The translations under genes were made by a program, and so were the position numbers. Below the pieces are notes generated by a model. That model ran no database searches, had not been told where the DNA came from, and was given only the letters and a program-made list of their open reading frames with translations. This document shows positions 1-53,564 of a stretch of DNA of 53,564 bases, in pieces. Source of the DNA: Fluviicola sp. GTDB lineage: Bacteria > Bacteroidota > Bacteroidia > Flavobacteriales_D > Crocinitomicaceae. Where the stretch lies: positions 1 to 53,564 of the forward strand of contig JADLGD010000044.1 in the NCBI GenBank assembly GCA_020849495.1. The letters run 5' to 3'. The number at the start of each line of letters is the position of its first letter. Position 1 is the stretch's first letter.

Positions 1-311
1 CCTTCCGAGCCATCTCCAGAAGTCCATTTCCATTGTTCGTGTAAGCGGATTTTTCCATTTGGAAGCAGTTCGGGAGTAGAATGACAAATTCCTGTCATTA
101 AAACGCCCTCTGTATTCAATTGTTGGTAACGCATATCAATGTTCCCCGATTCATCTACTAAACCAATCAATTGTCCGAATACAATCTTACCCCCGCTATA
201 ATTGGATGTTAATAAATGACCTTCTTGTTTGTAAACAAAAATAGTATCCGAACTCGTTTCTCCGTTCTCCGAATTACTAATGGGTTTAAACTGCTTATTG
301 TTGTAGTTCAT
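1..311 (-). CDS. Conserved cytosolic protein of the family often labelled n-acetylglutamate synthase (3' end outside window)
   Basis: The reading frame opens with ATG at 311 and runs off the left edge after 103 codons, so the C-terminus is missing. The visible part has no signal peptide and is a run of short beta-strand-like segments rich in Gly (for example LLTSNYSGGKIVFGQLIGL and GKIRLHEQWKWTSGDG). From memory this matches a short Bacteroidota family (about 110 residues) that is usually annotated n-acetylglutamate synthase without an acetyltransferase fold being evident; I do not trust that functional name. Only 11 bases separate its start from the stop of the upstream peptidase gene, so the two are probably co-transcribed. 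Confidence 0.6.
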   Translation of the reverse strand, partial: MNYNNKQFKPISNSENGETSSDTIFVYKQEGHLLTSNYSGGKIVFGQLIGLVDESGNIDMRYQQLNTEGVLMTGICHSTPELLPNGKIRLHEQWKWTSGDGSE

Positions 312-322
312 TGTGAGTTCTT

Positions 323-2182
323 TTATTCAATCCCCATCGCTTTTTTATAGGCATTCTCACCGCCAACAACAGGTAAAGTTAATTGTGTTCCATCTAAATC
401 AACAGTCAAAACAGTTCCTGGATCAGGCCAAAGTGTGAATTCTTTGTCACTCGAAAAAATCATCAAGCCAATTTGTTGACCTTTCGGTATCACTTGATCA
501 TCCGGCATTAGATTAAAGCTCAAATCGTAAAACGTATTCGGAGCTAAAGGTTCACCTTTTGTAAGTGATTCGCGATTTTGAGGATCGGCCCAAGCTCTCG
601 TTATAATATTGTCATAGACTACCGTTCCTTTCTCTGTTTCCCAAGGCAAAGCAACCAACCAAACCGACAAATTAGCAGCTGGTTTACTGCTTGCTAATCT
701 GATTTTAATTGTTGAAACGCCTGAAATGCGTAAATCTTCTTTCAATGTTGGTGAAACAAACAACAAGCGGTGTGCTTCATTTTTAACTTCAAGCAATTCT
801 TTTCCAGAATAACGCACATTATCAATCAACGAATCGGTTTCATTTTTCTCTTTTTCAACAAGAACAAGGTGTCCCGTATTACTTACTCCTTTGTGCGGAT
901 AGATGGTCACATCTTGTGCATTTTCATCTGGATAACTGGAATAAACAGTTGGTTTGTATTCATGTTCTCTTACGATGTAAACAGCAGGATCTTTCTCTAC
1001 TCCATTTTCTATTCCATGGAGATAACGCGTAAACCAACGATTCATCATGGTCAATGAAGGGTCTCCTCCATGGTCTCCTTGATGGTAATACATTTGAACA
1101 GGCAATCCTTTCGCTTTTGCTGCTGCATAAAAACGGTAACTTTGTTCAGTCATCACATTCCAATCATTGAAGCCATGAGCCATGATCATCGCAGCTTTCA
1201 TGTTATCTATTTTGCTCAAATAATCCCTACTCGCCCAAAAATCATTGTAATCTCCAGTGATTCGATCTTCATTTTTCAATAAAATGGAATCGCGAACAAA
1301 GCGGTTATTTTGTTTGCGCTTGGATTTATCTCCAGTATTGATCACATCGTACAACACATCCATGTCTTCTCCCAAATATCCTTCAGGTGAACGAACCAAA
1401 CCATTCGATCTGTAATAATGATAAAAAGAAGTAACTGGCGCTACAGGAATAATTGCTTCCAAACCTTCTACTCCTGTTGTTGCAGCGGCAATACATAAAG
1501 TTCCATCGTAGGAAGTTCCTGTCATTCCCACTTTTCCATTGCACCAAAATGCTGTCACTTCTTCTAATCCTGTTCGAGTAGTGTATCCTTTTACTCTACC
1601 GCACAACCAATCGATGACTGCTTTTGGAGCCAAGGATTCATTTTCTCCTCCAATTGTTGGTGAACCATCAGAAAAGCCAGTTCCAGGAGATGAAGAATAT
1701 ACCGTTACATATCCTCTTGGCACCCAAGTTCGATCCGAATAAGAGGAACCAAAAGGACGTTTTTTTCTAGTGCCCAATTTTACATGTCGATGCGCTTTGG
1801 GTTGTTCTCCCAATTCATGTTTCACATTCCAATAGTTTTTCTTCTCTGAAAAGCCCAATAGCGCCCATAATTTCAAACCATTATAAGGACTGGACATATA
1901 AACAACAGGAAGTTTCAATTCTTTGGAATTGGTTTGAGCAGGACGCGTTAACATGACATGCATGCGATCCAACTTTCCATCATTATCTGAATCGAATGTT
2001 GTTTCAACCCATAATTCTTCTTTGATCCATGTATCAGCATTCGCGAATGCAGGAACAATTTGTGCTTCTCCGTTTTTAAAAACAGGCTGTGGAACAGAAG
2101 TGTTTGTTTCTTGAGCTAGTACATCATTCAATAAAATTGATGTATAAATAAGCATACTGAAGTGATAAATGTGTTGTTTCAT
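323..2182 (-). CDS. Exported CocE/NonD-family hydrolase (X-Pro dipeptidyl-peptidase, S15-like)
   Basis: An alpha/beta-hydrolase peptidase predicted to act outside the cytoplasm. Numbering from the longest possible start at 2236 (637 aa), the nucleophile is Ser242 in GTSYDG, with Asp358 in HGFNDWN and His389 in QGDHGG as the likely triad. The C-terminal third (about 430-637) has the jelly-roll look of the X-Pro peptidase C-terminal domain. I prefer the ATG at 2182 (619 aa) because it gives a proper signal peptide (MKQHIYHFSMLIYTSILLN, Ala-Gln cleavage); the extra 18 residues from 2236 precede it and look non-native. Family members remove X-Pro dipeptides or hydrolyse esters; the true substrate cannot be read from sequence. 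It could equally be a CocE-type esterase. Confidence 0.85.
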   Translation of the reverse strand: MKQHIYHFSMLIYTSILLNDVLAQETNTSVPQPVFKNGEAQIVPAFANADTWIKEELWVETTFDSDNDGKLDRMHVMLTRPAQTNSKELKLPVVYMSSPYNGLKLWALLGFSEKKNYWNVKHELGEQPKAHRHVKLGTRKKRPFGSSYSDRTWVPRGYVTVYSSSPGTGFSDGSPTIGGENESLAPKAVIDWLCGRVKGYTTRTGLEEVTAFWCNGKVGMTGTSYDGTLCIAAATTGVEGLEAIIPVAPVTSFYHYYRSNGLVRSPEGYLGEDMDVLYDVINTGDKSKRKQNNRFVRDSILLKNEDRITGDYNDFWASRDYLSKIDNMKAAMIMAHGFNDWNVMTEQSYRFYAAAKAKGLPVQMYYHQGDHGGDPSLTMMNRWFTRYLHGIENGVEKDPAVYIVREHEYKPTVYSSYPDENAQDVTIYPHKGVSNTGHLVLVEKEKNETDSLIDNVRYSGKELLEVKNEAHRLLFVSPTLKEDLRISGVSTIKIRLASSKPAANLSVWLVALPWETEKGTVVYDNIITRAWADPQNRESLTKGEPLAPNTFYDLSFNLMPDDQVIPKGQQIGLMIFSSDKEFTLWPDPGTVLTVDLDGTQLTLPVVGGENAYKKAMGIE

Positions 2183-2271
2183 ACGCGATAAATGTAGAGC
2201 AAAAAAAGGCGATTTGAGCATTTTATTCATATACATTGTGAAAAGAATAGAAAGAAAAACATCACTATCAT

Positions 2272-2811
2272 CTAATCATAGATCAATGTTTTCTCTTCAA
2301 TAATATAAAAACCAAAGCTCCCTTTTTGCAGTTCTAATTCAATCATTTTAGGATTTGAAATAACAAAATGACAAGGAAAGACAATTTGTTTTTGGTGCCC
2401 TTTAAAGCTTACCAATACAAATGGTGGTTCACATCTGTTTTTAGAATTTGTTAATGTTCCAATTTCTAAAATCTTCAATTTGACTTTTTCAAAATTATCT
2501 GTCGGAAAATAATAGTTAATACTCAATAATAGAAAACCTAAAATACCACCAAACATGATGATTCCATGTAGTGCTTTTTGCCAAAATGGATGCTTGGACT
2601 GGACATAATAGTTGATTTTTTTTCTTAATAAAAGAAAAAGTAATAACCCTCCAATTAGTGAAAATAATAGCGGAAAATAAAAAGGCACAAACGTTTTTCG
2701 AAATAACATCATTTCCCAAAGGATCAATATCAATGAAACAAAAGTGATAACTCCAATTATTCGTTGTTGTCTTAATTTGGAATTCTTTTTCATACTTTCT
2801 TCAAATTGCAT
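2272..2811 (-). CDS. Hypothetical three-span membrane protein
   Basis: 179 residues with three hydrophobic segments (about 18-37, 43-62 and 82-101) followed by a soluble C-terminal domain of about 75 residues that contains two Cys (C127, C147) and ends in YD. A second ATG at 2793 (MKKNSKLRQQ) would shorten it by six residues and is equally plausible. I recognise no family. The soluble tail lies after an odd number of spans and would be extracytoplasmic if the N-terminus is inside. It stands 35 bases upstream of the S15-like peptidase and may share its transcript. Confidence 0.6.
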   Translation of the reverse strand: MQFEESMKKNSKLRQQRIIGVITFVSLILILWEMMLFRKTFVPFYFPLLFSLIGGLLLFLLLRKKINYYVQSKHPFWQKALHGIIMFGGILGFLLLSINYYFPTDNFEKVKLKILEIGTLTNSKNRCEPPFVLVSFKGHQKQIVFPCHFVISNPKMIELELQKGSFGFYIIEEKTLIYD

Positions 2812-2953
2812 CCAGAGTAAAAATACACATGAAAATCATTTATAAATTCTTACCACACAAAAAAATCTGCTATTCACCCATTCAAACACGCTTTTCATCC
2901 AATTTGATTGTTGTGTCAATGAAATTCTGCTAGATTCGTTGAAAACTACTCAA

Positions 2954-3817
2954 ATGAAAAAACACTTTTTACTGCTTCCCCTTTTGGGCCTTTTGGTTGC
3001 TTGTGGCGGAAATTCCACCTCTTTGCCAACTACCAATGAAAATACTGAAAATTCTAGTTCAGAGAACAAAGACCCATTGGATTTACCAGCAAAAACAATG
3101 ACTTTTGAAGAAGCTATAGCAGACACCACAACGACAGAACATCATGTTTCCATTGAGGGGTACGTTCAATTAGCTACGATTTCAAACATTGGAGACAAGG
3201 AACAAACGGTTAATTTCTACGGGAGAAAAAATCAAACAAATGGTCATTATATCTACACCAATATGCCTGTTGGAAATGATAAAAACCAAATGAAAAAATT
3301 GCCATTGGAGTACGATAAAAAAGATGTGGTTATTCATGGATCTAAAAATGAAACCATTGGATTAAATCAGCGTGTGAAAATGACAGGATTATTGTATACG
3401 ATTAAATCGAGCACATCGGATAGTCCGGGAACTGTTTACTTCAAAGTTTCCACGATTACTCCAGTTGCAGAAAAAGACTTTGACTATTCGTCTTGGAAAA
3501 CGGTAAAATCGTTTGATGACGTCGCTAAAACTGAAAATAATCACAATGAATATTACCTTGAAGGCACTTTAGATGTTCCAATGTTTGTGTTAACTGGCTG
3601 GGAAATGGGATTGGATTTGAAAAAAGGCGGACAAACTGTAAGCATCAAAATCCTAACAGGAGATGGCCCGAATCAAATGGAGAACTTGGAAGACAATTGG
3701 ACGAAAAAAGATATCAAAATCCGAAATCACAAAGGTCAATTGGTTAAACCTGGCCAAAAAGTAAAAGTCTATGGTGTAGCTGCCTTAGATGGTTTACATG
3801 TTGAAAGAATCGAATAA
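2954..3817 (+). CDS. Lipoprotein with two OB-fold-like repeats
   Basis: 287 residues from the ATG at 2954; an in-frame TTG 15 bases earlier is less likely. The N-terminus is a lipoprotein signal (FLLLPLLGLLVAC, lipobox LVAC), then a Ser/Thr/Asn/Glu-rich linker to about residue 45. Two related halves follow. The first opens MTFEEAIAD and has HHVSIEGYVQL then LNQRVKMTGLLY; the second opens VKSFDDVAKTE and has NEYYLEGTLDV then PGQKVKVYGVAA. Both also share a DKKDVVIHG / TKKDIKIRN strand. This strand pattern suggests tandem OB-like beta-barrels. No enzyme motif is visible and the function is unknown. A hairpin follows at 3837-3865. Confidence 0.75.
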   Translation: MKKHFLLLPLLGLLVACGGNSTSLPTTNENTENSSSENKDPLDLPAKTMTFEEAIADTTTTEHHVSIEGYVQLATISNIGDKEQTVNFYGRKNQTNGHYIYTNMPVGNDKNQMKKLPLEYDKKDVVIHGSKNETIGLNQRVKMTGLLYTIKSSTSDSPGTVYFKVSTITPVAEKDFDYSSWKTVKSFDDVAKTENNHNEYYLEGTLDVPMFVLTGWEMGLDLKKGGQTVSIKILTGDGPNQMENLEDNWTKKDIKIRNHKGQLVKPGQKVKVYGVAALDGLHVERIE

Positions 3818-3836
3818 AAACAACCAATAACAATGC

Positions 3837-3865
3837 AAAACTCCATTACTATGTGATGGAGTTTT
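3837..3865 (+). terminator. Hairpin terminator after the OB-repeat lipoprotein gene
   Basis: AAAACTCCAT (3837-3846) pairs perfectly with ATGGAGTTTT (3856-3865) across a 9-base loop. It lies 20 bases after the stop of the lipoprotein gene and before the next start, and its own 3' arm supplies the T-rich end. Confidence 0.6.
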
Positions 3866-3906
3866 GTTGTATATGACTATTTTTGACAAAACAGCAAACG
3901 ACCTTC

Positions 3907-4419
3907 ATGAAACATCTTGGTGCTTTTCTTTCTATCTTTTTTATTGCAGTTTCGTTAACAAGCTGTCAAAAAAACTGTGATTGTTCTAAAAAACAAATGG
4001 AAGTGTTTCAAGCACAAATGCTACAACATTACGTGACTGACATTCCTGAAGATTCTCTTATTTGTCGATACAAAGATGGACTTTGGTTGGTAAAACGCAG
4101 TAGTTTTTTAGACTGGCAATTGGGATTTGATGAAGAACAACTGGAAGAAGAACGCGAATTCGAAATCTACAAGTTACCTTTAAGAGATGCATCTTTAGTC
4201 ATTCCATTTATTCGCCATATTCGTTCGAAAGGTTTTGAAATTGAATATTTAGAAAAAGAAGGTCGTGAAGACAGCTTGATAACCTTTCAATTGTTTCAGG
4301 AAGAAGAAGGTATTCGCATCAAGCAAACCTATAAGTTCAAAGGAAAGCATTGGAAATACGATGGTGAATTAGCGACTCCATTTACCGTTGCAAATGATCG
4401 AATCGATTTTTCAAATTAA
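3907..4419 (+). CDS. Hypothetical lipoprotein
   Basis: 170 residues starting at ATG 3907 (an upstream TTG at 3883 is in frame but gives a poor leader). The N-terminus MKHLGAFLSIFFIAVSLTSC ends in a clear lipobox (LTSC), and the mature protein begins QKNCDCSKKQ with a small Cys cluster. The rest is a charged mixed alpha/beta domain rich in Glu with no motif I recognise. Only two bases separate its stop from the methyltransferase start, so it heads a four-gene plus-strand run (3907-6328). Confidence 0.65.
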   Translation: MKHLGAFLSIFFIAVSLTSCQKNCDCSKKQMEVFQAQMLQHYVTDIPEDSLICRYKDGLWLVKRSSFLDWQLGFDEEQLEEEREFEIYKLPLRDASLVIPFIRHIRSKGFEIEYLEKEGREDSLITFQLFQEEEGIRIKQTYKFKGKHWKYDGELATPFTVANDRIDFSN

Positions 4420-4421
4420 GT

Positions 4422-4982
4422 ATGGACAAAGAATTTTGGAAGGAAAAATATGCTAATCAGTCAACTGGTTGGGATTTGGGAGAAGTTTCCCCACCTTTAA
4501 AAGCTTATTTTGATCAATTGACCAATAAGGATTCAAGCCTTCTAATTCCCGGTTGTGGATTTGGACACGAAGCGATTTATTTACATCAACAAGGATTTAC
4601 AAACATCACGGTCATAGACTTGGTTGGAGATGCATTGCAATACATAAAAGAAAAAGCACCATCAGTTCAATGCATTGAAGGAGATGTGTTTGAATTGAAC
4701 GCAACATTTGATACCATCATTGAACAAACATTGTTTTGTGCGATCAATCCCGTTTTGAGAGAAAAATACGTGGCAAAAATGTCTCAATTGCTGTCTAGTC
4801 AAGGCAAATACGTCGGACTCTTGTTCAATCGTGCATTTGATGGAGGGCCTCCATTTGGTGGAAACATCAATGAATACTCGGCTTATTTCTCAAGCTATTT
4901 CAGTGAATACACGATGGATGAATGCTATAATTCGGCAAGTCCAAGATCTGGAAATGAAGTTTTTTTTATCGCTAAAAAATAA
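4422..4982 (+). CDS. TPMT-family SAM-dependent methyltransferase
   Basis: 186 residues, a complete class I methyltransferase. The N-terminal FWKEKYANQSTGWDLG signature and the SAM-binding motif I LIPGCGFGHEAIYL (about 41-54) match the thiopurine S-methyltransferase family; the acidic motif II is in VIDLVG (about 64-69) and EGDVFEL lies in motif III. Bacterial members methylate small thiols, selenium or tellurium compounds, or other small molecules; the substrate here is unknown. It sits between a lipoprotein and a YdcF protein with gaps of 2-3 bases, so it is co-transcribed with them and with alkB-like. Confidence 0.8.
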   Translation: MDKEFWKEKYANQSTGWDLGEVSPPLKAYFDQLTNKDSSLLIPGCGFGHEAIYLHQQGFTNITVIDLVGDALQYIKEKAPSVQCIEGDVFELNATFDTIIEQTLFCAINPVLREKYVAKMSQLLSSQGKYVGLLFNRAFDGGPPFGGNINEYSAYFSSYFSEYTMDECYNSASPRSGNEVFFIAKK

Positions 4983-4985
4983 TCC

Positions 4986-5753
4986 ATGTTTTTCATCCTA
5001 TCGAAAATATTGTATTTCCTGATTGGTCCATTTACTTGGTTGATCATCGCACTTTACTTTGCTTTTTTTTCAAAGAAACCCATCCGAGCAAAACGAGGGA
5101 AATACTTCGCCATCGGCATCCTCTTATTCTTTAGCAATACCTTTATTTACAAAGAAGTTTGCAGACAATGGGAAGTGTTTGGAACGCCCATTTCTAAAGT
5201 TGGCAAGTATGACGTTGCCATTGTTTTAGGTGGAATGACGGAATACAACAATGATTTGAAAGAGCTGAGTTTGAGAAGAGGTGGTGATCGTATTTGGCAG
5301 GCAATTTCTTTATACAAAACCAAACACGTTAAAAAGATTCTCATCAGTGGAGATCATGGTTATTTAATTGACCGAGGGATGCATGAAGCAGATCAACTGA
5401 AAGCTGTTTTAGTGAAATGGGGAATTCCTGAAAAAGACATTCTCACAGAATCGGTTTCTAAAAACACCTATGAAAACGCTCAAGAAACGAAGAAAATACT
5501 TCAACAGCAACTTCCAAAAGCGAAACGATTTTTATTAGTGACCAGCGGTCGTCACATGCGCAGATCCTTGGCTTGTTTTGAACATGCTGGCATTCAATGT
5601 CAACCATTCTCAACGGATTTATATACGGGACCAAAACGCTTCTACACCTTTGAAGATTACATCCTGCCGAATGTTTCTGTCATGGATGATTGGCATGGGT
5701 TAATCAAAGAAATGATTGGGTATGTTGCCTATGCAATTACTAGGAAAATCTGA
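4986..5753 (+). CDS. YdcF/SanA/ElyC-family (DUF218) membrane protein
   Basis: 255 residues. Two N-terminal membrane spans (about 7-27 and 37-55) precede a DUF218 domain with its usual landmarks: DVAIVLGG, KKILISGDHG, the SKNTYENA motif and FLLVTSGRHMRRS. Proteins of this family (SanA, ElyC, YdcF) affect envelope integrity and lipid-carrier use in other bacteria, but the biochemical reaction is not established. The stop codon shares one base with the next ATG, so the AlkB-like gene is translationally linked. Confidence 0.82.
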   Translation: MFFILSKILYFLIGPFTWLIIALYFAFFSKKPIRAKRGKYFAIGILLFFSNTFIYKEVCRQWEVFGTPISKVGKYDVAIVLGGMTEYNNDLKELSLRRGGDRIWQAISLYKTKHVKKILISGDHGYLIDRGMHEADQLKAVLVKWGIPEKDILTESVSKNTYENAQETKKILQQQLPKAKRFLLVTSGRHMRRSLACFEHAGIQCQPFSTDLYTGPKRFYTFEDYILPNVSVMDDWHGLIKEMIGYVAYAITRKI

Positions 5754-6328
5754 TGAAATGGGATCTTCCAAATGCACGATTGTACTTTGATCAACACTTC
5801 ATTGAACCTGTTGAAGCAAACCGATTGTATCATCATTTTGTAGAACATACTGCCTGGGAACATCTCCCCTTTCGCATTTTTGGTAAAACGGTAAATACAC
5901 CCAGATTGGAAGCTTACTTTGCTACTGAAGGCGAACGTTATTCCTACTCTGGCAAAACCTTGATCGTTCAACCGTTTGATGAACTGTTAGTTCAATTAAA
6001 GCAACGAATAGAACAAATTGCGAACGCAGAATTCAACGCTGTTTTGATCAATTATTATAGAGATGGTAACGATAGCAACGGCTGGCATGCGGATGATGAA
6101 AAAGAATTAGGGAAAAATCCAATAATCGCTTCTTTGTCATTAGGCACAACTAGAAGATTTGATTTCAAACACAACACCTTATTAGAAAAACACCAGTTGG
6201 AATTAACTTCTGGCTCCTTACTCATTATGTCGGGTGAAATGCAACATCATTGGAAACACCAAATTGCTAAAACGAAACGGGTGCATAGTGGTAGAATCAA
6301 TTTGACTTTTAGAAAAATCATTCACTGA
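5753..6328 (+). CDS. AlkB-like 2-oxoglutarate/Fe(II) dioxygenase
   Basis: 191 residues, the usual length for the ALKBH2/bacterial AlkB group. The iron ligands are visible: His112 and Asp114 in WHADDE and a distal His (H169) in MQHHWKHQI; the 2-oxoglutarate-binding arginines lie in GRINLTFRK near the end. NYYRDGNDSNGWHADDE is the classic core. The family removes alkyl groups such as 1-methyladenine and 3-methylcytosine from nucleic acid by oxidation. It is the last gene of the plus-strand run and its 3' end overlaps the convergent HExxH gene by 11 bases, leaving no room for a separate terminator. Confidence 0.88.
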   Translation: MKWDLPNARLYFDQHFIEPVEANRLYHHFVEHTAWEHLPFRIFGKTVNTPRLEAYFATEGERYSYSGKTLIVQPFDELLVQLKQRIEQIANAEFNAVLINYYRDGNDSNGWHADDEKELGKNPIIASLSLGTTRRFDFKHNTLLEKHQLELTSGSLLIMSGEMQHHWKHQIAKTKRVHSGRINLTFRKIIH

Positions 6329-7238
6329 TTGACTTCTCTGCTACTTTATTGTATTTCCTTGAATGTAAACCTCCAACCAAAACTGGGGCAGGAATAAGCA
6401 ACCAAGAGGCGTAATCCATAAACTTTGGTCGAATTTTCAAATGTTGTAAAAGTACTTCTTCATCACAAGTCGCCGCATTGATGTAGCTTAAAGTATCACG
6501 TTTATAATAAACCCGTTCACCAATCGTATCGGGAAATGGATTGTACCAAAAATCCCAACCTTTTTTATCAAATAGTAAGGTGTCATTTTGAAAATCAGGG
6601 TAGTATTGATTGAAGTAAATGAACGCTTCACGATTACAATCAACTTCAACTGGATGGTCGTCATGCACTCCTTTACTCATAATTGCAGGCAAACCGACCG
6701 TAACAAAATAAGCCCATCCCATGCGTTTACTTTGAAGGTAATGCCCATATTCATGTTGAAACATCCGATTATTGGGATCTGTAGATATCACTTTTTTAGC
6801 TAAAATGTAATTGCCCAATGCCACTCCTGGCCACAAAACATTCATGTTCAACACCGTTGCTCCCTCCGCATACTGAACAGTATTGACTTTGTTTGTAACA
6901 GTATTGTAGTAATGGGAAACACAAAATCCTCCTAGCGTTTGTGGTGATTGATATACAAAGCGCGAGACAACTTCACCGATTCGGTGTCCTGTAGTTCGAT
7001 TGGTATCAGAAACAAACAATCCACCCCAAATCTTTGCATCGTTTCCAGCACGTTTATTTGCTTCTTTCCATGCTCCTTTGAATCTTGCACCTTTACCATG
7101 AACAAATCCACCGATGTATCCACTCAACCATGAATCAACTATCACGAAATCTGGCGATTGCGCAGTAGAATTACTGGCATAAGCTGTTCCACAATGTGAA
7201 ATCACAAGCAATGATAAAAACATCCATGATTTGTACAT
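6318..7238 (-). CDS. Exported protein with an HExxH metallopeptidase-like motif
   Basis: 306 residues from ATG 7238 (the frame is open seven codons further to a TTG). The N-terminus MYKSWMFLSLLVISHCGTAY is a signal peptide. Residues 162-166 are HEYGH, a zinc-binding HExxH, inside MFQHEYGHYLQSKRMG; candidate third ligands are Glu198 or Glu204 in HPVEVDCNREAF. The segment after HEYGH is hydrophobic, as in membrane-associated gluzincins. No named peptidase family is recognised, and these proteins are usually left hypothetical in Bacteroidota. The C-terminus overlaps the AlkB-like gene tail to tail. Confidence 0.7.
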   Translation of the reverse strand: MYKSWMFLSLLVISHCGTAYASNSTAQSPDFVIVDSWLSGYIGGFVHGKGARFKGAWKEANKRAGNDAKIWGGLFVSDTNRTTGHRIGEVVSRFVYQSPQTLGGFCVSHYYNTVTNKVNTVQYAEGATVLNMNVLWPGVALGNYILAKKVISTDPNNRMFQHEYGHYLQSKRMGWAYFVTVGLPAIMSKGVHDDHPVEVDCNREAFIYFNQYYPDFQNDTLLFDKKGWDFWYNPFPDTIGERVYYKRDTLSYINAATCDEEVLLQHLKIRPKFMDYASWLLIPAPVLVGGLHSRKYNKVAEKSISE

Positions 7239-7354
7239 AACTGCAAAACGTAAAAACAATTGACTTCGTATGAAACTTGTTCAAATTTAACAGAATGCAA
7301 AAATTCAATCCAAGATGTTGTGATTTTTTTTAACTTTCACAAAAATCAGTCTCT

Positions 7355-8272
7355 ATGAAATCAGTATATTTTGCCGTGTTTACCCTTGGATTAGTTGCAT
7401 GTAGTTCGAATCCTTCAACGGAAACAACACCAACGAAAACAACAACAACTTCAACAAGCGAGACAAAGGAACTTCAAAAAGAAATCATTGCTGAACCGGT
7501 TGCCCCAAGTCCAAACCAATCGGTGGATTCACTCACTCCAAAACAATTGAAACAGTTAGGCAAATACTTGAAGAAAAGTTCTGTTGCAGCCTACAATCAA
7601 TTGATAGAAGATTTCCGCTTTGCAAAAACAGATACCATGCTTGAAAAAGCCTATATGAATGCGCAAACAGTATTAGGAAAGTTGGAAGAAGAAATTCAAG
7701 GTAAAAATGCGGATGCTTACGAAATGATGCAAAATCTGACTTTCCTCGAAAAAACATTTGGAATACGCGCGAGTTGTGCAGCAGAATGTACGGCTTTTCT
7801 CTTTGAAATTGATCACAAACAATTCAAAGCCTTAGCAAAAGAAACCAAAGGAGATGCCGATGACCAATTCTTTGCATTGAAAGCAAGTGTACAGGGAGAT
7901 CAAGGAGGTTTTTTTCCTGGCTGGTTGGTTTTCTTTGAGCGCACTTGGGATTATGGTGGAGGTGTGACGCTGGGTGATCAACGCATGTTTACTTTCTTGA
8001 AAAAAAGCTATGCTTACCAACAAAAAAGTAAATTATTTACACAAGAAATCAATGAATTGCGAGAAGAAACCATCCATAATTTATCGCACCCTATATACAT
8101 GAATACAAAGGAAAAGGTGCAAAAAGAAATCAATCAAATTTTAAAAGCGAATTGTTTAACAGCGAAAGAGAAAAAACTTGTACGTGAAACTTTAGTTCGA
8201 AATGAAAAAACAGATTTGGAAATTCCTGTTCAATTTAATTGCATCACAGAAAATTGTGATTGGGGAGGATAA
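7355..8272 (+). CDS. Hypothetical lipoprotein
   Basis: 305 residues. MKSVYFAVFTLGLVACSS carries the lipobox LVAC; residues 18-45 are a Thr/Ser-rich linker. The mature domain is helical and charged, with a Cys pair in RASCAAECTAF, an aromatic patch (FFPGWLVFFERTWDYGGG) and a C-terminal CITENCDWGG tail, so disulfides are likely outside the cytoplasm. No family was recognised. It is a single plus-strand gene flanked by minus-strand genes and ends just before a hairpin at 8276-8297. Confidence 0.65.
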   Translation: MKSVYFAVFTLGLVACSSNPSTETTPTKTTTTSTSETKELQKEIIAEPVAPSPNQSVDSLTPKQLKQLGKYLKKSSVAAYNQLIEDFRFAKTDTMLEKAYMNAQTVLGKLEEEIQGKNADAYEMMQNLTFLEKTFGIRASCAAECTAFLFEIDHKQFKALAKETKGDADDQFFALKASVQGDQGGFFPGWLVFFERTWDYGGGVTLGDQRMFTFLKKSYAYQQKSKLFTQEINELREETIHNLSHPIYMNTKEKVQKEINQILKANCLTAKEKKLVRETLVRNEKTDLEIPVQFNCITENCDWGG

Positions 8273-8275
8273 AAA

Positions 8276-8297
8276 AACGCTCCCTCTTGGAAGCGTT
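8276..8297. terminator. Bidirectional hairpin between convergent genes
   Basis: AACGCTCCC pairs with GGAAGCGTT with one mismatch and a four-base loop. On the minus strand the stem is followed by a run of T, so it best serves the 8303-8863 gene, but it can also end the plus-strand lipoprotein transcript. Confidence 0.6.
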
Positions 8298-8302
8298 CCT
8301 TA

Positions 8303-8863
8303 TTAGTTCTTTATTTTTTGAATGACTCGTTTAACTGGTAATTGGAATCCGAGACCACCAGTTGCCATTAATTGATCCAATTGTGTTGTTCTCCAAGGAT
8401 CTTGCATGTGAATGTAATGTGCTTCTACATAAAAGTAGAAATAGTGAAAGACCATGAATTGCATACCCGCCATGATATCCGTTGTGGGTTGGTAACGCAT
8501 CTGTGAATGGTCATTTGTTTGAATAGCAGACAACCCAATTGTTCCGCCAATAAAAGGATCAAAACGTTTCATCGGAAAATGTCTTAAAAAACCACACTGA
8601 ACAAAGGTGTGATCATTGACATAAGACGCATCTGTTTGATTACTTAAATAGCGATAAATATCTCCTCTAAACGAATATTTGTCATGAAAACGAATGTTTA
8701 AGTAACCTCCAATGTAATTATTGGTAACTCCTCTATTCAACATAAACGTTGGATAAAAACTAGCTGTGGCTTGAACCAAACCTGCGCGTTCTCCTTCACT
8801 CACTTCTTGTGCCATTGCACTCCCTGCAACCAACACTGCAATTAAGCCTATTTTCCACCCCAT
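8303..8863 (-). CDS. Outer-membrane beta-barrel-like exported protein
   Basis: 186 residues with signal peptide MGWKIGLIAVLVAGSAMAQ. The mature part is a series of short alternating strands ending in aromatic residues (YSFRGDIYRYLSN, FYFYVEAHYIHMQD, GGLGFQLPV) and resembles the small eight-strand OmpA/OmpW-type barrels found in many Bacteroidota. It does not end in the usual Phe/Tyr but in a Lys-rich tail, so the barrel call is an inference from pattern. Its start lies 16 bases inside the upstream gene 8848-9474, which also looks like a barrel; the pair is probably translationally coupled. Confidence 0.65.
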   Translation of the reverse strand: MGWKIGLIAVLVAGSAMAQEVSEGERAGLVQATASFYPTFMLNRGVTNNYIGGYLNIRFHDKYSFRGDIYRYLSNQTDASYVNDHTFVQCGFLRHFPMKRFDPFIGGTIGLSAIQTNDHSQMRYQPTTDIMAGMQFMVFHYFYFYVEAHYIHMQDPWRTTQLDQLMATGGLGFQLPVKRVIQKIKN

Positions 8864-9474
8864 AAATCACCAATTACATAGTTAGCACTCAATGTAAATA
8901 ACAAATGACCTTCCATGATTCCACCTTTTTCTTTGTGGAAATCAACTGTTCCAAAATGCACTTCTGAATGCACATCTGTTCCCATGTGAAACATGTATTG
9001 GGAAGTCAAAGAAATATCAAATCGCTCTGTCAGATTGTAATGAGCTCCCAATCCGGCTTGGATGGCACTACTCCAGCGTTTGATTTGATTTGTACGATCA
9101 GCTAATTCCACATGATGTGTATAATCAAAACAATGTCCAGCTAATACATAGGGTTGAAATTTCGGAGCGGGTTTATTTCTCAAATAAAACATGACACTCC
9201 AACCGATGTGATAATCTTCTCTTCTAGTGAATTCGTTTGTTGCAGGTAAATAATCCGCAAACCATTCGGTATTTACACGATTGGAAACTCGAATGCGGTA
9301 ATGTCCACCAATTCCTAGTGCACTTCGTTCGTTTGCATGAGCGTTGAATGTACTTGCAGTAGTGCGAACACCAAATGAAAACATTCCACCATACGTATCT
9401 CGGACTTTTAATCCTTGTGCGAAACCATTGGTCACCAGCCAAAATGGAATCAGTAATAGCAACACCTTTTTCAT
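8848..9474 (-). CDS. Outer-membrane beta-barrel-like exported protein
   Basis: 208 residues from ATG 9474 (MKKVLLLLIPFWLVTNGFAQ, a clean signal peptide); the frame is open to a TTG at 9522 that adds 16 poor residues. The mature protein alternates strands and turns (GIGGHYRIRVSNRVNTEWF, GWSVMFYLRN, FQPYVLAGHCFDYTHH, FTLSANYVIGD), typical of porin-like barrels in Bacteroidota. Its 3' end overlaps the next barrel-like gene by 16 bases. The ligand or partner is unknown. Confidence 0.68.
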   Translation of the reverse strand: MKKVLLLLIPFWLVTNGFAQGLKVRDTYGGMFSFGVRTTASTFNAHANERSALGIGGHYRIRVSNRVNTEWFADYLPATNEFTRREDYHIGWSVMFYLRNKPAPKFQPYVLAGHCFDYTHHVELADRTNQIKRWSSAIQAGLGAHYNLTERFDISLTSQYMFHMGTDVHSEVHFGTVDFHKEKGGIMEGHLLFTLSANYVIGDLWGGK

Positions 9475-9529
9475 GTCTGTAGTTTTAATCCCTAACGGAA
9501 AAAAAAGTTGATTGTTATGCAAGCATAAA

Positions 9530-9551
9530 AAAAGGGACCGAAGTCCCTTTT
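9530..9551 (-). terminator. Intrinsic terminator of fabI
   Basis: AAAAGGGAC and GTCCCTTTT form a perfect 9-bp stem with a CGAA loop, followed by T residues on the minus strand. It lies 17 bases after the fabI stop codon. Confidence 0.75.
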
Positions 9552-9568
9552 AAAAATAGTAGTAGGTA

Positions 9569-10378
9569 TTAAATACCGAATTTTTTCATGATATCATCAC
9601 TTACACCAGTGGTCGAATATCCACCATCATGGAATAAGTTCTGCATCGTTACCATGCGTGTAAGATCGGAGAACAACGAAATACAATAATTTGCACAATC
9701 TTCTGCACTTGCATTTCCTAATGGAGCAATTGCATCTGCATAATCATAAAAATCACCGAAACCTTTGATTCCAGAACCAGCAGTTGTTTTCGTTGGAGAC
9801 TGAGAAACAGTGTTTACACGTACTTTTTTCTCAACGCCATAGTGATAACCAAAACTACGTGCAATCGATTCTAATAACGCTTTGATATCAGCCATATCTG
9901 TGTAGAACGGATAAGTACGTTGTGCAGCAGCATACGTTAAAGCGACAACACTTCCCCATTCGTTGATTGCATCTAATTGTTTCGCTACAGCTAACATTTT
10001 GTGCAAAGACATTGCTGAAACATCGATTCCTTTGTTGTAGAAATCATAGTTTAATTCTGTATAAGGGATATTCTTGCGAATATTCACTGACATTCCAATT
10101 GAGTGTAAAACGAAATCAATTTTCCCTCCCAACACTTCTTGAGACTCAGTAAACAACTTAGTAATATCGTCCACATTCGTTGCGTCAGCAGGAATAATTT
10201 TAGAATTCGTTTTTTCAGCCAACGCGTTGATTTCACCCATACGCATAGCGATAGGCGCATTCGTTAATACGAACGTTGCACCGTGTTCATGTGCTTTTTC
10301 AGCAACTTTCCAAGCAATTGAATTTTGATCCAAAGCTCCAGTGATAATCCCACGTTTTCCTTCTAATAATTTTGACAT
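9569..10378 (-). CDS. fabI: Enoyl-[acyl-carrier-protein] reductase (NADH)
   Basis: 269 residues from ATG 10378. A short-chain-dehydrogenase fold that catalyses the last reduction of each fatty-acid elongation cycle in the cytoplasm. The N-terminus GKRGIITGALDQNSIAWKVA is the FabI cofactor loop (SIAW signature). The catalytic residues keep FabI spacing: Tyr149, Tyr159 and Lys166 in TYAAAQRTYPFYTDMADIK, the same 10- and 7-residue steps as Tyr146, Tyr156 and Lys163 of E. coli. VLHSIG and DGGYSTTG further support it. It has its own promoter-like element upstream and a terminator downstream, so it is probably monocistronic. Confidence 0.92.
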   Translation of the reverse strand: MSKLLEGKRGIITGALDQNSIAWKVAEKAHEHGATFVLTNAPIAMRMGEINALAEKTNSKIIPADATNVDDITKLFTESQEVLGGKIDFVLHSIGMSVNIRKNIPYTELNYDFYNKGIDVSAMSLHKMLAVAKQLDAINEWGSVVALTYAAAQRTYPFYTDMADIKALLESIARSFGYHYGVEKKVRVNTVSQSPTKTTAGSGIKGFGDFYDYADAIAPLGNASAEDCANYCISLFSDLTRMVTMQNLFHDGGYSTTGVSDDIMKKFGI

Positions 10379-10396
10379 CTTGTATAGATTTGGGCA

Positions 10397-10423
10397 CAAA
10401 TTTAAGATTTAATTTGAATCAAA
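10397..10423 (-). promoter_or_regulatory. Bacteroidota-type promoter upstream of fabI
   Basis: On the minus strand TAAATTTG (10397-10404) fits the TAnnTTTG -7 element and TTTG (10420-10423) the -33 element, with a 15-base spacer that is somewhat short. It lies about 20 bases before the fabI ATG. Confidence 0.45.
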
Positions 10424-10432
10424 CATCCTTTG

Positions 10433-10966
10433 TTACTCATTTACGAGTTCAACAAAAGCACCATCTTTGATTCCATAAAGAGGAGTTTCTGTTCCACGAT
10501 CATAGACCACTTTAATCGTGTTTTCTCCAATAGTAATTGTAAATTCTTCACCAACATTTTTTTGCTCAATGTAGTTGTAGCCTAGATCTTCTAAATCTTC
10601 ACCATGCAAGCGAAATAAATTCATTTGAATGGCTTTTTTATCTGTTAATGCAATCATTAACACATCTGTTGTTTTGCCATCTAATGAAACCTCGTAAACT
10701 TTCAAATCTACATCGTTTAAATCATTCAATTCCCATTCACCAATCACATTGACTGTACTACCAATGCGAACCATACATTTTACTGTATTGGTACCATCAA
10801 TTTTTGAGACCAATGTTTGGTATTTGTCCAAATAAAGTCCTTTGACATTTGGAGCTTCACCTGTTGAATGAAAATCAGCAATTAATTCACTTTTTCCAGA
10901 AACCTTGACTATTTCTTGTGAAAAACCAATTGCTGTGAACAAGATAAATGCGATCAGTAATTTCAT
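10433..10966 (-). CDS. Hypothetical exported protein
   Basis: 177 residues with signal peptide MKLLIAFILFTAIGFSQ. The mature domain is strand-rich (GKSELIADFHSTG, CMVRIGSTVNVIGEWEL, VGEEFTITIGENTIKVV) and has a single Cys. No family is recognised. Its ATG overlaps the stop of the MBL-fold hydrolase gene by four bases (ATGA), so it is the third gene of a coupled operon (12137 to 10433). Confidence 0.6.
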   Translation of the reverse strand: MKLLIAFILFTAIGFSQEIVKVSGKSELIADFHSTGEAPNVKGLYLDKYQTLVSKIDGTNTVKCMVRIGSTVNVIGEWELNDLNDVDLKVYEVSLDGKTTDVLMIALTDKKAIQMNLFRLHGEDLEDLGYNYIEQKNVGEEFTITIGENTIKVVYDRGTETPLYGIKDGAFVELVNE

Positions 10967-11736
10967 GGTGTATCAAATTCAAATGTTAAACCATCAAAAG
11001 CGACTTCTATATTTTCCGGAAGTTCTCGCATGATTTCAGTATGCGTACCAAACAAATGAGAAATGTGAGTTAAATAGGCTTTTTTCGGATTCACTTTAGC
11101 AATAAAAGCAAGCGCTTCTTCTAAATTGAAATGTGAAATGTGTGCTTCTTTCCGCAAAGCATTCACAATTAACACTTCTAAATTTTGCAACTTCTCAATT
11201 TCCTCGTTTGCAACTGTTTTTGCATCTGTGATATAAGCAAAGTTTCCAAAACGAAATCCTAAAACAGGCATTTTGTAATGCATGACTTCAATAGGTTGAA
11301 CGGGAATTACACCATCTAATAAAAACGGTTGATTTCCAATCGAAATGATATTTAATTCTGGTACACCCGGATATTTGTGCTCATTGAAAACATAATGATA
11401 TTCACGTTTCAGAGCAGCTTCTACTGCAGGAGTACAATATATATCCATGTCTCTGTTTTCACGAAAATTAAACGCTCTTACATCGTCTAATCCTGCCATG
11501 TGGTCTTTGTGTTCATGCGTAAACAAAACACCTTTTAAAGACTTGACATTTGCTCTTAACAACTGTTGTCTGAAATCGGGACCAGCATCAATGACAAAAT
11601 TTTCGCGTTCAAATTCCAATAATATTGAACAGCGAAGTCGATCATCTTTTGGATCATTTGATGAACAAACATGGCAATCGCACGCTATTACAGGAATTCC
11701 CTGTGAAGTTCCAGATCCAAGTACGGTTACTTTCAC
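10963..11736 (-). CDS. MBL-fold metallo-hydrolase (PhnP/RNase Z-like)
   Basis: 257 residues if translation begins at GTG 11736, which I prefer because it overlaps the stop of the upstream gene by four bases (GTGA) and the protein then starts directly at the core strand VKVTVLGSGTSQG. Metal ligands are visible in THEHKDHMAGLDD (the HxHxDH motif), in DAGPDF, and the late Asp and His in YITDAKT and LTHISH. A CDCHVCSS segment near the N-terminus resembles the Cys pair of PhnP-type phosphodiesterases. Family members cut cyclic phosphodiesters or nucleic acid; the exact substrate is open. It is the middle gene of a three-gene coupled operon. Confidence 0.83.
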   Translation of the reverse strand: MKVTVLGSGTSQGIPVIACDCHVCSSNDPKDDRLRCSILLEFERENFVIDAGPDFRQQLLRANVKSLKGVLFTHEHKDHMAGLDDVRAFNFRENRDMDIYCTPAVEAALKREYHYVFNEHKYPGVPELNIISIGNQPFLLDGVIPVQPIEVMHYKMPVLGFRFGNFAYITDAKTVANEEIEKLQNLEVLIVNALRKEAHISHFNLEEALAFIAKVNPKKAYLTHISHLFGTHTEIMRELPENIEVAFDGLTFEFDTP

Positions 11737-12137
11737 GCTTTTGGATGTTTGGTTCTTACTACACCCACGATTTGAAGCGTCCAACCAAGAATCATCAATA
11801 ACCCACCGATTGGAGTAATTGGTCCAAGAATTTTATTGAATGCTTCTGTACCAACAACTGCCGACCATGTGAGACCATAGATGCTCAAACTGAAAAACAG
11901 CACTCCTGTTAACAAGAAATAGAAACTCATTTTAGAACCAATGGAAAAACGATGCATCAAAGCCGCAATAGCTAAAAAGCCAAATCCATGATACATTTGA
12001 TAGCGTACACCGGTTTCAAAGGATTGTAATTTTTCAGGATTCGTCAACACTTCTTTTAATCCATGTGCACCAAAAGCTCCTAAAATGATTCCTGTAACAA
12101 TAAGAACAAGTCCTGTCAATAACCAACGTTTTTCCAT
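11733..12137 (-). CDS. DUF423 (YgdD-like) membrane protein
   Basis: 134 residues with four hydrophobic spans. The start MEKRWLLTGLVLIVTGIILG followed by AFGAHGLK and RYQMYHGFGFLA are the marks of DUF423, a small inner-membrane family of unknown role. It leads the coupled operon and shares four bases with the MBL hydrolase start. Confidence 0.85.
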   Translation of the reverse strand: MEKRWLLTGLVLIVTGIILGAFGAHGLKEVLTNPEKLQSFETGVRYQMYHGFGFLAIAALMHRFSIGSKMSFYFLLTGVLFFSLSIYGLTWSAVVGTEAFNKILGPITPIGGLLMILGWTLQIVGVVRTKHPKA

Positions 12138-12177
12138 GCTTCAAAAATAAGGCTATTTGCCTTTGTCTGCTCTCAAA

Positions 12178-12531
12178 CTATGCTTTTGTTTTCGAAATAA
12201 TTTTCACCAAGTTGTATTGAAAACGCGATTGATCTTCTGAGGGGTTTTCTCTCAAAACAACTTTAATCTGAACATCATAAGTATAACCAGGTTCAAAATT
12301 AAATCCATCAATTGGTTCATTCAGTTGTTCCCAAAAATCGGTACCGATTGATGCGCCTTTTTGCACCATAAAACAAGTTGTATTTCCATCAAATCCATCA
12401 CAAGCCACTTTATTTGCTTGAATGCGCATGGTAATCAACTCAGAACCTTCTTCTAAAATAACAATCGGTGTTTCTGCTGCGTGCAATGTATAGCCAAATG
12501 ACATGATGCACAAAATGATTAACGTTTTCAT
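12178..12531 (-). CDS. Small exported DUF4377-like protein
   Basis: 117 residues with signal peptide MKTLIILCIMSFGYTLHAAE. The pattern of two Cys (VACDG and TTCFMVQKG), DFWEQLNEPIDGFNFEPGYTYDVQIKV and a terminal YNLVKIISKT fits DUF4377, a secreted or lipoprotein domain common in Bacteroidota, of unknown function. It is 40 bases upstream of the DUF423 operon and may be read through into it. Confidence 0.7.
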   Translation of the reverse strand: MKTLIILCIMSFGYTLHAAETPIVILEEGSELITMRIQANKVACDGFDGNTTCFMVQKGASIGTDFWEQLNEPIDGFNFEPGYTYDVQIKVVLRENPSEDQSRFQYNLVKIISKTKA

Positions 12532-12564
12532 AGTAATAGTATTGGATTTTCAAGTTATGAAAAA

Positions 12565-12591
12565 AGGATGAATAAAACTATCACTCATCCT
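12565..12591 (-). terminator. Terminator of the DUF4476 gene
   Basis: AGGATGA (12565-12571) pairs with TCATCCT (12585-12591); on the minus strand the stem runs directly into TTTTTTC. It lies 15 bases after the stop of the 12606-13829 gene. Confidence 0.6.
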
Positions 12592-12605
12592 ATTTCTTTT
12601 AATCT

Positions 12606-13829
12606 TTATTTATTGGCTTGCATAAACTCAGTGAATTCTTCTTTATCCATGTCAAAAGAAAACAACTCTAATAAGATAGAACCATTTGCTTTATCAGTCA
12701 TTCGAAGGTACAAGAACTTAGCTTGTTCCAAACGATCTGTATTAAATGTCAACGTGTTAAGAATTGTATAAGCTTGCTGTGAATTCAAACATTTTTGAGC
12801 CATTTCAGCTTGAATCATTTCAACACGATCTTTGTCAAAAGAAGCAGCTTTCAATTTTGACACGAACGCTTCAGCACTTGGTAAAACAGAAGTACAATTA
12901 TAATAACTAGTTGTTGTTGGTTGAGTATAAACAGGTTGTTGTGTTACAACTCCATTCCCTTGGTTGACATTTCCTTGTTGAGTTGTCGTAGTACCACCAT
13001 TAACAATCGTTGTTGTAGACGTTGTGGTAGTTGTTTGGGTTGTTGTAGAAGTTGAAGTAGATGTTCCATTCATCGATGTCCCCATATTGATTACTTCACC
13101 TGTTGCAGGATCTTTGATAATCGTTGTCGTACCAAACGATCCGTTTCCACCATTCATTGTAGGATCGGAAACATTTACATTGATATTGATGCCTCCCATT
13201 CCATTGTTTGGTGTTGGAGTGCCAGAAGTAGTCGTTTGTGTGGTCGTTTGAACAGTTGTGGAAGTTCCATTCATGGTTCCATTTGTAGTACCCGAATTAG
13301 TAACAGTTCCATTGTTTGATCCATTGTTTACAACTGTCCCGCTAGAAGAACCATTTGTAGTCGTTCCATTGATTGTACCTTGATTATAATTTCCAGTTGT
13401 AGGAGAAATGATAGTTGTTGGTTGAGCAATTTGTACTTGATCTGAATAAGTAGCTTGGTCATTTGGACGATAAATGATGTTGGTTCCGCCTGCCGGTGCA
13501 GGATTTGTTGCACTGGTCATTCCAAAATACTGTAATTTGCGTTTTGAACCTTTAAATACCACTCTACTCAAATACTCTCCAGGTTCTCCTAAGTATATTT
13601 TTTTGTTGATATCACCTGTCTTCCCATCTGCAAAAATCAATTTCACTTCATAAGAACCAATTGTCATCCCCCCGACTTTCACATTCGTTTGAGGAATGGA
13701 ATTTTGACGAATACCGTTCATAATGACAAAAAACGGCTGTCCGTTATTATTAAAAATGGTCAATGAAGACGTTTGTGCAAAAGAGCAAAGCGTAACAAAA
13801 AAGGCAATAATAAGTGTAGAAAATTTCAT
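12606..13829 (-). CDS. Exported DUF4476 protein with long Thr/Asn/Gly linker
   Basis: 407 residues from ATG 13829 (MKFSTLIIAFFVTLCSFAQ, a signal peptide). Three parts are visible. Residues about 20-105 form a strand-rich domain (LTIFNNNGQPFFVIMNG, IGSYEVKLIFADGK). About 105-305 is low-complexity Thr/Asn/Gly/Ser with repeated NGT, NNG and TTT tracts. The last 100 residues, with YNCTSVLPSAEAFVSKLKAA and a series of amphipathic helices, match DUF4476, a helical repeat domain found at the C-terminus of exported Bacteroidota proteins. The function is unknown; a surface-exposed stalk is plausible. It is flanked by its own terminator. Confidence 0.78.
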   Translation of the reverse strand: MKFSTLIIAFFVTLCSFAQTSSLTIFNNNGQPFFVIMNGIRQNSIPQTNVKVGGMTIGSYEVKLIFADGKTGDINKKIYLGEPGEYLSRVVFKGSKRKLQYFGMTSATNPAPAGGTNIIYRPNDQATYSDQVQIAQPTTIISPTTGNYNQGTINGTTTNGSSSGTVVNNGSNNGTVTNSGTTNGTMNGTSTTVQTTTQTTTSGTPTPNNGMGGININVNVSDPTMNGGNGSFGTTTIIKDPATGEVINMGTSMNGTSTSTSTTTQTTTTTSTTTIVNGGTTTTQQGNVNQGNGVVTQQPVYTQPTTTSYYNCTSVLPSAEAFVSKLKAASFDKDRVEMIQAEMAQKCLNSQQAYTILNTLTFNTDRLEQAKFLYLRMTDKANGSILLELFSFDMDKEEFTEFMQANK

Positions 13830-13941
13830 AGTTCTGTTGTTTTTCAAATTAACGAGCGGCACTTAACCAAGTTCATGCCAAGTTGAATCAAAAATACAAA
13901 AAGATGAAGACTTAATTTAGAAATGAAACATGAATAAAGTT

Positions 13942-13955
13942 TAAGCAAATGCTTA
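13942..13955. promoter_or_regulatory. Short palindrome upstream of the membrane-protein pair
   Basis: TAAGCA and TGCTTA form a perfect inverted repeat with a two-base centre 31 bases before the ATG at 13987. It overlaps a weak TAnnTTTn-like element. It may be an operator, but a 6-bp arm in AT-rich DNA can occur by chance. Confidence 0.3.
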
Positions 13956-13986
13956 TTTTCGTTTTAATCAATTTTCAGTTACCATT

Positions 13987-14367
13987 ATGAATCATGATTT
14001 ATTAGATCAAGAATTAAAGAAAGAAAAGAACCTTCATCTTAGACCGATAATAATTTTTTTCGCTGTTATTTTCATTGGCATTTTATTTAAAACATTGCAT
14101 TGGCCAGGTTCTTCGATAATCATTATTACTTCAACAGCTGGTTTGCTGGCTTTCTCTGTGAACTGTCTTATTTTTATAACTGACAAAAAAGTTCTTTCTA
14201 TAAGTATAACTATTCTAGGAGTTGTTTGGACTCTGTTCATTATAGGCGGTATGCTTTTTAATCAAGGTCATCCATTTAATATCAATGGATTGCTAATTTA
14301 TCTTATCGTTTTCGCTATCTACTCTATTACATATTACTTCATTTTCAGAAAAAAATATGCGCTTTAA
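13987..14367 (+). CDS. Small membrane protein with GldL-like HWPG motif
   Basis: 126 residues with four membrane spans (about 19-37, 43-61, 69-87 and 100-118). The first span holds GILFKTLHWPGSS, a signature seen at the N-terminus of the T9SS motor protein GldL and in other short Bacteroidota membrane proteins of unknown role. It lacks the GldL cytoplasmic tail, so it is not GldL itself. The stop overlaps the start of the next membrane gene by 11 bases, and both probably form one unit. Confidence 0.65.
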   Translation: MNHDLLDQELKKEKNLHLRPIIIFFAVIFIGILFKTLHWPGSSIIIITSTAGLLAFSVNCLIFITDKKVLSISITILGVVWTLFIIGGMLFNQGHPFNINGLLIYLIVFAIYSITYYFIFRKKYAL

Positions 14368-14929
14368 ACTGAAACTCATTCGATTCATAGATACCATTGC
14401 TTTTTTAATCGCATATGTGATGATTGCTGTTTTCAATACGCATATCACGTTCACTTTCACAACAGCTACACTTGCTTCAATCCTTTTTAAAATTTACCTG
14501 TATCAATCACTGAATCAACAATTTAATTCAAATGATATTCAACTATTTGGAGTACAAACCAAAAGAAATAAAACAGATCGATTTATTAAACTCCTTTCTG
14601 GTATTCCAGTGATTATTGCTAGTATCTTTTTTATAACTAAAAATAACAATGAGCTTTTTTGGTGGGTAATGTGCGGATTCACCCTATCAACTTTTGTAGA
14701 AACTCTTTTTCGATTAAGCCGCTGGACTGTTATAATTGAAGGAAAACAACTTCATAAAAACACCCCCTTTTCAAAACCTTTTGAATTAAATCAAAACATA
14801 AAAATTCGAATCATTACGAACTCAAAAATTGAAATTTGTAGAGAAGATACAACTATAGAATTAATGTTTGATGTAGAGGAATTAGCAAAGCTGGAAAATG
14901 TCATTGCTAAAATTGACAACCCTTTTTAA
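14357..14929 (+). CDS. Hypothetical membrane protein
   Basis: 190 residues. Hydrophobic segments at about 8-26, 30-48, 77-95 and 100-117 are followed by a cytosolic or surface beta-rich tail (WTVIIEGKQLHKN, NIKIRIITNSKIEI, TTIELMFDVEELAKLENVI) that resembles PH-like bacterial domains of DUF-type membrane proteins, but I cannot assign a family. It starts within the HWPG protein gene. Its stop codon lies against the stop of the recN relic on the other strand. Confidence 0.6.
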   Translation: MRFKLKLIRFIDTIAFLIAYVMIAVFNTHITFTFTTATLASILFKIYLYQSLNQQFNSNDIQLFGVQTKRNKTDRFIKLLSGIPVIIASIFFITKNNNELFWWVMCGFTLSTFVETLFRLSRWTVIIEGKQLHKNTPFSKPFELNQNIKIRIITNSKIEICREDTTIELMFDVEELAKLENVIAKIDNPF

Positions 14930-15012
14930 CCTTCCATCAACAAACGTGCATTGAAAAGCGACGCTTCTGAAACTAGATACCCAGACATCAATTTTACAAA
15001 GGCAACTAAGCG
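14926..15012 (-). pseudogene. Relic of the recN 3' end (last 28 codons)
   Basis: Read on the minus strand this stretch gives RLVAFVKLMSG then LVSEASL, NARLLMEG and a stop. The intact RecN ends RVVALAKLMSG, LVSEASL, NARLLMDN. By hand alignment 21 of 28 residues agree without gaps, and about 70 of 79 bases agree between 14934-15012 and 15716-15794. Upstream of the first Arg codon the similarity stops abruptly and there is no start codon, so this is a displaced fragment, not a gene. Confidence 0.85.
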
Positions 15013-15136
15013 TAGTATTAAAAAATGGAGTAAAAGAACATCGTATCAATAAGTATTCTATAAGTAAGAACAATCTCTTTTTTGAACAATATAAAATGGA
15101 ACAAAGCGTTCATTTTATAAATCTCAAATTAACAAC

Positions 15137-15673
15137 ATGTTACAATCGGTTACTCTTCGGAAAATTGAAATAAAACTATTCAGCATTTTGGTCATTAGTT
15201 TTTTCATCTCATTGAGTTCATGTGAAAAAGACAAAGCTGCAATTGAAATTGATAAACAACTGTTCGATCTTACAAAATCCCCATCAGGTTTTGTTTGGTT
15301 TAAAAACTCAGATGAATTATTAGCTAAAAGTACTGGAAGCGGACATCCGCAAGATTTTTTAAGAACAAGGTACAATTCAATTGCGGCAACACAATTAGAT
15401 ACAAACGGTAAAATTATAGAAGGGACTAGTTTTCCTGAAGGCTCACTCATAGTTAAAGAACTTTTTGAAGATGCTTCTACTTTAGATAGATATGCTATTC
15501 TATATAAAGATTCTGATAATGAATTTGCTGATGCAAATGGTTGGGTTTGGGGATATATCAATGCCAATGGAAGTGTTGCAGTTTCAGCTGATACAAAGGG
15601 CTCTTCTTGCATCAGTTGTCATTCACAAACAAACAATATTGATTACATGCTGATGAATAAATATTATCCTTGA
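15137..15673 (+). CDS. Cytochrome P460-like lipoprotein
   Basis: 178 residues. The leader LFSILVISFFISLSSC ends in a lipobox with Cys29. The C-terminus carries a single c-type heme motif, CISCH (C158, C161, H162), followed by SQTNNIDYMLMNKYYP. Together with GTSFPEGSLIVKELF, RYAILYKDSD and WVWGYINANG this matches the cytochrome P460 family, whose members oxidise hydroxylamine or serve as periplasmic electron carriers or NO-binding proteins. Which applies here is unknown. The gene lies between the recN relic and the intact recN 3' end and points toward recN; no terminator is seen in the 34-base gap. Confidence 0.82.
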   Translation: MLQSVTLRKIEIKLFSILVISFFISLSSCEKDKAAIEIDKQLFDLTKSPSGFVWFKNSDELLAKSTGSGHPQDFLRTRYNSIAATQLDTNGKIIEGTSFPEGSLIVKELFEDASTLDRYAILYKDSDNEFADANGWVWGYINANGSVAVSADTKGSSCISCHSQTNNIDYMLMNKYYP

Positions 15674-15707
15674 TAACTATCAATTGCAGCAAAAACAAAG
15701 AAAATAT

Positions 15708-17357
15708 TTAGTTATCCATCAACAACCGCGCATTGGAAAGCGACGCTTCTGAAACGAGATCTCCAGACATCAATTTTGCTAAGGCAACTACGCGCTGTTC
15801 TTTTGTAAGTACCGAAATATCCGTATTGGTTTCATTGGCCTCAGATGTCTTTGACACTTCAAAATGTGCTGATGCTTTCGCTGCCACCTGAGGGAGATGT
15901 GAAATCGCAATGATTTGCATGTTTCGTCCCATATCGTGTAGCATGTTTCCTATACGCAAAGCAACTTCTCCAGAAACTCCGGTGTCGATCTCATCTAAAA
16001 TCAATGTTGGCAACGACTTTTTATTACTCAAGGTAGCTTGAATGGCCAACATCAATCGGGATAACTCACCACCACTTGCTGCTTTTTCAATCGGTTTTAA
16101 ATCCATTCCTTTGTTAGCCGAGAACAACATGTTAATGGACATTCCTCCATTAGCATCAAAAGCGTTGATTGGTGTCAACAAAAATTGAATCTGTGTATCT
16201 GCCAATTTCAATTGCTGTAATTGATCCATCAAATGTTTGGCTAATGCCGTTGTATTTGCAGAACGCTGTTCGAATAATTGTTGACTCAATTGTTTCAATT
16301 CCTTTTCAGCTTGATCCAATTGTGCGTTCAAATTTGCTAAGGCTTCATCCGAATGTTCAACTCGATCTACTTTTTCCTGGAATTGTTTTTCCAGTTCCAT
16401 CAATTGTTCTTGTGATTGCAACTGATGTTTCCGCAAAGCATTGTTGAATCGATCGACCATCGACGTCAAAAATTCAAAACGCTCCGGATTCATTTCCAAA
16501 GCTTCCAATTGTTGCTGAGCTTCTGCTGAAATGTCATCCAATTCTAACATGCACGATTGCAAACGATCACTTATTGAAGCCAAATTGGCATCCAACGATT
16601 TCCATTTATCCACCACGACTTTCATCGCGCGCAACATTTCCAATGGACCGCGTTCGGTATTCAAACCTTGATCTACCGCAGCAAAAGCTAAACGCAAATC
16701 ATCCACTTGACCTAAGCGATTCAATTCACTTTCATAGGATTCGAACGAATGTTTGTCCAATTCAAGTGCGGCCAATTCATCCAACTGAAACTGAATGTAG
16801 TCCAATTCCTTTTGTAACTCACTGGCATTTGATTGCAAGAAATCGCGTTCTTTCTGCAAAGCTTTGTACTGTATGAAACTAGTCTTTGTAGCATTCGCCA
16901 GTGACAACGTATCTCCAAACACATCCAATAAATCGAATTGAAAACGAGCTGATTTCAACTCTAAAGTTTCATGTTGCGAATGGATGTAAATCAACTGTTC
17001 CGTCAATTCTTTTAATTGCGACAATTGAACAGGAGTGTCGTTGATAAATGCGCGTGATTTACCTTGAGCGGTTATTTCTCTTCGAATCAATAATTCCGTA
17101 TCCCAATCAATATCTTGTTGATCGAACCAGGATTTTAATTCAGTTTGAGGGTGAAAAAGAGCTTCAACAATTGTTTTCTCATCTGCATTTCGAATCACCG
17201 AATAATCTGCTCGTTCTCCAAGAATTAAATTTAAAGCTCCTAATAGAATGGATTTACCTGAACCGGTTTCACCAGTAATGACTGTGTACCCTTTATCAAA
17301 ATCAATGAGTGCTTTTTGGATTAAAGCAAAATTTCGAATAGAAAGTTGCGCTAACAT
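15708..17357 (-). CDS. recN: DNA repair protein RecN
   Basis: 549 residues, the normal length. An SMC-like ATPase that gathers DNA ends during double-strand-break repair. The N-terminal MLAQLSIRNFALI is typical, the Walker A is GETGSGKS (29-36), the middle is a long coiled coil (about 150-350, Gln/Leu/Glu-rich), and the C-terminal half holds the ABC signature ASGGELSRLMLA and Walker B LILDEIDTGVSGE. Its ATG shares one base with the stop of porD (TAATG), so the two are translated together. The last 26 codons have a diverged copy 782 bases downstream. Confidence 0.97.
   Translation of the reverse strand: MLAQLSIRNFALIQKALIDFDKGYTVITGETGSGKSILLGALNLILGERADYSVIRNADEKTIVEALFHPQTELKSWFDQQDIDWDTELLIRREITAQGKSRAFINDTPVQLSQLKELTEQLIYIHSQHETLELKSARFQFDLLDVFGDTLSLANATKTSFIQYKALQKERDFLQSNASELQKELDYIQFQLDELAALELDKHSFESYESELNRLGQVDDLRLAFAAVDQGLNTERGPLEMLRAMKVVVDKWKSLDANLASISDRLQSCMLELDDISAEAQQQLEALEMNPERFEFLTSMVDRFNNALRKHQLQSQEQLMELEKQFQEKVDRVEHSDEALANLNAQLDQAEKELKQLSQQLFEQRSANTTALAKHLMDQLQQLKLADTQIQFLLTPINAFDANGGMSINMLFSANKGMDLKPIEKAASGGELSRLMLAIQATLSNKKSLPTLILDEIDTGVSGEVALRIGNMLHDMGRNMQIIAISHLPQVAAKASAHFEVSKTSEANETNTDISVLTKEQRVVALAKLMSGDLVSEASLSNARLLMDN
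15716..15794. repeat. Intact copy of a 79-bp direct repeat (3' end of recN)
   Basis: This segment matches 14934-15012 at about 70 of 79 positions with no gaps, in the same orientation and 782 bases apart. The two copies bracket the cytochrome P460-like gene. Confidence 0.8.
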
Positions 17358-18262
17358 TAATTCAAGATTTCCTCGTAACGTGATGAATTAGCTGGATCTA
17401 TTTTTTTAAGAACCGTTACAATTTCGGTTTTCTCTTGTGGAGTTGCGTCCAAATACAAGTTTTTCAATTCATTCAATTTAGCTTGAGCAAAATTCAAAAC
17501 GTTGATTGAGCTTGGACGTGCAGCTGATACTTTCGTTAACTTATTCAAAGCATCATAAATCTTTTTTCTGCTGGTTTCTTTGTTGTCATACAAATTGTCC
17601 ATTCCCAAGCGGTGATATTCGTACAAACATTCACGCAAAGGCTCAAACAATTGATGCAATTGATTATCCACCAACCAGTAACGATTGCGTTTTCCTGCAC
17701 CTGATTCATTTGATTTCCAACCTGGAGCACCAGAATTCTGAGCATTGGAAACAATTTGTTGTGCTTCTGTAAAATAAGGTGTCCCTCCTTTTAAGGAAAA
17801 AGAATCGTAATCTAAACCAATGATGTAATACGCATAAAAAGCCAAAATAGAGGTCAAATTATCACGGTATTGGTTAGGAGCATAAATCAAAACGGTGTTT
17901 CTAGAATAAGCAAATTCCAAATCATCATCTTGAAAATTGAAAATAGCTGAGTTGTAAGAACTATTAAATACGGGACGAGAAGATTGTATTTGCATGGAAC
18001 CTGAAAAAGCACCATTGTTAATCGATGTGATTTGCAATTGCAATTGACAATTGATGCGCTCTTCTACTTTGAACTTATCTTTTGTCCAAGCAGTATTGTT
18101 CATCATATCGTAAATCGTTTGTTTCAACAACTCAAACAATTCTTTTTCAGCTGTAGTAACTTCCGTTTTGATATCGTTGACAATGGTCACTTGACAATTC
18201 AACTCCTGTGCTTTTAAAAAGCCAGGTGCGATCAACAGCAATAAAACCAGGTATTTTTTCAT
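17357..18262 (-). CDS. porD: DUF4835 family protein, PorD-like T9SS-associated protein
   Basis: 301 residues from ATG 18262 (MKKYLVLLLLIAPGFLKAQ signal peptide). The protein opens ELNCQVTIVND and contains ILAFYAYYIIGLDYDSFSLKGG, RNRYWLVDN and a helical C-terminus, which fits DUF4835. In Flavobacteriales this family lies between coaBC and recN, as here, and is annotated as the T9SS-related protein PorD; that functional link is from family knowledge and I cannot prove it from sequence. The stop of coaBC is one base upstream of its start, and its own stop overlaps recN. Confidence 0.8.
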   Translation of the reverse strand: MKKYLVLLLLIAPGFLKAQELNCQVTIVNDIKTEVTTAEKELFELLKQTIYDMMNNTAWTKDKFKVEERINCQLQLQITSINNGAFSGSMQIQSSRPVFNSSYNSAIFNFQDDDLEFAYSRNTVLIYAPNQYRDNLTSILAFYAYYIIGLDYDSFSLKGGTPYFTEAQQIVSNAQNSGAPGWKSNESGAGKRNRYWLVDNQLHQLFEPLRECLYEYHRLGMDNLYDNKETSRKKIYDALNKLTKVSAARPSSINVLNFAQAKLNELKNLYLDATPQEKTEIVTVLKKIDPANSSRYEEILN

Positions 18263-18263
18263 A

Positions 18264-19460
18264 TTATTTTTCAAACAAGGCATCCAATAAAGCAAATGCT
18301 AAATCTACTTTTGATTGTAACTCAAAACTACGAATATTATTGTTTTTATCAATGAGACTTACAGCATTTGTATCCACACCAAAACCAACACCACTTTCTC
18401 CCATTTCATTCAATACAATTGCATCTAATTGCTTACGGATAAGTTTATCTTTCGCATACTCCAATCCGTTTTGCGTTTCGAGCGCAAAACCAACTACACG
18501 TTGATGACTGGTTTTAGTAGAAGCAGCCCATGTAAGGATGTCCGGATTTTTAATCAACTGAATCATTAAATCTTCAGCTGACTTTTTGATTTTTTGATTG
18601 GCTACCATTTCTGGTCGGTAATCTGCTACCGCAGCAGCAAAAATGCCTAGAGTAGCATTTTTCCAATTGTTTTGTACTGCTTGCAACATTTCTTCAGCAC
18701 TTTGAACGGCTAGCAATTGGATGTTTTTATGATTCGTTTTACAATGTGTTGGACCAAAGATCAATATCACATTTGCTCCTTTTTTAGCAGCAGCTTCCGC
18801 TAAAGCAAATCCCATTTTGCCACTGGAATGATTTCCTATGAATCGAACAGGATCGATTGCTTCATAAGTTGGACCAGCAGTGATTAAAATGGTTTGTCCT
18901 ACAAATCGATCATCTTTTGCAAAATGATTTTCTAGAACTTCCAGTAATGTTTCCGGTTCAGCCATTCTACCTTCACCACTTAATCCGGAAGCTAAAAAAC
19001 CACTTTCTGCGGGGATAATGGTATGACCAAAACCTTCTACTATTGCAAGATTGTTTTTCGTTGTAGGATGCGCATACATGTCTAAATCCATTGCAGGAGC
19101 AATAAAAACGGGACATTTTGCGCTTAAATAAGTTGCCAACAAGAAATTATCTGTGAAGCCGTGAGCCATTTTCGCTAAAGAATTGGCAGTAACTGGAGCA
19201 AAGATCATTACATCGGCCCACAAAGCCCATTCTACATGATTGGTCCATTCACCTGTCTTGGAGTTGTAAAAATCAATTCCAACCGGATTTTCAGAAAGTG
19301 TGGCAACAGTTAACGGTGTGATAAAATCAGAAGAGGCAGGTGTCATCATACATCTGACATCTGCCCCTTGTTTTTTTAACAGTCGAATGAAGGTTGCTAT
19401 TTTGTATGCTGCAATACCGCCAGTAATACCAACTAGTATGCGTTTGTCCTTCAAAGACAT
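18264..19460 (-). CDS. coaBC: Bifunctional phosphopantothenoylcysteine decarboxylase / phosphopantothenate-cysteine ligase
   Basis: 398 residues. The two central steps of coenzyme A synthesis: CTP-dependent joining of cysteine to 4'-phosphopantothenate (C-terminal CoaB, about 185-398, with ITAGPTYEAIDPVRFIGNHS) and FMN-dependent decarboxylation (N-terminal CoaC, 1-175, ITGGIAAYK). The decarboxylase His75 (NHVEWAL) is present. Two residues differ from E. coli Dfp: Asp125 in PAMDLDMY where E. coli has Asn, and Ser158 in FLASGLSGEGRM where E. coli has the catalytic Cys. I recall the same changes in other Bacteroidota, so the gene is probably functional. It sits six bases after rpoZ. Confidence 0.95.
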   Translation of the reverse strand: MSLKDKRILVGITGGIAAYKIATFIRLLKKQGADVRCMMTPASSDFITPLTVATLSENPVGIDFYNSKTGEWTNHVEWALWADVMIFAPVTANSLAKMAHGFTDNFLLATYLSAKCPVFIAPAMDLDMYAHPTTKNNLAIVEGFGHTIIPAESGFLASGLSGEGRMAEPETLLEVLENHFAKDDRFVGQTILITAGPTYEAIDPVRFIGNHSSGKMGFALAEAAAKKGANVILIFGPTHCKTNHKNIQLLAVQSAEEMLQAVQNNWKNATLGIFAAAVADYRPEMVANQKIKKSAEDLMIQLIKNPDILTWAASTKTSHQRVVGFALETQNGLEYAKDKLIRKQLDAIVLNEMGESGVGFGVDTNAVSLIDKNNNIRSFELQSKVDLAFALLDALFEK

Positions 19461-19466
19461 GGTATC

Positions 19467-19787
19467 TTACTCTTCCGTCGTATTACGGAAATAGATTTGA
19501 TCAGTTTTCATTTCTTCAATCGCCAAAGCAACTGGTTTTGGCATTTTCTCATAAAAACGAGAAATTTCAATTTGCTCACGATTTTCAAAAATCTCTTCTA
19601 AGTTATCTGTTGAAGAAGCAAACTCCTGCAATTTAGAAGTTAATTCTTCTTTCATTGAACTACTGATTTGATTTGCACGTCTTGACATTACAACGATAGA
19701 TTCGTAAATGTTAGATGTACCTTTTTCTAAATCAATCGTGTCACGAGTAATTGTAGAACGCTCAGCATTATTGTTTTTGAAACTCAT
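19467..19787 (-). CDS. rpoZ: DNA-directed RNA polymerase omega subunit, Bacteroidota type
   Basis: 106 residues. The central helix pair with NIYESIVVMSRRANQIS corresponds to the omega core that clamps the C-terminus of beta-prime; the sequence is the longer Bacteroidota form with an N-terminal extension and a C-terminal tail (YFRNTTEE). Position between bamD and coaBC is conserved in Flavobacteriales, which supports the call. Spacing is 17 bases from bamD and six from coaBC. Confidence 0.85.
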   Translation of the reverse strand: MSFKNNNAERSTITRDTIDLEKGTSNIYESIVVMSRRANQISSSMKEELTSKLQEFASSTDNLEEIFENREQIEISRFYEKMPKPVALAIEEMKTDQIYFRNTTEE

Positions 19788-19804
19788 TTGTTCGTTAATT
19801 TATT

Positions 19805-20596
19805 TTAGTTTTTTGAAGTGTTTTTCAAGTTCTGCAACTTTTCAGGATACCCTTCGAATTCGCGAAGATAGCTTGAATTTGGAAATTCTGCAATAAAATT
19901 CTCATAAGATTCAATAGATTTCTCTATTCTTTCTTCTAATTTAGACTCCACACTATTCACAGTCAGCAAATAATAGTTTCTCACAAGAATAGCTGACACC
20001 TCTTCACGGTATTCAGAAACAGGGAAGTTTTCTAAGAAAGATGCTGCTGTAACAGTAGCTGCACGGTAGTTCTCTGTTTTGGAATACAAGCGCACATTCA
20101 TTGCTTCTTTTGTTTGCAATTTGAAACGCAATTGGTTCATGACTTGATTACAAGTGTCTACTCGAGCTGAATTAGGAAAACGATTGATGAATAATTGCAA
20201 ATCATTCAATGCTAATTCTGTTTCATCTTGATCAAGTGACGCCTCTGGGCTGTTTTGAACCGTACAAAGTGCACCTAAAAACATGGTTTCTTCTACATGT
20301 TGTGAATAGGGGAATTTTGTTTGGAAAGAGCCTAAATAATAACTTGCCAAATACCAATCTTCCACTGCATAACATGCTTTTCCAAGTCGGTAATATGAGA
20401 TTTCACCTTGTCCTGATTTTGAAGAACGCTGGTACACTTGTTCATACAAAGCTACACAACGCTCGTATTTCCCATCATCATACAATTTGTTCGCTAACTC
20501 AAATTTAGCGTTATAGTCATCAGATTTCAGGACGTAGTTGTAACCTTTACACGATAGTAAACTAAACAAGACAACAACAGCGATAATACTTCTCAT
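19805..20596 (-). CDS. bamD: Outer membrane protein assembly lipoprotein BamD
   Basis: 263 residues from ATG 20596, with lipobox LLSC (Cys16) in MRSIIAVVVLFSLLSC. The mature protein is a chain of tetratricopeptide-like helices (KFELANKLYDDGKYERCVAL, EISYYRLGKACYAVEDWYLA, LALNDLQLFINRFPNS, IESYENFIAEFPNS). It is the essential lipoprotein of the BAM complex that helps BamA insert barrel proteins into the outer membrane. It leads the bamD-rpoZ-coaBC-porD-recN block. Confidence 0.9.
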   Translation of the reverse strand: MRSIIAVVVLFSLLSCKGYNYVLKSDDYNAKFELANKLYDDGKYERCVALYEQVYQRSSKSGQGEISYYRLGKACYAVEDWYLASYYLGSFQTKFPYSQHVEETMFLGALCTVQNSPEASLDQDETELALNDLQLFINRFPNSARVDTCNQVMNQLRFKLQTKEAMNVRLYSKTENYRAATVTAASFLENFPVSEYREEVSAILVRNYYLLTVNSVESKLEERIEKSIESYENFIAEFPNSSYLREFEGYPEKLQNLKNTSKN

Positions 20597-20620
20597 AGAA
20601 AACAAAAATAGGATAAAAAT

Positions 20621-21577
20621 TTACTTTACGCGTAGTTGTTTTCCTACTTGCAAGGTGGTTTTAGGACTCATTCCATTCAAACTACACAGTTTAGAAACGG
20701 TTGTATTGTGTCTGGAAGCAATTTCTGAAAGCGTGTCACCTGAACGTACTTTGTAATATTTTCGAGCACCAGCAGTTTCTGGTTTACGTTGAACAGCAGC
20801 AATCACTTCACCACTTTCTTCACCAGCATCTGAAGGTTTTGCTCCTGGACGGAAAATCCCTCTGTGTACCATTAGGTTTTCATCTTTCACTTCTTTTTCA
20901 GCAAAATCGATGACCTCTTCTGGATTCATTGGAGCATCGTAGAAACGCACTTCAAAATGTAAATGCGGACCAAAAGATCGACCAGTATTTCCACCTAATC
21001 CAATTGGTTCACCAGCTTTCACTTCTTGATCAGGAGCTACAAGGTGCTTACTCAAATGCGCATAGAATGTTTCCAATCCGTTGTGATGACGAATGATGAC
21101 TAAATTTCCAAATCCACCATCATTCCATTTTGCATAGCGAATTTTACCAGACCATGCTGCGCGAACTGTATCTCCAATGTTTAATCCTAAATCAATTCCA
21201 TTGTGATAACGTCCACTTCGGTAGCCATATCGAGATGTTACAGCACCGGGAACAGGAATATGAAAATCTTTGTGCGCATCATCCATTACACACAGCCAAA
21301 CAGTGTCTTTGATTTTAGACATGTCGTTTTTGTGATCGGAAGTGTAACACACATTGTTATCCCAACGCTGAGAAAATCGATACATGGTATCTTGTTCAAA
21401 AATGGAATAAACGTGTTGATTCATGATCCCGTTGAAAATTTTATCATCCAAGTATCTCCATGTGCGATTGGAGTAAATAATCATCTTACCTTCAGGAGTG
21501 TCCAAGGTATCAATTGGAGTTTGTCCAAAGGAATAAATTGAACAGATTAGAACGAGAAGAATAAGGATGTTTTTCAT
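20621..21577 (-). CDS. Exported M23 metallopeptidase with C-terminal LysM domain
   Basis: 318 residues, signal peptide MKNILILLVLICSIYSFGQ. The LytM/M23 catalytic domain (about 105-225) has His125 and Asp129 in YHNGIDLG, His174 in FYAHLS and the His205-x-His207 pair in GPHLHFEV, so all zinc and catalytic residues of a peptidoglycan endopeptidase are present. A single LysM domain (about 274-318, YYKVRSGDTLSEIASRHN) would bind the glycan strand. It likely trims cell-wall crosslinks in the periplasm. It is 24 bases upstream of bamD. Confidence 0.92.
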   Translation of the reverse strand: MKNILILLVLICSIYSFGQTPIDTLDTPEGKMIIYSNRTWRYLDDKIFNGIMNQHVYSIFEQDTMYRFSQRWDNNVCYTSDHKNDMSKIKDTVWLCVMDDAHKDFHIPVPGAVTSRYGYRSGRYHNGIDLGLNIGDTVRAAWSGKIRYAKWNDGGFGNLVIIRHHNGLETFYAHLSKHLVAPDQEVKAGEPIGLGGNTGRSFGPHLHFEVRFYDAPMNPEEVIDFAEKEVKDENLMVHRGIFRPGAKPSDAGEESGEVIAAVQRKPETAGARKYYKVRSGDTLSEIASRHNTTVSKLCSLNGMSPKTTLQVGKQLRVK

Positions 21578-21673
21578 GTATGGAGTGTTTCTCTAATTTC
21601 GGGTTCCATGCAAATATAGACAGAAAAAGTACTTTTAAAGGGTGAAAAAACGTTAATAATCAACACTCAATTG

Positions 21674-22573
21674 TTACTGACGCACTTCTTTTGGCGCTTT
21701 TCCATCCACATCCATGATGAAAATATCATAGAATAGATCCTCATTCGGTTTCACTAAATCAACCATTCCTTTTGAACCATACGCTTCTTTTGCTGGAACT
21801 AAAATCCACAGTTTATCAAACATATTGCGTTGAAACATGGCTTTTTTCAAACCAGGTACCAATCCATTATCACTCATCCCAAATCGAAATGGAACTCCAC
21901 GTTGATAGGAATTATCGTAACGAGGATTGGATTTCGTCCCCACAAAATAATGAATCGCTACTTCCGACTTTTCATTAATCGTCACTTTGTCTTTTTCAGG
22001 TGATTCTTCTAGTTTCCAAATTTTCAAACCATCAACAACTGCAGTTGGTTGCATGCGTTTTCCTACTCTTAAGAATATGATATTCGCTGAATTAGGAGGA
22101 ATAACACCTGGAATTCCTTTTTCACCTCGAGCTAATTTCGGAGGAAGAAAAACTTCTACAAAATCGCCGACATGCAATTCATTCATCGCTAAATCCCATC
22201 CGCTCGTTTGCATGTTATAGCCCACCAAGAAAGGAATCATCTCGCGTTTCAATAAATGATTTCCATCTACCGCTTCTCCATTTGGCAAGGTCAATTTAAA
22301 ATTGATTTCATACACCTCACCCGGTTTCAACGCTTCACCATTACCTTTTTCAAACCATTGGATTTTCATGCCGTTCATGAAATTTTTCTTGTCAACAACT
22401 GTCGACTTAGGATCCAATAACTTTTCAGCTTCCGTACGATCATCATTCGGTGACTTAGTAGAAGGCGCTGGATCTTCTGTTGTTTTCACACCACTGGTAT
22501 CACAAGCGACCAAAGTGCTCAATCCTAAAAATAAGCTGACAACTAATTTTGTATTACGTTTCATGTATTGCAT
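21674..22573 (-). CDS. Lipoprotein with two FKBP-type prolyl isomerase domains
   Basis: 299 residues (or 296 from the ATG at 22564). Lipobox LVAC follows LVVSLFLGLSTLVAC. Two FKBP folds are seen in tandem: about 68-180 (QWFEKGNGEALKPGEVYEIN, VDGNHLLKREMIPFLVG, GWDLAMNELHVGDFVEVFLP) and about 183-295 (KIWKLEESPEKDKVTINEKS, GVPFRFGMSDNGLVPGLKKA, LWILVPAKEAYGSKGM). The family catalyses cis-trans isomerisation of prolyl bonds; active-site aromatics are incompletely conserved, so chaperone activity is an option. It starts one base after gldI ends. Confidence 0.85.
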   Translation of the reverse strand: MQYMKRNTKLVVSLFLGLSTLVACDTSGVKTTEDPAPSTKSPNDDRTEAEKLLDPKSTVVDKKNFMNGMKIQWFEKGNGEALKPGEVYEINFKLTLPNGEAVDGNHLLKREMIPFLVGYNMQTSGWDLAMNELHVGDFVEVFLPPKLARGEKGIPGVIPPNSANIIFLRVGKRMQPTAVVDGLKIWKLEESPEKDKVTINEKSEVAIHYFVGTKSNPRYDNSYQRGVPFRFGMSDNGLVPGLKKAMFQRNMFDKLWILVPAKEAYGSKGMVDLVKPNEDLFYDIFIMDVDGKAPKEVRQ

Positions 22574-22574
22574 T

Positions 22575-23087
22575 TTATTCTACTTCAATCAATTCAATAT
22601 CTACAACCAATGGCGATAAGGGTGGGATTTTCTTTAAATCACCTATTAATCCATGAGCTAAGTGGCTCGGGAAAATCAATTTGGCTTTTTCACCAATTTT
22701 CATCAATTTGATTCCTTCATGGATTCCTGATTCCATTTCACTTTTATCCACTCTAAACACATCCAATTCATCCTTACCTGTTTCATAGCAAACGGTTCCG
22801 TCTAATAAGGATATTTTATATTTCACTTTTGCATCTTGACCCGGCTGTGGTATTGCTCCATCACCAGCTTTCATGATGATATAACGTAATCCAGTTCCCG
22901 TCTCAGTGATTTTCATTTTTTCAAATTTCACCAAGTACATTTGAATGTCTAAATCTTCTTCCAAAGCCAAATCTTCGTTCAACTCAGCTGATTTTTCATT
23001 GTTCCAATCTGGAAGTTTGATTTGCTCTTCGGGTGTACAAGCGATTAAAGTAACTAAAGACAAACCTATTACAAATGACTTTTGCAT
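22575..23087 (-). CDS. gldI: GldI-like FKBP-type peptidyl-prolyl isomerase lipoprotein
   Basis: 170 residues with lipobox LIAC (MQKSFVIGLSLVTLIAC). The FKBP domain spans about 55-170 with RYIIMKAGDGAIPQPGQDAK, SGIHEGIKLMKIGEKAKLIF and a C-terminal VVDIELIEVE. GldI is an FKBP lipoprotein needed for gliding and T9SS function in Flavobacterium; its gene there neighbours a DHH phosphoesterase gene, exactly the arrangement here. The assignment rests on family plus neighbourhood. Confidence 0.75.
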   Translation of the reverse strand: MQKSFVIGLSLVTLIACTPEEQIKLPDWNNEKSAELNEDLALEEDLDIQMYLVKFEKMKITETGTGLRYIIMKAGDGAIPQPGQDAKVKYKISLLDGTVCYETGKDELDVFRVDKSEMESGIHEGIKLMKIGEKAKLIFPSHLAHGLIGDLKKIPPLSPLVVDIELIEVE

Positions 23088-23105
23088 ATTATCGACTTAA
23101 ACAAA

Positions 23106-24119
23106 TTAATGATTGGCTTTCTTGGGAATGAAATTAGCAACATTTGTTACAAATTTTTTAATGGTTGACTCTAGGCCATCTTCAGAGATACCTCCTGATG
23201 CATAAGCATGTCCACCTCCACTAAAATGAGCATTTGCCAATTCATTGACAAAGTAATCTCCTTTTGAACGGAAAGAGATTTTGATTTTACCATCTTTTTC
23301 AGAAAAGAAAACGGCCATTTTAATGCCTTCAATACCAAGAATCTGATTCACCAAACCTTCCGTATCACCTTTTTGGTAATTGAAGCGTTTCAATTCTTCT
23401 TCCGAAAGGGAAGCATAAGCAATTGGCATTCCTTCTAAACAAACCAATTTTTCAGAAAGTGCATATCCTTTTAATCGAATGCGATCCAAGGTATTGGTAT
23501 CGTAAACTGCTTCATGGATTTCCCAATGTTTCACACCTCTTGTTATCAAATCAGCTAAAATCAGATGCGTTTTTGCACTCACTGAAGGAAAACGAAAAGA
23601 GCCTGTATCGGTCATGATGCCAAGGTACAATGAAGCACCAATTTCTGGATCAATTGTATCTAATTGTTGGATTGATTCTAACCATTCATACACCAATTGA
23701 GACGTCGAACAAACACTCGTATCAGAAATACGTAAAGCACAAAAATCAGAAGGATGAAGGTGGTGATCGATCATAATTTTCATTGCTTTGGTATTTTCCA
23801 AAACCGATTGCATATCACTCCCTACTCTACTTGGCTCATTGTAATCCAAACAAAAAATCACATCGGCTTCTTCTAATAAATTAGAGGCTTTAATGGTTTC
23901 TGTATCAAAAGGAATGATTTGAGATTGTCCTGGTACCCAATGTAAAAACTCCGGAGCAGCATCAGGATGTATATTCGTCACCTGCTTTCCCCATTTTGAT
24001 AAAACCTGAAAAAGTGCTGTCGAACTCCCAATTGAATCTCCATCTGGGGATTTATGAGCTGTAATAACAATGTTGTTGGCTTTTAAAACAGCCTCGTATA
24101 TTTGGTTTGATTGCATCAT
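23106..24119 (-). CDS. DHH/DHHA1 phosphoesterase, NrnA-like oligoribonuclease / pAp phosphatase
   Basis: 337 residues. The DHH domain has ITAHKSPDGDSIGSS (motif with DGD), the CLDYNEPSRVG Asp, and IDHHLHPSDF, which bind the manganese pair. The DHHA1 domain ends in HFSGGGHAYASGG. Together this is the NrnA type that degrades 2-5-nt RNA to mononucleotides and dephosphorylates 3'-phosphoadenosine 5'-phosphate. It leads the block with gldI and the double FKBP gene (18- and 1-base gaps). Confidence 0.88.
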   Translation of the reverse strand: MMQSNQIYEAVLKANNIVITAHKSPDGDSIGSSTALFQVLSKWGKQVTNIHPDAAPEFLHWVPGQSQIIPFDTETIKASNLLEEADVIFCLDYNEPSRVGSDMQSVLENTKAMKIMIDHHLHPSDFCALRISDTSVCSTSQLVYEWLESIQQLDTIDPEIGASLYLGIMTDTGSFRFPSVSAKTHLILADLITRGVKHWEIHEAVYDTNTLDRIRLKGYALSEKLVCLEGMPIAYASLSEEELKRFNYQKGDTEGLVNQILGIEGIKMAVFFSEKDGKIKISFRSKGDYFVNELANAHFSGGGHAYASGGISEDGLESTIKKFVTNVANFIPKKANH

Positions 24120-24129
24120 TTTGAACTAA

Positions 24130-24157
24130 AAAAGCCTCGTAAAGGTACGAGGCTTTT
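24130..24157 (-). terminator. Strong intrinsic terminator
   Basis: A perfect 12-bp stem (AAAAGCCTCGTA with TACGAGGCTTTT) and a four-base loop, followed by TTT on the minus strand. It lies 21 bases after the stop of the 24179-24664 gene and separates it from the DHH-gldI unit. Confidence 0.85.
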
Positions 24158-24178
24158 GGTATATTGTTTCGTTTTTTA

Positions 24179-24664
24179 TTAGAATCCTAATTTAGTAGAA
24201 CGCTTTGTTTCGACTAAAACACCAATACAAGTTGGTTTCTTTTTATCACCTCCAGACAATTCAACTGAAACAAATACTTTACGCGCTTCATTTGTTGTGA
24301 ATTCTAAAGGAGCACCACCTGATTCATTTGAACTAGCTAATACGCGTTTTGATTTCTTGTAAACTTCTTTTCCGTTTTCTGTTTTCTTCTCAACTACCAT
24401 TTCGTACACTTCATAAGAAATAGTACCTGATGCTGGTGCTTGAGCTTTTGTTGTTAATCGGTAATCAAAACCTGGCTGAGCAATAAACGACATTTCATAA
24501 GCTTTGTCGCTTGTAATTGCAGCAGATCTAGACTGTGAACTTACTGCGTATGGATCTTTTTCTTTCGATTTCGTTTTATCTTTTGCAATCACTTCGGCAG
24601 AAGGACATTGTGCGTAATTGATTCCTACAATTGTTGCTAAAATTAGCGTTAAAAGTGCTTTCAT
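24179..24664 (-). CDS. Hypothetical exported protein
   Basis: 161 residues from ATG 24664 (MKALLTLILATIVGINYAQ signal peptide); the frame extends to a TTG at 24688 inside the upstream gene, which is unlikely. The mature region is strand-rich with YEMSFIAQPGFDYRLTTKA, ISYEVYEMVVEKK and KVFVSVELSGG, a single-domain beta-sandwich by appearance, with one Cys near each end that could pair. No family is recognised. It is ten bases downstream of a lipoprotein gene and ends in a strong terminator. Confidence 0.6.
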   Translation of the reverse strand: MKALLTLILATIVGINYAQCPSAEVIAKDKTKSKEKDPYAVSSQSRSAAITSDKAYEMSFIAQPGFDYRLTTKAQAPASGTISYEVYEMVVEKKTENGKEVYKKSKRVLASSNESGGAPLEFTTNEARKVFVSVELSGGDKKKPTCIGVLVETKRSTKLGF

Positions 24665-24674
24665 GTTTTTCAAA

Positions 24675-25535
24675 TTAAATGTTGACAATTTTAGTTCTGA
24701 TTGCTTCGATTTTAGTTTTCAAATCATTGAAACATTTCTCTGTCATTTTACACGTTTCACCACCTGAAAAATTCAATTTCCCATTGGCATTTTGAACTTG
24801 TGTTTCACTTGAAGAACAATCCATTGTTTTGAAGATTTCTAAGATCGCATCAATTTCAGCTGTGTACGCTGCCACATCTTTATTGTCTTGGTAGCTCACT
24901 AAGAACTCCATTAAATTTTCTGCAACAATTTTTTGATTTGCAATTGCTTGTTCCAATTTTGGTGATTTTCCATAACCCTTAGAACTTCCAATCATCAAAT
25001 GCATCGATTCAATCCATCCACCGACTAACATCAAAGACAATTCTTCTCCTTTATCGATTTCAATTAAACGTTGAAATGTGCTGTTGTAAGTTTCATCACT
25101 CAAACGGAACAAAGAATCTGCATTTCCATCCCATTTTTTAGCCAACTCACCCAATTGAGAACCAAATACTTTTGCAACCCCAATTGACTTACCCAATTTT
25201 TCCAATTTACCGAAGTAAGCCAAGTATTTGTTGGTCTCATCAAATGCTGTCAAATAAGCTATATCCGCTGTGTAAACACCGAAATTCAATGATTTCTGAG
25301 CATTAGAAGTGTAACTATCTGCCTTATTTGGATCGTGCATGATTGCTGTATTCTTATTCACATCCAAATCAGCTATCAATGCAAACTGTTCTGATGGAGA
25401 AGGAATATTATAATCAACTAAAACCTCATTTGATTCTGTTGTGGTAGTTTCAATAGTAACTTCTTTTTTTTCTTCCCCTCCACAAGAAGCTAGAAAAATT
25501 GAAATACTCACGATGCCAAGCAACGATTTTTTCAT
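24675..25535 (-). CDS. Hypothetical lipoprotein
   Basis: 286 residues. Lipobox LASC in MKKSLLGIVSISIFLASC, a short Glu/Thr-rich linker (to about residue 38), then an all-helical domain (NFGVYTADIAYLTAFDETNK, LMLVGGWIESMHLMIGSSKG, KCFNDLKTKIEAIRTKIVNI) with three late Cys. I recognise the type as a helical lipoprotein frequent in Flavobacteriales but know no function. It is followed after ten bases by a second exported protein, so the two probably act in the same compartment. Confidence 0.65.
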   Translation of the reverse strand: MKKSLLGIVSISIFLASCGGEEKKEVTIETTTTESNEVLVDYNIPSPSEQFALIADLDVNKNTAIMHDPNKADSYTSNAQKSLNFGVYTADIAYLTAFDETNKYLAYFGKLEKLGKSIGVAKVFGSQLGELAKKWDGNADSLFRLSDETYNSTFQRLIEIDKGEELSLMLVGGWIESMHLMIGSSKGYGKSPKLEQAIANQKIVAENLMEFLVSYQDNKDVAAYTAEIDAILEIFKTMDCSSSETQVQNANGKLNFSGGETCKMTEKCFNDLKTKIEAIRTKIVNI

Positions 25536-25592
25536 AATTGTGAATTTTGGTTTTAAAACTAATAAATTATTGCATAATCTATTGACTCTTAC

Positions 25593-26465
25593 TTATTTTA
25601 GTTGCTTAGTAGCAGCAACAATAGCTTGTTTTAAAGCATCTGAAACTTGAACCAATGGTAAACGCATGTGTGGTGCCATCCATCCTAATTCTTCCAAAGC
25701 GATTTTCACGCCTCCAGGATTTCCTTCTGTAAAGAACAATTTGGTAATTGGCAATAAATCGTAATGCAATTTGCGAGCAGTTGCTAAATCACCGTTCAAC
25801 GATGCTGCAACCATTTGACTGAATTGAGCAGGGAAAGAATTGGCAACAACTGAAATCACTCCATCAGCACCAGCAGCTATCAAAGGCATCGTGATGGCAT
25901 CATCTCCAGAAAGTAATAAAAAACCTTCAGGTTTGCAACGTATGATTTCCATGATTTGCTCCATGTTTCCTGAAGCTTCTTTCATAGCAACAATATTTTT
26001 TACTTCAGCTAATTCCAAAGTCGTTTCTGCCAACATGTTTGATCCTGTTCTTCCAGGAACATTGTACATGATGATCGGTAAATCTGTAGCTTCAGCAATT
26101 GCTTTGTAATGCGCCACAAATCCTCGTTGAATGGGTTTGTTGTAATAAGGAGCTACAGAAAGAATTCCATCAACTCCAGCTGGAATTTGTTTGAAAGCTT
26201 CAGCAACAGCCATCGTGTTGTTTCCTCCAACACCATAAACGATTGGTAAAGCACCGTTGTTTTCTTCTAAAACTGTTTCTAAAACCTGCTTCTTTTCATT
26301 GGCATTCAATGTAGGTGATTCACCAGTAGTCCCTTGAACTACTAAAAAGTTTGTTCCGCCAGCAATTTGCTCACGAACTAAACGACGCAAAGCGGGAAAG
26401 TCAATCGACATATCTGCTAAAAACGGTGTTACCAATGCCACACCAGCACCTTTGAATTGATTCAT
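25593..26465 (-). CDS. dapA: 4-hydroxy-tetrahydrodipicolinate synthase
   Basis: 290 residues. Condenses pyruvate with aspartate semialdehyde, the first committed step to lysine and diaminopimelate. The TIM-barrel lyase landmarks are complete: GTTGES (45-50, Thr46 and Thr47), APYYNKP, Tyr134 and Arg139 in MYNVPGRTGSN, and the Schiff-base Lys162 in AMKEASGN. SGDDAITMPLIAAGADGVIS is the late substrate loop. It stands alone, with a 152-base leader region upstream in which I see nothing further. Confidence 0.95.
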   Translation of the reverse strand: MNQFKGAGVALVTPFLADMSIDFPALRRLVREQIAGGTNFLVVQGTTGESPTLNANEKKQVLETVLEENNGALPIVYGVGGNNTMAVAEAFKQIPAGVDGILSVAPYYNKPIQRGFVAHYKAIAEATDLPIIMYNVPGRTGSNMLAETTLELAEVKNIVAMKEASGNMEQIMEIIRCKPEGFLLLSGDDAITMPLIAAGADGVISVVANSFPAQFSQMVAASLNGDLATARKLHYDLLPITKLFFTEGNPGGVKIALEELGWMAPHMRLPLVQVSDALKQAIVAATKQLK

Positions 26466-26617
26466 TTTGTTTGGTTTTAAAACAGTGCGAATTTAATCAA
26501 TTTAATCGCCGAAATAATCCCCATTCAAAATGCTTTTAACAAGAATTGTTTGAAAAGATGGAAAAAATGAAAAGAAAGGTAGTTTTGTGAATTAAACAGA
26601 GAGAAAAACAATCCGAT

Positions 26618-26791
26618 TTACTTGATTACTTTTACGATTTTCATGGTAAATGGGTCAAGTTCTACCATTTTACCATCACGTTCCACAATCAAGTTACTTT
26701 TTTTGTATTTCTTGAATTCAACCATTCTATCAAAAGCCAATTTCAAACCAGCTTCAATTTTCTTAGATAATGCTTCTTGTTTTGGACTCAT
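26618..26791 (-). CDS. 57-residue protein downstream of a zeta-like kinase, candidate antitoxin
   Basis: ATG at 26791 overlaps the stop of the zeta-like gene by four bases (ATGA), and the frame ends with TAA at 26618. The protein has an N-terminal amphipathic helix (KQEALSKKIEAGLKLAFDRM) and then a Lys-rich turn and a strand pair (SNLIVERDGKMVELDPF). Small proteins of this layout are common beside zeta-type toxins in Bacteroidota, from memory, so an antitoxin role is a fair inference, though the order (toxin first) is the reverse of epsilon-zeta and there is no similarity to epsilon that I can see. Confidence 0.7.
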   Translation of the reverse strand: MSPKQEALSKKIEAGLKLAFDRMVEFKKYKKSNLIVERDGKMVELDPFTMKIVKVIK

Positions 26792-27360
26792 ATTGTCTTC
26801 AATAATGCGTAAAGCTCATCGTTTACAATTTCAAAAGTAGCATTTTCTACTTTGAAAATCAAATTTGGAACACCTTCTGTATTGTCATAAACATTTACAA
26901 CATGACATATATCAGTGTAAATATGAAATAGGTTTTTGATTCCGCTATAATACCTTCTTTTAATTACATCTTTAGGAATATCATGTCCACCTTCCGCTAC
27001 TCTTTTTGCAACACGATTAATTGCGTAATTAGGAGATTTTAACCAGAAATATAATAAATGAACTTCATATCCAATCGATTTTGCTTTTTGAATCAATGAA
27101 GCATAAGACTTGGTAGCCAAAGTGGTTTCTATGGCAAAGGAAACTTGCTCTTTCAGCAATTCATCGATACGCGATAACATCATTCGCCCAGCTTGGATAG
27201 CCACACTATCTGGATTCAAGGGAGATAAACCGTAAGCAATGATATCTGCATTCACAAACTCATTGATTTGTAAAACCTCCGGTAAAATGGTTAACGAAGC
27301 AGTCGTTTTTCCCGCACCAATTGGTCCTGCAATAATGAACAGTTGTTTTTGCTTCTCCAT
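26788..27360 (-). CDS. Zeta-toxin-like P-loop kinase
   Basis: 190 residues. Walker A GPIGAGKT (12-19) with the typical start KQLFIIAGP; Asp39 in FVNADIIAYGLSP occupies the place of the catalytic Asp of zeta toxins; Glu78 in FAIETTLA fits the sugar-nucleotide pocket; Arg residues follow in NRVAKRVAEGGHDIP and VIKRRY. Zeta toxins phosphorylate UDP-N-acetylglucosamine and so block cell-wall synthesis; similar chromosomal kinases may have other substrates. It begins four bases after ligA ends and is coupled to the 57-residue gene, so it is probably in the ligA transcript. Confidence 0.82.
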   Translation of the reverse strand: MEKQKQLFIIAGPIGAGKTTASLTILPEVLQINEFVNADIIAYGLSPLNPDSVAIQAGRMMLSRIDELLKEQVSFAIETTLATKSYASLIQKAKSIGYEVHLLYFWLKSPNYAINRVAKRVAEGGHDIPKDVIKRRYYSGIKNLFHIYTDICHVVNVYDNTEGVPNLIFKVENATFEIVNDELYALLKTI

Positions 27361-27364
27361 CGCT

Positions 27365-29389
<2,025 letters not shown>

Positions 29390-29399
29390 CTAAAATAAA

Positions 29400-29428
29400 A
29401 AAGCGAACCCAATTATGTAGTTCGCTTT
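29400..29428 (-). terminator. Terminator overlapping the end of the fic gene
   Basis: AAAGCGAAC and GTTCGCTTT form a perfect 9-bp stem with an 11-base loop. The upstream arm encodes the last residues of Fic and the stop codon lies within the loop; T-rich sequence follows on the minus strand. It separates fic from ligA. Confidence 0.75.
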
Positions 29429-30372
29429 CGTTGTTGTTGATAATTAATTATCGCTTCTTTGGAAGTAAACCAAACTTTTCCTTCTTTGAAAGCTTCAATT
29501 TTTCCAGATCTTGCGAGTAATCCAATGTATTCTTGCCCATATTCAACCCCTGGTTCATTCACAATATTGGAAATCGGTTGATAATCTTCTTGGTTGTTGT
29601 TCAAGGCACTCAAATAAATGGTCAATGAGCGTTCAATTGCTTGAAACACCAATAATATGATTTTCGAATAATCTCCATCATTCGCTTTATTCAAGGCTTC
29701 ATAATACTTTTTGCGATCTTGCTGTAAAATGATTGCAGGAGGAAAACCCAGTTTCATTAAAAGCAAATTGAAGATCAAGCGAACAGTTCTTCCGTTGCCA
29801 TCAAAGAAAGGATGAATCCAAACAAAACGATGATGAAAAACAGCAATATGAATAATGGAATCTATTTCTGATTCTTGGGGTAAATTGATCCAATCTATTA
29901 ATTCATCCATGAAATCAGAAACTTTCAATGCATTGGGTGGAATAAAATTTGCCCCACCAATTCTTACACCTGCAGTACGAAAACGACCTGCAAATTCCTT
30001 TTCAATTTTCTGAAGCACCAAAGCATGAACATCCAATATGTCTTTTGTCTTCAATACATAATCAGGATGAGCCAATTGCTCTACGTATTCGATTGCTTCT
30101 TGGTGATTCACAGCTTCAAAATGCTCTCTTAACGATTTTCCTTTAATGGTCATTCCTTCCTCCAGAATGACTTTCGTTTCTCTTAAAGTGAGTGAATTTC
30201 CTTCTATGCTGTTGGAATGATAGGTCCATTCTAGTGTGAGCGCCTCTTTGATACTTCGAATGGCAATTTCTGGAATAGGACGATAAGCGTCAAGCTCTTT
30301 TTTCTTGGCACACAAACGTCTGGCAAAGTCAGAAATTTCATAAGTGAACTCGATGTGATTTTTCCATTCCAT
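29413..30372 (-). CDS. Fic-domain AMPylase-like protein with N-terminal inhibitory motif and C-terminal HTH
   Basis: 319 residues from ATG 30372 (the frame runs 18 codons further, into the inverted repeat, so the later start is preferred). The Fic core has HPFFDGNGR (187-195), the complete catalytic loop for transfer of AMP or another nucleotide group. SNSIEGN (53-59, Glu57) matches the N-terminal inhibitory (S/T)xxxE(G/N) motif that blocks ATP, so the protein is of class II, self-inhibited. The last 50 residues (QEYIGLLARSGKIEAFKEGK then WFTSKEAIINYQ) look like a MerR/excisionase-type helix-turn-helix. This suggests DNA binding, perhaps to the repeat just upstream. Target protein unknown. 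Confidence 0.9.
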   Translation of the reverse strand: MEWKNHIEFTYEISDFARRLCAKKKELDAYRPIPEIAIRSIKEALTLEWTYHSNSIEGNSLTLRETKVILEEGMTIKGKSLREHFEAVNHQEAIEYVEQLAHPDYVLKTKDILDVHALVLQKIEKEFAGRFRTAGVRIGGANFIPPNALKVSDFMDELIDWINLPQESEIDSIIHIAVFHHRFVWIHPFFDGNGRTVRLIFNLLLMKLGFPPAIILQQDRKKYYEALNKANDGDYSKIILLVFQAIERSLTIYLSALNNNQEDYQPISNIVNEPGVEYGQEYIGLLARSGKIEAFKEGKVWFTSKEAIINYQQQRKRTT

Positions 30373-30382
30373 ACACAAATAT

Positions 30383-30418
30383 ATATCGGATAGTTCAAAT
30401 TTCAAAGCTATCCGATAT
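30383..30418. promoter_or_regulatory. Perfect 11-bp inverted repeat upstream of fic (candidate operator)
   Basis: ATATCGGATAG (30383-30393) and CTATCCGATAT (30408-30418) are perfect reverse complements with a 14-base spacer. The element lies 10 bases before the fic ATG and after the stop of the GH29 gene. Spacer symmetry and position fit an operator for a dimeric DNA-binding protein; with no T-run it is a poor terminator. Confidence 0.65.
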
Positions 30419-30432
30419 TTAATCACTCAAAT

Positions 30433-31872
30433 TTAAAGTTCCAATCTCACCACCCAAACGTATTCGCCCATTTTAGAAGTGTTCTTAGGGAAATGCAATA
30501 CCAATTTTCCATTTGAATCACTGGTTTTAATTGCTTTATTATTCCCTAAAAAGAAAGCATTAATAGATGCTGAAAAAGGAACATGCTCTAAAACAACTTT
30601 TCCACTTGGAGATTCAGGGATAAAAACGAAAAGTGTTGGTAGATCTTTACTTTTGGTATATCGAATACCATTGGCTTCACCAAAAACTTGATACATCCTT
30701 GTATTGTAAATCGCTTGACTGTTGTTATCCATCCAACGACCAATATCATTCAACCGCGCATAGGCAACAGAATCCAAGGTTCCATCAGGAGCAGGACCAA
30801 TGTTCAATAAGAAATTACCGCCTTTACTCACCACATCCACCAAATTGGTAATCAACACATCTGATGATTTGTAAGTATCATTTGGAACATAACTCCAACT
30901 CGTTGCCATCGTCATACACGTTTCCCAAGGATAAGGTAAACCTGTTTCAGGAATGTGTTGTTCAGGTGTTAAGTAATTCTGATACGGTCCTTTCACTGCT
31001 CTATCCACCACAATCAAATCAGGTTGTTTTGCACGAGCATTCTTCACTAAAAGTGGCATATTGATATCTTGACTTTGAGGATTTCGTGCCCAGCGACTAC
31101 CTTCGTACACTTCAGTCAAATCACCTACAATTTCTAAAGAGTCGGTCGGTTTTACCCAACCACCATCCAACCACAGAATATCAATCTTTCCGTAATCCGA
31201 CATTAATTCATCAACTTGACCGTGAGTATAATCCACAAATTCCTTCCATTTCTGAGGGTATTTTGAGATGGCATAATTGCAATTGCGGTCGGCTACTGGA
31301 AAATAATCCCACCAATAGGCATTGGAATGCCAATCGGGTTTTGAGAAATAGGCTCCAATCCAAAAATCATCTTTTCTGAAAGCAGAAAACAGTTCTTTGG
31401 TGATATTACTTTTTGGATTCGTATGAAAAGGTGTTTTTTCATCCGTGATTTTGTAATCCGTTAATTTAGAATCAAACATGCAAAAGCCGTCGTGGTGTTT
31501 GGTGGTGAAAACCAAGTATTTCATTCCAGCATTCTTTGCTGCTTTTGACCATTGTTCTGGATTAAATTTAGTTGGATTGAAAGTGGTTTGGAGGTTTTCA
31601 TAAGCTTCTACATAACCATCATAGGTTTCTGAAACGCCTTTTTTTCTACCACCTGTTGCCCAAGACAAATCTTCTGGACAAATGCTCCAACTCTCTACAA
31701 TTCCCCATTGCGAATAAGGTCCCCAGTGCATTAATAAACCAAATTTCAAATCTTGCCATTCTTCAATGCGTTCCCGAATGTGTGCACTGGAATCTTGGAA
31801 ATAGCTTTTTGTTTGAGCAAAACTTGAAATGCAGATAAATTGAATCGCCAAAAGGGCCAATCTTATTTTCAT
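30433..31872 (-). CDS. Alpha-L-fucosidase, glycoside hydrolase family 29
   Basis: 479 residues, signal peptide MKIRLALLAIQFICISSFAQ. The TIM barrel has FGLLMHWGPYSQWG, the TTKHHDGFCMF motif (123-133) and the nucleophile Asp236 in ILWLDGGW, the defining features of GH29. It releases alpha-linked L-fucose from glycans in the periplasm or outside the cell. Its ATG overlaps the stop of the GH3 gene by four bases, so the two glycosidases are made together, and fic follows after 60 bases. Confidence 0.92.
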   Translation of the reverse strand: MKIRLALLAIQFICISSFAQTKSYFQDSSAHIRERIEEWQDLKFGLLMHWGPYSQWGIVESWSICPEDLSWATGGRKKGVSETYDGYVEAYENLQTTFNPTKFNPEQWSKAAKNAGMKYLVFTTKHHDGFCMFDSKLTDYKITDEKTPFHTNPKSNITKELFSAFRKDDFWIGAYFSKPDWHSNAYWWDYFPVADRNCNYAISKYPQKWKEFVDYTHGQVDELMSDYGKIDILWLDGGWVKPTDSLEIVGDLTEVYEGSRWARNPQSQDINMPLLVKNARAKQPDLIVVDRAVKGPYQNYLTPEQHIPETGLPYPWETCMTMATSWSYVPNDTYKSSDVLITNLVDVVSKGGNFLLNIGPAPDGTLDSVAYARLNDIGRWMDNNSQAIYNTRMYQVFGEANGIRYTKSKDLPTLFVFIPESPSGKVVLEHVPFSASINAFFLGNNKAIKTSDSNGKLVLHFPKNTSKMGEYVWVVRLEL

Positions 31873-34526
31873 GGGACTAAAGTTATGTGTGTTCTTAAAC
31901 GAATGTCTTTACTGGATGCACCAATCATGATGCGGAAATCACCTAGTTCTGCTTCATCAACCAATTGAGCATTGGGATAAGCCAAATCAGCAGCTTTGAG
32001 AACAAAATGTACGGTTTTCGTTTCGCCTACTTTTAAATGAACCCGTTGAAAACCTTTTAATTCTTTGATTGGTCGAACAAAAGAAGCAATTTCATCACGC
32101 ACGTACAATTGAACCACTTCTTCTCCTTCTTTGGATCCTGTGTTGGTTATGTTGCAGGAGAGAATCACAGAATCTTTAGTGGTAAATCGAGTATTCGTAA
32201 CATTCAAATCTGAATAAGAAAAAGTGGTGTAACTATTCCCATAACCAAATGGAAATAACGCTTGACCAGTTCCATCTACATAATCATCTCCACGACCTGT
32301 TGGCGCATGATTGTAAACCAAAGGGACTTGTCCGACTGATTTTGGAAAAGTAATGGGCAATCGTCCACTGAAATTTGCTTCTCCTGAAAGTAAATCAGCG
32401 AAAGCTTTTCCTCCCATTTCTCCTGGATACAAAACATCAACAATCCCATCCACTTCATTGATCCAATTTTCCATGGTGATTGCGCTACCTCCAACTAAAA
32501 CAACAATGGTTTTGGTTCCGGTAGCAGCAACTTTTCGAATTAACTCTTCTTGATTTCCGGGTAAATCCAAATTGCTGCGATCTCTGAATTCGCCTTCTTC
32601 CAAACCAACAACAACGATTGCAACATCACTTTTTTTAGCCAATTTCACAGCACGTTTGAGTTGTTCATCTTGGTCATTTTTGACTCCTTGATCCCAAACT
32701 AATTTGAACCAACTATTTCCACTTTTTTCTTTGTATTCAATTTTGATATGAACTGCTTGTTCTTTAGTGAACTTGAAAGGAACAGTTGTCGTTTGAACAG
32801 TTTGCTCAGAAGAACGATCGATCACCAATTCGTTTTTCAACCACAATTTATAACCATCATTTCCTTCAATTCCAATTTGAAAGGTGCCACTTTCTTCAGA
32901 AACAATTTCACCTTCCCAAACTACAGCAAAATGATCATAAGGAATGCGAGGATCTGGACTAAACAAAGTCCATTGGAAATTAATTTGTTCATCAATACGT
33001 TCAATAGTTGGAGCTTGAGTTGGATCGATAGAAGCAAAATAAACTGCTTCTAATCCTTTTTTCAATTCACCCATTTCAGTATGAAAAAGAACCGATCCTG
33101 GAATTGTTAGAAATGGAGTCAAAATTCGCTCACACCCTCTTTCGTAAGTCACTTTTGCCGTACTAAATTCCTCTTGAATTCCTTTTAAAATCGAAATCGG
33201 ATTGTTCCCCGGACCACTGTAACCTCCTAAACGCGCTTCAACGGCATCTGGTCCAAAAACAGCGATGCTTTTCGTGTATTCGTTTAAAGGCAAGGCATTG
33301 TTGTCATTTTTCAACAGAACAGCACTTTTAACAGCCATTTCGTAGGCCAATTCACGGTGTTTTTGAAGATCAATTTCCTTCAATAATTCATCCGATTGAT
33401 ACGGTTGATCGAACAATCCCAATTCAAATTTCACCCGAAGAACATGGGCAACTGCGGAATCGATGGCTTGTTGGTTTGTGCTTCCATCCAAAAAAGGTCG
33501 TTTGAACAAGGAATAACTGGAAAAATCAGTTTGAAAGATGACATCCAAGCCATTTTCGATACTCTGTTTTCCAGCATCTTCGTAATCTTTAGCCGTGAAG
33601 TGCAATACATTAGCTCCACCTGTTGCTGCAGCATCTGAAATCACAAAACCGTTGAAGCCCCATTCTTTGCGCAAGACATCTTTTAATAAATAGGAATTGG
33701 CTGTACATGGTCGACCATCAAACGAATTGTAAGCTGTCATAATGGAACGCGCACCACCTTGCTGGATTACCGCTTTAAATGGTTTGAAGTAGGTTTCTCG
33801 CATCAATCGTTCGTTCCAATAAACAGGATACGAATCGCGACCACCTTCTCCATGGTTGACGATGAAATGTTTAGGTGTGGTCACTACGCCATTTTGTTCC
33901 ATTGCTTTGACATAAGAAACGCCAAAAAGGGACGATAAATAAGGATCTTCTCCATACGTTTCCTCTACCCTTCCCCAGCGCACATCGGTTGCTAAATTGA
34001 TAACAGGCGAAAGGATTAAACGCAAACCACGAGCTCTACTTTCTAAAGCTATGGCTTCGGAAACTTTATTCATCAATGTTGTATCAAAACTAGCAGCCAT
34101 TGCAATGGATTGCGGAAACGAAGTGGCATCTTTTCTTACCAAGCCATGTAATGCTTCATCAAACGCAATCATCGGAATTCCCAAACGCGTATCTTCTATA
34201 AAAAACCGCTGCATGGAATTGATTTTAGAGAGCGTTGTTTGAGCACTTGGACCAGCTGCATATTGCATCAGTTGATTCGCAGCCGTTTCATTGAATTGCA
34301 AAGTGTTGATTTGAAAGCCAAACAAGCCTTCTTTGAAGCGCATGGAATCTTCTCCTAATTCACCAGCAACCATGAACAATTGTCGGAATTTCTCTTCTGG
34401 AGTCATTCGTAAAAGCAAATCATTGACGCGAATAGAAACAGGAAGTAAGGAGTTTTTATAAGGTAAATCTTGGCATTTTACTGCAAAGGAAATAGCCAAT
34501 AGAAAAAATAACACCCCTGTTTTCAT
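31869..34526 (-). CDS. Glycoside hydrolase family 3 enzyme with PA14 insertion (beta-glucosidase/xylosidase-like)
   Basis: 885 residues, signal peptide MKTGVLFFLLAISFAVKCQ. The N-terminal barrel (about 30-390) has FDEALHGL, VRWGRVEETYGEDP, KHFIVNHGEGGRDS and the nucleophile Asp298 in GFVISDAA. The alpha/beta sandwich starts near 395; a PA14-like beta-barrel (about 480-620, with EGNDGYKLWLKNELVIDRSS) is inserted in it, and a fibronectin-III-like domain closes the protein. PA14 inserts often shape the substrate pocket of GH3 enzymes for oligosaccharides. Beta-glucosidase and beta-xylosidase are both possible; pairing with a fucosidase suggests attack on a fucosylated plant or algal glycan. Confidence 0.92.
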   Translation of the reverse strand: MKTGVLFFLLAISFAVKCQDLPYKNSLLPVSIRVNDLLLRMTPEEKFRQLFMVAGELGEDSMRFKEGLFGFQINTLQFNETAANQLMQYAAGPSAQTTLSKINSMQRFFIEDTRLGIPMIAFDEALHGLVRKDATSFPQSIAMAASFDTTLMNKVSEAIALESRARGLRLILSPVINLATDVRWGRVEETYGEDPYLSSLFGVSYVKAMEQNGVVTTPKHFIVNHGEGGRDSYPVYWNERLMRETYFKPFKAVIQQGGARSIMTAYNSFDGRPCTANSYLLKDVLRKEWGFNGFVISDAAATGGANVLHFTAKDYEDAGKQSIENGLDVIFQTDFSSYSLFKRPFLDGSTNQQAIDSAVAHVLRVKFELGLFDQPYQSDELLKEIDLQKHRELAYEMAVKSAVLLKNDNNALPLNEYTKSIAVFGPDAVEARLGGYSGPGNNPISILKGIQEEFSTAKVTYERGCERILTPFLTIPGSVLFHTEMGELKKGLEAVYFASIDPTQAPTIERIDEQINFQWTLFSPDPRIPYDHFAVVWEGEIVSEESGTFQIGIEGNDGYKLWLKNELVIDRSSEQTVQTTTVPFKFTKEQAVHIKIEYKEKSGNSWFKLVWDQGVKNDQDEQLKRAVKLAKKSDVAIVVVGLEEGEFRDRSNLDLPGNQEELIRKVAATGTKTIVVLVGGSAITMENWINEVDGIVDVLYPGEMGGKAFADLLSGEANFSGRLPITFPKSVGQVPLVYNHAPTGRGDDYVDGTGQALFPFGYGNSYTTFSYSDLNVTNTRFTTKDSVILSCNITNTGSKEGEEVVQLYVRDEIASFVRPIKELKGFQRVHLKVGETKTVHFVLKAADLAYPNAQLVDEAELGDFRIMIGASSKDIRLRTHITLVP

Positions 34527-34608
34527 GCAAATTGCTTTTGGTAAAAATAAGCAACACCGTTTAATAAATCGATTTACTAAATTTAGTTTTCTGAAAAAAG
34601 ACTTAATT

Positions 34609-35457
34609 CTATCTCATTTGAGCTTTGAGCATGCGTTGTTTACCTTGAAGATCCAATTTAATTTCAACCTGATTAAACCCGAGCTCTTCAAGCATTGATT
34701 TTGTTTCTTGAGCAAAACGTTCATGCAATTCAAAAAACAACAACCCTTTGTCATTCAGATTCTTCATTGCATAATCAGCTATGGCTTTGTAAAAAAGCAA
34801 AGGATCCGTATCGGGAACGAACAAGGCCAACTCAGGTTCAAATTTCAAGACATTTTGGTGCATTTCAGCTTTGTCAACAAAAGGAATATAAGGCGGATTA
34901 GAAACGATCACATCAGCTTTTTGATGAAAGCTTGGTTGTAAAGCAGAATCTTCGTGCCATTCAACAGATAGATTCAGAGAGTGGCTATTCAACTTTGCGA
35001 TTTTCAATGCATCCAATGACACATCGATTCCATGTACTTCCCAATTTTTCAGATGGTGTTTTAGTGCCAGTGCAATGCAACCAGAACCAGTGCACCAATC
35101 GATGATGGTTCCTTTGTTCTCTGGATGGACTGCATCCAAAACCCAATGGACCAATTCCTCTGTTTCAGGTCGAGGAATCAACACACCTGGATCCACTTTG
35201 ATTTCCAATTCATCAAAATAAGTAAACCCTACAATGTATTGGTAAGGTTCACCTAACTTCAAGCGTTCCAAGACACGATTCAACTGAGCACTGGCATCCA
35301 AACTCAAGTTCAGATCTGGATTTGAAAGCAACATCGTTTTTGAAATACCTAAAACATCTTCCAATGTCAGATGAAAAAGACTTTTGATTTCTCTTTTTGG
35401 ATACAAAGAGTTTAAAGCCTCTTCCCAATACATTTCGAACTCTTTTATTGCTTTCAT
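34609..35457 (-). CDS. prmC: Peptide chain release factor N5-glutamine methyltransferase
   Basis: 282 residues. Methylates the Gln of the GGQ motif in release factors RF1 and RF2. The N-terminal helical domain leads to GVLIPRPETEELV, the SAM motif DWCTGSGC (120-127) and the catalytic NPPY (187-190, in VSNPPYIPF). It is transcribed away from the DUF4178 operon, with a 77-base divergent region between them. An 82-base gap with no clear hairpin separates it from the GH3 gene. Confidence 0.95.
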   Translation of the reverse strand: MKAIKEFEMYWEEALNSLYPKREIKSLFHLTLEDVLGISKTMLLSNPDLNLSLDASAQLNRVLERLKLGEPYQYIVGFTYFDELEIKVDPGVLIPRPETEELVHWVLDAVHPENKGTIIDWCTGSGCIALALKHHLKNWEVHGIDVSLDALKIAKLNSHSLNLSVEWHEDSALQPSFHQKADVIVSNPPYIPFVDKAEMHQNVLKFEPELALFVPDTDPLLFYKAIADYAMKNLNDKGLLFFELHERFAQETKSMLEELGFNQVEIKLDLQGKQRMLKAQMR

Positions 35458-35502
35458 GTTACGAATTTAATAAAAGTGATGTCGATTTTTTAAAACAAAT
35501 TT

Positions 35503-35510
35503 TATCTTTG
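35503..35510 (+). promoter_or_regulatory. Bacteroidota -7 promoter element of the DUF4178-polyamine operon
   Basis: TATCTTTG matches TAnnTTTG exactly and stands 25 bases before the ATG at 35535, in the short divergent region with prmC. The expected -33 element is only a T-rich stretch (about 35485-35490), so the match is partial. Confidence 0.5.
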
Positions 35511-35534
35511 GGTTCCTGACTTGAAAACCAAAAC

Positions 35535-36845
35535 ATGTCTGATTTTTATTCATACTTACAACATTCTGGTAATCAGACACATTTCAATTGCCCTAAATGC
35601 AAAACCAAAACGTTATTGCATCATTATCAACAAGTTGAATTATTCGCATGTACTTGTGAGACCATTTATTGGACAAAAGAATTTCACCGATACCAACACC
35701 TCAATAATCATTTTGGATACAGAGGTCAAAAGTTAAAAATCGGAAGCCAAGGAGAATTTGAAGGAAAAACATATACTGTCATAGGAGTTGCACATAAAAA
35801 AGAATTGGGAAATCAGTTTGCAAAGTGGACGGAATTTGTATTAATCGATCAAAACAAAAACATTTCATTTCTCAATTGTTCGTATGGGAATTATACTTGG
35901 ATGTATATTTCAGATCGAATCAAGGCTGTTGATTTCATTACCAACATAGATGATTACATTGAGTTTGATGGGATTGAATACGAATTATTTTCTTCTTACA
36001 AACAATCAACGGAAGCAATACGTGGAGAGTTCCACTATAACCCTGTGAATATCAAAAAAATTGAGTGTTTTGATTTTATTTCGCCACCAAAAGTCATTTC
36101 AATTGAAAAAACGGAATCCAATACTTATGATTGTTTTGAAGGATTTCATATAACAAGAGAAAGAGTAGCTGAAATATTCAAAACGCCAGCAATAGCCTAT
36201 CAAGAGCATGAAGGAATTGGAATGGCTCAACCTTATTTCATTCATTTAAAAACTTCTCAAATCAATCGAATTGCATTGTTTTTTGCTCTTTTGATGATTT
36301 TAATGAGTGTCTTTTGGACTGCTTCTTTTTATGAGAAAAAATTGATTTATACTCAAATACCAGTTGATAAAGATCAACCGAAAGAAATTATAACCACCCC
36401 TTTTTACTTGAATGAATCTTTCAGTCCATATTATCTCCGTTTTGATGGTAATTCATATCTATCAAACGAATGGATAGAGGCCGGAATAACATTGGTGAAT
36501 GAAAAAAATGGTGAAGAAAAAGAACTTGGTTTTGTTTTGGAATATTATTCAGGTGTTGATAATGGTTATTCTTGGTCAGAAGGAAGTAACTCTGCCACAG
36601 CTTATCTTTCGGGAGTTGCTCCTGGAAAATATCACTTAAAAATCAAACCCTATTGCTCATTGATAACGAGTAAAAACATGGCTTTTTCAGCTCATATTGC
36701 ATCACCAGTTTGGTGGAATACAGGAATGATGATTCTATGTATCTTCGTTATCGTCATCATCTTAAATATTTTAGACCGCCAAGTAAGACGATTGCGAAGT
36801 GGAGAAATAGATAATTTATTTGGATCAAGTTACAATGAAGATTAA
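35535..36845 (+). CDS. Zinc-ribbon / DUF4178 membrane protein, first gene of a polyamine-linked operon
   Basis: 436 residues. An N-terminal zinc-ribbon has Cys19, Cys22, Cys39 and Cys41 (FNCPKCKTKT and FACTCET). A DUF4178 domain follows (about 65-185, with GSQGEFEGKTYTVIGVA, EFVLID and WMYISD). Two membrane spans (about 245-265 and 395-413) enclose a beta-rich region of 125 residues that should lie outside the cytoplasm (YYLRFDGNSYLSNEW, SATAYLSGVAPGKYHLKI). DUF4178 is of unknown function but is known to occur next to DUF350 and spermidine-synthase-like genes. Its stop overlaps the start of the next gene by 11 bases. Confidence 0.85.
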   Translation: MSDFYSYLQHSGNQTHFNCPKCKTKTLLHHYQQVELFACTCETIYWTKEFHRYQHLNNHFGYRGQKLKIGSQGEFEGKTYTVIGVAHKKELGNQFAKWTEFVLIDQNKNISFLNCSYGNYTWMYISDRIKAVDFITNIDDYIEFDGIEYELFSSYKQSTEAIRGEFHYNPVNIKKIECFDFISPPKVISIEKTESNTYDCFEGFHITRERVAEIFKTPAIAYQEHEGIGMAQPYFIHLKTSQINRIALFFALLMILMSVFWTASFYEKKLIYTQIPVDKDQPKEIITTPFYLNESFSPYYLRFDGNSYLSNEWIEAGITLVNEKNGEEKELGFVLEYYSGVDNGYSWSEGSNSATAYLSGVAPGKYHLKIKPYCSLITSKNMAFSAHIASPVWWNTGMMILCIFVIVIILNILDRQVRRLRSGEIDNLFGSSYNED

Positions 36846-37002
36846 ACGACTCATAAAATCAAACCTCGTTATATTCCTATTTTGTACGGTAGCATTTGCA
36901 CTTTACATTTGGGGAAATAGTTCAGGTTTTAAAATATTCAAATCTGAAGCAGGTAAAACATGGTCTGCAGGCGGACACAATGGTAGTATACATCACAAAT
37001 AA
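36835..37002 (+). CDS. 55-residue single-span peptide with Gly/Ser/His tail
   Basis: Begins at ATG 36835 inside the end of the DUF4178 gene. Residues 1-9 are basic (MKIKRLIKS), 10-26 form one hydrophobic span, and 27-55 are a hydrophilic tail whose end is KTWSAGGHNGSIHHK. The charge pattern predicts the N-terminus inside and the tail outside. There is no lipobox and no clear cleavage site. The tail has Lys, Ser and His side chains that could be modified. No family name is known to me; its fixed place in the operon suggests a structural or substrate role. Confidence 0.75.
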   Translation: MKIKRLIKSNLVIFLFCTVAFALYIWGNSSGFKIFKSEAGKTWSAGGHNGSIHHK

Positions 37003-37013
37003 ATAAGATTATT

Positions 37014-37229
37014 ATGGAATTAATCGTACAATCAAGTCACATTTGGGCATCAATCATTTATTCTTTTCTAGGAATTTTGATTTTAGTGTTTTCTTTCATT
37101 ATTATTGATTTACTTACACCAAGCAAACTTTGGAAGGAAATTACACAAAATAAAAACATTGCTGTCGCAATTGTTGCTGGAGCATTTATGTTAGCTATAG
37201 CCATCATTATTTCATCTGCAATTCACTAA
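37014..37229 (+). CDS. DUF350 (YjfL-like) small membrane protein
   Basis: 71 residues with two spans (about 11-33 and 48-70). The segment NKNIAVAIVAGAFMLAIAI is the DUF350 signature. The normal family consists of one or two such two-span units; this is a single unit. DUF350 genes (E. coli YjfL) are associated in other bacteria with polyamine and ATP-grasp genes, with no settled biochemical role. It starts 11 bases after the small peptide gene and ends two bases before the spermidine-synthase-like gene. Confidence 0.85.
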   Translation: MELIVQSSHIWASIIYSFLGILILVFSFIIIDLLTPSKLWKEITQNKNIAVAIVAGAFMLAIAIIISSAIH

Positions 37230-37231
37230 AT

Positions 37232-38734
37232 ATGCGGATTTTACTGTTAGTTACGATTTTTATTGTTTCAACTTGTGGATTGATTTACGAATTAGTTGCT
37301 GGAACACTTGCTAGTTATCTTTTAGGTGATTCAGTTACTCAGTTTTCTACAATAATTGGCACTTACTTATTTGCAATGGGACTTGGTTCCTATTTATCCA
37401 AATTTGTTCGAAACAAGTTAATCGAAACTTTCATCGTCATTGAATTACTAACAGGAATTGTTGGTGGACTGAGTAGCAGTATTTTATTTGTTTGTTTTGG
37501 TTATGGCGCATACTTCCACCTTGTTTTGTATTTTCTTGTAGGTTTAACAGGCATTTTTATTGGTTTAGAAATTCCTTTAATCATGCGTATTTTAAGGAAA
37601 AACTCTTCGTTTAAAAATTTAGTCGCAGATGTTTTTACATTTGATTATATAGGTTCATTATTGGCTTCAATAGCGTTTCCTATCATTCTTGTTCCCTATT
37701 TAAATTTGACCAGAACATCCATTCTTTTTGGATTAATGAATGTTGGTTTAGCACTTTATCTAACGTATTATTTTAGAATTCAAATAAAACGCCCTACAAT
37801 TTTATTTGTCCAAGGTTTGGTTTGTGCTGTCATTTTAACCTTCGGATTTATTAGTGCTGACACTGTTCAACGCATGAGTGAAGAAGAATACCATGGCGAT
37901 GGAATCATTTATGCCACCACATCTAAGTATCAACGTATCGTAATTACACGAGACCGAAATGCTTATAGTTTATTTCTTAATAATCACTTACAATTCAATT
38001 CTAGAGACGAATACCGATACCATGAGGCTTTAGTTCACCCTATTATGAGTCAATTAAATGCGCCAAGAAAAGTTTTGGTTTTAGGTGGAGGTGATGGTTT
38101 TGCGTTGAGAGAACTATTGAAATACCCAAGTGTAAAAAACATTACATTGGTAGATTTAGATGCCCGACTTGTTCAAATTTTCAAAGACAACGAGATGTTA
38201 AACAAGCTCAATCAGCACTCTTTTTCAAATCCCAAAGTCAATGTAATCCAACAGGATGCCTTTATATTTTTGCAACAAGCAAAAGGTGAAAAATACGATG
38301 CTATTGTAATTGATTTTCCTGATCCTTCCAACTATTCCATTGGAAAATTGTACACAACCACTTTTTTCAAAACACTTCAAAACGTGATGCATGAAAACAC
38401 CATTGGAGTGATACAAAGTACATCTCCCTTGTATGCAAAAGAATCTTATTGGTGTATCAATAATACCATCAAAGCAACCTATTTAGAGACTGTACCTTAC
38501 CATACTTATGTACCTTCATTTGGGGAATGGGGATACATTCAATTTTCATTCAAAACTTGTGATCAACAATTGAAACAACTACCGAAAGGATTGCGCTATT
38601 TTTCATCTAACGAATGGAAATCTATGCGCAATTTCCCAGCTGATATGCAACATCATGAAATTGTTATCAACCGATTGAGTAACCAAGCCCTCATTCCACT
38701 TTTTGAAAAAGAATGGGATTCACTATTTGAATAA
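37232..38734 (+). CDS. Membrane-embedded spermidine-synthase-like aminopropyltransferase
   Basis: 500 residues. The first 205 form about seven membrane spans, beginning CGLIYELVAGTLASYLLG. The rest is a spermidine-synthase fold: SKYQRIVITR, LFLNNHLQFNSRDEYRYHEA, the decarboxylated-SAM site VLVLGGGDGFALRE, VDLDARLV, the acidic loop IDFPDPSN in place of the catalytic-Asp motif, and KLYTTTFFK. Soluble SpeE makes spermidine from putrescine; the membrane-fused branch is widespread but its acceptor is not established. Context suggests an acceptor in or near the membrane. No S-adenosylmethionine decarboxylase gene lies in this operon. Confidence 0.88.
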   Translation: MRILLLVTIFIVSTCGLIYELVAGTLASYLLGDSVTQFSTIIGTYLFAMGLGSYLSKFVRNKLIETFIVIELLTGIVGGLSSSILFVCFGYGAYFHLVLYFLVGLTGIFIGLEIPLIMRILRKNSSFKNLVADVFTFDYIGSLLASIAFPIILVPYLNLTRTSILFGLMNVGLALYLTYYFRIQIKRPTILFVQGLVCAVILTFGFISADTVQRMSEEEYHGDGIIYATTSKYQRIVITRDRNAYSLFLNNHLQFNSRDEYRYHEALVHPIMSQLNAPRKVLVLGGGDGFALRELLKYPSVKNITLVDLDARLVQIFKDNEMLNKLNQHSFSNPKVNVIQQDAFIFLQQAKGEKYDAIVIDFPDPSNYSIGKLYTTTFFKTLQNVMHENTIGVIQSTSPLYAKESYWCINNTIKATYLETVPYHTYVPSFGEWGYIQFSFKTCDQQLKQLPKGLRYFSSNEWKSMRNFPADMQHHEIVINRLSNQALIPLFEKEWDSLFE

Positions 38735-38736
38735 CT

Positions 38737-40353
38737 ATGCAACGCAGAAGTTTTGTTAAATACTTGGGAACCATCAGCTTGGGAGCAATCATTGCACCAA
38801 AGCTATTATCTTGTGAAAGTGAGCGAAAAATTCGTTTAAAAACAATTGGAGCAGCAATTGAAAGAGGACACTTACTTCGTCAACCTTCTAAACATTTTGA
38901 TCAATATCCTGTTTCTAAAAAACAACAAAAAATAGTCGTTGTTGGAGGAGGAATCAGTGGACTATCGGCAGCCTATCATTTAAAACAATTGAAAGAAGAT
39001 GATTTTGTATTGTTAGAAATGAATCAACAGTTTGGAGGTAATTCTGCAAGTCATTCAAACGAATATTCAAAATTCCCTCTTGGTGCACATTATTTATCAC
39101 TTCCTAATCAAGATAATTGGGCATTGATTGATTTTTTAAAAAAAGAACAATTAATCGTTGGTGAACAAGATGGAAAATACATTTACAATGATGCCTTCAT
39201 CTGTCATTCGCCGAATGAACGTTTGTTTTACAGGGGATCTTTTCAAGAAGGATTGGTACCTGATTATGGTTTAAATGATGCAACACATCAGGAAATCGAA
39301 TCGTTTTTTAACTGGATGAAGCAACTGAAAAATGCTACAAACGAAACTGGTAAACAACTGTTTTCAATTCCAATTTCTAACTGTGATTATACTCCTCATC
39401 TAAAAGATTTAGACACAATTACCTTTAAAGATTTCTTAGATCAACATCAGTACACTTCTAAAGAATTGTGTTGGTTTTTGGATTATTGTTGTAGAGATGA
39501 TTTTGGCGCAGGTTATGACATGATTTCTGCTTGGGCTGGAGTTCATTATTTTGCAGCTCGTAAAGCAACACCATCGAATGCAGAATCAACTTCAGTTTTG
39601 ACTTGGTCAGAAGGAAATGATGCTTTAGTGAATCGATTAAAAAAACACTTTCCAAAACACTGTAAGGAAGATCAATTGGTAATTCAAATTGAAGAGCTCG
39701 AAAACCACGTTATCGTTCGTTCTTTTGATGTGGAAAAGCAAATCATCAACGAATACACCTGTGAACAATGTATTGTAGCAACTCCTTCTTATGTCAACAA
39801 ACACATACTTCATTCCCCTCAATGGCCAAAAAATTTCTTTGAAGGAATTAAACATCAACCATGGTTCATCGGAATTGCTGTAGTTTCACAATTACCTCAT
39901 ATCAACGGTTTGAGTTTGTCATGGGACAATGTTGCTTTTGGAACAAAAGGATTGGGATATATTTACAATCAACATCAGTCTCTAAAAACTTATCCAAAAG
40001 GACCATTTGTTTTGAGTGTATATATTACATTAGATAAAGCGGTGGATGAGTTTGAACGTCGAAGATTGTTTGAAATGTCGGAAGAAAAAATGACTGAAAT
40101 CGTTATTGAAGAACTAAAAACAATGCATCCTGAAATAGAAAAAGACATTCTTGAAATTTCCTTTCAAAAATGGGGTCATGGAATGGTTACTCCATATCCT
40201 GGAGCACTTGCAAAACACCATGCATTTGTTGAGCTTTCACAAAATGCCAAACGAACGCATTTAGCTCATACCGATTTTGCCTCTTATTCTGTTTTTGAAG
40301 AAGGATTCGATGCAGGAAGAAATGCAGCCTTAAAAGTAGTGCATCATGTCTAG
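38737..40353 (+). CDS. FAD-dependent amine-oxidase-like lipoprotein with Tat-like signal
   Basis: 538 residues. The N-terminus QRRSFVKYLGTISLGAIIA is a twin-arginine type leader (RRxFxK) and is followed by LLSC with Cys26, so the protein seems to be exported folded, with FAD bound, and then lipidated. The dinucleotide site is VVVGGGISGLSAAYHL (67-82). FGGNSASHSNEYSKFPLG and a late ALAKHHAFVELS plus GFDAGRNAAL fit flavin amine oxidases and related desaturases. A polyamine or a modified membrane peptide is a plausible substrate, but this is inferred from context. Two bases separate it from the gene upstream. Confidence 0.85.
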   Translation: MQRRSFVKYLGTISLGAIIAPKLLSCESERKIRLKTIGAAIERGHLLRQPSKHFDQYPVSKKQQKIVVVGGGISGLSAAYHLKQLKEDDFVLLEMNQQFGGNSASHSNEYSKFPLGAHYLSLPNQDNWALIDFLKKEQLIVGEQDGKYIYNDAFICHSPNERLFYRGSFQEGLVPDYGLNDATHQEIESFFNWMKQLKNATNETGKQLFSIPISNCDYTPHLKDLDTITFKDFLDQHQYTSKELCWFLDYCCRDDFGAGYDMISAWAGVHYFAARKATPSNAESTSVLTWSEGNDALVNRLKKHFPKHCKEDQLVIQIEELENHVIVRSFDVEKQIINEYTCEQCIVATPSYVNKHILHSPQWPKNFFEGIKHQPWFIGIAVVSQLPHINGLSLSWDNVAFGTKGLGYIYNQHQSLKTYPKGPFVLSVYITLDKAVDEFERRRLFEMSEEKMTEIVIEELKTMHPEIEKDILEISFQKWGHGMVTPYPGALAKHHAFVELSQNAKRTHLAHTDFASYSVFEEGFDAGRNAALKVVHHV

Positions 40354-41416
40354 TTTTTGGATTCGATCTAGTAAATTTGATTTTTGGTGGTTCATTGCTC
40401 CTCTCTTGTTTCCTCCTTTGATTGCTTTTTTCATCCCCAATGACTATTTATCCCAACAACAAAAAGATATTTTTCCTTGGTCATGGATATTGATTGTTCT
40501 GACAATTGATGTAGCTCATGTTTACAGTACTGTTTATAAAACCTATTTCAATCCAACAGCAAAAGAAAAACATCGCTTAAAACTCATTGCTCTCCCTATT
40601 CTAGTTTGGATCATTGGTGCACTTATTTACTCGCAAAGCTCTCGTTTTTTTTGGAGCGTTGTTGCTTACTTTGCAGTATTCCATTTTGTGCGACAGCAAT
40701 ACGGATTTTTTCGTCTTTATTCGATCAAATCTATTGCTACACAAACTCAAAAAAGAGTATTGAATTGTTGTATTTATGCTGTAATGCTTATTCCAATATT
40801 GATCTGGCATGTGAGAGGTCAACGAAATTTCAATTGGATGACTGAAGGTGATTTCTTCTATTTCCCGAGTTCTACTTTAGAACCTATTCTTCAAGTTCTT
40901 TTTGCTGCTATCGTAATCTTTTATTGTTTATTGGAAATACGCTTAAAAAAAGAAAACAAGGCATTGAATGTTCCTCGAATCTTATTGACCTTATCAACAG
41001 CGTTTTCGTATTACGTTGCAATCGTAGTAACGAATAATGACTTTTTATTTTCACTCATCAACGTCATCGGACATGGAATTCCATACATGGCATTGGTTTG
41101 GTGGAGTGAAAAGAAAAGCTTGAACGAAACTAGTCCAAGCCTTCTTAAAATTGTGTTGTCAAAATGGGGATTTATTCTTTTCTATTTGATCATTTTTGCA
41201 ATGGCCTATTTTGAAGAAGCATTATGGGATGCTTTAGTCTTCAGAGAAAAACCATTGCCTTTTGGATGGACTTATCAATTCTTAAGTGAAATCAAAGATT
41301 CCATCGTTTTGATCATCGTTGTTCCTTTATTGATAATGCCACAAATAGTCCATTATATTCTTGATGGATACATTTGGAAAAACAAGCAAAATAAAACGTT
41401 TATTAGTTCTACTTAA
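40346..41416 (+). CDS. Multi-span membrane protein with conserved His/Asp motifs
   Basis: 356 residues, about nine spans. Polar motifs sit at membrane edges: DVAHVYSTVYKTYF, FHFVRQQYGFFRLY, INVIGHGIPYMALVWW and, at the end, HYILDGYIWK. Such spaced His and Asp residues recall membrane di-metal oxygenases or Brp/Blh-type dioxygenases, but none of the exact signatures is met, so I leave it unnamed. It starts eight bases inside the FAD protein gene and ends the operon, overlapping the convergent msrB gene by eight bases. Confidence 0.7.
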   Translation: MSSFWIRSSKFDFWWFIAPLLFPPLIAFFIPNDYLSQQQKDIFPWSWILIVLTIDVAHVYSTVYKTYFNPTAKEKHRLKLIALPILVWIIGALIYSQSSRFFWSVVAYFAVFHFVRQQYGFFRLYSIKSIATQTQKRVLNCCIYAVMLIPILIWHVRGQRNFNWMTEGDFFYFPSSTLEPILQVLFAAIVIFYCLLEIRLKKENKALNVPRILLTLSTAFSYYVAIVVTNNDFLFSLINVIGHGIPYMALVWWSEKKSLNETSPSLLKIVLSKWGFILFYLIIFAMAYFEEALWDALVFREKPLPFGWTYQFLSEIKDSIVLIIVVPLLIMPQIVHYILDGYIWKNKQNKTFISST

Positions 41417-41903
41417 TCACCGCTGGGATTTTATCTACTTCCTTTGATGAATAAAACTGTATCGAACTCGTATTGACACAATGACGGGTGTCTTTATCCG
41501 TAAATCCTTCTCCGGTAAACACATGCCCAAGATGACCTTTGCAATTAGCACAAATGATTTCTGTGCGCATACCGTCTGCATCTGGCACATTGATCACCGC
41601 TCCATCAATTTCATCATCAAAACTTGGCCAGCCACAATGCGAATCAAATTTATCATCCGAACGGTACAAGGGATTATTGCATTGACGACAAACATACACT
41701 CCTTTGTCTTTTTTGTTGTAATAATCTCCCGTGAAAGGTCGATCTGTTGCTTTATGCAAAAGCACTTCTTCTTGCCAAGGTGAAAGTTCGTTGTATTTCA
41801 TTGATTTTTGAGTTTCCGATTTCATTTGAGTGGTATCTGCTTGCTGTTGAGAACAAGCAGTCAGCAGGTTCATTGCCATCCATGTTAAAAGTAAATATTT
41901 CAT
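41409..41903 (-). CDS. msrB: Peptide-methionine (R)-S-oxide reductase, lipoprotein form
   Basis: 164 residues from ATG 41903. The leader MKYLLLTWMAMNLLTAC has Cys17 in lipobox LTAC, so the enzyme is anchored in the envelope. MsrB features are complete: zinc pairs Cys72/Cys75 (VCRQC) and Cys118/Cys121 (CANC), HCGWPSF and the catalytic Cys142 in RHCVNTSSIQF. It repairs oxidised methionine in envelope proteins. A hairpin at 41983-42015 separates it from the TlpA gene, so it probably has its own promoter. Confidence 0.93.
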   Translation of the reverse strand: MKYLLLTWMAMNLLTACSQQQADTTQMKSETQKSMKYNELSPWQEEVLLHKATDRPFTGDYYNKKDKGVYVCRQCNNPLYRSDDKFDSHCGWPSFDDEIDGAVINVPDADGMRTEIICANCKGHLGHVFTGEGFTDKDTRHCVNTSSIQFYSSKEVDKIPAVIK

Positions 41904-41982
41904 TGTTGAAGTTTTTGTTTTCAATAAACGTTTGAAAGCGTCATTTGGATTTCAAAGAGTTAAAAATAATTTGATAAAAAGA

Positions 41983-42015
41983 AAATGTCCTTCAGAAAAA
42001 TTCAAAAGGACATTT
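41983..42015 (-). terminator. Terminator of the murA-tlpA unit
   Basis: AAATGTCCTT (41983-41992) and AAGGACATTT (42006-42015) form a perfect 10-bp stem with a 13-base A-rich loop; the minus strand continues with CTTTTTATC. It lies 22 bases after the TlpA-like stop. Confidence 0.7.
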
Positions 42016-42037
42016 CAATTAAACTATTTTATTCGTT

Positions 42038-42553
42038 TTATTTTTTCAATTTATCCAACTCAACATGAAGGTTCAAGCCTCTTAAACTTTCGCCTGTAGC
42101 TACCACTTTTCCATTACCATCAATTAAAAATCCAGTCGGAATGAATTGAACTTGATAAGCTCTACCAGCCACATTGTCTTTGTCCCATACATGGCTTTTC
42201 CACACTAATCCATCAGCTTGAATGGCTTCTTTCCATTTGGCTTCATCGCGATCTAAAGAAACTGAAAACACTTCAAAGCCTTTTGCACCTTTGAATTTTG
42301 TTTTCTTGTATTTCTTGTATGCTTCTACCACATTGGGATTTTCTTTTCTGCACGGTCCACACCAAGAAGCCCAAAAATCGATTAAAACAATCTTCCCTCT
42401 CAAGCTTGAAAGTTTAATGGTTTTGCCATCAGTCCCCAACAATTCAATTTCTGGAGCAGTAGAACCGATTCCAGGACTTGGTTTTGAGTTGGTCATGGAG
42501 CACAACCAAAAAAATCCGATTAAAGCAACTGAAACAATAATACTATTTCTCAT
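42038..42553 (-). CDS. TlpA-family thioredoxin-like protein
   Basis: 171 residues with an N-terminal signal or anchor (NSIIVSVALIGFFWLCSM). The thioredoxin fold begins GSTAPEIELLGTDGKTIKLS and has the active site WASWCGPCRKE (CGPC 65-68) and a cis-Pro region FIPTGFLID. An exported disulfide reductase or a peroxiredoxin-like TlpA protein. It starts five bases after murA ends, so both share a transcript. Confidence 0.87.
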   Translation of the reverse strand: MRNSIIVSVALIGFFWLCSMTNSKPSPGIGSTAPEIELLGTDGKTIKLSSLRGKIVLIDFWASWCGPCRKENPNVVEAYKKYKKTKFKGAKGFEVFSVSLDRDEAKWKEAIQADGLVWKSHVWDKDNVAGRAYQVQFIPTGFLIDGNGKVVATGESLRGLNLHVELDKLKK

Positions 42554-42558
42554 TTTCC

Positions 42559-43866
42559 TTAATTTACTCGACGAATATCTGCACCTAAATTTCGTAAACG
42601 AATCTCGATATCTTGATACCCTCTGTCAATTTGTTCAATATTGTGAATCACACTTTTTCCTTCAGCAGCCAATGCAGCAATCAACAATGAAACTCCTGCA
42701 CGGATATCCGGAGAAGTCATATTGATACCTCTCAATTTATGTTGACGTCCTAAACCAATAACCGTTGCTCTGTGTGGATCACACAAAATAATTTGCGCTC
42801 CCATATCGATTAATTTATCGGTGAAGAACAAACGCGATTCGAACATCTTTTGGTGAATCAACACACTTCCTTTAGCTTGAGTTGCTACGACTAAAATAAT
42901 CGACAACAAATCGGGAGTGAAACCTGGCCAAGGTGCATCGTAAATGGTCAAGATAGATCCATCAATAAACGTATCAATTTCATACGATTCTTGAGCAGGA
43001 ATGTAAATATCATCTCCTCTTCGTTCCAATTTAATTCCTAATCGTCTAAAGGTATTTGGAATTACACCCAAGTTTTCCCAGCTAACATCTTTGATCGTGA
43101 TTTCAGATTGCGTCATGGCAGCCAATCCAATGAAACTTCCAATTTCAATCATATCTGGAAGAATGCGATGGTAACAACCTCCTAATTCTTTCACTCCTTC
43201 AATGGTCAATAAATTGGAACTAATTCCAGAGATTTTTGCCCCCATTGCGTTGAGCATTTTACACAATTGTTGGATGTAAGGCTCACAAGCTGCATTGTAA
43301 AAAGTCGTTGTTCCTTCAGCTAAAACTGCAGCCATGATGACATTTGCTGTTCCTGTTACAGAAGCTTCGTCAAGGTGAATGTATGTTCCTTTTAATTTTT
43401 TCGCTTCGATGGAATAGAAATGTTCACCCGCATCGTAATTGAATTTCGCACCCAACATGGCAAAACCTTCAAAGTGAGTATCCAATCTTCTACGTCCAAT
43501 TTTATCTCCTCCTGGTTTTGGAATAAATCCTTTACCAAAACGTGCCAACAATGGACCAACAATCATGATCGATCCACGCAAAGAACCTGCTCTTTTCTTG
43601 AAATCTTCTGTTTCCAAATAAGCTAAATCAATGTCCTTTGCTTGGAAGATGTAAGTTCCTCGCTCCACTTTTTCGATTTTCACACCCATTGTTTGCAATA
43701 AATCGATCAGTTTATTCACATCAACAATATCAGGAATATTGGAAATGGTCACTTTTTCAGAAGTCAACAAAGGTGCACACAACACTTGTAGCGCCTCGTT
43801 TTTAGCTCCTTGAGGAGTCAATTCACCTTTTAGTTTTTTACCTCCGTAAATTTCAAATGAAGACAT
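42559..43866 (-). CDS. murA: UDP-N-acetylglucosamine 1-carboxyvinyltransferase (Asp-type active site)
   Basis: 435 residues. Transfers enolpyruvate to UDP-GlcNAc, the first committed step of peptidoglycan synthesis. MurA motifs include the N-terminal GAKNEALQVLCAP, DLRAG-like DIRAGVSLLIAALAAEG near the end and the mobile loop PKPGGDKIGRRRLD. In the loop, residue 121 is Asp where E. coli has Cys115, the residue alkylated by fosfomycin. Asp-type MurA proteins are known to be active and fosfomycin-resistant. Confidence 0.95.
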   Translation of the reverse strand: MSSFEIYGGKKLKGELTPQGAKNEALQVLCAPLLTSEKVTISNIPDIVDVNKLIDLLQTMGVKIEKVERGTYIFQAKDIDLAYLETEDFKKRAGSLRGSIMIVGPLLARFGKGFIPKPGGDKIGRRRLDTHFEGFAMLGAKFNYDAGEHFYSIEAKKLKGTYIHLDEASVTGTANVIMAAVLAEGTTTFYNAACEPYIQQLCKMLNAMGAKISGISSNLLTIEGVKELGGCYHRILPDMIEIGSFIGLAAMTQSEITIKDVSWENLGVIPNTFRRLGIKLERRGDDIYIPAQESYEIDTFIDGSILTIYDAPWPGFTPDLLSIILVVATQAKGSVLIHQKMFESRLFFTDKLIDMGAQIILCDPHRATVIGLGRQHKLRGINMTSPDIRAGVSLLIAALAAEGKSVIHNIEQIDRGYQDIEIRLRNLGADIRRVN

Positions 43867-43969
43867 GATTGTATGTATTATGCTTTTTAACGAATCAAAA
43901 GAACAAATAAATACTGTTCACAAAGCAAACAAAATAGGAAATGTTCAACAATTCATTATTAATAAAAAA

Positions 43970-43991
43970 AGGGACTGCTTTCGCCATCCCT
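43970..43991 (-). terminator. Terminator of the type-B T9SS adhesin gene
   Basis: On the minus strand AGGGA and TCCCT close a stem with an inner GC/GC pair, a GAAA loop and one wobble plus one mismatch, followed by seven T. It stands 23 bases after the adhesin stop. Confidence 0.7.
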
Positions 43992-44014
43992 TCTCTTTTG
44001 AAAATCAACTATTG

Positions 44015-46831
44015 TTAATGGTAAAGGTGAATGAAACCTTGCTTTGTTAATTCTTCTCCGTTAACCAAAGTCACTTCAAGAATATACGAATAGATTCCTT
44101 CAGATAATACTTGGCCATTTTGAGTACCATTCCACACATTCAACGGATCTGTAGTTTCAAAAACCACATTTCCCCAACGATTGGTAATCACTAATTCAAA
44201 TGCTTCAGCACCGTCGTATTCTATAAACAATGCATTGTTACCTGCTGTTGACGAAAGTACGATGATGTTTGGTACAATGATATTACAAGGCATCGTAACC
44301 ACATAAGCTGTATCTGTTGCAGTTCCACATTCATTTTGTGCTACAACAATGTAATCACCGTCTAAACTTGCAACGGTAGATATTCCTTGTGTTCCATCAC
44401 TCCAAGTATAAGTATCGTTTTGTGGAGCACCACTAGCAATTAATGTTACAGCATCTCCGCTACAAATCAAGGTATCGAAGGTTGAAACCACAGGATTTGC
44501 AATGAAATCAATGACCACCGTCTCTGAAAGTTGACAAGAGTTATCCGTAAATTGAACCGTATAAACTCCAGGAGTTGTTGTTTGTACAATTGGATTCAAA
44601 GCGTTCGGATTATTGAAAGATATTTCTGAATCAGTAGAACTCCAAACTCCACCATTATTTGCAACTGTTCCCACAATGTTTAGTTGGTTATCACAAGCAA
44701 AGGTATCTTGAAGAATTTGAGGTAGAACTGCTAAAGTCACATCTACATTCACAGCATTCAAACATTTTTTATCCGTCATTACCAAATTATAAGTTCCCGG
44801 CTGATCAAAAACTACTGTAGCTAACATCGTTGCATCGTCAGGAAGGAAATTGACATTGGATGGATCAGATGAAGCCCATGTGACTGAATTTCCATAAGCA
44901 CTTACATTTACTATATTCAGCGTATCAGAACAAATCAGTGTATCATTAAAAATCGTTGGATAAGGAATAAACTCTATTGAACGCGTTAGTGTTTCATTAC
45001 ATACATTATCGGTAAATGAAACTTGATACGTTCCAACTGCTGAGCTGGTAATGATTGGGTTCGCTAAAGTTGGATCATTGAAACTGATTTCAGGATCAAG
45101 AGAAGACCAAATTCCGCCACCTGCTGAGAAGGTATTACTTACTTGGAAAGAAAAATCACATGCAAATGTATCGATGAATATTGCTGGCGAAGGTATCATT
45201 GAAATGGTAATAGTTGTATCATTTGAACAAGTACCCGTATTATCAAAAATCTCAATCACATATTGTCCATTGACCAAACTCATAGAGAAGTTATTTGAAA
45301 TTGGAATTGTTGGAGCGGTTGCATTGAACCAATTGACACTTGACAACAAAGCAGAATCCGATAACGCTAACTGCGTAAAGAATTCATTGGAGCAAAAATC
45401 AAAACTACCTGCAAAATTGAATACCGGTTGAGGATTCACTATTGCAAACGTATCTACAGTATATGAACAACCGTTAGTAGTAATTGTAACGGACAACAAA
45501 CCATTATGTGCATTATCAATTGTGTAAGTACTATTTGTATTGTTTGGATTGGTGCCACTACCTGTTTCTTGCCAAGAATAGCTATCCCATGTTCCTGAAA
45601 CGGTAAAATCAACAGGAGAACATCCAGGATTGAAAGAAATGATTGGTTCAGGTGTAAAGAAACTGGATCCATCAACAATTTCAATGTAATAAGTGATGGT
45701 CGTTGTATCTTGTGTACTGTAATTATCTACCGCACTCATAATCAATGTATGAACCCCTAAGGTTTCCATGGAACCATTGATATTGACCGTAATTGAACCA
45801 TTCGCAGCAACAATTGAATCTTGCGTCGTGTAATTTAATAAGGTTGTAGAATCCACATACACATGTGTCAACTGATTGTTTTCAGGGGAACTAAAAGGGA
45901 AAACGATTTGAGAAGTCCCTGTATTACAAACCTGAATGGTATCACAATAAGAAGTTTGTAAAGCAAGAGGTGCAATGTTTCCTGTTGTACAAAAATCGAA
46001 GTAAAAAGATTTGTTATCTAACCAAGAAACGCCATCATTGTTACCATTAGGACCATCATAATCAGTACCAGCGTGATCAAAACGACCAATTTGAATAAAA
46101 TCAGTTCCATTTCCAGAATTTGCTCCAACAGTTGCAGGAGTTCCTAAGAAACCTCCAACTCCACTTGATGCGCTACCTGTTGTCCATTGCATATCAGCAA
46201 AATGAATCGCCGTATTTCCTTCAATAACCAAAGGATCCAAACCATTTGTAATCACAATCTGACAGGTATTTACTTTATCATTTTGATTGCTGTAATACCC
46301 CATCGAAACCCAGTTGAAAATTGCTGCAGTTGGCGTGATCGTTGCGTGCATGGTTCCTCCATTTGTCAAATAGAAATCTCCCCAAAAAGCAGCAATCATT
46401 GTGTTTCCTACAGACGGGAAAGCGGAAGAACTAAACGCAGAAATACCATTGTTAAAACTGATATTCCCGTTGTTGTTCATCCAAACTTGATTGTAATTGT
46501 TTCCATAAAAACAAAATGAAAAAGGCAAAGTGAAAGGACTAGCTGTAGCCCAACCATCGTCTATAGAAGTGGATGGTAAAGAAGGTCCTGGAGGAGGAAA
46601 GTAACCAGAACATCCGGTTGCTTTTTCTGGACTATAACTTGAAACGTAAACCGTTCCTTTATAATCGTTTGGATTCACCATTCCTTCGGACAAAACCACC
46701 TCGTTTCCAGTTAACCCATTATGTGTTTTTAAATACTGATATTGTGTTTCAGTTACATAATTAAAGGTTGGTGTGTTTTGTCCGAAGGACCATGATGTTA
46801 CAAAAAGTAGTAGTAGAAGTAGATTTTTCAT
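44015..46831 (-). CDS. Large secreted adhesin: nidogen-like head, Ig-like repeats, type-B T9SS sorting domain
   Basis: 938 residues with signal peptide MKNLLLLLLFVTSWSFGQ. Residues about 95-290 look like a nidogen-type (NIDO) domain: PFTLPFSFCFYGNNYNQVWM, then GNTMIAAFWGDFYL. Residues about 554-777 hold three related units of some 75 residues starting IFIDTFACD, IFNDTLICS and ILQDTFACD, each with WSS or WAS and a late FTDN or MTDK Cys strand, most likely Ig-like folds. The last 85 residues (FELVITNRWGNVVFETTDP, SEGIYSYILEVTLVNG) are the CHU_C gliding-associated, type-B T9SS signal. The protein should be carried across the outer membrane and kept on the surface or released. Confidence 0.88.
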   Translation of the reverse strand: MKNLLLLLLFVTSWSFGQNTPTFNYVTETQYQYLKTHNGLTGNEVVLSEGMVNPNDYKGTVYVSSYSPEKATGCSGYFPPPGPSLPSTSIDDGWATASPFTLPFSFCFYGNNYNQVWMNNNGNISFNNGISAFSSSAFPSVGNTMIAAFWGDFYLTNGGTMHATITPTAAIFNWVSMGYYSNQNDKVNTCQIVITNGLDPLVIEGNTAIHFADMQWTTGSASSGVGGFLGTPATVGANSGNGTDFIQIGRFDHAGTDYDGPNGNNDGVSWLDNKSFYFDFCTTGNIAPLALQTSYCDTIQVCNTGTSQIVFPFSSPENNQLTHVYVDSTTLLNYTTQDSIVAANGSITVNINGSMETLGVHTLIMSAVDNYSTQDTTTITYYIEIVDGSSFFTPEPIISFNPGCSPVDFTVSGTWDSYSWQETGSGTNPNNTNSTYTIDNAHNGLLSVTITTNGCSYTVDTFAIVNPQPVFNFAGSFDFCSNEFFTQLALSDSALLSSVNWFNATAPTIPISNNFSMSLVNGQYVIEIFDNTGTCSNDTTITISMIPSPAIFIDTFACDFSFQVSNTFSAGGGIWSSLDPEISFNDPTLANPIITSSAVGTYQVSFTDNVCNETLTRSIEFIPYPTIFNDTLICSDTLNIVNVSAYGNSVTWASSDPSNVNFLPDDATMLATVVFDQPGTYNLVMTDKKCLNAVNVDVTLAVLPQILQDTFACDNQLNIVGTVANNGGVWSSTDSEISFNNPNALNPIVQTTTPGVYTVQFTDNSCQLSETVVIDFIANPVVSTFDTLICSGDAVTLIASGAPQNDTYTWSDGTQGISTVASLDGDYIVVAQNECGTATDTAYVVTMPCNIIVPNIIVLSSTAGNNALFIEYDGAEAFELVITNRWGNVVFETTDPLNVWNGTQNGQVLSEGIYSYILEVTLVNGEELTKQGFIHLYH

Positions 46832-46898
46832 TCGTTAAATTTTCAATTACAACAAGTAGACAGTAACTAAACTGAAAACGTTGCATTGAAATGACGAA

Positions 46899-47534
46899 TT
46901 ACATCTTTTTTCTATTTTTATTTTTGTTGTTTTTTTGGTTTTTCTTAATGTTATTGCGCTTGTTGGGCTGAATTCCGAATGATTTTAAAATCAAATTGGT
47001 ATTCATCAATTCATCTGGATTTTCCAAAATTAAATCACCTTGAGATAAATCTTTCAACTGATCTGCAATGACATGATTTTCAACTGTATCATTGTTGTAA
47101 GCTAAAAACTGCTTTTTCATGAAATTCGCCATCGTAATTTTCAAATACTGGCGCTCATCTTCAGCTGTCACTTCTCTTGATTGACGTAAAATTGCTTGTG
47201 TATATTTTCCATAATGACCGTATTTGATTTTACTTTTTGGATACTCCATGATATCTGGCTTACTCATCAAGGTTTCAGCTTTTGGAATTTCGTAAGGTGA
47301 ATCTACATCCAATTTAAAATCAGACATAACAAATAAATGCGTCCATAATTTGTGTCTAAAATCATCCACATCACGTAAATGTGGATTCAATTGCCCCATT
47401 ACTTCAATGATGGCTCTTGTAGCTTTGTTACGTTCGTCTCTATCTGCAATTTCCATCGCATGAGCAATCATTTCTTGTACGTTTCTTCCATATTCAGGAA
47501 GCATCAGTTTAACACGTGTTGTATTGTATTCCAT
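46899..47534 (-). CDS. DUF4290 protein
   Basis: 211 residues, soluble and helical, with no signal peptide. The opening MEYNTTRVKLMLPEYGRNVQ and YPKSKIKYGHYGKYTQ are typical of DUF4290, a Bacteroidota family of unknown role usually next to murA. The last 25 residues are almost only Lys, Asn and Arg, a likely disordered nucleic-acid-binding tail. Here the adhesin gene comes between it and murA. Confidence 0.85.
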   Translation of the reverse strand: MEYNTTRVKLMLPEYGRNVQEMIAHAMEIADRDERNKATRAIIEVMGQLNPHLRDVDDFRHKLWTHLFVMSDFKLDVDSPYEIPKAETLMSKPDIMEYPKSKIKYGHYGKYTQAILRQSREVTAEDERQYLKITMANFMKKQFLAYNNDTVENHVIADQLKDLSQGDLILENPDELMNTNLILKSFGIQPNKRNNIKKNQKNNKNKNRKKM

Positions 47535-47685
47535 TTTATTGAAAATGAGTTATAAAAAATCAAGTTTGAAATCTAGGACGTAGTGTATTTTCGGTCGATT
47601 TGAAAATAAGAAATCTTTAGTTGGTAAAGATTGAGCCTTATTTTGTGTCACAATGTTACTATAAATACTTTAAACCACCAAACAA

Positions 47686-47712
47686 AAAGTCCCAACAAAC
47701 TGCTGGGACTTT
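47686..47712 (-). terminator. Terminator of the CotH-family T9SS gene
   Basis: AAAGTCCCA (47686-47694) and TGGGACTTT (47704-47712) form a perfect 9-bp stem with a 9-base loop and a T-rich end on the minus strand, 22 bases after the stop at 47734. Confidence 0.75.
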
Positions 47713-47733
47713 CACTATATCGTAAAAAAATGA

Positions 47734-50001
47734 TTACTCTTTTACTAAACGCAAAACGGTGTTTTTACCTGCTTCGTTCGAAAAACGTGCAATGTAACAA
47801 CCACTTTCCCAATTTGCTGAAGGAACCGTCGTTGTTGTATTATCAATCGAAGTTGAATAAACCATTCTACCTTGCATATCAAAAATCACGACTTCTACAG
47901 CTCCTTGCTCAGTTGAAGCAATAGTTACATCGCCATTTGATGGAACTGGGTACATGGAAATTGCCAATGGAATGATCGATTCATCAACTCCAAGCGTACA
48001 ATTATTCGTTGCTTCAAATGTTGGTACTGCAAAATCAAATGTAGATCCATCCGGACAACGTCCATAAGAAACATCAGTCGTTTGCGCAGTAAAAGTTACT
48101 TGATCGAAGATATTCACACCGTCACTTAAAATCAAGGATTCACCTGAAGCACCTAATTTAAATGCGGCATGCAAGCCACTTTGATCCAAATCATTGTCTG
48201 CCCAAACACCTAAATAACCATTTGCTGGAATCGTTGTGTTGACTGGAATTTGCCATTTCGTTAAATCCAAGGCATCGTCAGAAACATACAAACCTGTTAA
48301 ATTAACTGTAGAAGAAGTTGTGTTGAAAAGCTCAAACCAATCTTCACTTTGTCCATTTGGATCGGTATTAATAGTTCCGTTATCTGCTAATAATTCATTG
48401 ATTACGATTGCTCCAACAGCAGGAAGCGGTGGAAGCACTGCTAAAATGTGGTATTCGTGTTCTGCTCTTTGTGGACTAAACAATCCCGCATTCGCATTTT
48501 CAGTATAAATGTAATATTCCAAATTCAAGCAATTCAAGGTTACAGAAGCGCCGTAAACATGATCTCCTGCTGCTCCGTCACCATGTGCTCCATCATCAAA
48601 CATCTGAACGCGCGTAAAACGCAAAGGATGTTCCATTCTGTATCCTAAATAAACAGCTGATTCATTGGAACAAGTAGCAGTTATAAAAATCGATTCACCA
48701 TAGTTAGGTGTCGCATTACTTGGTGCGTAAGCTGAAATTGTTGGCGCAACCAAAATGTAATTGCTATTTGTACTAAAAAAAGTTGCGCGAGCATCCATCA
48801 ACGCTTGAATTCCAGGGATAGAACTTCCCATAGGACCACCACCAGAAACACTCGTAGTTAAACTATTTTGGAACTGTGTATAGGTGTAAAATTTGTAGGG
48901 ATCTGCTTGAACCGCTGCATCAATTGAAGCACGAATGACATTTGCTGTATCAATATAATCTCCACTTGCAAAAGTTTCTTGAACAATGGTGCGAATGTGA
49001 GCCATGTACATGCGTTTGTATTGCGCATTGCCCAACATTTTAACAATTAAAGGATGGTTTGTTGAAGTACTATTTGACATTGGATCCAATGAAGTTGCAG
49101 TATAAGCTCCTGAACCTGTTCCACCAGGAAAACCAGCAAAACTCATATTCAAATCCCACACTGTTGGAACAAAACGATCGTTCAAATCTTTGTACAAATA
49201 ATAATTCTGACGGAAAGCACCAGAATATGAATCCAAATTCACCAATACATTGTTAAAAGCCAACATCCATAGAGCGCGATCCACGTCCAATTTTGATTCT
49301 ATGTTGGTGAAATCATTGTTCAAGGTATTCATCAAATCTACTAAGTCATTCCAACCATAAGTAGATTTTAATTCATAACGCGTACTGTAAAGCGATGAGT
49401 CAGCTCCAATGTAATTCAAATCGGGATTTCCACCACCAGATGGACCAGCACCTCCAACAGGATTGCATTTGAAAAACGAACCATCGTTTGAGTAATAATG
49501 GTTTGCATTGAAATCTTTCCCAATGCTTTCAGCGTTAGAATACAATCCTCTCAAAGATCCATTGATGTATACATTGGCAAAATTCGCTTTCGGACAATCC
49601 ATGTATTGCTCCAAAATAGCATAAGACAATACTTCACGAATCATGGAAGGATCTTGATAACCATTCTGCAATTTCAAATCCGTGTAGCCTTGATAATCGG
49701 CATTACCATGAATGTAATTTAATTCAATGTGGATTGGATTCTTATTGTTATTCGCATTGTAAGAGCTATTTCCTTTGTACTTCACTCCACAACTATCAAA
49801 AGTAACACCGTTGATGCGCACTGAATCTGCCAACAAATAATCTTCAGTTGTACTTGCCAATGCATCTAACTGTGCATCCCAATTAGCAAATCCAAAAAAA
49901 ATCTCAACAGTTTGTATGGTACCGCGATCGTATAAATCTTGTGCTTGGAGAGCTGTTGCCATAGAAATTACAGCAACAAAAATGAGCGATAGTTTTTTCA
50001 T
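47734..50001 (-). CDS. CotH-kinase-family surface protein with lamin-tail domain and type-A T9SS signal
   Basis: 755 residues, signal peptide MKKLSLIFVAVISMATALQA. The CotH part (about 25-410) has CGVKYKGNSSYNANNNKNP, LKLQNGYQDPSMIREVLSY, YINGSLRGLYSNAESIG and VPTVWDLNMSF, the shape of the spore-coat kinase CotH and its many secreted relatives. A lamin-tail domain (about 535-645) has IVINELLADNG and SEDWFELFNTTSSTVNLTG. The C-terminus (about 680-755) with ISMYPVPSNGDVTIAS and VVIFDMQGRMVYS is the type-A T9SS sorting domain. CotH phosphorylates coat proteins in Bacillus; activity here is not proven. Confidence 0.9.
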   Translation of the reverse strand: MKKLSLIFVAVISMATALQAQDLYDRGTIQTVEIFFGFANWDAQLDALASTTEDYLLADSVRINGVTFDSCGVKYKGNSSYNANNNKNPIHIELNYIHGNADYQGYTDLKLQNGYQDPSMIREVLSYAILEQYMDCPKANFANVYINGSLRGLYSNAESIGKDFNANHYYSNDGSFFKCNPVGGAGPSGGGNPDLNYIGADSSLYSTRYELKSTYGWNDLVDLMNTLNNDFTNIESKLDVDRALWMLAFNNVLVNLDSYSGAFRQNYYLYKDLNDRFVPTVWDLNMSFAGFPGGTGSGAYTATSLDPMSNSTSTNHPLIVKMLGNAQYKRMYMAHIRTIVQETFASGDYIDTANVIRASIDAAVQADPYKFYTYTQFQNSLTTSVSGGGPMGSSIPGIQALMDARATFFSTNSNYILVAPTISAYAPSNATPNYGESIFITATCSNESAVYLGYRMEHPLRFTRVQMFDDGAHGDGAAGDHVYGASVTLNCLNLEYYIYTENANAGLFSPQRAEHEYHILAVLPPLPAVGAIVINELLADNGTINTDPNGQSEDWFELFNTTSSTVNLTGLYVSDDALDLTKWQIPVNTTIPANGYLGVWADNDLDQSGLHAAFKLGASGESLILSDGVNIFDQVTFTAQTTDVSYGRCPDGSTFDFAVPTFEATNNCTLGVDESIIPLAISMYPVPSNGDVTIASTEQGAVEVVIFDMQGRMVYSTSIDNTTTTVPSANWESGCYIARFSNEAGKNTVLRLVKE

Positions 50002-50090
50002 GTTTTATAGTTTTCAAGAATAGATAGGCAAAACACAAAAAGGTTTAATACTCCGTTAAATAAAATTTAACAATTCACTAAAATCACTCT

Positions 50091-51125
50091 TTAATAAAAT
50101 GCTTTTGGATCAAATAACTCTACTGTTGTATTGACAGTTCCGTTAGCTCCATTGAGCCCTCTTGCGCCACTGAAACCTTTTTGTCCAACAACTGTTGCAG
50201 CTTGACTAGAATGAGCAGTACCAGGTCTTCCACCTTCACCTCCACGTCCCATGTCACCACCGTTTCCTCCGAATGCAGAAAACTTTAGAAAGGGTTGGAT
50301 ATCGCTTGCAGAAGGATGAATGACACAACGAATGAAACCACCGTTGCCGCCGTTACCACCGTTACCTCCCATTCCTCCACGACCGCCATTTCCGCCGTAT
50401 TTGATTTTAGAACCGTTGACTTCAAAGTTTTTTCCATCACCTCCGTTTCCGCCATTTCCGCCGTTTCCACCATCAGAACCATTAACAGAAAGTGTGAAAT
50501 CTGTTTGCAAGCTTAAATTCAAGCGACTGATGTAACCCGTTGTTTTGTTGGATACATAAAAATAGTACATCCCTACCGAATCTTTCCAAACATACACATC
50601 TACTTGTGGACCCGGATTTCCATGTTGACCGGAAGTTCCTGGATCTCCTTCTTGTCCATCTCTAAACAACAAACTTTGATTGCCATCTTTCCCTTTTTGT
50701 CCATTTTGACCATCTGCAAAAGCTGCATTGATTGAGATGGGCGCTTTGAAATTGATGTACAGTGTATCGTTGTATTCCACATGATTTTCTTTGTTATCCT
50801 CATAGATCAACACCACAGGAACCTTCGATTGATTGAATTTCAGAGGAGCACCAACCACAGTGATTTTCTCTCTATTGATATTGAAATCCACATTTGAGCT
50901 CGATGAAAAATTGGAATTGTTCTTTAAACAAGTGTATTCTGTAGATTTCATCTGCGCACACACCTTGCCAGGAAACGTGGTATTATAATTATTGGGAGTA
51001 TAAGAATCATAATCCAACACCAATTTCTCAATGTTTTCTACTTTTATTTTGCGTGCATTGTGACACGACAATAGCAGTAAAAAAGCAACAACTACAACAG
51101 GAATATTGGTCAAAGTACGTTTCAT
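50091..51125 (-). CDS. Glycine-rich collagen-like lipoprotein
   Basis: 344 residues with lipobox LLSC in VVVVAFLLLLSC. The first 140 residues are a normal mixed domain. From about 140 there are Gly-rich tracts: first a collagen-like part with GQNGQKGKDG and GDPGTSGQHGNPGP, then an unbroken run of Asn-Gly-Gly and Gly-Gly-Asp triplets (about 215-275), then FGGNGGDMGRGGEGGRPG and a last GARGLNGANG. The triplets resemble PGRS-type or polyglycine-II helices more than true collagen, as Pro is rare in the second half. The role is likely structural on the cell surface; no function is known. Confidence 0.8.
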   Translation of the reverse strand: MKRTLTNIPVVVVAFLLLLSCHNARKIKVENIEKLVLDYDSYTPNNYNTTFPGKVCAQMKSTEYTCLKNNSNFSSSSNVDFNINREKITVVGAPLKFNQSKVPVVLIYEDNKENHVEYNDTLYINFKAPISINAAFADGQNGQKGKDGNQSLLFRDGQEGDPGTSGQHGNPGPQVDVYVWKDSVGMYYFYVSNKTTGYISRLNLSLQTDFTLSVNGSDGGNGGNGGNGGDGKNFEVNGSKIKYGGNGGRGGMGGNGGNGGNGGFIRCVIHPSASDIQPFLKFSAFGGNGGDMGRGGEGGRPGTAHSSQAATVVGQKGFSGARGLNGANGTVNTTVELFDPKAFY

Positions 51126-51237
51126 GAATTCGAAATTTGCTTCGAATATACTAGAAGTTTTTTGGTTAGATGAATGCCAAAAAAAAGTTTGTTACTTTTA
51201 ATCAATCCTGACATTAACCAAACATAATTTCAAGCTT

Positions 51238-51849
51238 ATGAAAACGCCCTTTTTAATTCTCAGTCTTTTCGCTTCCATGCCAATGGTAAACTGGTCACAA
51301 ACGAACCTTTCTGTAAGTGAAACCCCTCGATTGTTCCGCGGATATGATAATAAAATCAATCTAGGAAGCCAAGGTAAAAAACAAAACATTGAAGTTTTTA
51401 GCAATGATGTTGAACTGATCCAAAAAGAAACGTATTACATTGCAAGACCAAAAAGTTCCTTAAAAACTGCTCAGATTTTTGTGCGCTCCACTAAAAGTAA
51501 AGACACTTTAGAAACTTATCATTTCACCATTGCCAATTTACCTCAAGCATTCATAACAGTAGATGGCAATGAAACGAGCAAGACCATATCAGAGAAAAAC
51601 AAAGCTTTTGCGGTACAACTTCCATCCGACTTCCCGATTCAAAGTCAATTTGAAGTGATTCAAGGTGAAATTAATATTCAAACAGCTAACAAAACATTCA
51701 AATTCAATGGTCCAATATTTTCAGATGAGTTTAAAACAATTTTAGCAGGACTCGAAAATGGCACACTGATTCAAGTAGCAATGCAAGTAAAAGATCCTCA
51801 AGGTATTCTTCGCAAATCTCAAGCAGAGTTTAGAGTTTTGCATGAGTAA
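51238..51849 (+). CDS. Exported protein resembling the C-terminal domains of GldM/PorM
   Basis: 203 residues, signal peptide MKTPFLILSLFASMPMVNWS. The order of elements follows the periplasmic C-terminal half of the T9SS motor protein GldM: an early FRGYDNKINLGSQG (GldM has LYRGxxNP at the like position), a middle FTIANLPQAFITVDGNE, a QFEVIQGEINI strand, FKFNGPIFSDEFKTIL and a final VKDPQGILRKSQAEFRV. The helical N-terminal region and membrane span of GldM are absent. Its stop lies eight bases inside the next gene of the same type. Similarity is judged by eye and needs a profile search. Confidence 0.72.
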   Translation: MKTPFLILSLFASMPMVNWSQTNLSVSETPRLFRGYDNKINLGSQGKKQNIEVFSNDVELIQKETYYIARPKSSLKTAQIFVRSTKSKDTLETYHFTIANLPQAFITVDGNETSKTISEKNKAFAVQLPSDFPIQSQFEVIQGEINIQTANKTFKFNGPIFSDEFKTILAGLENGTLIQVAMQVKDPQGILRKSQAEFRVLHE

Positions 51850-52465
51850 GATTGGGAAAATAGTCGTTTTAATTTTGCTGCCTTTTTGTTCTGTGAGTCA
51901 AGGTGCTGTAATTGGTATGCCTGAATTGTTTGTGCTTTACAGTGGTTATTACAATGTAATCGAAATTGCAAACAATGGCGTTTCAGATTCAATTACCTTG
52001 ATTTCAGACGATGTCACTTTTACTGAAAAAGATTCCTTTCAATATGTAGCTAATGTCTCAAGTCATGCAAAATCTACATTTATTTATACCATTAACACAC
52101 GAACAAGTGACACTTTAGACAAAGCCTTTTTCAGGATTAGAAATTTACCTCCTCCCGATATTTACTTGTGCAATGTTAAAAATGGAGACACGGTTATTCT
52201 TCAAAAGAATATGCATTTAAGTGGACATTATGACGAAGATATTTTTTTGGAATTTTCAACTCGTTTCTTCACTACAACAATTAAAATCAACAACCAATCG
52301 TTTGAATTTGATGGAAATGTTTTCCCAAAGAAAGTGGTTAATTTCATTGAAACGGCCATTCAGAACAGTTCAACCAGAAGTGTTGATATCTCTTTATTGT
52401 CAACGGTTATTGGAACTGGTGGCTGTCCTAGGAAAAAAAGCGCTCATTTTACCATCCGCAAATGA
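51842..52465 (+). CDS. Second GldM-C-like exported protein
   Basis: 207 residues, signal peptide IGKIVVLILLPFCSVSQG. It repeats the layout of its neighbour: LFVLYSGYYNVIEIANNG, FFRIRNLPPPDIYLCNVKNG, FLEFSTRFFTTTIKI, SFEFDGNVFPKKVVNFIETA and a last KKSAHFTIRK. The two are thus tandem paralogues that have diverged far. ATG 51842 overlaps the previous gene by eight bases and its stop overlaps the next ATG by four. Confidence 0.7.
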   Translation: MSKIGKIVVLILLPFCSVSQGAVIGMPELFVLYSGYYNVIEIANNGVSDSITLISDDVTFTEKDSFQYVANVSSHAKSTFIYTINTRTSDTLDKAFFRIRNLPPPDIYLCNVKNGDTVILQKNMHLSGHYDEDIFLEFSTRFFTTTIKINNQSFEFDGNVFPKKVVNFIETAIQNSSTRSVDISLLSTVIGTGGCPRKKSAHFTIRK

Positions 52466-53564
52466 AAGGAATATTGATAATTGCCTATTGTTTAGTTACT
52501 TGGGGAGCAGTTGCACAAACTAGGATTCATTATATTGAGAAATCCGAACAAACACAAGTTTTGTTTGATGAAGAATCACCTTATAGCTTGTTTGCCATTT
52601 TACAAAACAACCAATTTTGTTTTGAGGGAATGAGCATGGAAGCAGAAGAGCGTATTTTAGCAAAATTCCCTACAATTCAATTCAGTTATCGCTATGGTCC
52701 ACAAAGTGATATTCCATTAACGGATGATTTTGGAGAACCAATTGAAAACGTACTTCCTGATGGAACTTACACTTTTATTTATCCTGAACCTGATCATTTC
52801 TTCATCGATTTGAATGAAATCACTGGGATTTTAGTCTTAGATAGTTTGAATGCATCTTCTGTATATGTGCCTTACTTGATTGCTTTTACCAAAAAGTACG
52901 GCGAACAACAAGCTGAAATTGTTGCCTCAAAATCATTTGCTGCATTTTCAGATATGGATGGATACAAAATCATTGATTCCTACTTTCAAAATGACAAAAA
53001 TGCTTGTATTGAAATCCTACTAAGCGACATCCAAACTTATCAAACAAAAATTCAAGAAAAAGACTTGACCAATGCACGCAATTATGAAGGTTCACCCTTT
53101 ATTTTGTTTGGAAGATTCAGTCCAAATAAAACTGGTGAACATGAATGGAAATACAAACTTCCAGCAAATTGCAAAGACGAATTCATACATGAATTCAATT
53201 GGCCTTTTAGAAATTTAAACTGGAAAAAGATCAATCGTGATTCATTGTGGGAAGCACCTAGTACCATCAAAAAAATGGGCATTGAATCTACAATTCCACT
53301 TATCAATAGTTACGGTGAAGACTCATTGATTTACATGCCAGACGGAGCAGTTTTTTATGCTTATCCGCCAAGAGATAGTATTTTTTATTGGATTTCATCC
53401 CCCATCACCAATTGTTACGTGTTATACAACATGAAGAAAACTGACAATTCCACAATCATATCTCCTGAAGCGATACATCTAACAACAACCATCAATCAAC
53501 AAGAAGTTGTGATGTGGAGCATTACATTGGAACAATTGTTCAACGATTATCCGACAAGCGTTAA
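52462..53564 (+). CDS. Exported protein of unknown family (3' end outside window)
   Basis: The ATG at 52462 overlaps the stop of the second GldM-C-like gene (ATGA). The frame is open for 367 codons to the right edge. The leader MKGILIIAYCLVTWGAVAQ is a signal peptide. The visible part is strand-rich and aromatic (QFSYRYGPQSDIPLTDDFG, TYTFIYPEPDHFFIDLN, FILFGRFSPN, WKYKLPANC) with no known motif. Being third in a coupled operon with two GldM-C-like proteins, it may act with them. A late EVVMWSITLEQLF only loosely recalls GldN and I do not use it. Confidence 0.7.
   Translation, partial: MKGILIIAYCLVTWGAVAQTRIHYIEKSEQTQVLFDEESPYSLFAILQNNQFCFEGMSMEAEERILAKFPTIQFSYRYGPQSDIPLTDDFGEPIENVLPDGTYTFIYPEPDHFFIDLNEITGILVLDSLNASSVYVPYLIAFTKKYGEQQAEIVASKSFAAFSDMDGYKIIDSYFQNDKNACIEILLSDIQTYQTKIQEKDLTNARNYEGSPFILFGRFSPNKTGEHEWKYKLPANCKDEFIHEFNWPFRNLNWKKINRDSLWEAPSTIKKMGIESTIPLINSYGEDSLIYMPDGAVFYAYPPRDSIFYWISSPITNCYVLYNMKKTDNSTIISPEAIHLTTTINQQEVVMWSITLEQLFNDYPTSV

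Follow-up and report, generated by a model that had tools for sequence, protein, structure and literature searches.

A 55-residue membrane peptide of Fluviicola sp. belongs to a widespread and previously unnamed family in which, judging by the alignment of its relatives, the only strictly kept feature is the C-terminal Lys. The family is found in operons encoding SpeE7TM, in which an aminopropyltransferase domain is fused to a membrane domain of seven spans. Among the sequences compared, the terminal residue of the partner protein tracks the enzyme: an amine is presented to the aminopropyltransferase, and a carboxylate (Gly or Ser) to an ATP-grasp ligase. Very probably the SpeE7TM system cannot function without the tail end. 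That the terminal Lys is itself an aminopropyl acceptor, in a microprotein design like that of DltX, we put at about an even chance.

The peptide and its operon

In the window, by which we mean the whole 53,564-nucleotide stretch analysed (contig JADLGD010000044.1), the ORF at 36835-37002 of the + strand opens with ATG and encodes MKIKRLIKSNLVIFLFCTVAFALYIWGNSSGFKIFKSEAGKTWSAGGHNGSIHHK, in which a single hydrophobic span is followed by the tail SAGGHNGSIHHK. The earlier note had described a 55-residue ORF with one hydrophobic span, embedded by overlap in a polyamine-linked operon, and the ORF call together with the Pfam matches of the neighbouring genes confirms this description. The overlap is on the upstream side only: the peptide start overlaps the end of the DUF4178 gene, whose stop ends at 36845, by 11 nt, and a gap of 11 nt separates the end of the ORF from the DUF350 ATG at 37014. 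For the neighbours, the Pfam assignments (DUF4178, DUF350, Spermine_synth and Amino_oxidase) proved correct on re-check, and the features are as follows.

35535-36845, + strand: DUF4178 protein, 436 aa, with an N-terminal Cys-pair zinc-ribbon-like part, DUF4178 and two further spans (PF13785, E 2e-12)
36835-37002, + strand: Lys-ended single-span membrane peptide, candidate aminopropyl acceptor, 55 aa (ORF; family in 79/80 loci)
36991-36999, + strand: conserved end His-His-Lys, codons CAT CAC AAA, with the Lys55 codon at 36997-36999 (kept in dereplicated relatives)
37014-37229, + strand: short form of DUF350, 71 aa, two spans (PF03994, E 1.1e-14)
37232-38734, + strand: SpeE7TM, 500 aa, seven-span membrane domain fused to aminopropyltransferase domain (PF01564, E 2.1e-38; NCBIfam NF002956, 625 bits)
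38737-40353, + strand: FAD amine oxidoreductase, N-terminus with twin-arginine motif and lipobox (MQRRSFVKYLG...KLLSC) (PF01593, Amino_oxidase, E 1.2e-18)
40346-41416, + strand: polytopic membrane protein, 356 aa, without known family (in 61/80 operons; alignment)

The peptide itself matched nothing in Pfam (E 0.001) or NCBIfam. At 55 aa and with no lipobox, it is unlike the Ctha_1186-type lipoprotein partners, which have a lipobox signal peptide and about 200 aa or more. DUF4178, the upstream coupled gene, is present in 79 of 80 operons, the short DUF350 was detected by profile in 73 of 80 loci, the FAD amine oxidoreductase is found in 74 of 80 operons (with the RR motif recognised in 45), and SpeD lies inside the operon or nearby in 65 of 80 loci. 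In the 356-aa membrane protein, alignment of relatives reveals four invariant His residues (58, 113, 243 and 336) and invariant Trp, Asp and Glu residues; it has no Pfam family, and its AF2 model (pLDDT 90.4) gave no confident match in a fold search against the PDB. It is possibly a metal-dependent membrane enzyme. The Fluviicola sp. genome has one other SpeE homologue, a SpeD-SpeE fusion on a different contig, so that ordinary spermidine synthesis is independent of the SpeE7TM operon.

The terminal lysine among relatives

Eighty loci were collected with their surroundings, using seven SpeE7TM N-domains as the query. Homologous short ORFs between DUF4178 and DUF350, which the earlier note had proposed to look for, were found at the equivalent site in 79 of the 80 operons and in several phyla. 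Because such ORFs recur at the matching place in operons fetched via the SpeE7TM protein, comparison confirms the peptide ORF as real and not a chance one. The remaining locus, L094, has no partner ORF where one is expected and was excluded from the 79. There, a 1267-aa ORF (2120-5923), whose C-terminal part looks by eye like a restriction-specificity protein, ends 78 nt before SpeE7TM; as it lies where other operon genes are expected, the locus reads as a rearrangement or misassembly.

The family members are single-span proteins of 45-80 aa. A selection blind to the tail, which took whichever ORF was coupled to the stop of DUF4178 and ended ahead of DUF350, yielded 70 proteins, and 67 of these end in Lys. 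The three that do not (from L053, L062 and L074) are mispicks, the correct ORF ending in Lys in each case, and the loci outside the 70, read by hand, are Lys-ended too, L094 excepted. The background frequency of terminal Lys, taken from larger ORFs of related loci, is 34/210, or 16%, which rules out a pure sequence accident. In the dereplicated family the final residue is Lys in 47/47; position -2 is His in 43 and Gly in four, and position -3 is mostly aromatic or His. Entropy is 0 at -1 and 0.4 bit at -2, and from -6 inward it lies at about 3 bits or above. The span and mid-tail vary among relatives, the tail staying rich in Gly, Ser, Arg and His, and in Chryseobacterium dN/dS is 0.12 over the last 27 codons versus 0.21 elsewhere. 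The Fluviicola peptide shares with its relatives the single span, the site between DUF4178 and DUF350, and the terminal Lys. In two loci, L083 (-1686 to -234 relative to SpeE) and L219 (7195-8589, - strand), DUF4178 and the peptide are fused in frame, with the tail last.

The earlier note had expected the tail to be more constrained than the span, and it is, with the constraint confined to the last two or three residues. The note had also considered Lys, Ser and His as suitable acceptors, of which the invariant Lys stands. Ser and His were rejected: beyond composition there is no constraint on Ser, Gly or Arg, and His swaps with Gly.

Is the terminal Lys a property of this peptide only? In operons with a long DUF350 the partner is a lipoprotein of about 230-250 aa that ends in GK in 14/14 cases (GGGGFGK, SGGFGK and RKGGGSGK among them), so that the Ctha_1186-type lipoproteins and the peptide, which ends in HK, have a terminal Lys in common. 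An Alteromonas lipoprotein of 510 aa ends in RNRGPSSGK, a 78-aa Ensifer partner in GPESGK, and the partners in Tritonibacter, Novosphingobium and Gemmatirosa in NSNRVK, TGPSHK and RFRHGK, respectively. The Alteromonas operon is on a plasmid, and in it a TelA-like protein adjoins DUF4178 and the lipoprotein ending in SSGK (L131, 9539-12727). In three genomes (G016, G018 and G060) SpeE7TM is not adjacent to DUF350, yet the partner on the DUF350 side ends in GK. These unlinked genomes rule out that Lys is kept merely through proximity to DUF350 and SpeE7TM, and, with the several partner types, they indicate that the Lys belongs to the system and not to one gene lineage. Two of them have been mapped as loci L200 (G018) and L201 (G060), and in G060 SpeE7TM is close to the family of the 356-aa membrane protein.

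Terminal residue and enzyme type

The ATP-grasp enzymes YgiC and YjfC are called peptide--spermidine ligase in RefSeq, a name which implies that they attach spermidine to the carboxylate of a peptide; the peptide-spermidine ligase activity was reportedly also named by Pederick et al. in 2023 (Biochemistry 62:899, cited in PMC12568646). Like the operon described here, theirs places a partner with a flexible Gly/Ser/Arg tail (YgiB or YjfM, of the DUF1190 family) beside a polyamine-attaching enzyme, in an operon of DUF350/PspA type. The ligase differs in using ATP and a carboxylate, and the partner tails in ending in GG or SS, with an internal RGGFG and no terminal Lys. DUF1190 (PF06693) is a lipoprotein family, and the peptide does not match its model. 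A search for GSP_synth, the ATP-grasp ligase, in G000 gave no match, and the peptide ends in HHK, not in Gly or Ser.

In E. coli the ligase partners YgiB and YjfM end in GG; those of Bacteroidota end in SS, GS, GG, HA or SL, and those of five plasmid ligase operons (Rhizobium, Sulfitobacter, Azospirillum, Vibrio and Asticcacaulis) in GG, GS or CG. Three further plasmid ligase matches (H93, H97 and H98) were left out, no DUF350 or DUF1190 gene being annotated alongside. None of the 26 ligase-type partners has a terminal Lys, and all end in small residues except for one Leu. The comparison is thus 98/98 with terminal Lys (79 + 14 + 5) in ligase-free SpeE7TM systems versus 0/26 with a ligase, for which the Fisher value of 2.5e-27 is descriptive only, the sequences being related. 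In the three hybrid genomes that have SpeE7TM, SpeD and a ligase, the partner tail is GG. Lys with SpeE7TM and Gly or Ser with the ligase suggest that the terminal residue follows the chemistry, an amine being alkylated in the one case and an amide made in the other.

As to the arrangement in the hybrids (L202, L205 and L206, in G053, G234 and G328), SpeE7TM is divergent from the GG-ended partner, the ATP-grasp ligase and SpeD, with SpeD on the SpeE7TM side in L202. DUF350 had no match in these three genomes.

A candidate aminopropyl acceptor

How might the operon use such a tail? We propose that the peptide is a membrane-anchored acceptor, as substrate or carrier, for the membrane-bound aminopropyltransferase of the operon. 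The span would anchor the peptide N-in/C-out, and the flexible Gly/Ser/Arg/His tail would offer a free C-terminal Lys, whose aminobutyl side chain might mimic putrescine and so receive the aminopropyl group. The Tat-exported FAD oxidase may afterwards oxidise or remove the added group. The earlier note had suggested that the peptide is a modification substrate, and the match of enzyme type with terminal residue points in the same direction, the probable site being Lys and neither Ser nor His. Several observations speak for the terminal Lys as acceptor: its invariance, the convergence on it of different partners, the opposite ends found with the ligase, and the neighbourhood of SpeD, SpeE and oxidase. 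In addition, the enzyme retains its catalytic DxxDP but differs on the acceptor side, and ordinary spermidine is provided for by the other SpeD-SpeE.

The GGGDG dcSAM site and the DxxDP of SpeE7TM are invariant in 47 relatives, and its AF2 model (pLDDT 88.6) gives a Z of 33.9 versus thermospermine synthase 6bq2. Comparison of the fused sequences with the canonical SpeE proteins of the same genomes indicates that the canonical putrescine pocket of SpdS (GPAEG gate, QGE and PTYPTGMW) is replaced: GPAEG becomes SNYSxGK, QGESP becomes QSTSP, and PTYPTGMW becomes PSFGEWG. In plant SpdS, Glu236/240 holds the ligand amine (PMC6514230), and by our reading of the motif the Glu of QGE would correspond to it. 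The acceptor pocket of SpeE7TM thus appears to be altered. Among solved structures, the nearest relatives are thermospermine and triamine/agmatine aminopropyltransferases; these lack the QGE Glu too, so that the pocket argues against putrescine and not specifically for a peptide.

On which side of the membrane would enzyme and tail meet? In 81/81 SpeE7TM sequences, loops 2, 4 and 6 have more Lys and Arg than loops 1, 3 and 5, and this pattern, with the seven spans of the model, suggests that the catalytic domain lies outside. The N-terminal flank of the peptide has a net charge of +4 versus +1 C-terminal of the span, and is the more positive flank in 45 of 51 relatives, which argues for N-in/C-out and a tail outside. 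In the L083 and L219 fusions, positive stretches ahead of the last span are consistent with this orientation. The outward-facing tail that the earlier note had described is thereby supported. The lipoprotein tails must be outside after export, and the FAD oxidase carries export signals. With the SpeE7TM domain outside, dcSAM must cross the membrane, and we found no precedent for dcSAM export. This is the weak point of the topology, and it counts against the terminal Lys as acceptor.

The terminal Lys could equally serve as a binding end. The tail would then be an unmodified recognition end that docks in DUF350 or in the acceptor groove of SpeE7TM and regulates the complex or brings it together; SpeE7TM itself would make free polyamine. 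A peptide that docks by its C-terminus would be expected to show constraint limited to the last two or three residues, regulators are common among single-span microproteins, and the SpeE fold is fully retained. We consider such a role rather doubtful, however, for it leaves unexplained both the Gly/Ser carboxylate ends of the ligase partners and the convergence of lipoproteins of another type on Lys, and the Fluviicola genome already produces spermidine by its other SpeD-SpeE.

Of the known working designs DltX comes closest: this microprotein spans the membrane once, and its C-terminal Tyr, which is extracellular, ferries D-Ala between the proteins DltB and DltD (PMC12148441). The peptide resembles DltX in its single span, its outward C-terminal residue and its polytopic membrane transferase partner. 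In DltX, by contrast, the Tyr is in an FXYXXF motif, the chemistry is acyl transfer and the partners are MBOAT and SGNH proteins, none of which was found here. Membership of the DltX family (PF12459) was rejected, the peptide having neither FXYXXF nor a Pfam match and the operon neither dltB nor dltD; the analogy is retained. Might the tail also act as a DltX-like shuttle, aminopropylated by SpeE7TM and then passing the group to an envelope component or being reset by the FAD oxidase? The outward C-terminal reactive residue, the membrane-enzyme operon and the exported oxidase would fit, but a shuttle seems quite unlikely: no second transferase is recognisable in the operon, a secondary amine, in contrast to an acyl-Tyr ester, leaves poorly, and other operons carry the tail on large lipoproteins.

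Could the end be conserved as a nucleotide signal (CAYAAATAA), serving termination-reinitiation or the DUF350 ribosome site, and not as a protein feature? This reading is very improbable and largely refuted. In its favour, AAA encodes the terminal Lys in 45 of 47 relatives and AAG in two, a stronger bias than in SpeE7TM (761 AAA to 339 AAG) and a nucleotide-level preference that weighs somewhat against the acceptor role, and synonymous change in Chryseobacterium is lower across the last 12 codons. But the His codons CAT and CAC are used evenly (23/20), -2 may be Gly, GC-rich relatives employ AAG, TGA or TAG (AAG TGA in Ensifer, AAA TAG in Gemmatirosa), and Lys persists where the DUF350 start is far off or the partner protein is a different one.

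Returning to the terminal Lys as candidate acceptor, there is a likeness to deoxyhypusine, for which deoxyhypusine synthase adds an aminobutyl group from spermidine to an internal Lys of eIF5A in the cytosol. Both place a polyamine-derived chain on a Lys amine; the modification proposed here differs in being aminopropyl, at a terminal Lys and not cytosolic. Closer to the present operon is group 2 of the CesT/Tir-PspA operons, with DUF4178, DUF350, a 7TM-spermine-synthase and the Ctha_1186 lipoprotein (PMC11237479). The accessible text of that paper puts forward the idea that SpeE7TM/DUF350/DUF4178 operons aminopropylate other substrates; within that text neither the peptide nor the terminal Lys is mentioned, and no acceptor is named. 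The operon described here shares the enzyme, DUF350 and DUF4178 with group 2, but has no PspA or CesT, and a single-span peptide of 45-80 aa replaces the lipoprotein of about 230 aa.

SpeE7TM with DUF350 and DUF4178 is widespread, and the small-protein family that goes with it has been left hypothetical or missed by annotation pipelines. The terminal-residue rule points to the residue that may serve as acceptor, and it is testable. Lys with the aminopropyltransferase and Gly or Ser with the ligase would bring under one principle two sets of polyamine-linked envelope operons, previously listed side by side.
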